40,620 bases of DNA, taken from a virus. Numbering within the stretch: the first letter of the stretch is position 1; every line of letters begins with the position of its first letter. Location: positions 1 to 40,620 of IMG/VR virus record IMGVR_UViG_3300031537_000004; one strand, given 5' to 3'. Shown piece by piece: positions 1 to 40,620 of the stretch. Below the pieces are notes generated by a model. It saw only the letters and a list, made by a program, of their open reading frames with translations. It was not told the origin of the DNA and searched no databases. Position numbers and translations under genes: made by a program.

Positions 1-62
1 CGGTCAGCGCTGGAAGTCGCAGTGTAGGCGATTTACGAGTTTCCTAAGATTTTCCAGCCTGT

Positions 63-88
63 AAGCCGCTTATATCAAGGGCTATAGA
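63..88 (+). repeat. 26-base direct repeat, copy 1
   Basis: This element (core GCTTATATC, then a G-rich run and TATAGA) recurs at 408-433 with 22 of 26 matching positions. The second copy lies about 15 bases before the extended -10 promoter of the terminase operon, so a regulatory or packaging-protein binding role is possible. Confidence 0.6.
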
Positions 89-223
89 GGTTAAAAAGTT
101 ATAAATTTGTCGGTAAAATTAAGAAAAAAATCCTAAAAAATGCATTAAAATCCTTGTAAGTCAGTAATATCAAGGCTTTACAAAAATGCGCAAACTTGTA
201 ATAATCTAGCCTGTAGAACATAC

Positions 224-332
224 CTACAAGTCAGTATTAATCAGTAATGCGCATTACGCTTAAATACTAGGATACAGGTACATGCTACAAGTCAGTATTG
301 ACCTATAACGTACAATTCAGTATTAATCATGG
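224..332 (+). repeat. CTACAAGTCAGTATT-type repeats
   Basis: Three close copies are visible: CTACAAGTCAGTATTAATCAG at 224-244, CTACAAGTCAGTATTGACC at 285-303, and a diverged copy (TACAATTCAGTATTAATCA) at 311-329. A weaker copy lies at 154-175 and another at 40487-40513. Repeats clustered on both sides of the window join are typical of a site recognised by a terminase or a replication protein; which one is not decidable from sequence alone. Confidence 0.55.
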
Positions 333-407
333 ATAGAGTATATTTACTATAATTTTGAATATTTGGTAATTTCTGGTATAGCAACTAACAACTTATATAA
401 TTAATAT

Positions 408-433
408 AAGTCGCTTATATCCGGGGTTATAGA
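408..433 (+). repeat. 26-base direct repeat, copy 2
   Basis: This is the second copy of the element at 63-88, with four substitutions. It sits directly upstream of the probable terminase promoter at 449-457. Confidence 0.6.
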
Positions 434-448
434 CAAAATAACAAAATA

Positions 449-457
449 TGTTATAAT
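449..457 (+). promoter_or_regulatory. Extended -10 promoter of the terminase/structural operon
   Basis: TG-T-TATAAT is a perfect extended -10 box. Transcription would start near 464, only about 15 bases before the small terminase start, with the AAAGGGG ribosome site at the very 5' end of the message. No convincing -35 box is seen, which fits the extended -10 class. Confidence 0.55.
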
Positions 458-478
458 TATTTTAAAGGGGATGATAGC

Positions 479-925
479 ATGTCAATTAAAAAGCCTATCG
501 ATTTAAAACTTTTAGAAGGAAATCCAGGAAAAAGGCCAATTAAAAAACAAAAAAAAATTGATGCTAATAATTTAAAATGCCCGATATGGTTATGCAGTGA
601 AGCAAAAGAAGAGTGGAAAATTATATTACGAATATTAAAAAAATTAAATTTAATATCTACTCTTGATAAAACAATATTAGCAATGTATTGTCAAAATTAT
701 GCTAGGTGGAAACAGGCTGAAGAGGAATTAAATAGTGAAAAACTTAAAACATTAGGACAAAGGGGACCTATCATAAATCCATTAGTTAAAATTTCGCAAT
801 CTTATCAAACTAGAATGAAAATTTCAATTGAAAAACTTGGGTTAAGTCCCAGCGATAGAGCAAATTTAGACATGATAATGAATGATGATAATGAAGATGA
901 TGGAATTGCAAAATATCTAAAATAA
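479..925 (+). CDS. terS: Terminase small subunit, P27 family
   Basis: This is the DNA-recognition subunit of the packaging motor, which binds phage DNA near the packaging site and hands it to the large subunit. The N-terminus contains LKLLEGNPGKRPI, the signature opening of P27-type small terminases, and the 148-residue length is normal for the family. The start is supported by AAAGGGG eight bases upstream. It is the first gene of the structural operon and lies 14 bases ahead of the large subunit. The C-terminus is acidic (DDNEDDG), plausibly the part contacting the large subunit, but that is inference. Confidence 0.93.
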   Translation: MSIKKPIDLKLLEGNPGKRPIKKQKKIDANNLKCPIWLCSEAKEEWKIILRILKKLNLISTLDKTILAMYCQNYARWKQAEEELNSEKLKTLGQRGPIINPLVKISQSYQTRMKISIEKLGLSPSDRANLDMIMNDDNEDDGIAKYLK

Positions 926-939
926 AGAGTGATTTTCCT

Positions 940-2559
940 GTGAATAATTTAATAATAGATCAGTCAAAAGTCGATCGGATAGTTGGATTTATCCAAAATT
1001 TGAAGCATACAAAAGGGTCATTTCATGGAAAACCGTTTATATTGTTTGATTGGCAATACGAAATTATAAAAAACGTCTATGGAACAATAAAACCAAATGG
1101 ATATAGACAATTTAGAAATTGTTATTTAGAAATGCCTAAAAAATGCGGAAAATCGGAATTATTAGCCGCTTTAGGTTTATATCAGCTATGCGCTGATGGA
1201 GAATGGAACGCCGAAGTTTACGGCTGTGCGGCCGATAAACAGCAAGCAAGCATTATTTTTGATGTTGCCGTTGAAATGGTGGATCAAAACAAAACATTAA
1301 AAAAAGTTATAAAACCTATTATTTCTATAAAAAGACTAGTATATATTCCAAGGGCTAGTTTTTATCAAGTTTGTAGCGCTGAGGCTTATTCTAAGCATGG
1401 ATTAAATATTTCATGTTGTTTATTTGATGAAATACACGCTCAACCAAACCGGGAATTATATGATGTAATGACTTTTGGATCAGGAGATGCCAGAACACAA
1501 CCATTATTTTTCTTTATAACAACCGCCGGGAATGATCCGGATCGGATGTCTATTGGTTGGGAAGTTCACAAAAATGCGGAAGATGTTTTATTAGGAAAAT
1601 CTAATGATAAAACGACTTATGCCGCGATTTGGGGATTAGATATTGAAAATAATAGAGTTTGGACCGGCCGCAATTATATACAAAAAGATAAAATTGATTG
1701 GCAAGATAGAAAATTATGGCATTTAGTGAATCCGTCAATAGGTAAAACTATTGAAATAGAAAGGATTTATGAGACATTTGATAAGATAAATGGGAAAATA
1801 GCAGAAGAGAAATTATTTAAACAATTGAGATTGAATGTTTGGTTGACAGAAAAATATTCAAATTGGATTACTATTGACAAATGGTTATCCAATAGTCATA
1901 ATTTAAATATAGAGGAATTAAAATACAAAAAATGTTTCGGAGGACTTGATTTATCAAGTAAACTTGATATTTCGGCTTTTGTACTAATATTTCCTCCGGA
2001 TAATGAAAATGATAAATATACAGTTTTACCTTTCTTTTGGTTACCAAGAGAAAACCTTTCTACAGTTTCAAAAAAAGATAAAATTAAATATGAAGAATGG
2101 ATCGAAAAAGGATTACTAAGAACAACACCAGGAGATAAAATTGATTATCACACGATTGTTAATGATATTTTAGAACTCAGAAAAATTTATGATTTTGATG
2201 AAATTGGATTTGATCCTTGGAATGCCGATGCAGTGGCTACGGATTTACAATATGAGGGCTTAATTATGGTAGAAGTTAGGCCAACCTATCAATTTATGAG
2301 TCCGGTCATGTATGACGTTGAGGCATTAATACATTCAAAATCATTAAATCATATGGATAATGAAATTTTAACCTTTATGTTTAATAATTTAAGAATTATT
2401 ATGGATGCCAATGGAAATATAAAACCAGCTAAGTCCATAAAACAAGGATCTAGAAAAGAGACTATTATTAAAAAAGCAAAAATTGACGGAATTGTCGCCA
2501 TGTTAACTGCATTTTGTAGAGTTTTTGCAGATAATGGAAATTCCGAAATACATATATAA
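940..2559 (+). CDS. terL: Terminase large subunit (HK97/P27-associated type)
   Basis: This is the ATPase-nuclease motor that cuts concatemeric DNA and pumps it into the prohead. The ATPase domain (about 35-260) shows Walker A MPKKCGKS (65-72), Walker B CCLFDE (159-164) and the coupling motif FITTAGN (192-198). The nuclease domain (330-539) shows the three acidic positions D337 (GGLDLS), D425 (GFDPWNADA) and D516 (KIDGIVAM). At 539 residues it is full length. It starts at GTG, preceded by AAAGAG. The pairing with a P27 small subunit and a nearby HNH protein fits cos packaging (family knowledge). Confidence 0.96.
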   Translation: MNNLIIDQSKVDRIVGFIQNLKHTKGSFHGKPFILFDWQYEIIKNVYGTIKPNGYRQFRNCYLEMPKKCGKSELLAALGLYQLCADGEWNAEVYGCAADKQQASIIFDVAVEMVDQNKTLKKVIKPIISIKRLVYIPRASFYQVCSAEAYSKHGLNISCCLFDEIHAQPNRELYDVMTFGSGDARTQPLFFFITTAGNDPDRMSIGWEVHKNAEDVLLGKSNDKTTYAAIWGLDIENNRVWTGRNYIQKDKIDWQDRKLWHLVNPSIGKTIEIERIYETFDKINGKIAEEKLFKQLRLNVWLTEKYSNWITIDKWLSNSHNLNIEELKYKKCFGGLDLSSKLDISAFVLIFPPDNENDKYTVLPFFWLPRENLSTVSKKDKIKYEEWIEKGLLRTTPGDKIDYHTIVNDILELRKIYDFDEIGFDPWNADAVATDLQYEGLIMVEVRPTYQFMSPVMYDVEALIHSKSLNHMDNEILTFMFNNLRIIMDANGNIKPAKSIKQGSRKETIIKKAKIDGIVAMLTAFCRVFADNGNSEIHI

Positions 2560-2565
2560 ATATAT

Positions 2566-2604
2566 AAAAAAATCGGCCAGGCCGCCTAACCAAACCGATT
2601 TTTA
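2566..2604 (+). terminator. Terminator-like hairpin after terL
   Basis: AAAAAAATCGG (2566-2576) pairs with CCGATTTTT (2595-2603) around an 18-base GC-rich loop that itself holds the palindrome CGGCCAGGCCG. It is followed by a short T run. It sits within what otherwise looks like one structural operon, so it may act as an attenuator or processing site. Confidence 0.5.
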
Positions 2605-2618
2605 CATAGGGAAGATAG

Positions 2619-2636
2619 CACTAAGTTTTCTTAGTG
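2619..2636 (+). promoter_or_regulatory. Hairpin in the portal leader
   Basis: CACTAAG and CTTAGTG form a 7-base-pair stem with a TTTT loop. It is the second of three hairpins in the 169-base gap between terL and portal. No T tract follows directly. Confidence 0.5.
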
Positions 2637-2674
2637 TACCTTATTTTTATTATATATAATTTTTTTTGATTTGT

Positions 2675-2698
2675 ATAGCAACAATTCGTTGCTATTTT
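2675..2698 (+). terminator. Third hairpin in the portal leader
   Basis: ATAGCAAC and GTTGCTAT form an 8-base-pair stem with loop AATTC, followed by TTT. It lies just upstream of the portal ribosome site at 2712-2719, so it may be an attenuator or an RNA-processing signal. Confidence 0.5.
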
Positions 2699-2728
2699 AA
2701 AAAAATTTATAGAAAGGAGCGCAAAGTC

Positions 2729-4006
2729 ATTAATATTCCTGTATTTTCAAAAGTTATTGACAAAATGATATTAAAAAGAATGGGTACTTATGCAAAAGAA
2801 TTTTTATCGGGAAATGATATAGCTGATTATGGTCGGACAAGCTCCGGTGTAAATATTAATGATCAATCAGCCTTTCATATTAGTGCATTTTGGGATTGTG
2901 TCAAAATACTCTCTGAAGACGTGGCAACACTACCTTTGTTTTTATATAAAAGAGAAAAAAAGGGAAAAATTAAGGCCCAGGACCACAATTTATATGACAT
3001 TATAAATTCCCAACCGAATAGCGAAATGCTTTCTATAAATTTATTGGAAATGCTTATGACAAATATTTTGTTATGGGGAAATGCTTATATTCAAAAAATA
3101 TATAACCGGGCCGGACAAGTAATTGAGTTATGGCCTTTATATTCTAAATATATGGAAGCAAAAAGAGATAAAAATGAAAAATTATTTTATAGATATAACG
3201 AGCCAAAAAAACAGAGAGACTTTTCTACAGAGGAAATTATAAATATTACCGGTTTAACAATGGATGGTATTACCGGATTATCAATTTTAGAATATGCAAG
3301 GGAATCTTTGGGATTAACAATGGCAACTGAAAAATTTGGATCTAGTTTTTTTGGAAATGGAACAAAACCGGGCGGCGTTCTCGAATTGCCGGAAGGCGGC
3401 CACTGCAAAAATAAAGATGAAGTCCGGACCGAATGGAATTTATTATACAGAGGCCCAGATAACGCGAATAAAATTGCAATTTTAGATAATGGTATGAAAT
3501 ACAAACCGGTGGGAATCCCTCCGGAAGATGCTCAATTTTTACAAACTAGACAATATCAAATACCGGAAATTTGCCGGTGGTTCCGTATTCCTCCACACAA
3601 AGTAGCGGATCTGAGCAATGCAACTTTTTCTAACATTGAGCATCAAGGTATTGAGTATGTATCTAACACTTTAAGGCCCTGGCTTGTAAGATTTGAAAAG
3701 TCTTTAGCCAGGGGATTATTAAACGACCAGGAGAAAAAAGAATATTTTATACAATTCAATGTTGACGCACTTTTAAGAGGTGATTTTACAACAAGAATGC
3801 AAGGATACGCAACCGCGCGCCAAAATGGCTGGATGAATGCAAATGATATAAGAGAATTGGAAGATATGAACCCGATGCCAGAAGATGCCGGTGGCGACAT
3901 ATTTCTAGTAAATGGAAATATGGTCCCTATTACCGAAGCTTCAAATAAAAATAATAATCAAGGTGGTGATAATTTTGCCGACGGAGATCCAAACCAAGGA
4001 GATTAG
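2729..4006 (+). CDS. Portal protein, HK97 family
   Basis: This protein forms the dodecameric ring at the head vertex through which DNA passes. SAFHISAFWDCVKILSEDVATLPLFLYKR near the N-terminus and PPHKVADLSNATFSNIEHQ in the clip/stem region are typical of HK97-type portals, and the length (425 residues) is right. The start is unusual. The only strong ribosome site, GAAAGGAG (2712-2719), is nine bases before an in-frame ATT at 2729. The upstream TTG (2666) lies inside a hairpin leader with no ribosome site, and the first ATG (2765) has none either. I therefore place the start at ATT, with moderate certainty. It overlaps the protease gene by 32 bases. Confidence 0.93.
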   Translation: MNIPVFSKVIDKMILKRMGTYAKEFLSGNDIADYGRTSSGVNINDQSAFHISAFWDCVKILSEDVATLPLFLYKREKKGKIKAQDHNLYDIINSQPNSEMLSINLLEMLMTNILLWGNAYIQKIYNRAGQVIELWPLYSKYMEAKRDKNEKLFYRYNEPKKQRDFSTEEIINITGLTMDGITGLSILEYARESLGLTMATEKFGSSFFGNGTKPGGVLELPEGGHCKNKDEVRTEWNLLYRGPDNANKIAILDNGMKYKPVGIPPEDAQFLQTRQYQIPEICRWFRIPPHKVADLSNATFSNIEHQGIEYVSNTLRPWLVRFEKSLARGLLNDQEKKEYFIQFNVDALLRGDFTTRMQGYATARQNGWMNANDIRELEDMNPMPEDAGGDIFLVNGNMVPITEASNKNNNQGGDNFADGDPNQGD

Positions 4007-4580
4007 AATTTTTTCTAATATTTTTGAAATTAGAGAAGATAAAGAGGGAAAACGAGAAATTGAAGGTTATGCCCTAGAATGGGAGACTTTATCCGAAGAA
4101 TTGGGCTGGTGGTTTACATATAGAGAAAAATTTAGAAAAGGGGCTTTTAGGGATTATTTAAAGGATAAAGACACCGATACTAAATTATTGTTAAATCACG
4201 ATACAACTAAAGTTTTGGCCAGGAGCAAATATTCAACAATTGAATTTAAAGAGGATAATACTGGGTTATGGTTCAAGGCTGATTTGCCAGATAATACGAT
4301 AGGCAAGGATACCGTTGAAAGTGTTAAAAGGCGCGATATAGACGGCGTAAGTGTTGGATTTATTATGCGTAAGCAAGAATGGGACGAAACCGACGAAGAA
4401 AATGTAGTTAGAACCGTTATTACTGCGGATTTACCGGAGATTTCGTTAACTGCATGGCCGGCCTATAGTTCATCAAGTGTTGATACAAGAGAAAATGATC
4501 CATATAAATTATATAAAGAAAGAAATCAATATAAAAAAAGGTTAATGTTTTTAAGGGAGGTATTACTCAATGAATCTTAA
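3975..4580 (+). CDS. Prohead protease, HK97 family (peptidase S78)
   Basis: This serine protease acts inside the immature head, removing the delta scaffold of the capsid protein and then itself. Expected catalytic residues are visible: H75 in LLLNHD, S126 in DGVSVGF, and E155 in ADLPEISL. The start is a TTG inside the end of the portal gene, chosen because AGGTGG (3961-3966) is about eight bases upstream. The result is 201 residues, normal for the family. An earlier in-frame start would add a basic, hydrophobic N-terminus not expected in this family. It overlaps the capsid gene by 11 bases. Confidence 0.92.
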   Translation: MPTEIQTKEIRIFSNIFEIREDKEGKREIEGYALEWETLSEELGWWFTYREKFRKGAFRDYLKDKDTDTKLLLNHDTTKVLARSKYSTIEFKEDNTGLWFKADLPDNTIGKDTVESVKRRDIDGVSVGFIMRKQEWDETDEENVVRTVITADLPEISLTAWPAYSSSSVDTRENDPYKLYKERNQYKKRLMFLREVLLNES

Positions 4581-5913
4581 TGAAATGAGACAAGAACTTG
4601 CGAAAATCGCAAAAGAATTAAGAGATACAAACAAAGAAAATATGTCAAAAGAAGAATTGGAAAATTGGAATAAAAGAAAAAAAGATTATGACGAAATGAA
4701 AGTCAAAATTGAAGAAGCCGAAAAAGCCGAAAAGGAAAGATTAGAAAGAGAAAAATTTTTAGATGGTGAAAATAATTATCTGGAATCAAGACAAAGCGAT
4801 CCAGTAAAACCACCAATATTCACAGAGGTAAAAAGTGAATATAAGAGACAGTTTAGGACACTTGGAGAACAATTAAAATGTATTAGGACAGCAAGTATCC
4901 CAGGTAATCAAATTGATCAACGTTTAAGCGTTGTTGAAAAAGAAGTAAGAGAGAGAGAAATGAGAGCAAGCGGCATGAATGAAGGGATAGGATCTGAAGG
5001 GGCTTTTGCTTTGGAGCCAGATTTTGCCGGTCGAATTTTTGAAACTGCTGTTGAGACTGGACAGATTTTATCTAGAGTAAATATGCTACCTGTAAATGGT
5101 TCAGGCGTCAAATGGATGGACGTTGACGAATCAAGCGTTGCAACTACTGTATATGGTGGAGTAATAGCCTATTGGGCCGCTGAGGCTGGAACAGTAACCG
5201 CAAGCAAACCAAAACTTGCAAAAAAATCAATGGATCTTGAAAAGTTGATGGCTATTGCTTACGCAACGGATGAATTAGAAGAAGATACCGCATTTATCTC
5301 TAGTTGGTATAATGAATCTTTTGCCGTTGCTGTTGATAGACAAGCCGAAATTGCGATTGTGAATGGTTCCGGCGCTGGCGTACCTTTAGGAATCTTGAAA
5401 GCTCCTTGTCTTGTAACTGTAAATAAAGAATCAGGGCAAACAGCCGATACAATTATTTATGATAATGTATTGAAAATGTGGGCTAGAATGCCAGGAATGA
5501 AAAGGCGTAATGCTGTATGGTTAGTAAATCCGGATGCCGAAACACAACTATCTAAAATGGCTATGACAATTGGGACCGGTGGCGTGCCTGTTTATTTGCC
5601 TGCTGGTGGTTTAAGTGTAGATGGGTATTCTAATTTATTTGGTAGACCAGTTATTCCAACCGATTGTTGCCAGGCTTTAGGTGATAAAGGGGATATTATT
5701 CTTTGTGACCTTAATGATTATATGATGATTAGAAAAGCCGGAAATGATGGCGGTATGAAATTTGATGTTTCTATGCATGTCCAGTTTTTATATGCAGAAA
5801 ATACTTATAGAATTATATTCAGGTGTAATGGTATGCCTAAAAAATCTACTACTACAACTATCAAAAATTCTAGCAACGTAAGAGGATCATTTATTACATT
5901 GCAAGCTAGATAA
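4570..5913 (+). CDS. Major capsid protein, HK97 fold, with N-terminal delta domain
   Basis: This is the main shell protein. The first roughly 125 residues are a charged, helical coiled coil (LKEL, KKDYDEMK, EEAEKAEKERLERE), the built-in scaffold that the upstream protease should remove. The capsid domain begins near residue 135 (GMNEGIGSEGAFALEPDF) with the usual N-arm. The E-loop and P-domain region follow, and WLVNPDAETQLSKM and GRPVIPTD mark the A-domain side. At 447 residues it is a typical precursor length. The ribosome site GGGAGG (4556-4561) is about eight bases upstream. Confidence 0.95.
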   Translation: MNLNEMRQELAKIAKELRDTNKENMSKEELENWNKRKKDYDEMKVKIEEAEKAEKERLEREKFLDGENNYLESRQSDPVKPPIFTEVKSEYKRQFRTLGEQLKCIRTASIPGNQIDQRLSVVEKEVREREMRASGMNEGIGSEGAFALEPDFAGRIFETAVETGQILSRVNMLPVNGSGVKWMDVDESSVATTVYGGVIAYWAAEAGTVTASKPKLAKKSMDLEKLMAIAYATDELEEDTAFISSWYNESFAVAVDRQAEIAIVNGSGAGVPLGILKAPCLVTVNKESGQTADTIIYDNVLKMWARMPGMKRRNAVWLVNPDAETQLSKMAMTIGTGGVPVYLPAGGLSVDGYSNLFGRPVIPTDCCQALGDKGDIILCDLNDYMMIRKAGNDGGMKFDVSMHVQFLYAENTYRIIFRCNGMPKKSTTTTIKNSSNVRGSFITLQAR

Positions 5914-5944
5914 TTATAGAAAATTTATATAGGGAGGAATCGAA

Positions 5945-6439
5945 ATGAATAGTACTAAAATGTGTTTACCTGAAGAATTAAAACATATTATCGGATTAGC
6001 GCCACAAGTTGATGCTAATGTTGATTCAGATATAATTTGTTTGAAAAATGCAAAAAGGGCCTGGGTTCAAGTAATTGTTGCTCAGGCAAATGCGGCAATT
6101 CCAGATTTTACAATCTATCAATGTACAGATGTTAGCAATTCTTTATCTGACAATAAGGCTTTATCTGGAAATTGCGAAATTTGGTATAATGCCGACGTTT
6201 CGGCCGCTGATACTTTAACAAGGGGTACTGCTGCTAAGACTTATAGTTTTTCCGCGGCCCTAGCAAATAAAGTTTGTTGGTTCCAATTAGACCTAGCAAA
6301 TTGTTTAGACCTAGCAAACGATTTTGATTGTATATATGTAACCAGCGGCGGATCTAACGCGGCAAATATTATTTCAGTTAATTTTTATCTAGATCCAAAA
6401 TATGCGGAAGATGTATTGCCAGCGGCAATCACTGATTAA
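5945..6439 (+). CDS. Predicted structural protein, possible head decoration
   Basis: The family is not recognised by name. The 164-residue protein is rich in beta-prone sequence, with balanced small and aromatic residues (VCWFQLDLANCLDLAN, IYVTSGGSNAANIISVNFYL), and has no membrane segment. It has a perfect GGAGG site and lies directly after the major capsid gene, where decoration or head-stabilising proteins are usually encoded. The surface role is inferred from position only. Confidence 0.7.
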   Translation: MNSTKMCLPEELKHIIGLAPQVDANVDSDIICLKNAKRAWVQVIVAQANAAIPDFTIYQCTDVSNSLSDNKALSGNCEIWYNADVSAADTLTRGTAAKTYSFSAALANKVCWFQLDLANCLDLANDFDCIYVTSGGSNAANIISVNFYLDPKYAEDVLPAAITD

Positions 6440-6453
6440 AGGAGGGGTTTAAT

Positions 6454-7746
6454 TTGGCAAATAGAAGCGCAATTTTTTCTAGCAACGTTCCGGGCGGCCC
6501 TCAAAATATAGTTGATTTTGCTAAGCATCCATATGATGTATATTTTATTGATTCTAGCAATAGCAACGCAAGTGATGCGGCAGGTTCGGGAAATAGTCCC
6601 GATATTCCCCTAGCAAGCATTGATTATCTTTTTTCCCTAGCAACTGCCGGAAAAAAAGTTGTTGGATATGTTTTGCCAGGTCATACGGAAACTTATAGCA
6701 CAACCGGAACAAAAATGACGGCCGATAAAGCCGGGGTACATATCATAGGCCTTGGAAAAGGATCTAATAGACCAACTATAACATTTGGTCATGTTGATGC
6801 TACTTGGGTTATATCGGCAGCTAATATAACAATTGAGAATATTCTTTTTGTAACAAGTGTTGATAGTGTTGTGACTTATGGCACAATTTCAGGCGCAGAT
6901 TTCAAAATGATTGATTGCGAATGGAGAGATACGACAGATATTGAAGTTATCACAGATTGGACCGTTACAGGCGATAGACCGCAATTTATAAATTGTAATA
7001 AAAGCGGATACACTGGCGGTAATGCTAATGTTAGATGTATATCTTTAGCCGGCGTTGATGGTGCTTTAATAAAAGATTGTAATTTTATAACTAAAGTTAC
7101 AACTGCGGTTATTGGCTTTGTTACGACTGCATGTACTAATACAATAATTGATAATTGCAAATTTGGCGTAAATGGTACAACAGATTATTCCAAAAATGTT
7201 GTTGATACAATTGGAGGATCTACCTGGTTACTTACAAAAGGATATGATATTGGAACCGGATCTAAATTTTGCGGCGGTTCTGCTAATGATATATCTAATA
7301 GTTATAGTCCATTAGGAACAAAAGTTATAAGAGCAAAGGCCGACGTTTTAGATAGTGTCCAAAATGCTATTTTTGACGTTACCGGTGATGTTTTAGTTAC
7401 TCATATTGAGGGTCTTATTGAGGATGGGGCTGTCGATAATGAAACTGTTAATACAAAATTAATTTGGAATTCTACAACATACGGAGATACAGATATTTGC
7501 GCCAATTTAGACTTAGATAGCGCGGCCGTTGGAACTAAATTGGGAATAACCGGTACATTTACGGATGCATTACAATCAGATGCAAATGGAGCTTTAAAAC
7601 TTCAAGATCCTATTACTTTAAAGGGCGGCGGCACTATAGATATTTTATCTGGGGCAGATGGCGGCGGTGATAATAGCGCAACCGTAAGTTTTATTATTTA
7701 TTATAAAAAAATGTCTAGTGATGGCGCTATTTCTGAAAGTGCATAG
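6454..7746 (+). CDS. Predicted virion surface protein with beta-helix-like repeats
   Basis: The protein has 430 residues and starts at TTG behind AAAGGAGGGG. The middle (about 60-260) has repeated short strands and turns with spaced Asn, Cys and Gly (FINCNKS, LIKDCNFI, IIDNCKFG), the look of a right-handed parallel beta-helix as in pectate lyase-like phage proteins. The C-terminal 150 residues look like a separate beta domain. Its place between the capsid and connector genes suggests a head fibre or decoration protein rather than a tail spike. No catalytic motif is identifiable. Confidence 0.72.
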   Translation: MANRSAIFSSNVPGGPQNIVDFAKHPYDVYFIDSSNSNASDAAGSGNSPDIPLASIDYLFSLATAGKKVVGYVLPGHTETYSTTGTKMTADKAGVHIIGLGKGSNRPTITFGHVDATWVISAANITIENILFVTSVDSVVTYGTISGADFKMIDCEWRDTTDIEVITDWTVTGDRPQFINCNKSGYTGGNANVRCISLAGVDGALIKDCNFITKVTTAVIGFVTTACTNTIIDNCKFGVNGTTDYSKNVVDTIGGSTWLLTKGYDIGTGSKFCGGSANDISNSYSPLGTKVIRAKADVLDSVQNAIFDVTGDVLVTHIEGLIEDGAVDNETVNTKLIWNSTTYGDTDICANLDLDSAAVGTKLGITGTFTDALQSDANGALKLQDPITLKGGGTIDILSGADGGGDNSATVSFIIYYKKMSSDGAISESA

Positions 7747-7757
7747 GAGTTGATTAA

Positions 7758-7928
7758 ATGGCCGTTTATCGAATTACAAATATTGAGACTTTTATTGGAG
7801 CTTCAACAGATGACAAACCAACTGGGGTTCCAGTTGGATCAATATTTTATGAATATGATACTTATAAAAGATTCGTTACTTATGATGGAACTAATTGGAT
7901 TATTCAGGAACTTTATACTACTAGTTAG
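7758..7928 (+). CDS. Small structural-region protein, 56 residues
   Basis: The ATG lies behind TAGGAG and runs 56 residues to a TAG. The sequence ends in short strands (GSIFYEYDTYKRFVTYDGTNWIIQ), a motif common in small virion proteins of siphophages. It lies between the beta-helix protein and the first connector. A longer open stretch in another frame here looks non-coding. Function unknown. Confidence 0.75.
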   Translation: MAVYRITNIETFIGASTDDKPTGVPVGSIFYEYDTYKRFVTYDGTNWIIQELYTTS

Positions 7929-7940
7929 GGGGCGGCAAAT

Positions 7941-8519
7941 ATGGATTTACAAATTAAATTAATTACAGATATTACAACTGAATTAGTTAGTATAACCGAA
8001 CTAAAAACACAATTGAGAATTGATGCTTCGGATGAAGATGCATATTTGCCAGGCTTAATTACAGCGGCGCGCGAATACTGCGAAAATTTTACAGGGAGAA
8101 CAATAGGAACTAAAACCTTAGAAGGAATATTAGATGATTTTCCTTGCGAAGGAATTTATTTGTTTGATTCTCCGGTCCAATCGATAACTAGTATTAAATA
8201 TATTGACAGTGATGGAACAGAAAATACCTGGAATAGTATTTATTACGTTTCAAATTTAGATATTATTCCGGAACGTATTTATCCGGCTTATGGACAAAGT
8301 TGGCCAGCATATACACCTTATCCAACCGGATCGGTAAGGATAAGATATCAAGCCGGCCATACTTCAAGTAATTTACCGGAAGCAATCAAACAAGCTATTT
8401 TATTAGTAGCCGGGGATCTATACGAAAATAGAGAGGCAACAAGTGAAAAAAGAGTTTATGAATTGCCTTTTTCTGTTAGAGCGTTGTTAATGCCATATAA
8501 AATTAGGTGGTTTAGATGA
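7941..8519 (+). CDS. Head-tail connector (gp6-like)
   Basis: This is an adaptor ring that docks under the portal after packaging. It carries the family pattern LKTQLRIDASDEDAYLPGLI at the N-terminus, then AREYCENFTGR, then IKQAILLVAGDLYENRE near the C-terminus. The 192-residue length fits. It starts with ATG behind GGGGGCGG and overlaps the next gene by four bases (ATGA), so the two are translationally coupled. Confidence 0.9.
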   Translation: MDLQIKLITDITTELVSITELKTQLRIDASDEDAYLPGLITAAREYCENFTGRTIGTKTLEGILDDFPCEGIYLFDSPVQSITSIKYIDSDGTENTWNSIYYVSNLDIIPERIYPAYGQSWPAYTPYPTGSVRIRYQAGHTSSNLPEAIKQAILLVAGDLYENREATSEKRVYELPFSVRALLMPYKIRWFR

Positions 8520-8878
8520 GACAGGGATTAATTGATGAAAGTAAAAAAATTCGGGCCGGTAAATTAACTAAAAGATTAGTTATTCAAACAAAGACTACAA
8601 ATGAAACAAAAAACGGATCTTTTAAAGAAAATTGGACAGAATTGGACACTGTTTGGGCCAGGATTAGTCGTATAAATCAAACTGAGAATATTTTAGGAAA
8701 AAGCGTTAATAATATTGCGATCGCAATAATCTTAATTAGGTATAGATCAGATATTGACACTAATTGCCGGGGATATTGGAATAATAGTTATTATAATTTC
8801 ACAGAAATCATTAATGTTAATAATGAGGATAGAAAATTGTTAATTACCGCGGAGGTAAGAAGCAATGAACAGAATTAA
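8516..8878 (+). CDS. Head-tail joining / head closure protein
   Basis: The 120-residue protein has the signature of the phage head-tail joining family: RAGKLTKRLVIQ near the N-terminus, then NGSFKENWTELDTVWARI. Members form the ring that closes the head beneath the connector. It overlaps the upstream connector by four bases and the downstream gene by 14, so it is part of a tightly coupled run. Confidence 0.88.
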   Translation: MRQGLIDESKKIRAGKLTKRLVIQTKTTNETKNGSFKENWTELDTVWARISRINQTENILGKSVNNIAIAIILIRYRSDIDTNCRGYWNNSYYNFTEIINVNNEDRKLLITAEVRSNEQN

Positions 8879-9257
8879 ATATGAAAATAATTTTGATAAA
8901 GCCGAAAAAGCTATATTAAAAGCTTGTGATAATTCAATAAAAGAGTCTGAACATTTTTTAAAGGACAGATTAAGAAGAATAATAAACGTAAAATTTAATA
9001 AAATTACCGGAACGCTTTTAAAAAGTGTTCAGTCAAGAATAAATTTTAGTGAAAAAGTAATAAGAAAAGTATATGTAGGCATTTCAAGAGATGCTTTTTA
9101 TGGATTATTTCTAGACAAAGGGACAGGGATAAGAAGGCATAAAAAGACTGGAAAAAGTGTAGGTAAATTACCTCAGACAAGATTTATAAGAAGTTTTTAC
9201 CGGGAAAATAAAGAAGCGGTCGAGGCCATAATTAGTAAATATTTTAAAAGGATTTGA
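8865..9257 (+). CDS. Tail completion / HK97 gp10-like protein
   Basis: The protein has 130 residues. The C-terminal half, YGLFLDKGTGIRRH followed by LPQTRFIRSFYRENKE, is the characteristic end of the HK97 gp10 family that joins head and tail. The N-terminal half is helical and charged. The start ATG has GCGGAGG upstream inside the previous gene. Confidence 0.87.
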   Translation: MNRIKYENNFDKAEKAILKACDNSIKESEHFLKDRLRRIINVKFNKITGTLLKSVQSRINFSEKVIRKVYVGISRDAFYGLFLDKGTGIRRHKKTGKSVGKLPQTRFIRSFYRENKEAVEAIISKYFKRI

Positions 9258-9261
9258 TATC

Positions 9262-9645
9262 ATGATTAATTTAACATATCAAATTAAAGAAAAAGTAAAA
9301 GAATTTTTGCCAAGGGTATATAACCGTAAAGCTCCGGCCGATACGGAATACCCTTATGCAATAATTTCAAAGCGTGGCTACGGCGATAATGTAAATGAAT
9401 CTGATTTTATTTATATTATCGAATTGATCGATAATAATACCGACACAACCGAAATTGAAACTTTGGAAAGTCAAATGATGAAAAGTATTGAATTAAATGG
9501 CTTGGATCATTTTTGTTATGAGGATGAATTTTTAAATTTTGAAATGTTCTATGACGATAATTACAGTGATGAATCTGATGATAACAACGAATATTTAAAT
9601 TCTAGAGTTTTAGAATTTTTAGTAAGAGCATATTTTTATAAATAA
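9262..9645 (+). CDS. Tail terminator protein (DUF3168-like)
   Basis: The 127-residue protein caps the tail tube and ends its growth. The motif VKEFLPRVYNRKAPADTEYPYAIIS followed by IIELIDNNTDTTEIETLESQM is typical of the tail terminator/minor tail protein U family. Gene order (after gp10-like, before tail tube) agrees. The C-terminal third is strongly acidic. Confidence 0.85.
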   Translation: MINLTYQIKEKVKEFLPRVYNRKAPADTEYPYAIISKRGYGDNVNESDFIYIIELIDNNTDTTEIETLESQMMKSIELNGLDHFCYEDEFLNFEMFYDDNYSDESDDNNEYLNSRVLEFLVRAYFYK

Positions 9646-9659
9646 GGAGGGTTTTAAAA

Positions 9660-10034
9660 ATGGCTATTATTACTTTAACAGTCGGGACTGTAAATGCAAA
9701 TGGATTAGAATATTATTCTAATAGTGTTGGATGGACCGCCGCCGAAGACACAAATGGATTCAAATTTTTAAATGATGGAAAAACATTGATAAATATTATC
9801 AATGCTGATGATGGCGCGTGTACTTGTACTATAGATACACCACAGCCATGTAGCTATGGCAGTACAACTATTCATGACATTGATGTTTCAGTTCCAAATG
9901 GAGACGATTATTTAATAGGACCATTTGAAAAACAACGTTTTAATGATGCTAACGGTTTTGTTACGATTAGTATTACGCCAAATACTGATGCAACGGCTAT
10001 TTCAGCCAGGGCAGTAAAATCAAGTTATATATAA
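9660..10034 (+). CDS. Predicted virion protein, 124 residues, beta-rich
   Basis: I do not recognise the family with certainty. Alternating strands (MAIITLTVGTVNANGLEYY, VTISITPNTDATAISARAV) and a Cys cluster (CTCTID, PQPC) suggest a small beta-sandwich. It has a very strong ribosome site (AAGGAGGG) and sits directly before the tail tube gene, so it is probably a high-copy virion component such as a decoration or auxiliary tail protein. Confidence 0.72.
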   Translation: MAIITLTVGTVNANGLEYYSNSVGWTAAEDTNGFKFLNDGKTLINIINADDGACTCTIDTPQPCSYGSTTIHDIDVSVPNGDDYLIGPFEKQRFNDANGFVTISITPNTDATAISARAVKSSYI

Positions 10035-10054
10035 AATAAAGGAGGTGGAAAAAT

Positions 10055-10597
10055 ATGGGTGCAGCTATTACGCCAGCCGTCCCAACCGCGACCAATTTAT
10101 GGAGAGGGACCGGCATATGTTATAAAGAATATGGAGAGGGAACTCAACGAGAAATTGGCGCAACAAGAGGAGATATTAAATTTTCAGATGATAGGGAATT
10201 TAGGCATCAAGATTATAACGGAATGTATGGTCCAACTGAGGGCCTAAAAGTTATTACAAAAGCGGTCCAAATGTTAACATTCCCATTGCTAGATTTATCA
10301 TATCAAAATTTTGATGATTGTTTTGCTGGATTGTCCGTAAGCGATGAAGGGGCCTACCATGAAATTACCGAAGATTTAGCCGTAGCGGCGGCCGATTACC
10401 ACGAGAATATTACCTGGGCCGGAGAACGAAAAGACGGCAAATATGCTTTAATTTTGATTTTCAATGCTTTAGGTGATGGAAAAATTGAAATGAATATGAA
10501 GGATAAGGACGACATTGTTTTAGATACACAATTTACGGCTCATTATGGTACTGCGACACCTACAACGCCACCTTGGGCAATAAGGATGGAAGATTAA
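10055..10597 (+). CDS. Major tail tube protein
   Basis: The 180-residue protein should polymerise into the tail tube. WRGTGICYKEYGEGTQREIGATRGDIKF at the start and a strand-rich C-terminus (KIEMNMKDKDDIVLDTQFTAHY) match siphophage tail tube proteins in style. Context is decisive: it lies after the tail terminator and before frameshifted chaperones and the tape measure. The ribosome site AAAGGAGGTGG is near perfect, as expected for a high-copy protein. Its stop codon lies in a stable hairpin (10594-10621). Confidence 0.87.
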   Translation: MGAAITPAVPTATNLWRGTGICYKEYGEGTQREIGATRGDIKFSDDREFRHQDYNGMYGPTEGLKVITKAVQMLTFPLLDLSYQNFDDCFAGLSVSDEGAYHEITEDLAVAAADYHENITWAGERKDGKYALILIFNALGDGKIEMNMKDKDDIVLDTQFTAHYGTATPTTPPWAIRMED

Positions 10598-10621
10598 TAG
10601 GGGGGATTTCCCCTCTATTAA
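10594..10621 (+). terminator. Stable GC-rich hairpin at the tail tube stop codon
   Basis: TTAATAGGGGGG pairs with CCCCTCTATTAA around loop ATTT, a 12-base-pair stem with one G-T pair. There is no T run after it, so it is more likely an mRNA 3' stabiliser, partial terminator or RNase site that lowers expression of the downstream chaperone genes than a full terminator. Confidence 0.6.
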
Positions 10622-10635
10622 TTAGAGTAAAATTT

Positions 10636-10920
10636 ATGATTAATAAAAATATAATGACTAAAAAAGAATGTTTGCAAGATTTAAAAGAACTTTTAAAAAG
10701 TTATCCTTCTAATAGATATAGATTATTTAAATATGGACTAACCTGGCATTATATTGATAATGATTATTATATACAGCAAAGATATAAAAAAAATCTTATT
10801 AAAGATGAAAAAGGAAATATAAGAAATGAATTTAATGATTTTAAAAATCAAAAAGATATTATTATAATCGATAAATTTAATATTGATTATAATTTAGAAA
10901 GGATTAACTATGGAAATTAA
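10636..10920 (+). CDS. Small protein between tail tube and tail chaperone
   Basis: The frame opens upstream, but the region before 10636 is the hairpin, so I start at the ATG at 10636 (94 residues). A second ATG at 10654 is possible; neither has a strong ribosome site. The protein is basic and aromatic (LLKSYPSNRYRLFKYGLTWHYIDNDYYIQ) with no recognised family. It overlaps the chaperone gene by 11 bases. Confidence 0.6.
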   Translation: MINKNIMTKKECLQDLKELLKSYPSNRYRLFKYGLTWHYIDNDYYIQQRYKKNLIKDEKGNIRNEFNDFKNQKDIIIIDKFNIDYNLERINYGN

Positions 10921-11260
10921 AATTAACAATAAAACATATAAATATTTTATGAAAAGGGAGCATGTAGGTCTTTTCACTAAAATAATTGCTAAGTTAATTG
11001 ATGCTGAAAAATTAGAAGAATTTAAAAATAGAAATGAAATAGTTTTATTATTAAAGATAATAAAAGAAGGCTTATTATCTTTCAATAATTCCGATCCTGA
11101 TACTTTAAGATTTATAGCCTCAATTTATAATGTACCTAAAAAAGAAATTGAAGAAATGGGATTTTTGAAAGAATTTAAGCTATGGAAAAATTTCTTTAAA
11201 GATGAGGATTTTAAAGATTTTTTTTCATTAGTGTTCAACTCAATTGGAGCGAGGAACTAG
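10910..11260 (+). CDS. Tail assembly chaperone, short form (gpG-like)
   Basis: This is the 116-residue short product of a frameshifted pair, helical and charged. It corresponds by position to lambda gpG, which binds the tape measure protein during tail assembly. It lies between the tail tube and tape measure genes. The slippery heptamer T_TTT_TTT is at 11218-11224, twelve codons before its TAG stop. Confidence 0.85.
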   Translation: MEIKINNKTYKYFMKREHVGLFTKIIAKLIDAEKLEEFKNRNEIVLLLKIIKEGLLSFNNSDPDTLRFIASIYNVPKKEIEEMGFLKEFKLWKNFFKDEDFKDFFSLVFNSIGARN

Positions 11261-11628
11261 ACTTAATATATTCAAGATACAACAATCCAGAAACAATTCT
11301 AAATATGCATTTTCTAGATGCTGAAAAAATTTTAAAAGTAGCAAAAGACAAAATATTAGAAGATTTTCTCTATAAAAGATATTTAGTTGAATTGCCTTTA
11401 ATGGACAAAAATAATTATATGTCTTTTGAAGAATATAAACAAAAAATATTTGAACTTGTGAGGATGAAAAATAGAACTAAAGAAGAAAAAGAAAAAGACA
11501 TTGAAATGGCAAGACAAAAAGCACAAAAAGCAATGAAGCTTTTAGATCAAAACAAAGATTTTCATAAACCTAGAATTAAAAAAAGTCAAAAACCTCATAA
11601 TCAAAAAGTATCAAAATTTATAAAATAA
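10910..11628 (+). CDS. Tail assembly chaperone, -1 frameshift product (gpGT-like)
   Basis: A -1 slip on T_TTT_TTT (11218-11224; zero-frame codons TTT TTT) joins the first 105 codons to a frame that is open from 11215 to the stop at 11628. The result is a protein of about 239 residues. The joined frame continues as FISVQLNWSEELDLIYSRYN and includes no good separate start: the ATG at 11305 has no ribosome site. The lysine-rich C-terminus (KPRIKKSQK) is typical of the T domain, which recruits tail tube subunits to the tape measure. Confidence 0.85.
11218..11224 (+). promoter_or_regulatory. Programmed -1 ribosomal frameshift site
   Basis: T_TTT_TTT fits the X_XXY_YYZ rule in the zero frame of the chaperone gene. 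The -1 frame is closed by TAA at 11212-11214 just upstream, so the slip must occur between 11215 and 11260; this heptamer is the only good site. No strong downstream stem was obvious by eye. Confidence 0.85.
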
Positions 11629-11641
11629 GGAGGTGGCAAAA

Positions 11642-13918
11642 TTGGCTTTTGATGTTTTTAGATTGGCTGGAAGTGTTGTTTTAAACGCGGCTAATGCAAT
11701 TAGTGGTTTAAGAAATGTTAGGACTTCAAGTGATCGTACCTCAAATAGTATGGAAGAATTGACAAGACGATTTTGGCAAAATGAAAGACGTTTACAAGGA
11801 TTTGGGGACGAAGCAGAAGAAACCGAGGACGATTTACAAGGGCTTAGGCATGAAATGGATCGTGTAAGCAATAATTCAATGACATTTAGTAAGAGATTAC
11901 AATCTTTAGGAAATGGGATGAAATCTGTTGGTAATGGTGTAAAAAGTGCTGGTCATTTTATGACTACATTTATTACAGCTCCAATTTTAGCCGGGATCGC
12001 CGGAGCTATAAAGCAAGCAAGTGATATGAACGAGACCATATCAAAAACTCAAGTTGTTTTTGGTCAGGCTTCAAAAGAAGTTTTAAAATGGTCCGATCAA
12101 ACCTTAAAAAGTGTTGGACTTGCAAAAGGAACAGCTTTAGACATGGCCGCCACCTTTGGCGATATGGGAACGGCTATGGGCTTAAATAACAATAAAGCAA
12201 AAGAAATGGCTATGAATCTTGTTAATCTAACCGGAGACATGGCAAGTTTTAAAAATATGAAACCTGAAGAAATTCACATCGCATTAACCGGAGCTTATAC
12301 CGGAGAAACTGAGGCCTTAAAAAGATTAGGAATTGTTATGACCGTTGCAAACTTAGAGCGTTTTGCGTCCGCGCGAGGAATTAAAAAAGAATATGACGAA
12401 ATGACCCAGGCCGAAAAGATCCAATTAAGATATAACTATATTATGAATGCCAGTAAAAACTCAGTTGGGGATTTTAAAAGAACTCAACAAAGTGCGGCAA
12501 ATCAAATGAGGATATTCACAGAAGGCATAAAAGAATCTGGGGCAAAAATAGGGACTATATTTCTTCCCTATTTTACTAAGGCTATCCAATTTGTTAATAA
12601 ATTAATGGATAGATTTCATAACTTAAGTCCAGCAATGCAAAAAGTTATATTAATTGTGGCTTTAGTAGCGGCCGGAATAGGTCCGCTTTTAGTTGTAATA
12701 GGAACGGCAATTACTGTTATTGGTGGATTAGTCGCGGCAATTGGTACAATTGGATTACCAGTGGCGGCCGCAATCGCGGCAATAATCCCAATTATAGCGG
12801 TTTTGGGGGGATTTATTGCAACAATAGCAACCGCGACATATAAAACCGGACTACTCCAAAAAGCTTTTAATTTTTTGAAAAATATGTTTGATGCAATAAA
12901 AAATATAATACAAGGAAATTTATCAACTGCTCTAGATATATTGATGCAAAAGATGGGACTTTCTTCAGGGCAAGCGGCCATATTTACACAAAAAGTTGTC
13001 CAGGCTAGAAATGCAGTAAAAAAAGCAATAGACGTAATAAAAAATGTTGGAAGTCTTATAAAAGCAATGTTTGATGAAGATAAGCAAAAAGTTATTGATT
13101 TGCTAGTTAAAAAATTTAAATTTAGCAAAAACGAAGCACAAAATTTCTGGATAAAAATGAAAATTTTAAAAGATGAAATTTTAAAATTTGCTAATATTTT
13201 AAAAAATGATGGTGTAAAAGCATTAACAATATTTGCTGAGTATATAAAAAGAGGAGCAAAATTTGTAGTTGATCACAGGAAAGAAATTGCAAAAGCAATT
13301 TCATTAATTATTAGTTTTGCCGCAACTGTAGTAATACAGGCTAAAAATGCTTATAACGCGGCTAAATGGTTGGTTAAATTTGCGCTTAAAGTAAAAAGTG
13401 CAATGGATGATGCTAAAAGAGCCGTAGTAAGAGCATTAGGGAAAATGGTATCTGATGTTAAGAGTATTGGATCAAAAATGTGGAGCGCCGGTTATAATGC
13501 TATAAAAGCTTTAGGCCGAGGAATTGAAGCCGCTTTTTGGTTTTTAAGAGATAAAGCATCTAAGGCCGCCTCAATAATAGCTGATTTTCTTGGGTTTAGA
13601 AGTCCAACGAAAGAAGGCCCTGGACGTTTAGCCGATCAATGGGGACCTAATATGATAACAATGTTATCTAAAACAATGCTTGCCAAAAAAAGCTTATTAA
13701 GATCAGCAATGGAGGAAATATCCGGAGAAATGGATTTAAGTACTAAAATAAAAAATCTTGGGATATCGGCATCAAATAATTTAGGAGCCGGAACATCAGG
13801 AAAACCAAAAGTAATATTACAAATATTAAATCCTAAATTCTTTAATCAACAAGATGTCAGTAAAATGATGCAACCAGTTATTAATAGATTAGAGTTTATG
13901 GGATTTGGAAGTAGGTAA
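11642..13918 (+). CDS. Tape measure protein
   Basis: At 758 residues it is the longest protein here and should set tail length. The N-terminal part has the phage tail tape measure core (SDMNETISKTQVVFGQASKEVLKW, then AATFGDMGTAMGL, then LTGAYTGETEALKRLGIVM). A cluster of hydrophobic helices follows (about 335-400: VILIVALVAAGIGPLLVVIG, then VAAAIAAIIPIIAVLGGFIA), then long amphipathic helices, and GFRSPTKEGPGRLADQW near 650. The start is TTG at 11642, eight bases after AAGGAGG. A GTG at 11633 overlaps that ribosome site and is unlikely. Confidence 0.94.
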   Translation: MAFDVFRLAGSVVLNAANAISGLRNVRTSSDRTSNSMEELTRRFWQNERRLQGFGDEAEETEDDLQGLRHEMDRVSNNSMTFSKRLQSLGNGMKSVGNGVKSAGHFMTTFITAPILAGIAGAIKQASDMNETISKTQVVFGQASKEVLKWSDQTLKSVGLAKGTALDMAATFGDMGTAMGLNNNKAKEMAMNLVNLTGDMASFKNMKPEEIHIALTGAYTGETEALKRLGIVMTVANLERFASARGIKKEYDEMTQAEKIQLRYNYIMNASKNSVGDFKRTQQSAANQMRIFTEGIKESGAKIGTIFLPYFTKAIQFVNKLMDRFHNLSPAMQKVILIVALVAAGIGPLLVVIGTAITVIGGLVAAIGTIGLPVAAAIAAIIPIIAVLGGFIATIATATYKTGLLQKAFNFLKNMFDAIKNIIQGNLSTALDILMQKMGLSSGQAAIFTQKVVQARNAVKKAIDVIKNVGSLIKAMFDEDKQKVIDLLVKKFKFSKNEAQNFWIKMKILKDEILKFANILKNDGVKALTIFAEYIKRGAKFVVDHRKEIAKAISLIISFAATVVIQAKNAYNAAKWLVKFALKVKSAMDDAKRAVVRALGKMVSDVKSIGSKMWSAGYNAIKALGRGIEAAFWFLRDKASKAASIIADFLGFRSPTKEGPGRLADQWGPNMITMLSKTMLAKKSLLRSAMEEISGEMDLSTKIKNLGISASNNLGAGTSGKPKVILQILNPKFFNQQDVSKMMQPVINRLEFMGFGSR

Positions 13919-13922
13919 TTAA

Positions 13923-15461
13923 ATGGCAACTAGTTTTTATTTGAAAATTTGGGACGTAGAAAATGCAGAATTAAGGGAAGTTGGAATAGATTCTAATTGG
14001 AATTTAATTGCGGATCTAGACTCTAAAACTTCATTTTCAGCAACAATTACAGATTTAAAGACTTTAAGTCAGGTTAACCTTGGATCTCAGGTTACATTTT
14101 ATAATTTTGATGATGAGGTTTTATTTGATGGATTTATAAAAACTATTGATAAAGATGACCCTTTTGGAAATGATACAAATATATATTACTTAATTAATTG
14201 TGTTTGCTGGTGTAAAATTGCCGAACGCCGATTTATCGGGGATATCGTAGAGAACAAAAATGTTGGTAATACAATTATTGATCATATTTTACCAATTTTG
14301 GCGCAAGAGGGCGTTACATATGGCCATATTAATTGCGATTTGCAGATTGAAAGAATAACTTTTAATTATATTACATGCTATGAAGCTTTAAATTTATTAC
14401 AAAGCTTAGTATATGGTTATAGTTGGTATATCGCTGATGAAACCAAACAATTATATTTTTATTATTTAGCAAATGATTATTTACCAACTAAATTAGATGC
14501 TAATATTTATCATAGAAATTTTAAGCAATCAAGAAATATGAGTGTTTATAGAAATACTCAATATTTGAGAGGTGGCAAGGCCAGAACAGCCGAGCAAGAA
14601 AATGAAACACCGTCACCATTACCGGATGGTAGTTCTAGAACTTTTACCTGTAGATTCCCAATTGCAGAACTGCCAACAATTGAAATTAATGTCGGTGGTG
14701 GTGGTTGGGATCCACAATCTTGTGGAGTTAATGGGATTGATGATGGTACAAAACAGTTTTATTTTACTTATAACTCACCGGATATAACACAAGATTCAAC
14801 AACCGAAACAGTTCTTGCGGTAGGCGATTTAATAAGAATTACTTATATAGGATTAAGGGATTTATTTATTATTGTTGATGACCAGGAACAAATTAGAAAA
14901 AGGGCCACTATAGAAGATCATGCATTACCCGGAGGAGCCGCCGGTTGTAGTGGAATATATGAGGCAATGGTACAAGAACCGGCAATGGATAATATTCCGG
15001 TTGGCATCCAATTTGCTAGTGGAATATTAAAAAAATATGGTGATATAGCGGATAAAATAAGTTTTAGCGCTGAAGATGATAGTTTTAAATGGGCTTTAGG
15101 CTATTTATTAAAAGTTGAGAAAGCAAGTTGGAATATTAATGAATATTTTTTAATAAATCAGGTCCAAATGCATCAATTAGATCCAACACACATTGAGTAT
15201 AATTTAACCGGATTAGATGGGGCCTTAGTTGGTGGATGGGAATTATACTTTGAAGAACTTCTAAAAAGGGATAAAACATTTACAATAAATGATAGTGAAG
15301 TTTTGGTTATATTGAAAAATCAGTTTGAAAAAATAAATCATGGCGGTGAATATGAACTTGAAGTATATAACCCTTTATTATATGTTAGTGAGTCAACATA
15401 TGTCAGCGAATCAACGATATTAGGAGGAACGAAAGAATCGGAGGCAAACCTTTATGATTAA
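13923..15461 (+). CDS. Tail hub / baseplate protein (gp27-like)
   Basis: The protein has 512 residues. The first 200 residues contain strand-rich segments and the pattern NVGNTIIDHILPIL, ITFNYITCYEALNLLQSLVYGYSWYIADETKQLYF, which is typical of tail hub proteins with a gp27-like fold. The middle (225-330) looks like an inserted beta domain (FTCRFPIAELPTIEINVGGG). The C-terminus is acidic. A separate distal tail protein is not present between it and the tape measure, so this protein may serve both roles (inference). Confidence 0.78.
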   Translation: MATSFYLKIWDVENAELREVGIDSNWNLIADLDSKTSFSATITDLKTLSQVNLGSQVTFYNFDDEVLFDGFIKTIDKDDPFGNDTNIYYLINCVCWCKIAERRFIGDIVENKNVGNTIIDHILPILAQEGVTYGHINCDLQIERITFNYITCYEALNLLQSLVYGYSWYIADETKQLYFYYLANDYLPTKLDANIYHRNFKQSRNMSVYRNTQYLRGGKARTAEQENETPSPLPDGSSRTFTCRFPIAELPTIEINVGGGGWDPQSCGVNGIDDGTKQFYFTYNSPDITQDSTTETVLAVGDLIRITYIGLRDLFIIVDDQEQIRKRATIEDHALPGGAAGCSGIYEAMVQEPAMDNIPVGIQFASGILKKYGDIADKISFSAEDDSFKWALGYLLKVEKASWNINEYFLINQVQMHQLDPTHIEYNLTGLDGALVGGWELYFEELLKRDKTFTINDSEVLVILKNQFEKINHGGEYELEVYNPLLYVSESTYVSESTILGGTKESEANLYD

Positions 15462-15963
15462 AGAATATAAAAAAAGAATCGGGATTTTTGAGATTGAAAT
15501 TAGAGAATCCGGAATTTTAACTTTTAAAAAAAGATTAAATAATTTAATAATGAATACAATTCTAGATGAAGAGGTCCAAATATATCAGGGAGTAGCTCCG
15601 GATCTTGAGATTATGCATTGTGCTATTGGTGATGATGACGGGACTAGTTATCCTTTAGCCGCTGATAATTATAAATTAGGGAATGAAGTTTATAGAGTCC
15701 CTGTTGAAGCCGGTCCCACTAAAATTGATACCGGATATTTAACAACAGAATTTGTAATCACTAAAAGCGAGGCAAATGGTGAGACAATCAAAGAAATTGG
15801 AATTTATGTTAGTACAGCAAGTGAAGATTGGGCCGCTGGGGGCGGAGCCGATACCGGGAAATTAATGTCTAGAGTTTATATGGTTCCAAACGTTGAAAAA
15901 ACAGCATCGAAAGAAATTACAATTAGAAGAATTGATATTGTTCAAAGACCAACAATAGTATAA
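15454..15963 (+). CDS. Tail tip / fibre-attachment protein
   Basis: The protein has 169 residues and overlaps the hub gene by eight bases. The pattern MHCAIGDDDGTSYPLAADNYKLGNEVYRVPV followed by TGYLTTEFVITKSEANGETIKEIGIYV resembles small baseplate or tail-fibre base proteins of Bacillota phages. Gene order supports a tail-tip role. No enzymatic motif is seen. Confidence 0.68.
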   Translation: MIKEYKKRIGIFEIEIRESGILTFKKRLNNLIMNTILDEEVQIYQGVAPDLEIMHCAIGDDDGTSYPLAADNYKLGNEVYRVPVEAGPTKIDTGYLTTEFVITKSEANGETIKEIGIYVSTASEDWAAGGGADTGKLMSRVYMVPNVEKTASKEITIRRIDIVQRPTIV

Positions 15964-15977
15964 AAGGGGGGGATTTT

Positions 15978-17084
15978 ATGACTGCATATATTCAAGACAA
16001 AAACAACGCCGAAGATATAGAAAACGACGTAACGGTTTTAAATGCTACAAATTACGGTAATCTAACTTATAAAGTTGATGAAATGCAATTTGTAATGAAT
16101 GATTTGCATAAATATAAACATACTACAATTTTAGCAAGTGTAAAAGATTCTTGGGAATCCAAGTCTTGGGCCGGAACAGATAGCGGCGTATTTTCAGAAG
16201 ATGCCACAAATTATATACTGAATGGTAAAAGCGCAAAACTAACAGGCGATGCCGCTGAGGATGGAATTCACTTGTCAAAAGTAATGGATTTAACAACCCA
16301 TGCGGACGGATACGCTTCAAGTACAGACGATATAATTACATTATTTATTTATGTATCGTCCGGGGATCTTTCAAATATAACGCATCTTGATATAGGATTT
16401 TACAATGAAGTATTTGGAACCTGGGATAATTATTTTTGGTATAGATTCGAGCATTTACTAAAAGCCGGAAAAAATATTGTAAAATTAAAAAAATCAGATT
16501 TTGACGAATATGGATCGCCAGATTGGAGCGCAATAAGAGGAATTGATGTTTATTTAGAAGATGCGCCAAGCGCTGAGGTAAGTATTAGTTTAGACATGAT
16601 TTTATTACATACACAAGAATTTAAAAATTTTGTGTTAAAAACCGCTCAAGAAACAGTTACCTATTCATCTACGTTACAAAATGATGATGAATTATTCGTT
16701 ACATTACCACAAAACGGAATATTTGAAATAGATTTAAATGTTACGGCTTCCGCGACTGACACTTCGACAGATTTAAAAATTGCTTGGACTACGACCGGGG
16801 ATATTTCATTGGTTGGGGAAAGATTTTGTATAGGTCATCATTATAGTGTTATAGACGTTGATGATTCTGACTCTATTAAAATGAAAACCGAAGGATCTTT
16901 AGCGGCCGGCGCAACATATGGTTTAATGAATGGAACCCATTCATATACAAAAGAAAAATTTATTGTCCAGACTTTAAATGATGGTGGAGTTTTACAAATG
17001 CAATGGGCGCAGAGGTCCGCACAATCAGGAAAAGACACTGCAATATATGCCGGAAGTTATATAAAAGTAACTCAATTACAATAA
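15978..17084 (+). CDS. Predicted receptor-binding / tail fibre protein
   Basis: The protein has 368 residues, preceded by AAAGGGGGGG. The N-terminal 50 residues are a linker. Residues about 55-210 form a beta-sandwich-like domain (SWESKSWAGTDSGVF, ITLFIYVSSGDLS, WFDEYGSPDWSAIRGIDVYLED) reminiscent of carbohydrate-binding modules. Residues 225-368 form a second strand-rich domain like tumour-necrosis-type phage receptor-binding heads. It is the last large virion gene, the usual place for host recognition. Exact fold assignment is inference. Confidence 0.7.
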   Translation: MTAYIQDKNNAEDIENDVTVLNATNYGNLTYKVDEMQFVMNDLHKYKHTTILASVKDSWESKSWAGTDSGVFSEDATNYILNGKSAKLTGDAAEDGIHLSKVMDLTTHADGYASSTDDIITLFIYVSSGDLSNITHLDIGFYNEVFGTWDNYFWYRFEHLLKAGKNIVKLKKSDFDEYGSPDWSAIRGIDVYLEDAPSAEVSISLDMILLHTQEFKNFVLKTAQETVTYSSTLQNDDELFVTLPQNGIFEIDLNVTASATDTSTDLKIAWTTTGDISLVGERFCIGHHYSVIDVDDSDSIKMKTEGSLAAGATYGLMNGTHSYTKEKFIVQTLNDGGVLQMQWAQRSAQSGKDTAIYAGSYIKVTQLQ

Positions 17085-17103
17085 AAGAAAAAGGAGAAAT
17101 ACT

Positions 17104-17193
17104 ATGGAATTAACATTGACAGCGATTGCAATCGGGGCTTTTATGGCCGGATCATTTTTATATGAATCAAAAAAAAAGAAGGGTAAAAAATGA
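17104..17193 (+). CDS. 29-residue single-pass membrane peptide
   Basis: ATG follows AAAGGAGAAA. The peptide is one hydrophobic helix (LTLTAIAIGAFMAGSFLY) with a lysine-rich C-terminal tail (KKKKGKK). It overlaps the next gene by four bases (ATGA). Such peptides just after tail genes can be holin or antiholin components, but there is no direct proof. Confidence 0.6.
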   Translation: MELTLTAIAIGAFMAGSFLYESKKKKGKK

Positions 17194-17354
17194 ATGATAA
17201 ATTATATAAAATCATCTTACAAATAATGATTCTTATTTGTATAACTGCTTTATCTTTAGTTAAAATATTGGATAAAGATTCAATTATGTTATTGCTAGGA
17301 ACGATCGTTGGTTATGCATATGCGGTCGGAAAAGATGCATATATCAATAAATAA
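17190..17354 (+). CDS. 54-residue two-helix membrane protein, candidate holin
   Basis: ATG overlaps the previous stop. Two hydrophobic helices (about 8-26 and 31-48) are joined by a short charged loop (KILDKDS), the topology of class II holins, and there is a short lysine-ended tail. It lies after the tail fibre, where Bacillota phages normally have the holin. However, the endolysin is 13.5 kb away, so the assignment is tentative. Confidence 0.55.
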   Translation: MNDKLYKIILQIMILICITALSLVKILDKDSIMLLLGTIVGYAYAVGKDAYINK

Positions 17355-17360
17355 AAAAAT

Positions 17361-17376
17361 AACTAGTCGCCTAGTT
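17361..17376. terminator. Small hairpin between convergent operons
   Basis: AACTAG-TCGC-CTAGTT is a perfect 6-base-pair stem in AT-rich DNA between the end of the structural operon and the end of the minus-strand cassette. A run of A before and AATTT after could let it work weakly in both directions. Confidence 0.4.
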
Positions 17377-17426
17377 AAATTTAAAATCATTTTAAAATTA
17401 TTTATTGTTAGAATAAAATTATTATA

Positions 17427-17639
17427 TCATATTATTTTTTTAAAATTTTTAATCAGAGAATATTTTTTAAAAATATCCTCCAAATTTTGGCTAAAATCGG
17501 ATAAATGCAATTTTATTAAATCTGACGATAGATCACAATAGATTTTATATACATGGATCTTATTTTCTTTTAAATCTTCTTTTAAATCTCTTAGATCCTT
17601 TATGCTTATATCTGGATCTATATGAATTTTAACTAACAT
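17427..17639 (-). CDS. Hypothetical protein, 70 residues
   Basis: This is the last gene of the minus-strand trio, with a clean GGAGG site before its ATG. The protein is acidic and helical (DISIKDLRDLKEDLKENK) and starts with a short strand (MLVKIHID). No family is recognised. It overlaps the next upstream gene by seven bases, so both are co-translated. Confidence 0.65.
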   Translation of the reverse strand: MLVKIHIDPDISIKDLRDLKEDLKENKIHVYKIYCDLSSDLIKLHLSDFSQNLEDIFKKYSLIKNFKKII

Positions 17640-18076
17640 TTTTTATCCTCCAATGGTATTATAATATCTTTATTCATTATTAAAATACTGTCACAATCCC
17701 AACCGTATAAATCCCAATATAATCTATCATGATCCTTTGATATAAATACTTCAATTGCATCATAATCTTTTTTTAATTTTTCAAAATCAATAAATATACT
17801 CCATACAAAAGTCTTTTTTATTTTTGGTAATTTATATAATTTATCGGCATTATCAATTATTAATATTTTGCTGTTTTGTGATAGCTTAAATTCAAAAAAA
17901 AGCTTTAAGCTATCAGTCTTAAACCCTTCATTAATACACCATTTTTTCCAGGATATTTCATAATTATTATTCGATGCCCACAAACCACCACTTGGTTTAA
18001 CAAACATTTTTCTATTTTTTATTTCTTTAAATAAATTTTTATCAAATTTGTCATGTCCATAATGTATATATTTCAT
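17633..18076 (-). CDS. GGLWAS-motif protein, 147 residues, possible ADP-ribosyltransferase-like fold
   Basis: N-terminal YIHYGHDKFDKNLF is followed by KPSGGLWASNNNYEISWKKWC (29-49), then FKLSQNSKILIID, FEKLKKDYDAIEVF and WDLYGWDCDSILIMNKDIIIP at the C-terminus. I recall similar uncharacterised proteins in Bacillota phages and prophages. The spacing of an N-terminal Y-x-H-Y-G, a G-x-W-x-S segment and a later acidic position is reminiscent of ADP-ribosyltransferases, but this is a weak pattern guess and no catalytic glutamate is certain. AGGAG precedes its ATG. Confidence 0.75.
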   Translation of the reverse strand: MKYIHYGHDKFDKNLFKEIKNRKMFVKPSGGLWASNNNYEISWKKWCINEGFKTDSLKLFFEFKLSQNSKILIIDNADKLYKLPKIKKTFVWSIFIDFEKLKKDYDAIEVFISKDHDRLYWDLYGWDCDSILIMNKDIIIPLEDKKC

Positions 18077-18082
18077 TTATTT

Positions 18083-18433
18083 TTATTCTCCTATATTAAA
18101 TTTATTTAGTACAATTTTTCCATTATTCAAGTCTAAAATCATTTGAGGCCGAAGTAAATTTCTTTTTTTACAATATTTTTCAATATGATTTGAAATAACA
18201 AAAAAATCATTTATAGACCTTAGAATTATCATCTTTTTTCCGTTGTTATCAATAAATTTTATTTCGGTTATATTCTGTAAATAATTATGATTTTTAGGCA
18301 ATATAACTTCAAAAATATATGTCTCCGGTCTTGATTTTTTATAAGTTTCTTTAAAACTTTTAGTATTACAAATAAAACATTTTGTAATACCTTTTGGAAT
18401 TACCCTACCGCAGCTACAAAGATTTTTTTTCAT
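18083..18433 (-). CDS. Zinc-ribbon hypothetical protein, 116 residues
   Basis: This is the first gene of the minus-strand cassette. The N-terminus has CSCGRVIPKGITKCFIC, a C-x-C / C-x-x-C pair that should hold one zinc ion. The rest is a mixed alpha/beta domain with no recognised family. Its start is ATG with AAGGGTG upstream, about 30 bases downstream of the extended -10 box at 18472-18464. Confidence 0.68.
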   Translation of the reverse strand: MKKNLCSCGRVIPKGITKCFICNTKSFKETYKKSRPETYIFEVILPKNHNYLQNITEIKFIDNNGKKMIILRSINDFFVISNHIEKYCKKRNLLRPQMILDLNNGKIVLNKFNIGE

Positions 18434-18463
18434 TTCAAAACACCCTTTAACTTTTATTTTTTT

Positions 18464-18472
18464 ATTATATCA
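18464..18472 (-). promoter_or_regulatory. Extended -10 promoter of the minus-strand cassette
   Basis: On the minus strand the sequence is TG-A-TATAAT. It lies 31 bases before the ATG of the first minus-strand gene. The direct repeat at 18487-18498 falls where the -35 region would be, so a repressor bound there could block it. Confidence 0.55.
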
Positions 18473-18486
18473 TTTTTTATTATTCG

Positions 18487-18518
18487 ACTCTACAAAAACA
18501 TTGAATACTCTATAAAAA
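18487..18518 (+). promoter_or_regulatory. Direct repeat between divergent promoters (candidate operators)
   Basis: ACTCTACAAAAA (18487-18498) recurs as ACTCTATAAAAA (18507-18518), exactly 20 bases apart, or two helical turns. One copy covers the upstream side of the minus promoter and the other covers the spacer of the plus promoter. Such an arrangement would suit an HTH repressor controlling both directions, and an XRE protein is encoded just downstream. Confidence 0.5.
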
Positions 18519-18529
18519 TGTAGTATTAT
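18501..18529 (+). promoter_or_regulatory. Promoter of the early plus-strand operon
   Basis: TTGAAT (18501-18506) and TATTAT (18524-18529) are separated by 17 bases, a good vegetative sigma-factor match. Transcription would start near 18536 and read into the small peptide at 18557 and the XRE gene. Confidence 0.6.
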
Positions 18530-18556
18530 TTAAATATAACAAATTAGGAGGTAGAT

Positions 18557-18649
18557 ATGAAAACTACATTAACGGAGCAGGATAGAAAAGTTTTAAAAAG
18601 AGAAAATGAAAGGAGGAAAGGAAATAATGCAAAATCTAAAAATAAATAA
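18557..18649 (+). CDS. 30-residue basic peptide, possible leader peptide
   Basis: A near-perfect ribosome site (TTAGGAGG) precedes ATG. The peptide is highly basic (RKVLKRENERRKGNNAKSKNK). Its 3' half contains the ribosome site and start of the XRE gene in another frame, so its translation could control or couple expression of the regulator. It may be a leader peptide rather than a functional protein. Confidence 0.5.
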   Translation: MKTTLTEQDRKVLKRENERRKGNNAKSKNK

Positions 18650-18833
18650 TAAAGTTAGGAAATATAGAGTATGGCAAAGATTAACACAAGAATATCTAGC
18701 AAAAAAACTCAAAATTTCGATTCATCACCTAAGACAAATCGAAAATGAATTTAAATACCCAAAATATCAGATTCGCGCAAGGATCTGTAAATATTTTAAT
18801 GTAAATCAAGATCAAATGTTTATTGGGGAATGA
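18627..18833 (+). CDS. XRE-family helix-turn-helix regulator
   Basis: The 68-residue Cro/CI-like DNA-binding protein consists of one HTH_3 domain: VWQRLTQEYLAKKLKISIHHLRQIENE covers helices 2 and 3, and YFNVNQDQMF is the usual family ending. I start at the ATG at 18627 because GGAGGAAAGG is correctly spaced. An upstream TTG at 18606 would lie ahead of that site. It probably acts on the divergent promoter region 18464-18529. Its stop codon TGA forms part of an extended -10 box. Confidence 0.85.
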   Translation: MQNLKINNKVRKYRVWQRLTQEYLAKKLKISIHHLRQIENEFKYPKYQIRARICKYFNVNQDQMFIGE

Positions 18834-18839
18834 TATAAT
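18831..18839 (+). promoter_or_regulatory. Extended -10 promoter overlapping the XRE stop codon
   Basis: TG-A-TATAAT starts with the TGA stop of the XRE gene. It would drive the ERF-helicase operon from about 18846, separately from the regulator. The wider context (AATGATATAATTAA) is nearly identical to those at 33936 and 37593. Confidence 0.5.
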
Positions 18840-18889
18840 TAAAACAGTGATTTTTATTTATTGCCGTTGAAATCGAGGGAATAAAAATT

Positions 18890-19585
18890 ATGGAAAAAAA
18901 TGATTTCAACAAAAGAATAAAAATGGTTCAAAATGAAAGTTTTAAATCCCTAAGCAAAGAGGATTTAAGTAAAACCAGTAATAGCAAAAGCGGTTATTAT
19001 AGTCTGGAATCAATTTTCAAATATTTAAATCCTCTATTAGAAAAATACGAACTGAATATTGAAATTATGGAAATATCACAAGTCAGTGTACACATGATTT
19101 GGTATGATGACTTAAGTGATAAAACAAGAGATTGTATAATTTCAATCGAAAAAATTAAAGATGTCCCAAGATTAGCATCAATTCCAAATGATGTTCAATC
19201 ATACGGGGCAATATTAACCTATGTTAAACGGTATGCGTATTGTTGCATATTAAGATTACCAAGTACTGATGTAATAGAAAAAAATTATCCTCAACAATTA
19301 CCTCCACAAAAGAAAAATTTAAATAGTCGGCAAAAAAATCAAGAGACAAAACCAAAACAAGCTTTGGCAAATCAAACAGACATAAAAAGATTTTATGCTG
19401 TTTTTATCAAAAAATTTACAAAAGAATATATTGATAATGAAATTTCAGAGTTAATAAAAAAGGCATTTAAAGTAAAATCAAAAAAAGAAATACCTCGATT
19501 AGAATTAATAAAAATGATCGAGTATGCCGAAAAGGCAAATCCACAAAATATTGAACAAGCATTAAAAGACAAAGCGAAAAAATAG
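18890..19585 (+). CDS. erf: ERF-family single-strand annealing protein
   Basis: This is a recombination mediator that anneals complementary single strands during phage replication and repair. The core VQSYGAILTYVKRYAYCCILRLPSTD (about 102-127) matches the ERF signature (G-x-x-x-T-Y-x-R-R-Y-x-L-x-x-L). The N-terminal half has the expected strands, and residues 140-231 are a lysine-rich, helical tail probably used for protein contacts. At 231 residues the length is normal. It begins a recombination module with the SF2 helicase (15 bases downstream) and the RecU-like nuclease. Confidence 0.88.
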   Translation: MEKNDFNKRIKMVQNESFKSLSKEDLSKTSNSKSGYYSLESIFKYLNPLLEKYELNIEIMEISQVSVHMIWYDDLSDKTRDCIISIEKIKDVPRLASIPNDVQSYGAILTYVKRYAYCCILRLPSTDVIEKNYPQQLPPQKKNLNSRQKNQETKPKQALANQTDIKRFYAVFIKKFTKEYIDNEISELIKKAFKVKSKKEIPRLELIKMIEYAEKANPQNIEQALKDKAKK

Positions 19586-19602
19586 CATTCGAGGTGGTAA
19601 TG

Positions 19603-21120
19603 ATGGATATTATTCTCAGAGAATACCAACGAGAATGTTTAAATACAATTTTAAAGAAAGGTCCAGGCGGCTATTTAATTCAATTAGCCACTGGACTTGG
19701 AAAAACTATTATATTTACTCAATTAAGTAAATATATAAAAGGCAAAATATTAATTTTATCTCACAGGACAGAATTAGTTTATCAACCATTAAAATATATT
19801 GATTGTAGCAAGGCGGTTGAATTAGGCGAAAATTATAGTAACGGCGAAAAAGTTATTAGTAGTACAGTTCAAACTTTTTGTCGAAGATATGAAAAATTTG
19901 GTAAAAGATATTTTGAGATAATAATAATTGACGAGGCACACCACAGCGCGGCGCAACGGTATAGAGAAATAATTGAACATTTCCAACCAAATAAATTGTT
20001 GGGTTTTACCGCAACGCCAAACCGGGCTGATAATATAAGGCTTGATAATATATTTGATGAAATCATTTTTGAAAGATCCGTAAAGTGGGGGATCTTAAAT
20101 AATTATTTATCAAACATACATTGCAAGTCTGTAAATATCGGTTATTCCCTAAAAAATGTTAGATTAAAAATGGGGGATTACCAAGAAAAGTTATTAAATG
20201 CCGCGGTTAATATAGATAAAGCAAATTCGGCAATAGCCGAAACATATTTTAAATATAGCAAAGGACAAACTATAATTTTTTGTGTATCAATAGCACATTG
20301 CTATAATATACAAAAATTGATTCCTGGATCTAAAGTAATTGATAGTAAAACATCAAAAGAAGATAGAAAACAATTAATTGATGATTTCACTAATAAAAAA
20401 TTTAGATGTTTGATTAATTGTTTGATTTTTACGGAGGGAACCGACCTTCCGTTGATTGAAACTATCATAATAGCAAGACCAACAAAAAGTATTACATTGT
20501 ATACGCAAATGGTTGGAAGAGGTTTAAGACTTTATCCAGGAAAAAAAGAATTATTATTAATAGATTGTGTAGGATCTCATAGCTTAAATTTATGCATGGC
20601 TCCTTGTTTATTTGGATTAAATATTCATGACACGAGTATTGATCCAAACCGGATAGATTCTAATATTTTTGATTTATCAGATTTTGTCAGTCAAGAAATT
20701 GACAATCCTAAGTCCTGGATCAAAAATATTAAAAATGTTCAATTGTTTAAAAAAACATTTGGATATGACATGCATAATGTAAATTATTTTTTAAATCCAG
20801 ATGGAAGTTTTACGATCAGTTTTCCCGGATTTAAAAAAATAATACCGGCTCCGGATAAATTAGGATATATCCAGGGCAAAAAGAAAAAGTACAGATTACA
20901 AAAAGTTTTTGACTTAATGTACATACATTTAGTCAAAAAACATTCGGATCAAATTATGCTTTGGGATCTGGATAGGATAAAAAGGTGGGGAAAGTTAAAA
21001 CCGACTCAGAACCAAATAAAATTTATTAGATCATATTATCCGGACTACCCTATTTGGGATTTAAACCGAATGGAAGCATCTATTTTAATAACAAAAACAA
21101 AGGAGGACGAAAGTGAATAA
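19603..21120 (+). CDS. Superfamily 2 DEAH-box helicase
   Basis: This ATP-dependent DNA helicase of 505 residues is probably for recombination or fork processing. Motifs in order: LREYQREC (Q-like, 5-12), Walker A ATGLGKT (29-35), DEAH (110-113), FTATPNRAD (135-143), FTEGTDLP (276-283) and QMVGRGLR (302-309). Residues 330-505 form a C-terminal domain without a recognised family. The start is ATG 19603, seven bases after AGGTGG. The ATG at 19600 and GTG at 19594 are in the same frame but too close to the ribosome site. Confidence 0.92.
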   Translation: MDIILREYQRECLNTILKKGPGGYLIQLATGLGKTIIFTQLSKYIKGKILILSHRTELVYQPLKYIDCSKAVELGENYSNGEKVISSTVQTFCRRYEKFGKRYFEIIIIDEAHHSAAQRYREIIEHFQPNKLLGFTATPNRADNIRLDNIFDEIIFERSVKWGILNNYLSNIHCKSVNIGYSLKNVRLKMGDYQEKLLNAAVNIDKANSAIAETYFKYSKGQTIIFCVSIAHCYNIQKLIPGSKVIDSKTSKEDRKQLIDDFTNKKFRCLINCLIFTEGTDLPLIETIIIARPTKSITLYTQMVGRGLRLYPGKKELLLIDCVGSHSLNLCMAPCLFGLNIHDTSIDPNRIDSNIFDLSDFVSQEIDNPKSWIKNIKNVQLFKKTFGYDMHNVNYFLNPDGSFTISFPGFKKIIPAPDKLGYIQGKKKKYRLQKVFDLMYIHLVKKHSDQIMLWDLDRIKRWGKLKPTQNQIKFIRSYYPDYPIWDLNRMEASILITKTKEDESE

Positions 21121-21292
21121 TAAAGAAAGTCAGGAACTAATAAAAATAATAAAAGAGCTTAAAAACCAAATTATAGATTTAAAAGAATATATAAAAAAAG
21201 AAATTGTAAATAAGAAAAAAGATCCAAAAGTTAAAATTGATTGGATTGATTTGAATGATTGGGAAGAGGACGAGGATTTAAAAGATGGATAA
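21113..21292 (+). CDS. 59-residue charged helical protein
   Basis: It starts at GTG behind a perfect AAAGGAGG and overlaps the helicase by eight bases and the next gene by eight. It is a coiled-coil-like helix (ESQELIKIIKELKNQIIDLKEYIKKE) with a very acidic tail (DWIDLNDWEEDEDLKD). It could be a helicase partner, judged by coupling only. No family recognised. Confidence 0.65.
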   Translation: MNNKESQELIKIIKELKNQIIDLKEYIKKEIVNKKKDPKVKIDWIDLNDWEEDEDLKDG

Positions 21293-21560
21293 GACCAAAT
21301 TAAAAATAGGTGATAAAGTTAAAATAAAAGCTAATACAGATTTGATTATTGGTGGGTTATATCATCATTGTACAAAAGAATTTTTAACTGAATTATTTGG
21401 CGAAATAGTTAAATTTGATAAATGCTTTGAAACATGTTTTCAGGGTGAAATTGTTAAAATAGGAAAATATAACACATATTATATTTATGATGAAATAGAA
21501 AATAAATATTTTATCATGAATAATAATCATAATGAAATTTATTTATTGGAGGATAAATGA
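21285..21560 (+). CDS. Hypothetical protein, 91 residues, SH3-like
   Basis: A strand-rich small protein (KLKIGDKVKIKANTD, GEIVKIGKYNTYYIYD, KYFIMNNN) resembling the small SH3-barrel proteins common in phage early regions. No catalytic motif is seen. It overlaps both neighbours, so it is translated within the coupled early run. Confidence 0.65.
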   Translation: MDKTKLKIGDKVKIKANTDLIIGGLYHHCTKEFLTELFGEIVKFDKCFETCFQGEIVKIGKYNTYYIYDEIENKYFIMNNNHNEIYLLEDK

Positions 21561-21742
21561 TGAATAAACAAAAAATATTAAGAAAGATTAATCAATGCCT
21601 TATGGAAAATGGTATTTTTAATATTGATATTGCGAAAGAAATTGCTGACACAATAGAAGATGAATTATCTTTTGGGCAAGTCAATATTAGTAATGATAAT
21701 AGCAGTATTACTGCTATACAGAATAATAAAAAAAAGAGGTAA
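21560..21742 (+). CDS. Hypothetical protein, 60 residues
   Basis: Two ATGs lie in tandem (21557 and 21560). The second is better spaced from GGAGG (21548-21552), so I use it. The N-terminus is helical (KILRKINQCLMENGIFNIDIAKEIADTIED) and the C-terminus is polar. It is part of the early run; function unknown. Confidence 0.6.
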   Translation: MNKQKILRKINQCLMENGIFNIDIAKEIADTIEDELSFGQVNISNDNSSITAIQNNKKKR

Positions 21743-21745
21743 AAA

Positions 21746-22045
21746 ATGAATAGAATAATTATTGAAAATATAAAACAAGATATTATAAAGGCCGGATCTA
21801 TAATTATTTTAAATGCGGCTATTGATATGGATCAAATTTGGTCAAATAGAAGAATAATAATTATAACAACGACAGGTCGATTAATAGACTTAGAGTCCGG
21901 CGCAGATGTAACGGCAAAATTTTTAAATTTAAAAGAAGATGATCATTTAAGTTACCCAGAAATAGCACAAATATTACAACCATTTATTACAAAGATTTGT
22001 AATGAAAATGAAATTATAATAAGGAGTGGTACTAATGAAAAATAA
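21746..22045 (+). CDS. Hypothetical protein, 99 residues
   Basis: An alpha/beta protein with strand-rich middle (SNRRIIIITTTGRLIDLESGADVTAKF) followed by a helix (LSYPEIAQILQPFITKIC). AGAGGT precedes the ATG. No family recognised. Its last 11 bases overlap the next gene. Confidence 0.6.
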   Translation: MNRIIIENIKQDIIKAGSIIILNAAIDMDQIWSNRRIIIITTTGRLIDLESGADVTAKFLNLKEDDHLSYPEIAQILQPFITKICNENEIIIRSGTNEK

Positions 22046-22358
22046 AAGTAATTTGGAATTCAAAGGAAAGTCTGATTTTCAAGTTAAATATATAATTCTT
22101 GAAGATGGAACAAAATTAGATATAAATAATATTGCCCATGTTTTAATATTAAAGGCCAGAAAAAACGATAAAGAATATGAATTTTGCTTAAGTCAAAATG
22201 TCAGAAAAAAAAATGATTATAAAGCATTATCAAATCAAGCTTTTTTGATGGCTAATGTATTGAAGATAATGGCATTAAAAAATGTCGATTTTGAAACAGC
22301 TACAAAGATCCATATTGAATATATGGATAAACTAATTGAAAGGAAAAATAATGCATAA
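22035..22358 (+). CDS. Hypothetical protein, 107 residues, possible distant member of the DGT-motif family
   Basis: The start is the ATG after AAGGAG (an earlier GTG at 22026 overlaps that site). VKYIILEDGTKLDINNIAHVLILKARK resembles the strand-turn-strand opening (x-DGT-x) of the paralogs at 31552, 31946 and 35399, and a helical C-terminal half follows, but the match is weak. No function can be assigned. Confidence 0.6.
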   Translation: MKNKSNLEFKGKSDFQVKYIILEDGTKLDINNIAHVLILKARKNDKEYEFCLSQNVRKKNDYKALSNQAFLMANVLKIMALKNVDFETATKIHIEYMDKLIERKNNA

Positions 22359-22635
22359 GAAATTTATACAACAATTTTTGAAAAGTCATGAAATTGATGG
22401 CCAAATATTTTTTCTTTTTGGCCAGGACAATATTTTAAAAATATCAGGAAAATATCAATATATAAAATTCGAAGTTGATATTACTTTAATAAACTCGATA
22501 CAGGCTGATAGTGATTATATTTATTTTATAACCAGGTATGGAAAAATATTATTACCACGAAAGAAGAAAGAACCAGAGCAGGAGCAAAAACAAACACTAA
22601 AACTTAGAATATTTAAAAAATTATTTGGAGGATAA
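22351..22635 (+). CDS. Hypothetical protein, 94 residues
   Basis: The start is ATG 22351 behind AAAGGAAAAA (a TTG at 22336 lies before the ribosome site). The N-terminal 70 residues contain beta strands with spaced aromatics (IFFLFGQDNILKISGKYQYIKFEVDITLINSI, YIYFITRYGKILLP). A charged PEQEQKQ linker and a basic helix end it (LKLRIFKKLFGG). Overlaps the previous gene by eight bases. Confidence 0.6.
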   Translation: MHKKFIQQFLKSHEIDGQIFFLFGQDNILKISGKYQYIKFEVDITLINSIQADSDYIYFITRYGKILLPRKKKEPEQEQKQTLKLRIFKKLFGG

Positions 22636-22638
22636 TTA

Positions 22639-22980
22639 ATGAAAAATATAGATGAATTAAAAAAAACAAGAATATCAATTAAAAATTATAAAGAAGGTGA
22701 CGGCGGTTGGGCTATTTGTTATTTACCGCCGGAAAAGAAAGAAATAAAAGTCGTTTTTTCTTTTGATGATGGGTGGGATCATGTGAGTGCATCCTTTGCG
22801 CATAGATGTTTAACCTGGGAAGAAATGTGCCGGATCAAAGATATATTTTTTCATGAAGATGAAATTGTATTACAATATCATCCGGCAAAAAAAGATTATA
22901 TTAATTTGCATCCTTATGTTTTGCATTTATGGAAACCGCAAAATGTTGATATTCCTATTCCAGATAAGATTATGGTATAG
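22639..22980 (+). CDS. DUF7694-like phage protein
   Basis: The 113-residue protein has a recognisable phage-wide pattern: FSFDDGWDHVSASFAHRCLTWEEMCRIKDIFF, DEIVLQYHPAKKDYINLHPYVLHLWKP. Similar proteins occur in early regions of many phages of Gram-positive and Gram-negative hosts; their function is unknown. The conserved His, Cys, Trp and Glu are intact. GGAGG precedes the ATG. Confidence 0.8.
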   Translation: MKNIDELKKTRISIKNYKEGDGGWAICYLPPEKKEIKVVFSFDDGWDHVSASFAHRCLTWEEMCRIKDIFFHEDEIVLQYHPAKKDYINLHPYVLHLWKPQNVDIPIPDKIMV

Positions 22981-22990
22981 GAGGTTTGAA

Positions 22991-23182
22991 ATGTTAAGAT
23001 ATGATTTTTTTAGTGTATCAATATTAGAAAATAATCAAGTTAGAATTACTTTTTGCAATAATCAAATTGCAAGTTTAGGTGAACATTTTATAAATATTAT
23101 ATATGACTATAAAGACTATGCTAATAAGTCATTGAAAGAATTAAAAGAATTATATATAAATTTTAAATACCCGGAGGATTGA
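22991..23182 (+). CDS. Hypothetical protein, 63 residues
   Basis: I start at the ATG 22991 behind a perfect AGGAGG. The same frame stays open further upstream but there overlaps the previous gene and is not expected to be coding. The protein is strand-rich at first (FFSVSILENNQVRITFC) then helical. No family recognised. Confidence 0.6.
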   Translation: MLRYDFFSVSILENNQVRITFCNNQIASLGEHFINIIYDYKDYANKSLKELKELYINFKYPED

Positions 23183-23183
23183 A

Positions 23184-23429
23184 ATGTTTTGGATGCTTTT
23201 TATTTTTAGATTAGCAATTTACTTGTTTAGCTGGATCTTTATTATTTTTCAAGCTATTTTAAAAGATAATGAAGAAACGAGACAAAAAGCAAAAGATATA
23301 AGGGAAGTTTATGGATCAAGAAGAATTAATATATTAAATGCATATACGTTTTTCATATTGCCGGAACTTGTAGTTATATGTTTAGTATACCAGGATCTAA
23401 AAACAATTTTTAAAGGGGATATTAAATAA
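23184..23429 (+). CDS. Membrane protein, 81 residues
   Basis: Two hydrophobic segments (about 3-26, FWMLFIFRLAIYLFSWIFIIFQ, and 53-71, LNAYTFFILPELVVICLVY) flank a charged loop (KDNEETRQKAKDIREVYGSRR). GGAGG precedes the ATG. It could be a superinfection or membrane-modifying protein, but nothing specific is shown. Its stop overlaps the next start. Confidence 0.6.
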   Translation: MFWMLFIFRLAIYLFSWIFIIFQAILKDNEETRQKAKDIREVYGSRRINILNAYTFFILPELVVICLVYQDLKTIFKGDIK

Positions 23430-23632
23430 TGGATTATCAAACAGTGAGAAATAAAATAGATGAGGTAATAACTGATTTGCTAGAGATAAAAAAACATAAA
23501 AATAATACAAAATATGTCGATATGTGTTTTAATCATATGCTTAATGATTTGCACGATATGACAGCGTTTTTGAGCGCTCAATCACTTAAAGAAGAATTAG
23601 GAATAGGCCAGAATGAAAGTGAGGATAAATAA
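23429..23632 (+). CDS. Hypothetical helical protein, 67 residues
   Basis: An all-helical small protein (VRNKIDEVITDLLEIKKH, LNDLHDMTAFLSAQSLKEEL). It is coupled on both sides by one-base overlaps, so translation probably re-initiates across the run. No family recognised. Confidence 0.58.
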   Translation: MDYQTVRNKIDEVITDLLEIKKHKNNTKYVDMCFNHMLNDLHDMTAFLSAQSLKEELGIGQNESEDK

Positions 23633-23916
23633 TGAATTATAAAAAATTAGTTGAACAGGTAGGAAAAGAGAGCCAAATAAAAAAATCTATGGAAGAATTA
23701 ATCGAACTGCTGGAATTGCTAATTAAAACTCAGACAAAAGAAGTTTATTTTCCTCAAAAAATACTTGATAATCTTGTTATGCAAGAAATAGCCCATGTAT
23801 ATATGATCCTTAGATCATTAAAAATAGTATTTAATGTTAAGGATGAAGATATAATCAAAGAAATAAAACATAAGGAAATCAAGCTTATAAATAAATATTC
23901 ACAGATTGAGAAATAA
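23632..23916 (+). CDS. Hypothetical helical protein, 94 residues, dUTPase-like helices possible
   Basis: The helical segment VEQVGKESQIKKSMEELIELLELLIKTQ with HVYMILRSLKIVFNVKDEDIIKEIKHKEIKLINKY is reminiscent of all-alpha NTP pyrophosphatase-like (MazG) folds (E-x-x-E near the first helix, later D-x-x-K-E-x-x-x-K). The match is by eye and modest. If right, it would clean up nucleotides during replication. Confidence 0.6.
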   Translation: MNYKKLVEQVGKESQIKKSMEELIELLELLIKTQTKEVYFPQKILDNLVMQEIAHVYMILRSLKIVFNVKDEDIIKEIKHKEIKLINKYSQIEK

Positions 23917-23920
23917 ATAC

Positions 23921-24175
23921 ATGAAGCCTGTAAAATTTACAAAAGTAACTAAAAAATATATAAATGAAAAAATTTTAAAATTAGATATGGATAAAGATTC
24001 AAATGAAAATTTATTTAATACAACTATGGATATCTTAAGATCCAAAAGATTATTTCTAAAAGATATGAAAGCAATAACTTATTTTGCCGGAAAATATCAT
24101 TTAGAAATTGGTTTTTATACAAAAGATACTTATTTTTCAAAAGATTTTGAAATTTTAAGGGGTGATAAAAATTAG
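23921..24175 (+). CDS. Hypothetical protein, 84 residues
   Basis: I use ATG 23921; an in-frame TTG at 23906 has no ribosome site. The protein is lysine-rich with a C-terminal strand pair (YFAGKYHLEIGFYTKD). No family recognised. It ends at the ribosome site of the next gene. Confidence 0.5.
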   Translation: MKPVKFTKVTKKYINEKILKLDMDKDSNENLFNTTMDILRSKRLFLKDMKAITYFAGKYHLEIGFYTKDTYFSKDFEILRGDKN

Positions 24176-24350
24176 TAATTACAGCAAAGAATATTATCAG
24201 TTAAATAAACATATATATAGAGAAGCTCAAAAAAGATATCATAGGAAATATTTTGGATATGAAAAAAAAAGAAAAAAAATATTAGAGTATAAAAAAAACA
24301 TGAAAAAATTAAAAGACCTAATGTTTGAATATTGCGGAGGTAAATTTTAA
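24171..24350 (+). CDS. Small basic protein, 59 residues, possible ATT start
   Basis: The protein is strongly basic with many tyrosines (NYSKEYYQLNKHIYREAQKRYHRKYFGYEKKRKK). The GTG at 24162 overlaps the only ribosome site (AAGGGG, 24157-24162). The in-frame ATT at 24171 has correct spacing, so I prefer it, with low certainty. The composition suggests nucleic-acid binding. It lies just before the RecU-like gene. Confidence 0.45.
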   Translation: MSNYSKEYYQLNKHIYREAQKRYHRKYFGYEKKRKKILEYKKNMKKLKDLMFEYCGGKF

Positions 24351-24351
24351 T

Positions 24352-24756
24352 TTGAAAAATGATTTTGAAAATAGGATTAATAGATTAATCCTAGCAATAA
24401 ATAATAGTGGCCGCGGGTATGGGTGGCAAAATCAACCAAAAAGAAGTCATGAAACCGGGACTTATTTAGAAGGGGAACCCTTTGACTTTATAATTTTATC
24501 GTCAGGATATAATTGTGTTTTTGATGCAAAAATGACACAGCAAGATAATTATAAAATTATGAAAAAAGATATTAAACAGGCAAACAATCTATTTAAATGT
24601 TATATGACCGGTATGGATGCATTTTTTCTAATTTACTTTTTTAAGAAAAATACATATAGAAAAATACATATATTAGATTTTTTAAATATATTAGGAACTA
24701 AAAAAAATATAAAATTTGAAGATTGTGAGAAATTTCGACTTGAAAGGATGTTTTAA
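24352..24756 (+). CDS. recU: RecU-like Holliday junction resolvase (PD-(D/E)XK fold)
   Basis: This nuclease should resolve branched recombination intermediates. The PD-(D/E)XK core is visible: E6 in the first helix, D45 (EGEPFDFIIL), D58-x-K60 (CVFDAKM), and Q76-A in IKQANNL. RecU proteins usually have E-A-K where this has D-A-K. At 134 residues it is shorter than cellular RecU but normal for phage versions. The start is TTG, 11 bases after GGAGG. It completes the ERF/helicase recombination set. The gene name is by family resemblance. Confidence 0.75.
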   Translation: MKNDFENRINRLILAINNSGRGYGWQNQPKRSHETGTYLEGEPFDFIILSSGYNCVFDAKMTQQDNYKIMKKDIKQANNLFKCYMTGMDAFFLIYFFKKNTYRKIHILDFLNILGTKKNIKFEDCEKFRLERMF

Positions 24757-24945
24757 ATGGATAATAATAGTAAAAGAGTAAAAATACAAAGGCATTATCC
24801 CTATTCCTATAAAATAACACTACCAAAAGAATATTGCGATTATTTAGCCATAAATGATGAAACATGGATAAATATAATTTTAGATAAAAAAGGAAATAGG
24901 ATAATATTGGAAAGGAAAGAAGATGGGAAAAAAACAAATGAATAA
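24757..24945 (+). CDS. AbrB-like swapped-hairpin DNA-binding protein
   Basis: The 62-residue protein has the pattern YSYKITLPKEYCDYLAINDETWINIILDKKGNRIILER, the strand-helix-strand layout of AbrB/MazE-type domains (K-x-x-L-P-K-x-x-x-x-x-L-x-I-x). It may be a phage transcription regulator. It starts on the base after the RecU-like stop. Confidence 0.72.
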   Translation: MDNNSKRVKIQRHYPYSYKITLPKEYCDYLAINDETWINIILDKKGNRIILERKEDGKKTNE

Positions 24946-25114
24946 ATTACAAACTATTCTATTCAATAAAAATATAACAATAAAATATATTGCAAAAAAA
25001 TGTAATAGAAGCCCGTCCCGGATGGGCTATAAAATAGATAAATTAATTCTAAATTTATCAGAGATAAAAATAATTTTAAAAGAATTAAACATGAAATTTG
25101 AAGATATTTTCTGA
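24923..25114 (+). CDS. Small helix-turn-helix protein, 63 residues
   Basis: NKNITIKYIAKKCNRSPSRMGYKIDKLILNLSEIKIILKELNMKFEDIF has the spacing of an XRE/Cro-like HTH: helices 2-3 at about 18-35 and the closing L-x-x-x-F-x-D-I-F. It overlaps the AbrB-like gene by 23 bases. Last gene of the early operon. Its TGA stop begins an extended -10 box. Confidence 0.7.
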   Translation: MGKKQMNKLQTILFNKNITIKYIAKKCNRSPSRMGYKIDKLILNLSEIKIILKELNMKFEDIF

Positions 25115-25120
25115 TATAAT
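25112..25120 (+). promoter_or_regulatory. Extended -10 box overlapping a stop codon
   Basis: TG-A-TATAAT begins with the TGA stop of the HTH gene. There is no gene between it and the terminator at 25156-25186, so if active it would make a transcript of about 60 bases. Confidence 0.4.
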
Positions 25121-25126
25121 AATATC

Positions 25127-25186
25127 GTTGAAAGCTTTTCCTTTTACTATAAAATAAAAAACAGGGATTATATACCCTGTTTTTTA
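25127..25186 (+). ncRNA. Candidate small RNA of about 60 bases
   Basis: The interval from the predicted start of the promoter at 25112-25120 to the intrinsic terminator is gene-free. Only sequence architecture supports it, and the terminator can equally serve the early operon and the convergent DUF927 gene. Confidence 0.28.
25156..25186. terminator. Bidirectional intrinsic terminator
   Basis: AAAAAACAGGG pairs with CCCTGTTTTTT around ATTATATA. The A run on one side and T run on the other let it work in both directions, between the early plus operon and the convergent DUF927 gene. Confidence 0.85.
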
Positions 25187-25201
25187 TGTTTTAATCGGTT
25201 T

Positions 25202-26971
25202 TTATTTCTCCAATGGATTTATTTCCATCTGAGTATATTCGTCTAATTTTTCGGTAAAAAAGTCATCTTTAAATTGTATTGGACGAATTGAATTATTTTC
25301 ATATTTCATTACTTTAAAATTATTTTTTGAATCTAAAATTACAAGATTTTCTTGCTTGATGAATCTTAAAAATTGTTTTTCAGGAATATCATTTTCCCTT
25401 AAGATTTTTAATAATTCATTTCTATAAAAACAGGGACCATCTTCATGAATGAATCCTAAACGAGAAATTTTCGATTCATGACTAAATCTGCTACGATTTG
25501 AAAAATACGTTTCTTTTATAATTTCTAAAGCATATTCCATTTTATCAATGCTTTTTTTCGTTGGTAATCGCTTTAAAATCCTTTTTCCCCAGGCTACGGA
25601 GTCGAATTCTTTGTAGCCAAAAATAGTATGCATTATTATATCGCATAAAACTAATAACGAAACATGCGTTATGTGTGCCTCAAGATTTATATTATTGGCC
25701 AATTTATCTTCTATATCATTTAATAGGTCCTCTAATTTAGATTTCCGCTCTTTTATAAATTCAATGAATTTTGGTCCTAAAAGTCCATAATTTTCATAAA
25801 CAATTTTTTTTGTTGTCCTGGCAAGATCCTTGTTAACAGATGGGACACCTTCAATCTCTAAAAGGCGTTTATATGCCCCGCCGTCTATTCTTGCATTTAA
25901 TACGGCTCTTTCTCCTGTAAATAAAAATGTATTATCCCAAGTACTAACTGGCCTACTTTTTAAATCTTTACTTGAACGAGTCCTTCCGGAACCGTTCGCC
26001 ATGTCATAAATTAATTTATCCATTTCATTTTTATTTAAAATACTAAATTGTTGGCTATCATCAAATATTGTAATAATATTATTAAAAATACTAAATCGTG
26101 CCTCAATCCCGGCCCTAGTAACATTACAACTTGGAATTGTATCTTTCCCCGGCCGTCCCCATATACTATAGGCGACGGCCGCCGCAATAGATTTCCCACG
26201 ATTTGGCGGCGCGTAATTATAAAGTCCGAAACCCTGTAATTTTAGAAGCTTTATTAAGGGACTTGCTAAACTAATAGCTGGGTACAATCTAAAGATATCA
26301 TTCTTAAGATTAAATAAAAGACAATGTTTATATTCTTCCCAATCACCTTTTTGATGAAGGCTTTCAATTATTATTTTTTCGTTTTCGTCTTCAGTGTGTA
26401 GTATTATTTTTTTGCTATAAGGTAAAAATTCATTATTTACCCAACCAAGTTTTGAAGAAGCATATTTTCTCTCAATCTTCATGTGCTTAACCAGGCCCGA
26501 AATATACTTATCATATTGTACAATGTCGCTGATATTCCCATCAAACCAGCTAGAAGTTTTTAAATGGGAATTTAAAAAAATTTTAAAATTTCTTGGAGTC
26601 GCAAATGCATCGTCCGATTTAAATACATTTACTTCTTTATTGAATCCATTCGTTATTGTTAATAAAAGCTCTTCACGCTTATTTAAATATATTAAATCTG
26701 TTGGTATTAGTTGGACCGGAGTAATTAATTTATCCTGGTATTTCTCGGATTTATTTATAAATCTTTGAATAAATCCTTTCTTTGATAAATAATATCCAGC
26801 TCCTACATTTAAATCTAATAATTTTATATTATTAGAAAATTTGAGATCCTCTTTAAAAGTTTTTTCGCCTTTAAATTTATTGTATTCATTAATATATTTA
26901 TAGTTATCAACAGTTTTATCAACAAGTTTATCATTTATATTATTTAATTTTGTAGACGTATTCGAAATCAT
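25202..26971 (-). CDS. DUF927-domain ATPase, probable replicative helicase
   Basis: The protein has 589 residues. The ATPase core shows Walker A PPNRGKS (255-261), Walker B IITIFDDS (299-306), GSGRTRSSKD and TGERAVLNARIDGGAYKRLLEI (352-373), matching the DUF927 family, which is usually found next to or fused to primases in phages and mobile elements. The N-terminal 220 residues have no recognised primase motif. The C-terminus may bind partners. ATG follows GGAGG. It is transcribed against its neighbours together with the HTH gene 33 bases upstream and lies beside the iteron region, which suggests an origin-linked helicase/loader role (inference). Confidence 0.88.
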   Translation of the reverse strand: MISNTSTKLNNINDKLVDKTVDNYKYINEYNKFKGEKTFKEDLKFSNNIKLLDLNVGAGYYLSKKGFIQRFINKSEKYQDKLITPVQLIPTDLIYLNKREELLLTITNGFNKEVNVFKSDDAFATPRNFKIFLNSHLKTSSWFDGNISDIVQYDKYISGLVKHMKIERKYASSKLGWVNNEFLPYSKKIILHTEDENEKIIIESLHQKGDWEEYKHCLLFNLKNDIFRLYPAISLASPLIKLLKLQGFGLYNYAPPNRGKSIAAAVAYSIWGRPGKDTIPSCNVTRAGIEARFSIFNNIITIFDDSQQFSILNKNEMDKLIYDMANGSGRTRSSKDLKSRPVSTWDNTFLFTGERAVLNARIDGGAYKRLLEIEGVPSVNKDLARTTKKIVYENYGLLGPKFIEFIKERKSKLEDLLNDIEDKLANNINLEAHITHVSLLVLCDIIMHTIFGYKEFDSVAWGKRILKRLPTKKSIDKMEYALEIIKETYFSNRSRFSHESKISRLGFIHEDGPCFYRNELLKILRENDIPEKQFLRFIKQENLVILDSKNNFKVMKYENNSIRPIQFKDDFFTEKLDEYTQMEINPLEK

Positions 26972-27004
26972 TTAATATCCTCCATTTTCCCCCAATAGAT
27001 AAAT

Positions 27005-27217
27005 TCATTTCCGAAAAATATTAGTAATATTCTTATATCGTCCCGGATCATTTTTATATTTCTTTATTAAATTATTAATTTCTCTTTGGGGAATTAATAT
27101 CCGACCTTCTTTTTTTATGGAATTTAGTTGATTATTTTTTATTTTGAGTCGGACAGTTCTAGGAGTAATTTTCAAACGTATGGCAGCCTCTTTAGTTGTT
27201 AAATATTTTTCATTCAC
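27005..27217 (-). CDS. Helix-turn-helix (HTH_17, excisionase/AlpA-like) protein
   Basis: The 70-residue protein reads NEKYLTTKEAAIRLKITPRTVRLKIKNNQLNSIKKEGRILIPQREINNLIKKY, a textbook winged HTH_17 domain. Such proteins act as excisionases, activators or origin-binding factors. With no integrase in the window, excision is unlikely; it may bind the iterons or the palindromic operator at 27247-27262. It starts at GTG with AGAGGTGATA upstream. Confidence 0.85.
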   Translation of the reverse strand: MNEKYLTTKEAAIRLKITPRTVRLKIKNNQLNSIKKEGRILIPQREINNLIKKYKNDPGRYKNITNIFRK

Positions 27218-27244
27218 GTTATCACCTCTTCCCTAATAGAAAAG

Positions 27245-27273
27245 AGTATACATTAATGTATAGTGTTTTGCAA
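27245..27273 (-). promoter_or_regulatory. Promoter of the HTH/DUF927 operon
   Basis: On the minus strand TTGCAA (27273-27268) and TATACT (27250-27245) are separated by exactly 17 bases. This matches a vegetative promoter and lies about 28 bases before the HTH gene start. Confidence 0.65.
27247..27262. promoter_or_regulatory. 16-base perfect palindrome (candidate operator)
   Basis: TATACATTAATGTATA is its own reverse complement and covers most of the -10 box and spacer of the minus promoter. A dimeric repressor bound here would block the replication operon; the adjacent HTH protein is a possible ligand. Confidence 0.6.
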
Positions 27274-27363
27274 TCTTTTTTTTGGAGACATGTAATATTA
27301 ATGTTACAGAATAATTATAAAATAAAAAATTTCATTTGTCATTAAATTAGGTTTTCCTATATA

Positions 27364-27390
27364 AGTTACAAAAATAAAACTTTGTAACTT
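27364..27390. repeat. Inverted repeat of the GTTACAAA iteron
   Basis: AAGTTACAAA and TTTGTAACTT are exact inverted copies separated by seven bases. This is the only place where two opposed iterons form a perfect dyad. Confidence 0.7.
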
Positions 27391-27832
27391 TTCATAATTA
27401 TAGTATATGTTCACAAGCAGATAGACTTTGAAGTATTTTTTTGAGTATTTGATATTACATAAAAGGTTACAAAGTTACATAAAAAATTTTTTTTGTAACC
27501 TGTTTTGTAACCGGGTTTTTCTTTTATATATATATATATATATTAGTAATATAGTAATATATATATATATATATATATCTAGTAACTACAAAAGTTACAA
27601 AGTTACAAAAAAATGCTTGTATTTCCTATATACAAAATTAAAAAATTTTTTTTAAAAAAAAATATTTGTTATTACATATATATAATTTAATTCATTTTTT
27701 TTGTAACTTTTGCTATGTCTCTATTCAAAACATTGATTGCTCTAAGAGTGTATAGGTTACAAAAAACGTTACAATATTTAAAATGACAATTATTAGTGTC
27801 TTATATCCAAGTTATAATCAGTGATTCAGCAA

Positions 27833-27871
27833 GTTACAAAGTTACATAAAAAAGTTACACTTTTATGTAAC
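27833..27871. repeat. Dense iteron cluster
   Basis: Four motifs occur in 39 bases: GTTAC at 27833, 27841 and 27854, and GTAAC at 27867. It is the densest group of the region. Confidence 0.65.
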
Positions 27872-27984
27872 CTACTAAAAAATATATAAATTGCTTTATA
27901 ATATTTCTTACTATATAATAAAAAAGTGATTTTATTATATAAAATATTCATTTTTTATTCGTCCTTTAATAAGGGATAAATTCA

Positions 27985-28020
27985 AAAGCCAGGTGTAATT
28001 TTATGCCTGGCTTTATATAT
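27985..28020. terminator. Hairpin between origin region and membrane-gene operon
   Basis: AAAGCCAGG (27985-27993) pairs with CCTGGCTTT (28006-28014) around a 12-base loop, followed by an AT-rich tail. It would stop transcription crossing the origin, in either direction. Confidence 0.65.
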
Positions 28021-28047
28021 CCGTTAGATTAAATTTCAAAAAAAAGG

Positions 28048-28077
28048 TTGAAAATAATGTACCTTTTTTTATATAAT
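28048..28077 (+). promoter_or_regulatory. Promoter of the 28111 operon
   Basis: TTGAAA (28048-28053) and TATAAT (28072-28077) are separated by 18 bases. An inverted repeat of AAAAAAAGGT and ACCTTTTTTT overlaps the -35 side and may modulate it. Transcription would start near 28084. Confidence 0.6.
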
Positions 28078-28110
28078 ATTATTACATAATTATATAAAAA
28101 GGAGGATAAA

Positions 28111-28305
28111 ATGAATATTTTAAAAATCTTTTCTTTATTGGCATTATTATTAAAAAATGAAAATAAACAAAATGAATATTGCCCGGAATGCGGGGACAAG
28201 CCTATTACTTTTAAAAAAGGAGAAAAGATCATAATTTACATATGCGGAAGGGGCCATGTGTGGTATGAAAAAACCAAAACAAGCATTTTTGATAAGAGGA
28301 AATAA
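28111..28305 (+). CDS. Zinc-ribbon protein, 64 residues
   Basis: The N-terminus is hydrophobic (ILKIFSLLALLL), then YCPECGDK and YICGRGHVWYEK give a C-x-x-C / C-x-x-x-H zinc ribbon. AAAGGAGG precedes the ATG. It is the first gene of the operon behind the promoter at 28048. Function unknown. Confidence 0.65.
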   Translation: MNILKIFSLLALLLKNENKQNEYCPECGDKPITFKKGEKIIIYICGRGHVWYEKTKTSIFDKRK

Positions 28306-28606
28306 TTACATTTCTACGATAGAAATTGTAGAAATTGTAAGAGAAACACCAAAATATTATATTATAGATGGTCTTAAATATCGAAAGCTTTATAATCATG
28401 AAGCAATGGCAAGAAAAAAATCAATTTCAAGATATTTTAGTGATGATTATCTTTTTTGTATAGATAATCAAGAAATAGTTGAAAGACATATAAATCAATG
28501 TTATGAATATTTCAAAGAAGAATTAAAAAAAGAATTTGAATCAAAAATAAAAAATTTAGAGTTTTTTAAACTATACAAAATATGGAAAATCATAGGAGGA
28601 TATTAA
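28265..28606 (+). CDS. Hypothetical protein, 113 residues
   Basis: The ATG at 28265 is preferred over 28256 because AAGGGG (28248-28253) is better spaced. The N-terminal half is strand-rich (YISTIEIVEIVRETPKYYIIDGLKYRKLY), suggesting an SH3-like barrel; the C-terminal half is a long charged helix (CYEYFKEELKKEFESKIKNLEFFKLYKIW). It overlaps the zinc-ribbon gene by 41 bases. No family recognised. Confidence 0.6.
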   Translation: MKKPKQAFLIRGNNYISTIEIVEIVRETPKYYIIDGLKYRKLYNHEAMARKKSISRYFSDDYLFCIDNQEIVERHINQCYEYFKEELKKEFESKIKNLEFFKLYKIWKIIGGY

Positions 28607-29320
28607 ATGAATAAAAAAATTTTTGAAATTACAGGTAATTTTTGGGTAGACATGTTTTTAATTTTAATTTTTCCATGGTTCGTTATAGCAATAGCGTTCC
28701 GGAATAAATTTAATTGGCATTGGGGGAAAATTGCCATAATCGGGATTGTTGCGCTTTTTATAAACAATTTTTCTTTTTTTTCTAATAGTTCTTCTAATAG
28801 TTCTTATGAGAAAAAATACAATGATTTATTATCAAAGTATGAAAAATTACAAAATAAAGATTCTGAAAAATTAGATAATGAAAAAAAAGCGCAAACGATA
28901 AAGATAGAAAATGATAAAAAAATTACTATAAATCCAACACAAAAATCAACTCCAAAACCAACACAAAAACCAACCAAAAAACCAACACCAAAACCAACTA
29001 AAAAATTAGTTTATGATCAAAGTATAACTTTTGATCAGTTAAATAGAGATCCAGATAAATATTTCGGAAAAGGTGTTATATTTTCTGGAACTATCATTCA
29101 AGTTATGATGGATGATGCTGGTGATACTTTTCGAATTGATGTCGGCAATAATAATATTATGATTTGTACTTATAAATATAAAAATAATGAATTAAGGTTA
29201 ATTGAGAATGATAAAATCAGATTTCAAGGAATTAGTTTAGGTTTATATACTTATGAGACAGTTTTAGGGGCAGAACAAACCGTTCCGGCGGTTACTATTG
29301 ATAATATAATATCCAGATAG
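28607..29320 (+). CDS. Membrane protein with Pro/Thr/Lys repeat linker and OB-like domain
   Basis: The 237-residue protein has two membrane helices (about 14-31 and 42-60), a short coiled coil (SYEKKYNDLLSKYEKLQNKD), a linker of repeated K-P-T units (about 108-132, KPTQKPTKKPTPKPTKK), and a C-terminal domain (145-237) with YFGKGVIFSGTIIQVMMDDAGDTFRIDVG and ENDKIRFQGISLG, the pattern of OB-fold (tRNA_anti-like) domains of bacterial surface lipoproteins. The domain probably faces outward across the wall. This could be a host-surface modifying or superinfection protein carried as an accessory gene. Confidence 0.72.
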   Translation: MNKKIFEITGNFWVDMFLILIFPWFVIAIAFRNKFNWHWGKIAIIGIVALFINNFSFFSNSSSNSSYEKKYNDLLSKYEKLQNKDSEKLDNEKKAQTIKIENDKKITINPTQKSTPKPTQKPTKKPTPKPTKKLVYDQSITFDQLNRDPDKYFGKGVIFSGTIIQVMMDDAGDTFRIDVGNNNIMICTYKYKNNELRLIENDKIRFQGISLGLYTYETVLGAEQTVPAVTIDNIISR

Positions 29321-29330
29321 GAGAATTTAA

Positions 29331-29717
29331 ATGTCTAACATAAAGGATTTAGGAGAAGTTAAAAATATTAAAATTACTGCCGAAGTAGAAGGAAAAATTG
29401 TAAGTTACAATCCGGAAACGGCTGTTATTGTTGCATATGATAAAGATTCATTGATTAATTTATGTAATATTCATAGCTCAATTGACGGCACAAATAAAAT
29501 TATTAAACAGTTGAAAAATTATGCCGATACTTTACAAAATGAAGTTGATAATAAAATAAGATCCAATATGGAACTGGTGAAAAAGTCTTTTGAATATTAT
29601 AAAAATAATGACATTGAAGGTTTTAAAAAAGCTTGTAAAGATGGAGAATTAAAAGATATGCCGGAAGATGTCGCAATGGAAATGGAACAAAAAATGTTTA
29701 AGGGGGCTCTTAATTAA
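29331..29717 (+). CDS. Hypothetical protein, 128 residues, possible DGT-motif family relative
   Basis: The protein has a strand-rich opening, a central helix (IDGTNKIIKQLKNYADTLQNEVDNKI) and a C-terminal half with FEYYKNNDIEGFKKACKDGELKDMPEDVAMEMEQK. The end resembles the E-G-L/F-K-K-A-x-K-x-x-E-L segment of the 31946 protein, so they may share an ancestor. TAGGAG precedes the ATG. Confidence 0.62.
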   Translation: MSNIKDLGEVKNIKITAEVEGKIVSYNPETAVIVAYDKDSLINLCNIHSSIDGTNKIIKQLKNYADTLQNEVDNKIRSNMELVKKSFEYYKNNDIEGFKKACKDGELKDMPEDVAMEMEQKMFKGALN

Positions 29718-29878
29718 TGGATATGGAGGAATATTTTGATTACACACAGGAAAAATTAAAAAAAATTATTAAAGAAGTAAAAAGGATTGGCGTTAGTGAG
29801 TACCATCCTACTATTAAAAAAGCTAAAAAAAAGGCGATTAAAGCTTTAAAAAAATTACATAAAGAATTTGAATTTTAA
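29717..29878 (+). CDS. Small basic protein, 53 residues
   Basis: An ATG immediately after the previous gene runs 53 codons to TAA. The protein has an acidic start (MDMEEYFDYTQE) and a lysine-rich helix (KKAKKKAIKALKKLHKEFEF). GGGGGC lies upstream at 29702-29707. Function unknown; possibly nucleic-acid binding. Confidence 0.5.
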   Translation: MDMEEYFDYTQEKLKKIIKEVKRIGVSEYHPTIKKAKKKAIKALKKLHKEFEF

Positions 29879-29902
29879 AAAAAAAGGGGGATAATTAAAC
29901 TA

Positions 29903-29992
29903 ATGAAAAAATATTTTTGGTTGGGAATTATTGCAATGGCAATATTATCAAACATATTAGGTCTTATTATTTTATTTTTATATGAGAAATAA
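29903..29992 (+). CDS. 29-residue single-pass membrane peptide
   Basis: AAAAAGGGGG lies ahead of the ATG. The peptide is one helix with a short basic N-terminus (MKKYFWLGIIAMAILSNILGLIILFLYEK). It lies about 870 bases before the endolysin and could belong to the lysis set, but it is too short to classify. Confidence 0.5.
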   Translation: MKKYFWLGIIAMAILSNILGLIILFLYEK

Positions 29993-30015
29993 AATTAATC
30001 TTAGGAGGAATAAAA

Positions 30016-30348
30016 ATGAATTTGGTATTAATCTTTTCAATTTTGAGTTTGTTTGTAAATGCGGCGGTTGTCTTTATATTAACAAGATACCATAAAAGAG
30101 TATCGGATATTTATAAAAAAATATCCGCGACAAATCGGATTACTCAAGATACTTTGAGAGAATCCGACGAGGCAAATAAAATAATACTTAGTAACCTTTA
30201 TAGCGCGCAATTAGTTTCTGTCTCTATTAAAGACAGTTTGAAAGCTCTAGAGGTACAGTTAGAAGCAAAATATAAAAAAAATCAGTTATTGTTTGGTATT
30301 ACTGAAAATGATATAAGGAAAAAATATCAAGAAAATAGAAAATTTTAA
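30016..30348 (+). CDS. N-terminally membrane-anchored coiled-coil protein, 110 residues
   Basis: A single N-terminal membrane helix (about 2-23, NLVLIFSILSLFVNAAVVFIL) is followed by a polar helical body (KRVSDIYKKISATNRITQDTLRESDEANK). This topology is seen in pinholins and lysis regulators, and the gene is upstream of the endolysin, but no family is recognised. AGGAGG precedes the ATG. Confidence 0.6.
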   Translation: MNLVLIFSILSLFVNAAVVFILTRYHKRVSDIYKKISATNRITQDTLRESDEANKIILSNLYSAQLVSVSIKDSLKALEVQLEAKYKKNQLLFGITENDIRKKYQENRKF

Positions 30349-30373
30349 AAAATAAATTTAGGAGAATTTTTAA

Positions 30374-30517
30374 ATGACTGAAATAGAAATAATCCATGAA
30401 CAAATAGAAATATTGCATAAAAAAATTACAAATATAGAAGAATGTTTTAATATTTTAGAAAAAATGATTGAATTACAAAGTAAGAGAATTGAAAAATTAG
30501 AAATAAAAAATAAATAA
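30374..30517 (+). CDS. 47-residue coiled-coil protein
   Basis: The leader AATTTAGGAGAA and ATG precede a continuous heptad helix (IIHEQIEILHKKITNIEECFNILEKMIELQSKRIEKLEIK). Its end (QSKRIEKLE) matches the end of the next small protein (QSKRIKELE), so the two are probably duplicates that have diverged. Confidence 0.55.
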   Translation: MTEIEIIHEQIEILHKKITNIEECFNILEKMIELQSKRIEKLEIKNK

Positions 30518-30533
30518 ATTTAGGGGAAAATTT

Positions 30534-30671
30534 ATGAAATTTTTAGAAATTTTATTGTTAGATAAAAAAAAGGAAAATTTACAAGAATATCATAAAACTT
30601 TAGAGCTAATAGCCGATATTCAAAGTAAGAGAATTAAAGAATTAGAGAAAATATTAAAAATAAAAAAATAA
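30534..30671 (+). CDS. 45-residue coiled-coil protein (MKFLEIL paralog 1)
   Basis: Starts MKFLEILLLDKKKENLQEYHKTLEL and ends QSKRIKELEKILK. The start matches the next gene and the end matches the previous gene, so it bridges a trio of related small proteins. AGGGGA precedes the ATG. Confidence 0.55.
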   Translation: MKFLEILLLDKKKENLQEYHKTLELIADIQSKRIKELEKILKIKK

Positions 30672-30688
30672 ATTAGGAGCGAAATGTT

Positions 30689-30859
30689 ATGAAATTTTTA
30701 GAAATTTTAGAAACAGATAAAAATAATTATAAACGTTATAAAAAATTATCTGAGGATCAAAAAATAAAATTTGAAAAAAATTATAAAAAAACATTTCGCT
30801 ATCAATTTTATGAGTTAAATTATTATATGAGAAAGTATAAAAATAAAATGGAGGAGTAA
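30689..30859 (+). CDS. 56-residue protein (MKFLEIL paralog 2)
   Basis: It starts MKFLEILETDKNNYKRYKKL, like its upstream neighbour, and continues into a basic aromatic tail (TFRYQFYELNYYMRKYKNKMEE). TTAGGAGC precedes the ATG. It ends two bases before the endolysin start, and its 3' end supplies the endolysin ribosome site. Confidence 0.55.
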   Translation: MKFLEILETDKNNYKRYKKLSEDQKIKFEKNYKKTFRYQFYELNYYMRKYKNKMEE

Positions 30860-30861
30860 AA

Positions 30862-31539
30862 ATGTTAATTAATGGAGTTCCATATTTACAAAAGCAAATC
30901 AAGCTAAATTTAAATATAACTCCACTAAAGAGAAAAAAATCAGACATAAAGGCTATTGTTGTTCATTATACCGCAAATCCTGGGGCTACTGCCGATAATC
31001 ATTTTGATTATTGGAATAATGCTTTTAGAAAATCGTCGGCTGATGTCGTTATTGATAAAACTAAAGTTTTAAAAATCAATGACTGGTATAGAAATTATAC
31101 CTGGGCCATTGGTGATGGAAACGGTCGATTTGGATATTGGAATAGCAACACTATTTCTATTGAAATGTGTATCGAAAAAAACGGCAAGCTAGATCCTAAA
31201 ACTATATCGAATACAATTGCTTATATTCGATATCTAATCAAAAACGGATTTACAGAGAACGTAATAAGACATTATGATGCTTCAAGAAAATTATGTCCTT
31301 TTGAATTTGTTGATTTAACTATCAAGGGCCATAACAAAGCTTATAAAGATTTTAGAAGCAGAATATTTGCCAAAGATACCGCCAATTTATATGAAAATTA
31401 TCAAGGCCTTTATTGGCTATGGAAAAAGGGATTTATTACAGGTAAAGAGTATATGACAAGTAAGGAAAAATCCCATTTTGATTGTGATCAAATAGGAATT
31501 ATTATGAAGCGGATATATGAAGATATACTAAGTAAATAA
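30862..31539 (+). CDS. Endolysin: N-acetylmuramoyl-L-alanine amidase (amidase_2)
   Basis: It cuts the bond between muramic acid and the stem peptide to open the cell wall at lysis. The amidase_2 domain (about 28-165) shows zinc ligands H35 (VVHYTAN), H137 (IRHYDASRKLC) and C145, with E101 (SIEMC) as a likely catalytic residue. Residues 170-225 form a small C-terminal helical domain of unknown family (YQGLYWLWKKGFITGKEYM), perhaps for wall binding. GGAGGAG precedes the ATG. It is unusual to find the endolysin so far from the tail genes (13.5 kb from the candidate holin). Confidence 0.92.
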   Translation: MLINGVPYLQKQIKLNLNITPLKRKKSDIKAIVVHYTANPGATADNHFDYWNNAFRKSSADVVIDKTKVLKINDWYRNYTWAIGDGNGRFGYWNSNTISIEMCIEKNGKLDPKTISNTIAYIRYLIKNGFTENVIRHYDASRKLCPFEFVDLTIKGHNKAYKDFRSRIFAKDTANLYENYQGLYWLWKKGFITGKEYMTSKEKSHFDCDQIGIIMKRIYEDILSK

Positions 31540-31551
31540 AAGGAGAAAATC

Positions 31552-31953
31552 ATGAGTGAAAAATACATTGAATTTGAATTAAAGAAAGATGGAACAACAG
31601 AAAAAGTGAAGTTTAATAATTATATTTTAATTGGGATAGATCAAAATGAAGTAGAAAAAACCCATGTTGCGCGTATAATAACTCAAATTTCAGGATCATT
31701 TAACACCAAAATTTTTCATAATGAATTAGTAAAATTACAAAAGGGATTAGGGAAAAAATTAGAGGAAAGACCTCATATTGATAAAATATTTAATATAACA
31801 AATGAAATTATTAATATTTTTGAAAAAGAGGGAATCCAGGGTTTGAAATATGAACGTAAAAATGGGAAATTTTCCGAATTTAAAAATACAGAATTTGAAA
31901 ATATATTAAAAATTCTAGAAGAACAGTTCAGAGAAGGAGCAAATCATGAGTAA
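31552..31953 (+). CDS. DGT-motif family protein A, 133 residues
   Basis: It opens with FELKKDGTTEKVKFNNYILIGIDQ, then a helix pair (IFHNELVKLQKGLGKKLEERPHIDKIFNITNEIINIFEKEGIQGLKYE). It shares this plan with the proteins at 31946 and 35399: a strand-DGT-strand opening, F-[ND]-N-[YFI] with I-G at the next strand, then a helix ending in F-E-[KE]-E-G. Role unknown. Its end overlaps the next paralog by eight bases. Confidence 0.7.
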   Translation: MSEKYIEFELKKDGTTEKVKFNNYILIGIDQNEVEKTHVARIITQISGSFNTKIFHNELVKLQKGLGKKLEERPHIDKIFNITNEIINIFEKEGIQGLKYERKNGKFSEFKNTEFENILKILEEQFREGANHE

Positions 31954-32362
31954 AAAAATAAAAAATATTGAATTAAAGACATTTTATGAAGATGGAACAA
32001 TAGAAACAAAAGAATTTGATAATTTTGTTTGTATTGGAATGAGTGTTGATCAAAAAGAAAATAGGATAGATGTAAAAGTAATTAATAGGCTGGATGAAAT
32101 TTACCATGCCCATGTAGCAATAAAACAAATGAAAAAGGTTATAGAAGGAATTGAAAAATCTATTGAAATATGTCCAATAGATAAAATGGCTTTTGATATA
32201 ACTAGTCAAATTTTTTCCATTTTTGAAGAAGAAGGCCTAGAAGGAATAAAAAAAGCATATAAAAATAACGAATTAAATATAACTGAAGATGACTATAACC
32301 ATGCATTAAAGGTTTTTAAAAATGCTCCTAGGCCGGAGGTGAAAAAAAATGGAAAAAAATAA
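31946..32362 (+). CDS. DGT-motif family protein B, 138 residues
   Basis: The paralog of the gene before it: FYEDGTIETKEFDNFVCIGMSVDQ opens, and KMAFDITSQIFSIFEEEGLEGIKKAYKNNELNITEDDYNHALKVFKN ends it. AGAAGGAG precedes the ATG. The two sit in tandem, so duplication is likely. No family recognised. Confidence 0.7.
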   Translation: MSKKIKNIELKTFYEDGTIETKEFDNFVCIGMSVDQKENRIDVKVINRLDEIYHAHVAIKQMKKVIEGIEKSIEICPIDKMAFDITSQIFSIFEEEGLEGIKKAYKNNELNITEDDYNHALKVFKNAPRPEVKKNGKK

Positions 32363-32432
32363 TTGTTATAAAGGATTTGTAACAATTTTAAAAGATGGAA
32401 AGCCAATTGGTCAAATTTATAATAATTTTTAA
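32349..32432 (+). pseudogene. 27-residue stub of the DGT-motif family
   Basis: GGAGGTG and ATG lead a 27-codon frame that reads FVTILKDGKPIGQIYNNF and then stops. It matches just the opening module (x-DG-x-x-x-x-x-x-[ND]NF) of proteins A and B. It ends where the palindrome at 32433 begins, so it looks like a truncated third copy, possibly cut when the accessory cassette arrived. Confidence 0.5.
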
Positions 32433-32471
32433 AGTCGAATCTAACTCAAGTATATTGTGTTAGATTCGACT
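32433..32471. repeat. 13-base perfect inverted repeat with 13-base spacer
   Basis: AGTCGAATCTAAC (32433-32445) and GTTAGATTCGACT (32459-32471) are exact inverted copies. There is no T run after the second arm, so it is not a standard terminator. It marks the left edge of the accessory cassette and could be a recombination or protein-binding site. Confidence 0.8.
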
Positions 32472-32511
32472 AACTTTATATCATTGAATATAAGCTTAAT
32501 ACAAAGTTTTT

Positions 32512-32540
32512 GTAATAATTACGTAATTTAGATTTATATT
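32512..32540 (+). promoter_or_regulatory. Weak promoter-like sequence with central palindrome
   Basis: TTGTAA is followed, after 17 bases, by TTTATA. A perfect 12-base palindrome AATTACGTAATT (32517-32528) overlaps the spacer. It could drive the three-gene cassette under repressor control. The -10 match is poor. Confidence 0.35.
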
Positions 32541-32580
32541 CAATCTAACATAACCAAATAAATATTAAAGGAGAATTAAA

Positions 32581-32859
32581 TTGAAATTATATAAAGATAA
32601 AGAGACGAAAATTATTGAATCAAAATTAAAAAAAATTGAATGTGATAATTGTCATAAATTTATTCAAAACGAGGAATTTTATTATTCGGTTAAAACATTC
32701 CATGCATTATGGGGGAATGATTCGATAGATAGTTTTGAATATTTAGATTTTTGTTGTAATAAATGTCTAATCGAAAATTTATCAAATTATTTAAGTGATG
32801 CTAACAAAACATATAATTATCAAATAGAAAAATGTCTTTATATTGAAAATGAAGATTAA
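32581..32859 (+). CDS. Cysteine-rich putative zinc-binding protein, 92 residues (cassette gene 1)
   Basis: It starts at TTG behind the 17-base leader AATATTAAAGGAGAATT. It has C-x-x-C at 21-24 (ECDNCHKF) and CCNKC at about 62-66, which could bind zinc, and an acidic C-terminus. No family recognised. It is the first of three genes carrying the same leader, so it was probably acquired with them. Confidence 0.65.
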   Translation: MKLYKDKETKIIESKLKKIECDNCHKFIQNEEFYYSVKTFHALWGNDSIDSFEYLDFCCNKCLIENLSNYLSDANKTYNYQIEKCLYIENED

Positions 32860-32881
32860 AAAAATATTAAAGGAGAATTCA

Positions 32882-33313
32882 ATGATAAAAACAAAAAAAG
32901 AAATAATAAAAAAATATTCTGATGAATTTAAAAAGAAATATTTTATACCTGAAAATTATATATTAGACGAAAATGGATTTGGTTATTATAAATCAGGTAA
33001 TGTAATAATGTTAAGTGCTATTCCATTTTTTATAGATTTTGCTATTATTAATAAAAGTAAAAACATAGCACTTAAAATTATATATTTTGATGATTCACTA
33101 AAAGAAAGAGATTTTATTATTCCTTTATATCAAACCGGATTGAAAGGATTAATGATTAAACCTTTTAGATCCAAAGGAATTACCATTGATAGTATTAACG
33201 AATTTCAATATATTAGTTTTTTTTCGGAGTTTTGGAATTTTAATTATAACCTTATGCCTTATTTAGAATCTAAAGAATCAAATGATAACTTTTGGATACA
33301 GAAGATAGAATAA
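32882..33313 (+). CDS. Hypothetical protein, 143 residues (cassette gene 2)
   Basis: ATG behind the second copy of the 17-base leader. It begins with a basic helix, then an alpha/beta domain (GYYKSGNVIMLSAIPFFIDFAII, FIIPLYQTGLKGLMIKPFRSKGITIDSINEFQYISFF). No membrane helix or catalytic motif was identified. It ends on the base that starts the third leader copy. Confidence 0.62.
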   Translation: MIKTKKEIIKKYSDEFKKKYFIPENYILDENGFGYYKSGNVIMLSAIPFFIDFAIINKSKNIALKIIYFDDSLKERDFIIPLYQTGLKGLMIKPFRSKGITIDSINEFQYISFFSEFWNFNYNLMPYLESKESNDNFWIQKIE

Positions 33314-33332
33314 ATATTAAAGGAGAATTAAA

Positions 33333-33938
33333 TTGAGTAAAACAAAAAAGAAACAAGGCAATTCATTATTTTATTTTTCGATATTTATTATTTTATTTTT
33401 TTTGATTATTCTTTATATAAAATATGTAATATTTTTAATGTTAATAGCCGGATCTATTTTTATAACTTATAAAATAATAAAACATAATAAATTAATTAAA
33501 GAAAGAAGAGATTTATTATTAAGAACAAGCTCATTAAATCAATTGTTATATACATTTCAAAATAACCCTTATGATTTTGAAAAATATATTGCAAATTATT
33601 TTAATCTTTCGGGATATAAAAACGTAAAAACAACACTAAAAAGTAATGATTTAGGCAAAGATATAATCATGTATGATGAAAATAATTCTAAAATTATAGT
33701 AGAGGTTAAATTATATAGCAAACATAATTTAATTGATAGGCCGAAGATCCAAAAATTTCATTCGGCAATGATTGATGAAAATGCGGAAGGCATTTTTGTT
33801 ACTACTAGTGATTTTACCGGACCAGCTTATCAATTTTCAAAAAAACATAATATTAATTTAATTAATGGCGATACTCTAATAAAAAATATATTTGCTTTAA
33901 AAGAAAGAATTAATGAAATTAAGACAAAAAAAATATGA
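33333..33938 (+). CDS. Membrane-anchored Mrr-like restriction endonuclease (cassette gene 3)
   Basis: The 201-residue protein starts at TTG behind the third leader copy. Two membrane helices (about 12-29 and 32-49) are followed by an Mrr_cat-type PD-(D/E)XK domain: DFEKYIANYFNLSGYKNV (81-98), then D110 (LGKDIIM), E124-V-K126 (IIVEVKLY) and Q140 in IQKFHSAM, and the closing GIFVTTSDFTGPAYQFSKKHNINLINGDTLI. All catalytic positions appear intact. The membrane anchor suggests action on DNA entering the cell, for example superinfecting phage DNA. That role is inference. Its TGA stop begins an extended -10 box. Confidence 0.82.
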   Translation: MSKTKKKQGNSLFYFSIFIILFFLIILYIKYVIFLMLIAGSIFITYKIIKHNKLIKERRDLLLRTSSLNQLLYTFQNNPYDFEKYIANYFNLSGYKNVKTTLKSNDLGKDIIMYDENNSKIIVEVKLYSKHNLIDRPKIQKFHSAMIDENAEGIFVTTSDFTGPAYQFSKKHNINLINGDTLIKNIFALKERINEIKTKKI

Positions 33939-33944
33939 TATAAT
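33936..33944 (+). promoter_or_regulatory. Extended -10 box overlapping the Mrr stop codon
   Basis: TG-A-TATAAT begins with the TGA stop of the Mrr-like gene. The surrounding TATGATATAATTAA is nearly identical to those at 18831 and 37593. The only thing downstream before the terminator at 33989-34020 is about 45 noncoding bases. Confidence 0.4.
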
Positions 33945-33950
33945 TAAGTC

Positions 33951-34020
33951 GGGTTTTTTATTTTTTAAAATTTTGCTACTTCTTATATAAAAAAGGGATA
34001 TAAATATATCTCTTTTTTTA
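33951..34020 (+). ncRNA. Candidate small RNA of about 70 bases
   Basis: From the predicted start of the promoter at 33936-33944 to the intrinsic terminator there is no open frame. Support is by architecture only. Confidence 0.3.
33989..34020 (+). terminator. Intrinsic terminator after the Mrr-like gene
   Basis: AAAAAAGGGATAT (33989-34001) pairs with ATATCTCTTTTTT (34006-34018) with one G-T pair and a short AAAT loop, followed by T. It ends the cassette. Confidence 0.72.
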
Positions 34021-34050
34021 TGCTTATTTTTATAAATATCTATTGTTGTA

Positions 34051-34079
34051 TTGCCTTTTTTATATGTATTGTTTATAAT
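34051..34079 (+). promoter_or_regulatory. Promoter of the ribbon-helix-helix operon
   Basis: TTGCCT (34051-34056) and TATAAT (34074-34079) with a 17-base spacer. Transcription would begin near 34086, about 20 bases before the gene at 34107. Confidence 0.68.
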
Positions 34080-34106
34080 AAATGTAAATATTAATAGGAG
34101 GTTTAA

Positions 34107-34469
34107 ATGAATAAAAAAACTAATATAACGATAGGCCTGCATTCAGGCACTATTGAAAAAATGAATTCTTATTTGTCTTACACTTTACAACCAAGACAAA
34201 TCTGGATTGAAAATTTAATATTAAATGAAGTGGAGAATAAAAAACCAAAGCTAAAATATAATATTAGCATAATCGATGCCGATTATGAATTACAAATTTA
34301 TAAGGCATATGATTATATATTTTATGGATCTAGTAAAGAATTTATTAAGATTTTAGATGAAAACCAAAAGATTATTATTAGGGCCATGCCAACTCTAAAT
34401 GAGTTAAAAATTAATGGCCAGGTTTTAATATCTGAAGATTCTCCATTTATTTATAGGAGGAAAATATAA
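34107..34469 (+). CDS. Ribbon-helix-helix-type regulator, 120 residues
   Basis: The first 45 residues (NITIGLHSGTIEKMNSYLSYTLQPRQIWIENLILNEVE) have the strand-helix-helix pattern of ribbon-helix-helix regulators. Residues 50-120 are an unrecognised C-terminal domain. It follows a strong promoter and AGGAGG, and may control this accessory operon. Confidence 0.65.
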   Translation: MNKKTNITIGLHSGTIEKMNSYLSYTLQPRQIWIENLILNEVENKKPKLKYNISIIDADYELQIYKAYDYIFYGSSKEFIKILDENQKIIIRAMPTLNELKINGQVLISEDSPFIYRRKI

Positions 34470-34470
34470 A

Positions 34471-34839
34471 ATGTCAATGTATCATTTGATATATGGAATG
34501 AATCCATACAGCGACATAATATTATCAATGCTTGAAATAGATATAAAAAAAGTTGAAAGGTTCCGGGACGTTGGAATTGATTATCAAAATAATCAAATTT
34601 GGGTATATACCCGGACCGGTGGTAGTAATCGGCAACTTTATAAAAACAAAATTTTAACAAAAAATAAATATTATTTAAATAATAAAGATGATTCATACGA
34701 CCGGACCTATGCCGAATACAATTTCTGTATTCCTGAAGAATTCAAAGATATAATACATAAATTTAGTAAATATAACAGGGATCGGGTTGATTGGGAATCA
34801 AAATTTAAACATATGGAGGAAAAAATGAATGAAAAATAA
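34471..34839 (+). CDS. Conserved phage hypothetical protein, 122 residues
   Basis: MSMYHLIYGMNPYSDIILSMLEI, VERFRDVGIDYQNNQIWVYTRTGGSNR and the later YDRTYAEYNFCIPEEFKDII are a pattern I recall from many phages and prophages of Bacillota. No biochemical function is known. It is complete and well placed behind AGGAGG. Confidence 0.78.
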   Translation: MSMYHLIYGMNPYSDIILSMLEIDIKKVERFRDVGIDYQNNQIWVYTRTGGSNRQLYKNKILTKNKYYLNNKDDSYDRTYAEYNFCIPEEFKDIIHKFSKYNRDRVDWESKFKHMEEKMNEK

Positions 34840-35176
34840 CAAAAATGTTACCAATGAGCCTAAAACGGCATTACCAAATTATCCCTTTTCGCATGTAAAT
34901 ATAGAATTAACAAATGATGCTATTGATGAATGTTTTTGTTTGACAGTGCATGGAGTTAAACATTATTTACATTCTAATACGGTCCAAAATCTTTGTATTA
35001 TGCTTATATCCGGTTTATTGAAATGGGAAAAAGCGGCCGAAAATTTATATTATGGGAAAATTCCAAACTGGCATTATACTCAAGAATTATTAAAGGAAAT
35101 TGCCGAGGAAAAAAATGATTTATTATCAAAGCTAGAACAATTAAGACTTTTATTTAATTCTATGAAAGGGGAATAA
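34829..35176 (+). CDS. Hypothetical protein, 115 residues
   Basis: It has a polar N-terminus, then HVNIELTNDAIDECFCLTVHGVKHYLHSNTVQNLCIMLISGLLKWEKAAENLYYG and a helical end. It overlaps the upstream gene by 11 bases. The pattern occurs in phage small-gene clusters, but I cannot name a family. Confidence 0.6.
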   Translation: MKNNKNVTNEPKTALPNYPFSHVNIELTNDAIDECFCLTVHGVKHYLHSNTVQNLCIMLISGLLKWEKAAENLYYGKIPNWHYTQELLKEIAEEKNDLLSKLEQLRLLFNSMKGE

Positions 35177-35380
35177 ATGAAAAATTTTATAAAAGCTCTA
35201 AATATTTTATTAAAATATGAAAAGCCTAATTATCCGTTTCATTGCGAGCATGATATTTTATACATTTGCATATCACCTAAAAATATATCTTTAGAAGATA
35301 TAAAAAAATTAGATGATTTACAAATACATGCGGATTATGAAGAGGATCATTTTTTTAGTTACCATTATGGCAGCGCATAA
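35177..35380 (+). CDS. Conserved small phage protein, 67 residues
   Basis: HDILYICISPKNISLEDIKKLDDLQIHADYEEDHFFSYHYGSA has the pattern of a widespread small phage protein ending in F-x-S-[FY]-x-[FY]-G-S. Function unknown. The gene follows its neighbour without a gap; AAAGGGG precedes the ATG. Confidence 0.7.
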   Translation: MKNFIKALNILLKYEKPNYPFHCEHDILYICISPKNISLEDIKKLDDLQIHADYEEDHFFSYHYGSA

Positions 35381-35398
35381 ATAGAAAGAAGGTATAAA

Positions 35399-35758
35399 AT
35401 GGAAAAAAAAGAAGTTGAAAAATGTAAAATTGAAGCCTGTTACAAGGATGGAACCAGTGACATTTACGAAACAAATATATTTTTTTTTACTGGCAAGATT
35501 CTTAAAGGTGATGGAAGCGGAATGATTGTACTTAGCTTAGGATATGAATTATACGATTTTTATAGAATATTAAAAACTATGGAGAGGAAACGAAAAGAAA
35601 TTTGCAAGGCAATATTTAAAGCCTATCCAAATTACAACGAAATTTTTAAAATATTTGATTTTGTCAATAAGAATGGCCCGGATGGATTAAAAAAGGAAAA
35701 TTTTAATGTTTCCGAAGAAGAATTTAATAATATAAAAAATATGTTTTCAAAGGAATAA
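35399..35758 (+). CDS. DGT-motif family protein C, 119 residues
   Basis: CKIEACYKDGTSDIYETNIFFFTGKI opens, and IFKIFDFVNKNGPDGLKKENFNVSEEEFNNIKNMF ends it, the same plan as proteins A and B at 31552 and 31946. The gene lies 3 kb from them, so the family is dispersed. GAAGGT precedes the ATG. Confidence 0.68.
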   Translation: MEKKEVEKCKIEACYKDGTSDIYETNIFFFTGKILKGDGSGMIVLSLGYELYDFYRILKTMERKRKEICKAIFKAYPNYNEIFKIFDFVNKNGPDGLKKENFNVSEEEFNNIKNMFSKE

Positions 35759-35760
35759 AA

Positions 35761-36240
35761 ATGGAAAAAGCTTATAAAAAATATTGTTATAATTGCAATG
35801 ATTTTATAAATATTGTTATAAAAGAAGAAAAATGCAATATTAAAATAAAAAAAGATGAAATTATTTTTAATACAAAAATGGCATATTGTAAAAATTGTAA
35901 TAAAAGAATTCATGTTAATTTTTTAGAAGATGAATTAATTAAAAAAGCAAATAAAATATACAGAGATAAAAAAAATATTATACAAATTAGTGAAATAGAA
36001 CTTTTATTAAAAAAATATGCCATAGGACATAAACCATTATCTAATTTATTAGAATGGGGAGAAAATACAATTGGAAGATATTTAAAAGGATTAACTCCAA
36101 ATATTGAATATAGTAATAAACTTAAAAGCCTTTTTAATATAGCAAATATGGAAGAATTATTAGAAAAAAATAAAGATTATATAACTAAAATAGCATATAA
36201 AAAAATAAAAAATTCTATAGATAAATTAAGAAAGGAATAA
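35761..36240 (+). CDS. Zinc-ribbon plus helix-turn-helix protein (PanA/MqsA-like regulator domain)
   Basis: The 159-residue protein has C-x-x-C at 9-12 (CYNCND) and C-x-x-C at 43-46 (YCKNCNK), then an HTH (about 75-105, LLLKKYAIGHKPLSNLLEWGENTIGRYLKG). This order and the L-L-x-W-G-E-x-T-I-x-R-Y motif match the N-terminal regulator half of antitoxins of the Panacea (DUF4065) group and MqsA-like antitoxins. The usual C-terminal Panacea domain is absent. A three-base gap to the next gene suggests the two work as a pair. Confidence 0.75.
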   Translation: MEKAYKKYCYNCNDFINIVIKEEKCNIKIKKDEIIFNTKMAYCKNCNKRIHVNFLEDELIKKANKIYRDKKNIIQISEIELLLKKYAIGHKPLSNLLEWGENTIGRYLKGLTPNIEYSNKLKSLFNIANMEELLEKNKDYITKIAYKKIKNSIDKLRKE

Positions 36241-36242
36241 AA

Positions 36243-36713
36243 ATGGAAAAAAATTGTAAATTATCAAAAGAATTAAGTACAAAATATAAGGCTAAAAAAA
36301 ATGAATGTACTGATAATAGCTTTAAAATATGTAAATATGAAAAATTAGATTTATGTATAGGATTTATAGAGCATGAAAATTATTATTTTATTCATCTATG
36401 GAATATACATAATAACAAAATTGTTGATACTACCCTTCCAGATGATGAAAAAGATTATAATTATATTGAAATTATGAGAATTAATAATTTTGATGTAATC
36501 AAGAAAAAAATATCTGATAGTTATAAAGTAATTGGATTAATAGAAAAAAAATTATCAATCTTAAAAGAGGAAAATGTTGGAGGGTTTTCTATTTCTCTGG
36601 CAACTAATTTTAAAATTTATAGAGAATCTAAGACTGAACACGAATTTTGTTGTTTAAGTGCGCTTGCAATGTTTTCTGAAAATATAAAAAGAATGGAATA
36701 TGAATTTATTTAA
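36243..36713 (+). CDS. Possible transglutaminase-like protein, 156 residues, partner of the zinc-ribbon/HTH gene
   Basis: NECTDNSFKICKYEKLDLCIGFIEHENYYFIHLWNIHNNKIVDTTL contains a C...H-x-W-N...D-x-T arrangement (C22, H61, D70 or nearby) seen in papain/transglutaminase-like proteins. The remainder is helical and unrecognised. It starts three bases after the HTH gene behind AAAGGAAT. If the pairing is a toxin-antitoxin-like system, this would be the effector. That is speculation. Confidence 0.6.
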   Translation: MEKNCKLSKELSTKYKAKKNECTDNSFKICKYEKLDLCIGFIEHENYYFIHLWNIHNNKIVDTTLPDDEKDYNYIEIMRINNFDVIKKKISDSYKVIGLIEKKLSILKEENVGGFSISLATNFKIYRESKTEHEFCCLSALAMFSENIKRMEYEFI

Positions 36714-36724
36714 AAAGGAGCAAT

Positions 36725-36943
36725 ATGTTTTATTTTGTTTTTAATATTGAATTTAAAAATATTGAATGGTCCGGCCAAATATATGTTAGAAAAAATGAAA
36801 CAATAAAAGAATCAATAAAAAGACATTTTCCAGATTGGAAAGAAAATGACGATTTTGGTGTTAGTAAAAATTATTGTGTATATATCAAAAATATTTTGGT
36901 CGAAGATTTATTAGATTATTTAAAAGAAAATGGATTTGCTTAA
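36725..36943 (+). CDS. Hypothetical protein, 72 residues
   Basis: A small alpha/beta protein (MFYFVFNIEFKNIEWSGQIYVRK, then SIKRHFPDWKENDDFGVSKNYCVYI, then LLDYLKENGFA). AAAAAGGAGC precedes the ATG. No family recognised. Confidence 0.58.
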   Translation: MFYFVFNIEFKNIEWSGQIYVRKNETIKESIKRHFPDWKENDDFGVSKNYCVYIKNILVEDLLDYLKENGFA

Positions 36944-36948
36944 ATAAA

Positions 36949-37021
36949 GGGTCTTCCCTATCCCCTAAAGGCTAAAATTTATATATATAGAGAGAAATTC
37001 CCGGTAGGGGATAGAGGACCT
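36949..37021 (+). promoter_or_regulatory. Structured RNA leader or terminator
   Basis: The segment CTATCCCCTA (36958-36967) pairs exactly with TAGGGGATAG (37005-37014), and the flanking GGTC (36950-36953) pairs with GACC (37017-37020), giving a long, GC-rich stem closed by an AT-rich 37-base loop with its own small stem. It begins six bases after the preceding stop and ends just before the next ribosome site. It could be an attenuator, riboswitch-like leader or terminator. Confidence 0.6.
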
Positions 37022-37043
37022 ATAAAAAAAAGGGGGGATAAAA

Positions 37044-37220
37044 TTGATTGTTTTAATTTTCAAAGTAATTTTTGAAATGATTTTTTTTGATAAAGAACAG
37101 GGATTAAATATTTTTTTATTAACTAATAAAGAGTGTAAAAAATATAAATTAAATGGTAAAAAAAAAGATCATCCAGACAATGATCCATTCCCTATCTATT
37201 TAGGAGATGAAAAAATATAA
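37044..37220 (+). CDS. 58-residue hypothetical protein
   Basis: TTG start eight bases after AGGGGGG. The N-terminus is hydrophobic (MIVLIFKVIFEMIFF), possibly membrane-associated, and the rest is lysine-rich with a DHPDNDPFPIYLGDE end. No family recognised. It is the last gene before the hairpin array and is controlled by the structured leader just upstream. Confidence 0.5.
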   Translation: MIVLIFKVIFEMIFFDKEQGLNIFLLTNKECKKYKLNGKKKDHPDNDPFPIYLGDEKI

Positions 37221-37318
37221 GATATTCCTTAAGTATAATTAACAGTATACCATTGAAGAGTAATAATGTATAATGTTCTTAGTAATTTATAAATCCACAT
37301 TGTAAATAAAACTATAGT

Positions 37319-37348
37319 AAAAATACCCATAAACTTATGGGTATTTTT
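37319..37348 (+). terminator. Hairpin 1 of the array
   Basis: AAAAATACCCATA pairs with TATGGGTATTTTT around AACT. It ends in a T run, so it is a strong intrinsic terminator in both directions. Confidence 0.8.
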
Positions 37349-37446
37349 ATTGTTTTATGTATATATTTATTATATATTATATATAGACTGTAGTTATTTA
37401 AAATTAAGTTGTATAACATCTGCTCAAAAGCCAGTAAAATGCATTC

Positions 37447-37480
37447 AAAAATATTCACTCTTTAAAGGGTGAATATTTTT
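37447..37480 (+). terminator. Hairpin 2 of the array
   Basis: AAAAATATTCACTC pairs with GGGTGAATATTTTT (one G-T pair) around TTTAAA, with a T run. An extended -10 box follows within two bases. Confidence 0.8.
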
Positions 37481-37481
37481 A

Positions 37482-37490
37482 TGTTATAAT
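37482..37490 (+). promoter_or_regulatory. Extended -10 box A of the array
   Basis: TG-T-TATAAT lies directly after hairpin 2. It would start a transcript near 37497 that ends at hairpin 3. Confidence 0.5.
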
Positions 37491-37496
37491 AATGTT

Positions 37497-37585
37497 GTTG
37501 ATTACTTTATATTAAAACTTCTAATATTTGTGTTTTGCGAATTAGTTTTGTTCCTAAGAACTGTACTTTTTAGTACAGTTTTTAG
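37497..37585 (+). ncRNA. Candidate small RNA A, about 85 bases
   Basis: This is the interval from the predicted start of box A to the T run of hairpin 3. There is no plausible open frame. Support is by architecture only, without known family. Confidence 0.4.
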
Positions 37586-37590
37586 TTTTT
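37559..37590 (+). terminator. Hairpin 3 of the array
   Basis: AACTGTACT pairs with AGTACAGTT around TTTT, followed by TTT and a further T run. It ends transcript A. Confidence 0.8.
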
Positions 37591-37592
37591 TA

Positions 37593-37601
37593 TGATATAA
37601 T
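37593..37601 (+). promoter_or_regulatory. Extended -10 box B of the array
   Basis: TG-A-TATAAT, with surrounding TATGATATAATTAA, the same context as at 33936 and 18831. It would start a transcript near 37608. Confidence 0.5.
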
Positions 37602-37607
37602 TAAAAA

Positions 37608-37697
37608 AAATCACTAAAAACTTGTACTTTTTTGATGGCAATAATTTTGAATACTAGTTTAAACTAAAAATATCCATAGGTCGAATGGATATTTTTA
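37608..37697 (+). ncRNA. Candidate small RNA B, about 90 bases
   Basis: Interval between box B and the T run of hairpin 4, with no plausible open frame. It is not similar in sequence to candidate A. Confidence 0.4.
37666..37696 (+). terminator. Hairpin 4 of the array
   Basis: AAAAATATCCAT pairs with ATGGATATTTTT around AGGTCGA. An extended -10 box follows two bases later. Confidence 0.8.
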
Positions 37698-37706
37698 TGT
37701 TATAAT
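37698..37706 (+). promoter_or_regulatory. Extended -10 box C of the array
   Basis: TG-T-TATAAT right after hairpin 4. It could make a short transcript of about 55 bases ending at hairpin 5, or serve the methyltransferase by read-through. Confidence 0.5.
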
Positions 37707-37712
37707 ATTTAT

Positions 37713-37767
37713 AATGTTTTTTCATTTACTATTTAAAAAAGCCGATTAAATTATAATCGGCTTTTTC
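37713..37767 (+). ncRNA. Candidate small RNA C, about 55 bases
   Basis: Interval between box C and hairpin 5. It is the shortest unit and is mostly terminator. Confidence 0.3.
37735..37767 (+). terminator. Hairpin 5 of the array
   Basis: AAAAAAGCCGATTA pairs with TAATCGGCTTTTT around AATTA. It is the strongest of the five and separates the array from the methyltransferase gene. Confidence 0.85.
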
Positions 37768-37834
37768 CCTTGCAAACGCTTAAAATACAAAATTTAAAAG
37801 GCATAAAAAAATTATACCATATATAGAGGGAAAA

Positions 37835-38569
37835 ATGATAGAAATTGAAAATACTGATTGTTTTGTTGCCATGAAAAATTTAAGTCCTGGATCTATAGAT
37901 ATGATTTTAACAGATCCTCCATACAATGTGACGGCGGCTAATTGGGACAAAGTGATTGATATTGAATTATTGTGGAAAGAGTATAAAAGAATAATTAAGC
38001 CAAATGGTTGTATTGCTATATTTGGTATAGAGCCATTTTCTACGATAATAAAATATCATAACTTGAAACAATTAAAATATGATTGGATATGGGTTAAGGA
38101 TAAGGCAACAAATTTTTTAAATTGCCGTAAGCAACCTTTAAGAAAAAGTGAAACAATTTCTATATTTTATAAAAAACAATCCCTATATATACCACAATTA
38201 TATAAAAATGATCCCAAAAATATACGGCCAGCAAAAAAAAGAATGTATAAAACTGACTTATATGGGGATCATTATAAAATAGTTAAAAAGACAATACCTG
38301 AAAATATGTGTTATCCAAACAATCTGTTATTTTTTAATAAAGAACAAAGACCATATCATCCGGCCCAAAAACCAATTAAATTATTAGAATATTTAATCAA
38401 AACTTATACTGCAGAAAACCAAAACCAAATAATCCTAGATACATTTATGGGATCAGGAAATGTTGGTATGGCTGCTAAAAATTTAAAACGTTATTTTATA
38501 GGCTATGAGATAGATTCATATTATTTTAAAATTGCTAAAAATAGAATTTTTGAGTATAGCATTATTTAA
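37835..38569 (+). CDS. DNA methyltransferase, beta-class (N6-adenine or N4-cytosine)
   Basis: The 244-residue protein transfers a methyl group to an exocyclic amino group in DNA. The catalytic DPPY (27-30) comes before the cofactor motif LDTFMGSGNV (201-210), the order of the beta class. HPAQKP (175-180) and GYEID (223-227) agree. The recognition domain between about 90 and 165 is short, so the site should be simple; the exact target cannot be read. No restriction partner is adjacent, so it is an orphan, probably protecting phage DNA from host restriction. AGAGGG precedes the ATG. Confidence 0.9.
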   Translation: MIEIENTDCFVAMKNLSPGSIDMILTDPPYNVTAANWDKVIDIELLWKEYKRIIKPNGCIAIFGIEPFSTIIKYHNLKQLKYDWIWVKDKATNFLNCRKQPLRKSETISIFYKKQSLYIPQLYKNDPKNIRPAKKRMYKTDLYGDHYKIVKKTIPENMCYPNNLLFFNKEQRPYHPAQKPIKLLEYLIKTYTAENQNQIILDTFMGSGNVGMAAKNLKRYFIGYEIDSYYFKIAKNRIFEYSII

Positions 38570-38907
38570 TAATTGTTTGTATCTTTTATAACAACGTTAA
38601 TGCATTGTTTTTTTAGACAAGAATTAAACTCGACTTGCATTTTTTTTAATTCTTGTTTGCTAGGATTTATGGCAATCGCCTCAATTATTAAAAAGTCCTC
38701 TTCAGAATTTTTCAAAATCAGAACTAATTTGATTTCATAAGGCAATTTTACCTTCCAGATTTCAAATTTATCATGTTCCTTTAATAGTTCTTTAGTGCCT
38801 CGTAAGACTTTCTTAATTTTATCATTTATGTTTAATCTCATTTTATATAAGGTTTTATCATCTTTACATTCTTTTGGATCAGCTCTTAATTCATATTTTT
38901 TTATCAT
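38566..38907 (-). CDS. Hypothetical minus-strand protein, 113 residues
   Basis: ATG at 38907 follows GGAGGG; an earlier in-frame start at 38946 has none. The protein has KKYELRADPKECKDDKTLYKMRLNINDKIKKVL, then KFEIWKVKLPYEIKLVLILK and FLIIEAIAINPSKQEL, an alpha/beta layout a little like RelE-type toxins, but without a convincing match. It runs into the methyltransferase end with four bases of overlap and lies alone on this strand. Confidence 0.62.
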   Translation of the reverse strand: MIKKYELRADPKECKDDKTLYKMRLNINDKIKKVLRGTKELLKEHDKFEIWKVKLPYEIKLVLILKNSEEDFLIIEAIAINPSKQELKKMQVEFNSCLKKQCINVVIKDTNNY

Positions 38908-38979
38908 TTTTATCCCTCCACTTATATTATATAATGTTATTATCATTCTTGTGAATAATAATTAGTTTGGAGCTTAAAT

Positions 38980-39309
38980 ATGCCATATAGAACAAAAAAA
39001 CAATGCGCCCGGCCTGGGTGTTTTCGTGCCGTAAAGGCTGGACAAAGATATTGTAATATCCATAGAAGGTCAAACACATATACTCAAAAGATGTATAATT
39101 ACAAATGGCATAAAGCCAGGACTAATTATCTTATTGATCATCCTTTGTGCCGGAAATGCCAAAAAGAAGGTTTTATTATTCCAGCAACTGTTGTTGATCA
39201 TATAAGACCTCATAAAGGTAATTTAAATTTGTTTTGGGATGAAAAAAATTGGCAGCCGTTATGTCAGACTTGTCACAATAAAAAAACAGTGAAGGAAAAT
39301 AAAAAATAG
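38980..39309 (+). CDS. HNH endonuclease
   Basis: The 109-residue protein has a C-terminal HNH domain: CRKCQKEG, then VVDHIRPHKGN (H at about 75), NLFWDEKNWQPLCQTCHNKK with zinc cysteines. The N-terminus has a second Cys pair (CARPGC, CNIH). Such HNH proteins lie beside terminase genes in HK97-like phages and help cut DNA at cos ends (established in related phages). Across the presumed join it lies about 2 kb from the small terminase gene. GGAG precedes the ATG. Confidence 0.92.
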   Translation: MPYRTKKQCARPGCFRAVKAGQRYCNIHRRSNTYTQKMYNYKWHKARTNYLIDHPLCRKCQKEGFIIPATVVDHIRPHKGNLNLFWDEKNWQPLCQTCHNKKTVKENKK

Positions 39310-39318
39310 GAGGTAAAA

Positions 39319-39588
39319 ATGCAAATATATATTGATTTAAAGCCAGAACTAAGTTTAAGAGAGTTGAATAAACTTATTGATCAATTAATAAAAGAAAATT
39401 TAAGGCATAATATTAATATTGCCCTTTATAGAATTTATCTTAGGAGTTTAGGCAAAATAAATGGAATTTTCGTTGATTCTCTTCAGGAAAAATTTAAAAT
39501 ATACGGTGATATTAGAATCGAAGAATCTTTCAGTGATCGGGTCGGAAATGCCGCCGTTGAAGCTTGTAGAGGGAAAAAAAATGAGTGA
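39319..39588 (+). CDS. Hypothetical protein, 89 residues
   Basis: IYIDLKPELSLRELNKLIDQLIKENLRHNINIALYRIYLRSLGKINGIFVDSLQEKFKIYGDIRIEES suggests a small alpha/beta domain. The opening resembles the minus-strand protein at 17427-17639 (I-x-I-D-x-x-[IL]-S-[IL]-[KR]-[ED]-L), a weak match. TAGGAGG precedes the ATG. Function unknown. Confidence 0.6.
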   Translation: MQIYIDLKPELSLRELNKLIDQLIKENLRHNINIALYRIYLRSLGKINGIFVDSLQEKFKIYGDIRIEESFSDRVGNAAVEACRGKKNE

Positions 39589-39796
39589 TAGAATGGTAGA
39601 GCTAATTTTTAATATGATTGATTATATTAAAGATATCGAAACAACAATGGATAATGAATGGGGATTTTCTAGATCATTTAGTCAATTATTAGATGATGAA
39701 GAAGTCCCAGAAATATTTTTTGACTGTACTAATATGTTAAAGTTTATGGGTATTGATAATAAGGAAATAACTGAAAGAATTAAAGGAGGAAAATAA
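39581..39796 (+). CDS. Hypothetical protein, 71 residues
   Basis: I start at the ATG 39581 behind AGAGGG. The same frame is open further upstream but overlaps the previous gene. The protein is acidic and helical (MVELIFNMIDYIKDIETTMDNEWGFS, LLDDEEVPEIFFDCTNML). No family recognised. Its eight-base overlap suggests coupling to the preceding gene. Confidence 0.6.
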   Translation: MSDRMVELIFNMIDYIKDIETTMDNEWGFSRSFSQLLDDEEVPEIFFDCTNMLKFMGIDNKEITERIKGGK

Positions 39797-39797
39797 A

Positions 39798-40013
39798 TTG
39801 GGATCTAATCATGAATTATTTTTATTGGACACTGATATTTATTTAAATTATGGAAAGAAAGATGAAGAATTAGTTGGTCATTTGGACGAAATTTCTTTAG
39901 TTAATTTTCCGGCATATCAAAAGTCTATTAAGCAAAAAATATTTAAAATTATTAAAGATAAATTTAAAAAGCTTATTCTTGTTATAGTTAAATTATATGA
40001 TAGACTTAGATAA
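39798..40013 (+). CDS. Hypothetical protein, 71 residues
   Basis: TTG start behind a perfect AAAGGAGG. The first half is acidic (LLDTDIYLNYGKKDEELVGHLDE), and the second is a basic amphipathic helix (KSIKQKIFKIIKDKFKKLILVIVKLYDRLR). Function unknown. Confidence 0.58.
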   Translation: MGSNHELFLLDTDIYLNYGKKDEELVGHLDEISLVNFPAYQKSIKQKIFKIIKDKFKKLILVIVKLYDRLR

Positions 40014-40176
40014 ATTTTTTAAAGATATTGACAATCATTTTGCTTGTCAATATTGTATAAATAAATATAACTTCAATGATAGTCCGCAATGCTTAGGTTG
40101 TAAATTTAACCAGGAGATATCATTGAGGACCAATAAAAATAAATTTAAAAAAGCTAAAAAGAAAGATAATAAGTAG
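39997..40176 (+). CDS. Zinc-ribbon protein, 59 residues
   Basis: ATG at 39997 overlaps the previous gene by 17 bases, with no clear ribosome site, so it may be read by coupling. C-x-x-C at 17-20 (ACQYC) and at 32-35 (QCLGC) make a complete zinc ribbon, followed by a lysine-rich tail (NKNKFKKAKKKDNK). Small zinc-ribbon proteins near terminase may help DNA cutting or regulate late genes; this is inference. Confidence 0.6.
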   Translation: MIDLDKFFKDIDNHFACQYCINKYNFNDSPQCLGCKFNQEISLRTNKNKFKKAKKKDNK

Positions 40177-40186
40177 TATTATGTTG

Positions 40187-40195
40187 TGGTATAAT
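40187..40195 (+). promoter_or_regulatory. Extended -10 box near the right end
   Basis: TG-G-TATAAT lies ten bases after the stop of the last gene. A terminator follows about 60 bases downstream, so it may make a short RNA. Confidence 0.4.
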
Positions 40196-40201
40196 TGTTT
40201 A

Positions 40202-40279
40202 GGTAAAATAAATTTGTTGTCTCTATAACAAGATAAGTAAGGATATATAATAGATAGTTAATAGCTATCTATTATTTTA
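40202..40279 (+). ncRNA. Candidate small RNA of about 78 bases
   Basis: Predicted from the extended -10 box at 40187 and the hairpin at 40249-40273. There is no open frame in the interval. Confidence 0.28.
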
Positions 40280-40280
40280 T
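40249..40280 (+). terminator. Terminator near the right end
   Basis: AATAGATAG (40249-40257) pairs with CTATCTATT (40265-40273) around TTAATAG, followed by ATTTTATT. It probably ends the HNH gene run. Confidence 0.65.
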
Positions 40281-40454
40281 TGTCAATATTATGTTTCAAT
40301 TTAAATTATCTCTTTCATTCTTTAATATGCTTAATATTATAACATCAATTCAAATCCTACAAAAACCTGGCTAAAAAATGCATAAGGCTAGGTCAAATGC
40401 TATACCATATATTACCATATAAGTATATATATAGCATATATATTATATATAATT

Positions 40455-40524
40455 AGCATGGTTATAATGTAGTATTGATCATAGCTCTACGAGTCAGTGT
40501 TGATCAGTGTTATACTACCATGCT
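40455..40524. repeat. Large dyad with terminal repeat copy
   Basis: AGCATGGT (40455-40462) and ACCATGCT (40517-40524) are inverted copies enclosing 54 bases, which include CTACGAGTCAGTGTTGATCAG (40487-40507), a relative of the repeats at 224-303. Two TGATCA palindromes lie inside. It is a candidate binding site for a packaging or replication protein. Confidence 0.55.
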
Positions 40525-40620
40525 CTAGTCCTGTAGTGGTGCTGTCCCTACAGCCCAGTACTAGACAGCAACTGCGCTCACCCTTCAACACCTGTCTACT
40601 ACTTGTCTCTGTGTCTAGCT

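Follow-up and report, generated by a model that had tools for sequence, protein, structure and literature searches.

The locus

The stretch of DNA analysed here, hereafter the window, is a 40.6-kb viral record with a G+C content of 28.6%. In its accessory region, which runs from the lysis genes to the genome end, a likely gene for 57 amino acids (37047-37220, with a TTG start after GGGGGG) stops just short of a 614-base interval without genes (37221-37834), and a DNA methyltransferase gene follows. Five strong terminator hairpins stand within 37314-37766 of this interval. Together with the extended -10 boxes and the RNAs predicted from them, the features are, in order:

37314-37353, both directions: two-way terminator hairpin H1 (-19.4 kcal/mol), which closes a long upstream operon and has no clean extended -10 behind it
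37447-37480, plus strand: terminator hairpin H2 (-14.5 kcal/mol), its tail fused to P_A
37482-37490, plus strand: P_A, extended -10 TGTTATAAT, starting 2 nt after H2
37497-37592, plus strand: predicted RNA A, about 96 nt, ending after H3
37554-37585, plus strand: terminator hairpin H3 (-16.6 kcal/mol), followed by TTTTTT
37593-37601, plus strand: P_B, extended -10 TGATATAAT, starting 8 nt after H3
37608-37702, plus strand: predicted RNA B, about 95 nt
37665-37697, both directions: two-way terminator hairpin H4 (-11.3 kcal/mol), its tail fused to P_C
37698-37706, plus strand: P_C, extended -10 TGTTATAAT, starting 1 nt after H4
37713-37770, plus strand: predicted RNA C, about 58 nt
37731-37804, minus strand: predicted RNA D, about 74 nt, ending at H5
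37736-37766, both directions: two-way terminator hairpin H5 (-14.6 kcal/mol), with no extended -10 after it
37811-37819, minus strand: P_D, extended -10 TGGTATAAT, reading toward H5
37835-38569, plus strand: N6/N4 DNA methyltransferase, a mobile accessory gene that occupies other sites in relatives

The predicted RNAs follow from this anatomy, with starts placed about 7 nt past the -10 box as in the staphylococcal prophage phiNM2 (see below). An earlier note on this DNA had described five hairpins in a row, the second to fourth each followed by an extended -10 box and spaced about 108 bases apart. All of this was borne out: the boxes begin 1-8 nt after their hairpins, and the start-to-start distances from H2 to H3 and from H3 to H4 are 107 and 111 nt. 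P_A has a weak -35 element, TTTAAA at 37461, which lies inside H2 at a spacer of 18. H1, H4 and H5 have T-runs on both flanks. The stems of H1, H2 and H4 fit a common pattern, AAAAATA-NYCA, in which their differences are paired across the arms (ATTCA/TGAAT, ATCCA/TGGAT and ACCCA/TGGGT); H3 and H5 are unlike these. The unit bodies are mutually dissimilar, and the junctions behind H2 and H4 are identical at 21 of 22 nt. Predicted RNA B contains the palindrome TAGTTTAAACTA (37655-37666), which occurs nowhere else in the window. No small open reading frame with a clear ribosome-binding site was found within the units. A search for tRNA genes returned none, excluding a tRNA array, and covariance searches against Rfam, which the earlier note had proposed, gave no match at gathering or loose thresholds. 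Outside the interval, a long hairpin at 36949-37021 (about -28 kcal/mol, z -2.3) lies directly 5′ of the ribosome-binding site of the likely 57-amino-acid gene.

Excess over chance

Dinucleotide shuffles of the 614-base interval served as the null. Among 1,000 of them, 983 contained no hairpin at or below -11 kcal/mol, 15 contained one and 2 contained two, compared with five in the interval itself. Couplings of a hairpin to a promoter, three of which are observed, arose in none of the 1,000 shuffles, and the junctions at H2, H3 and H4 are the only plus-strand couplings across the whole window. In 665 kb of phage DNA not picked for the motif, the same finder detected six distinct couplings, of which four are variants of a single sequence; none formed a tandem pair. 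Five hairpins and three couplings lie far above the shuffles; the observation is therefore correct and not a product of chance, and the array is real.

A mapped counterpart in a staphylococcal prophage

Five short RNAs, srn_9342-9346, have been mapped within some 650 nt downstream of the amidase gene in the Staphylococcus aureus Newman prophage phiNM2, three of them independent plus-strand RNAs and two on the minus strand (Bronsard et al. 2017, PMC5496865). In the phiNM2 sequence, hairpins run into TTTTTTTATGTTATAAT and TTTTATGTTATAAT and so separate the plus-strand units. We placed the published ends on this sequence (L253) with one free offset, setting the 5′ end of P2 at 7 nt past the first -10. 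The 3′ ends of P1, the 3′ end of P2 and the 5′ and 3′ ends of P3 then fall at 4524, 4628, 4782, 4802 and 5116, close to predicted hairpins that end at 4520, 4626, 4784 and 5115 and to a -10 box whose last base is 4796. Apart from the P2 start used as anchor, the published plus-strand ends thus lie within about 4 nt of predicted hairpin ends or 6 nt past a -10 box, with the exception of the P1 start, which is inside the amidase gene.

The two loci share their arrangement: a gene-free stretch (about 650-700 nt in phiNM2) downstream of lysis genes, holding tandem units of promoter, noncoding body and terminator, with the fused terminator/promoter junction TTTTATGTTATAAT in both. Each phiNM2 RNA starts about 20 nt past the end of the preceding one, as the units in the window would. 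The phage lineage is different, however, the RNA bodies are unrelated and no DNA similarity was found. No staphylococcal record matched window positions 36700-38700, and the array is not a homologue of the srn genes but only like them in arrangement. It also lies about 5.8 kb past the endolysin, behind an accessory operon and beside the methyltransferase, unlike the phiNM2 cluster. The chain of independent short transcripts that the earlier note had envisaged is, as a prediction, well supported by the anatomy, the statistics and this mapped analogue. As an arrangement it is already known from phiNM2; for the phage group of the window it is apparently new, as far as we could find in the literature.

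A scan for spaced TATGNTATAAT boxes after T-runs retrieved contigs with the junction type of the window, several of which match staphylococcal phages; one such locus adjoins a match to the Rfam small RNA S808.

Units with exchangeable cargo in other phages

In Coventryvirus phages, the lysin and the integrase flank a unit of this kind. Over 870 bp, up to the base after the extended -10 TGTTATAAT, SpT5 and SN13 show 100% identity, and homology restarts at the first base of the final terminator, ACCACACCC...GGTGTGGT. Between the shared promoter and the shared terminator lie 77 noncoding nt in SpT5 and, in SN13, about 800 bp carrying two genes. Phages phiSP44-1 and SpT99F3 have genes in the same place, and phage 2638A carries the SpT5 unit at about 90% identity. 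In phages of the phiETA group, a terminator resembling that of the IME1354 unit stands behind a conversion gene. In strain NCTC8325, a three-gene insertion takes the place of two of the Newman small-RNA genes (PMC5496865). Beyond staphylococci, about 480 bp of Streptococcus phage vB_SagS-GXN2, downstream of the lysis amidases, contain six hairpins. Several are fused to TATGTTATAAT-like extended -10 boxes, and behind the last comes a small open frame, not annotated, that has a terminator of its own. The SpT5/SN13 swap, the gene examples and GXN2 together lead us to conclude that promoter-[cargo]-terminator units with exchangeable cargo exist; those without genes can make short RNAs. That a noncoding body is exactly interchangeable with genes in the staphylococcal pair favours reading such units as expression slots.

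Moron or lysogenic conversion slots hold accessory genes with their own promoter and terminator. They resemble the array in this and in their position, past the lysis genes and before the late region ends, but the units in the window hold no gene. PeSL (promoter early - stem loop) units are said, by Arbiol et al. in 2010 and Comeau et al. in 2014, to lie between accessory genes and to be tied to gene shuffling. In PMC4503421, PeSL elements are composite terminator-promoter units of T4-type phages, and the composite motif is common to them and the window. PeSL elements, however, use T4-type early promoters in myoviruses, whereas the window has host-type extended -10 boxes and other portal and terminase families, and the shuffling linked to PeSL is not seen for the window's own array. 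With a phrog_12 portal and a phrog_9 terminase, the window phage is not a T4-type myovirus.

Relatives of the window phage

The close relatives, two contigs with a terminase 96-97% identical to that of the window (L073 and L074) and a genome 54-91% identical in structural proteins (G004), are fragments that end before the interval, and comparison of the array covers distant relatives. Two of these, G006 and G007 (30-41% identity in shared structural proteins; 57% for the endolysin of G007), each carry a T-P-T-P-T array of terminators (T) and promoters (P), with TATGTTATAAT boxes 80 and 83 nt apart. These arrays lie between an origin-like repeat region and an operon of small genes, a site differing from that in the window. 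When the two genomes are aligned, the boxes are 100% identical and the hairpins 94-100%; body 1 is 80% identical (p=0.28) and body 2 86% (p=0.018), against 74.6% at 2,872 fourfold sites. Constraint acts on the start and stop signals; on the bodies there is hardly any, or it is weak. As the noncoding DNA upstream of the array is 91% conserved too, conservation by itself does not single out the array.

Searches through the neighbouring proteins for relatives of the right-hand part of the window gave only HNH relatives or none. The best annotated portal matches are mostly Bacillota phages, at up to about 51% identity. No integrase or repressor was found among the proteins tested, and given the lack of an integrase among them the lysogenic setting of the staphylococcal examples may not apply here.

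Interpretation

Our preferred reading, which we consider probable, is that the array is a set of tandem autonomous promoter-[cargo]-terminator units of a Bacillota-type phage, gene-free slots that now hold noncoding RNAs. Host sigma-A RNA polymerase would start from every extended -10, some 15-25 nt beyond the hairpin before it, transcribe 58-96 nt without a gene in each plus-strand unit and stop at the next hairpin; the fourth unit would run on the minus strand into H5. The fused junctions would make every unit autonomous, so that units could be gained, lost or filled with genes with no effect on the units beside them. The anatomy, its excess over chance, the recurrence of such arrays in phages, the mapped phiNM2 RNAs and the staphylococcal exchange of body for gene are the established parts of this reading. 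Transcription in the window phage and the slot role here are what we infer, the latter by analogy because the close relatives stop short of the interval. Against a slot role here, SpT5 and SN13, which show the exact swap, are unrelated to the window phage, and G006 and G007 have their arrays at a different site.

That the units instead encode trans-acting regulatory small RNAs, acting on host or phage messages and kept for that purpose, is possible but doubtful. The RNAs of the equivalent phiNM2 locus are regulated by growth phase (PMC5496865), SprY, which acts in trans, is of staphylococcal prophage origin (review PMC12197685), the SpT5 unit recurs in 2638A, and body 2 of G006 and G007 lies somewhat above the fourfold sites. 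Body 1, however, is not above neutral, bodies A, B and C show complementarity near window gene starts no better than that of shuffled bodies, Rfam holds no match, and the bodies in SpT5 and SN13 can be replaced by genes. Of the small-RNA cluster proposed in the earlier note, the architecture of short units is thus upheld, and the regulatory role, with near-neutral bodies, no target beyond shuffles and bodies interchangeable with genes, is unproven. A narrower role is conceivable for the last unit, although we think it unlikely: P_C would make the methyltransferase message and H5 would attenuate it until antitermination or read-through. P_C is the nearest sigma-70-like promoter 5′ of the methyltransferase, and since the DNA from H5 to the gene holds no such site scoring at least 9/12, RNA C may serve also as an attenuated leader; the first mapped RNA of phiNM2 likewise leaks past one terminator into the next unit (PMC5496865). 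The gene may, on the other hand, have a phage-specific promoter.

We regard as improbable an insulator or decoy in which stacked terminators halt the upstream operon and antisense reads, shield the methyltransferase and the genome-end genes, and have promoters beside them only incidentally. H1, H4 and H5 can work both ways and H1 closes the long upstream operon, but three near-consensus boxes 1-8 nt after hairpins are not incidental by the shuffles, and G006 and G007 keep promoters and terminators alike. The barrier protecting the methyltransferase that the earlier note had offered as an alternative therefore fits poorly as a sole purpose, since one terminator would be enough and promoters would be unneeded. 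More improbable still is a degenerate tandem duplication of one terminator-promoter element without present function. The near-identity of the H2 and H4 junctions and the single stem pattern of H1, H2 and H4 speak for it; yet the stem differences are matched on both arms, H3 and H5 do not fit, and convergence on a T-run plus extended -10 can explain the junctions because unrelated phages share them. The earlier claim that the transcripts are unalike, leaving no room for simple repeat expansion, accordingly holds for the bodies, for which expansion is rejected by their dissimilarity, but not for all hairpins, some of which may have arisen in this way.

The slot reading ties together prophage short-RNA clusters, terminator-promoter cassettes and accessory-gene slots, which are usually handled separately. 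If it is true, many orphan prophage small RNAs may be slot occupants rather than dedicated regulators, and the recurring junction offers a simple search handle for accessory-gene sites in phages. More tentatively, and with the odds against it, fused terminator/extended -10 junctions (TTTTTATGWTATAAT) may be a general exchange format of Bacillota phages, in which RNAs and accessory genes are interchangeable and many orphan prophage small RNAs are the content of gene-free slots.

Accessory genes and other possible short units

The methyltransferase is 79-81% identical to those of G003, G006 and G007, which carry it at different sites and share structural proteins with the window at only 30-41% identity. 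In G004 (L007, 3713-4000), a terminase remnant of about 280 bp from the G003/G006/G007 lineage precedes the methyltransferase and marks its passage from one phage lineage to another. On these comparisons, accessory genes do travel within this phage group. An Mrr-type restriction endonuclease domain (PF04471) at 33333-33938 shares the accessory region with the methyltransferase and is possibly linked to it functionally.

An extended -10 at 33936 overlaps the end of the endonuclease gene, with a hairpin about 50 nt on (33989-34018), and makes 33936-34018 a possible further short promoter-terminator unit. Near the genome end, an extended -10 at 40187 on the plus strand leads within about 60 nt to a hairpin at 40247-40275, at which a minus-strand box at 40344 aims from the opposite side; 40187-40344 is a possible second short-RNA site. 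With the minus-strand box at 37819, several promoter-like boxes thus lead into a hairpin and not a gene. Other boxes, at 449 and 18831, resemble ordinary gene promoters.

A scan for three spaced TATGNTATAAT boxes, which misses arrays spaced at 80 nt such as that of G006, returned 19 viral and 90 genome stretches. Among the viral matches listed, most are promoters stacked before a gene, or repeats, without terminators, and only an uncultured phage (L063) has nonrepeated units like those of the window; most genome matches are near-identical tandem repeats, many of them clostridial. A doubled unit in another contig (L059) was given no weight, as it contains N and is probably an assembly artefact. 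In one viral contig (L137, minus strand, from 1620), units of about 100 nt follow one another in tandem; all of them contain TATGATATAAT and share a AGACGGAAA element, and they look like a family of related short RNAs. Several clostridial loci (among them L157, L165 and L168) consist of repeats of about 90-111 nt, nearly identical and in tandem, in several cases with ends TATGATATAATAAAAGC...GCTTTTATTGAATCATA, and resemble mobile repeats. Five loci (L138, L139, L141, L146 and L150) have three or four near-consensus promoters 90-110 nt apart before one viral gene, without terminators.

Repeats like ACAAGTCAGTATT occur near both ends of the window (1-480 and 40480-40620), and L073, L074 and G004 each have an end no more than about 15 nt from its left end, which suggests a fixed genome end. 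Origin-like GTTACAAAGTTACA repeats occupy a gene-free stretch at 27360-27870, and G006 and G007 have other repeats at the matching place (CTCAGCA and TTACGCAA).
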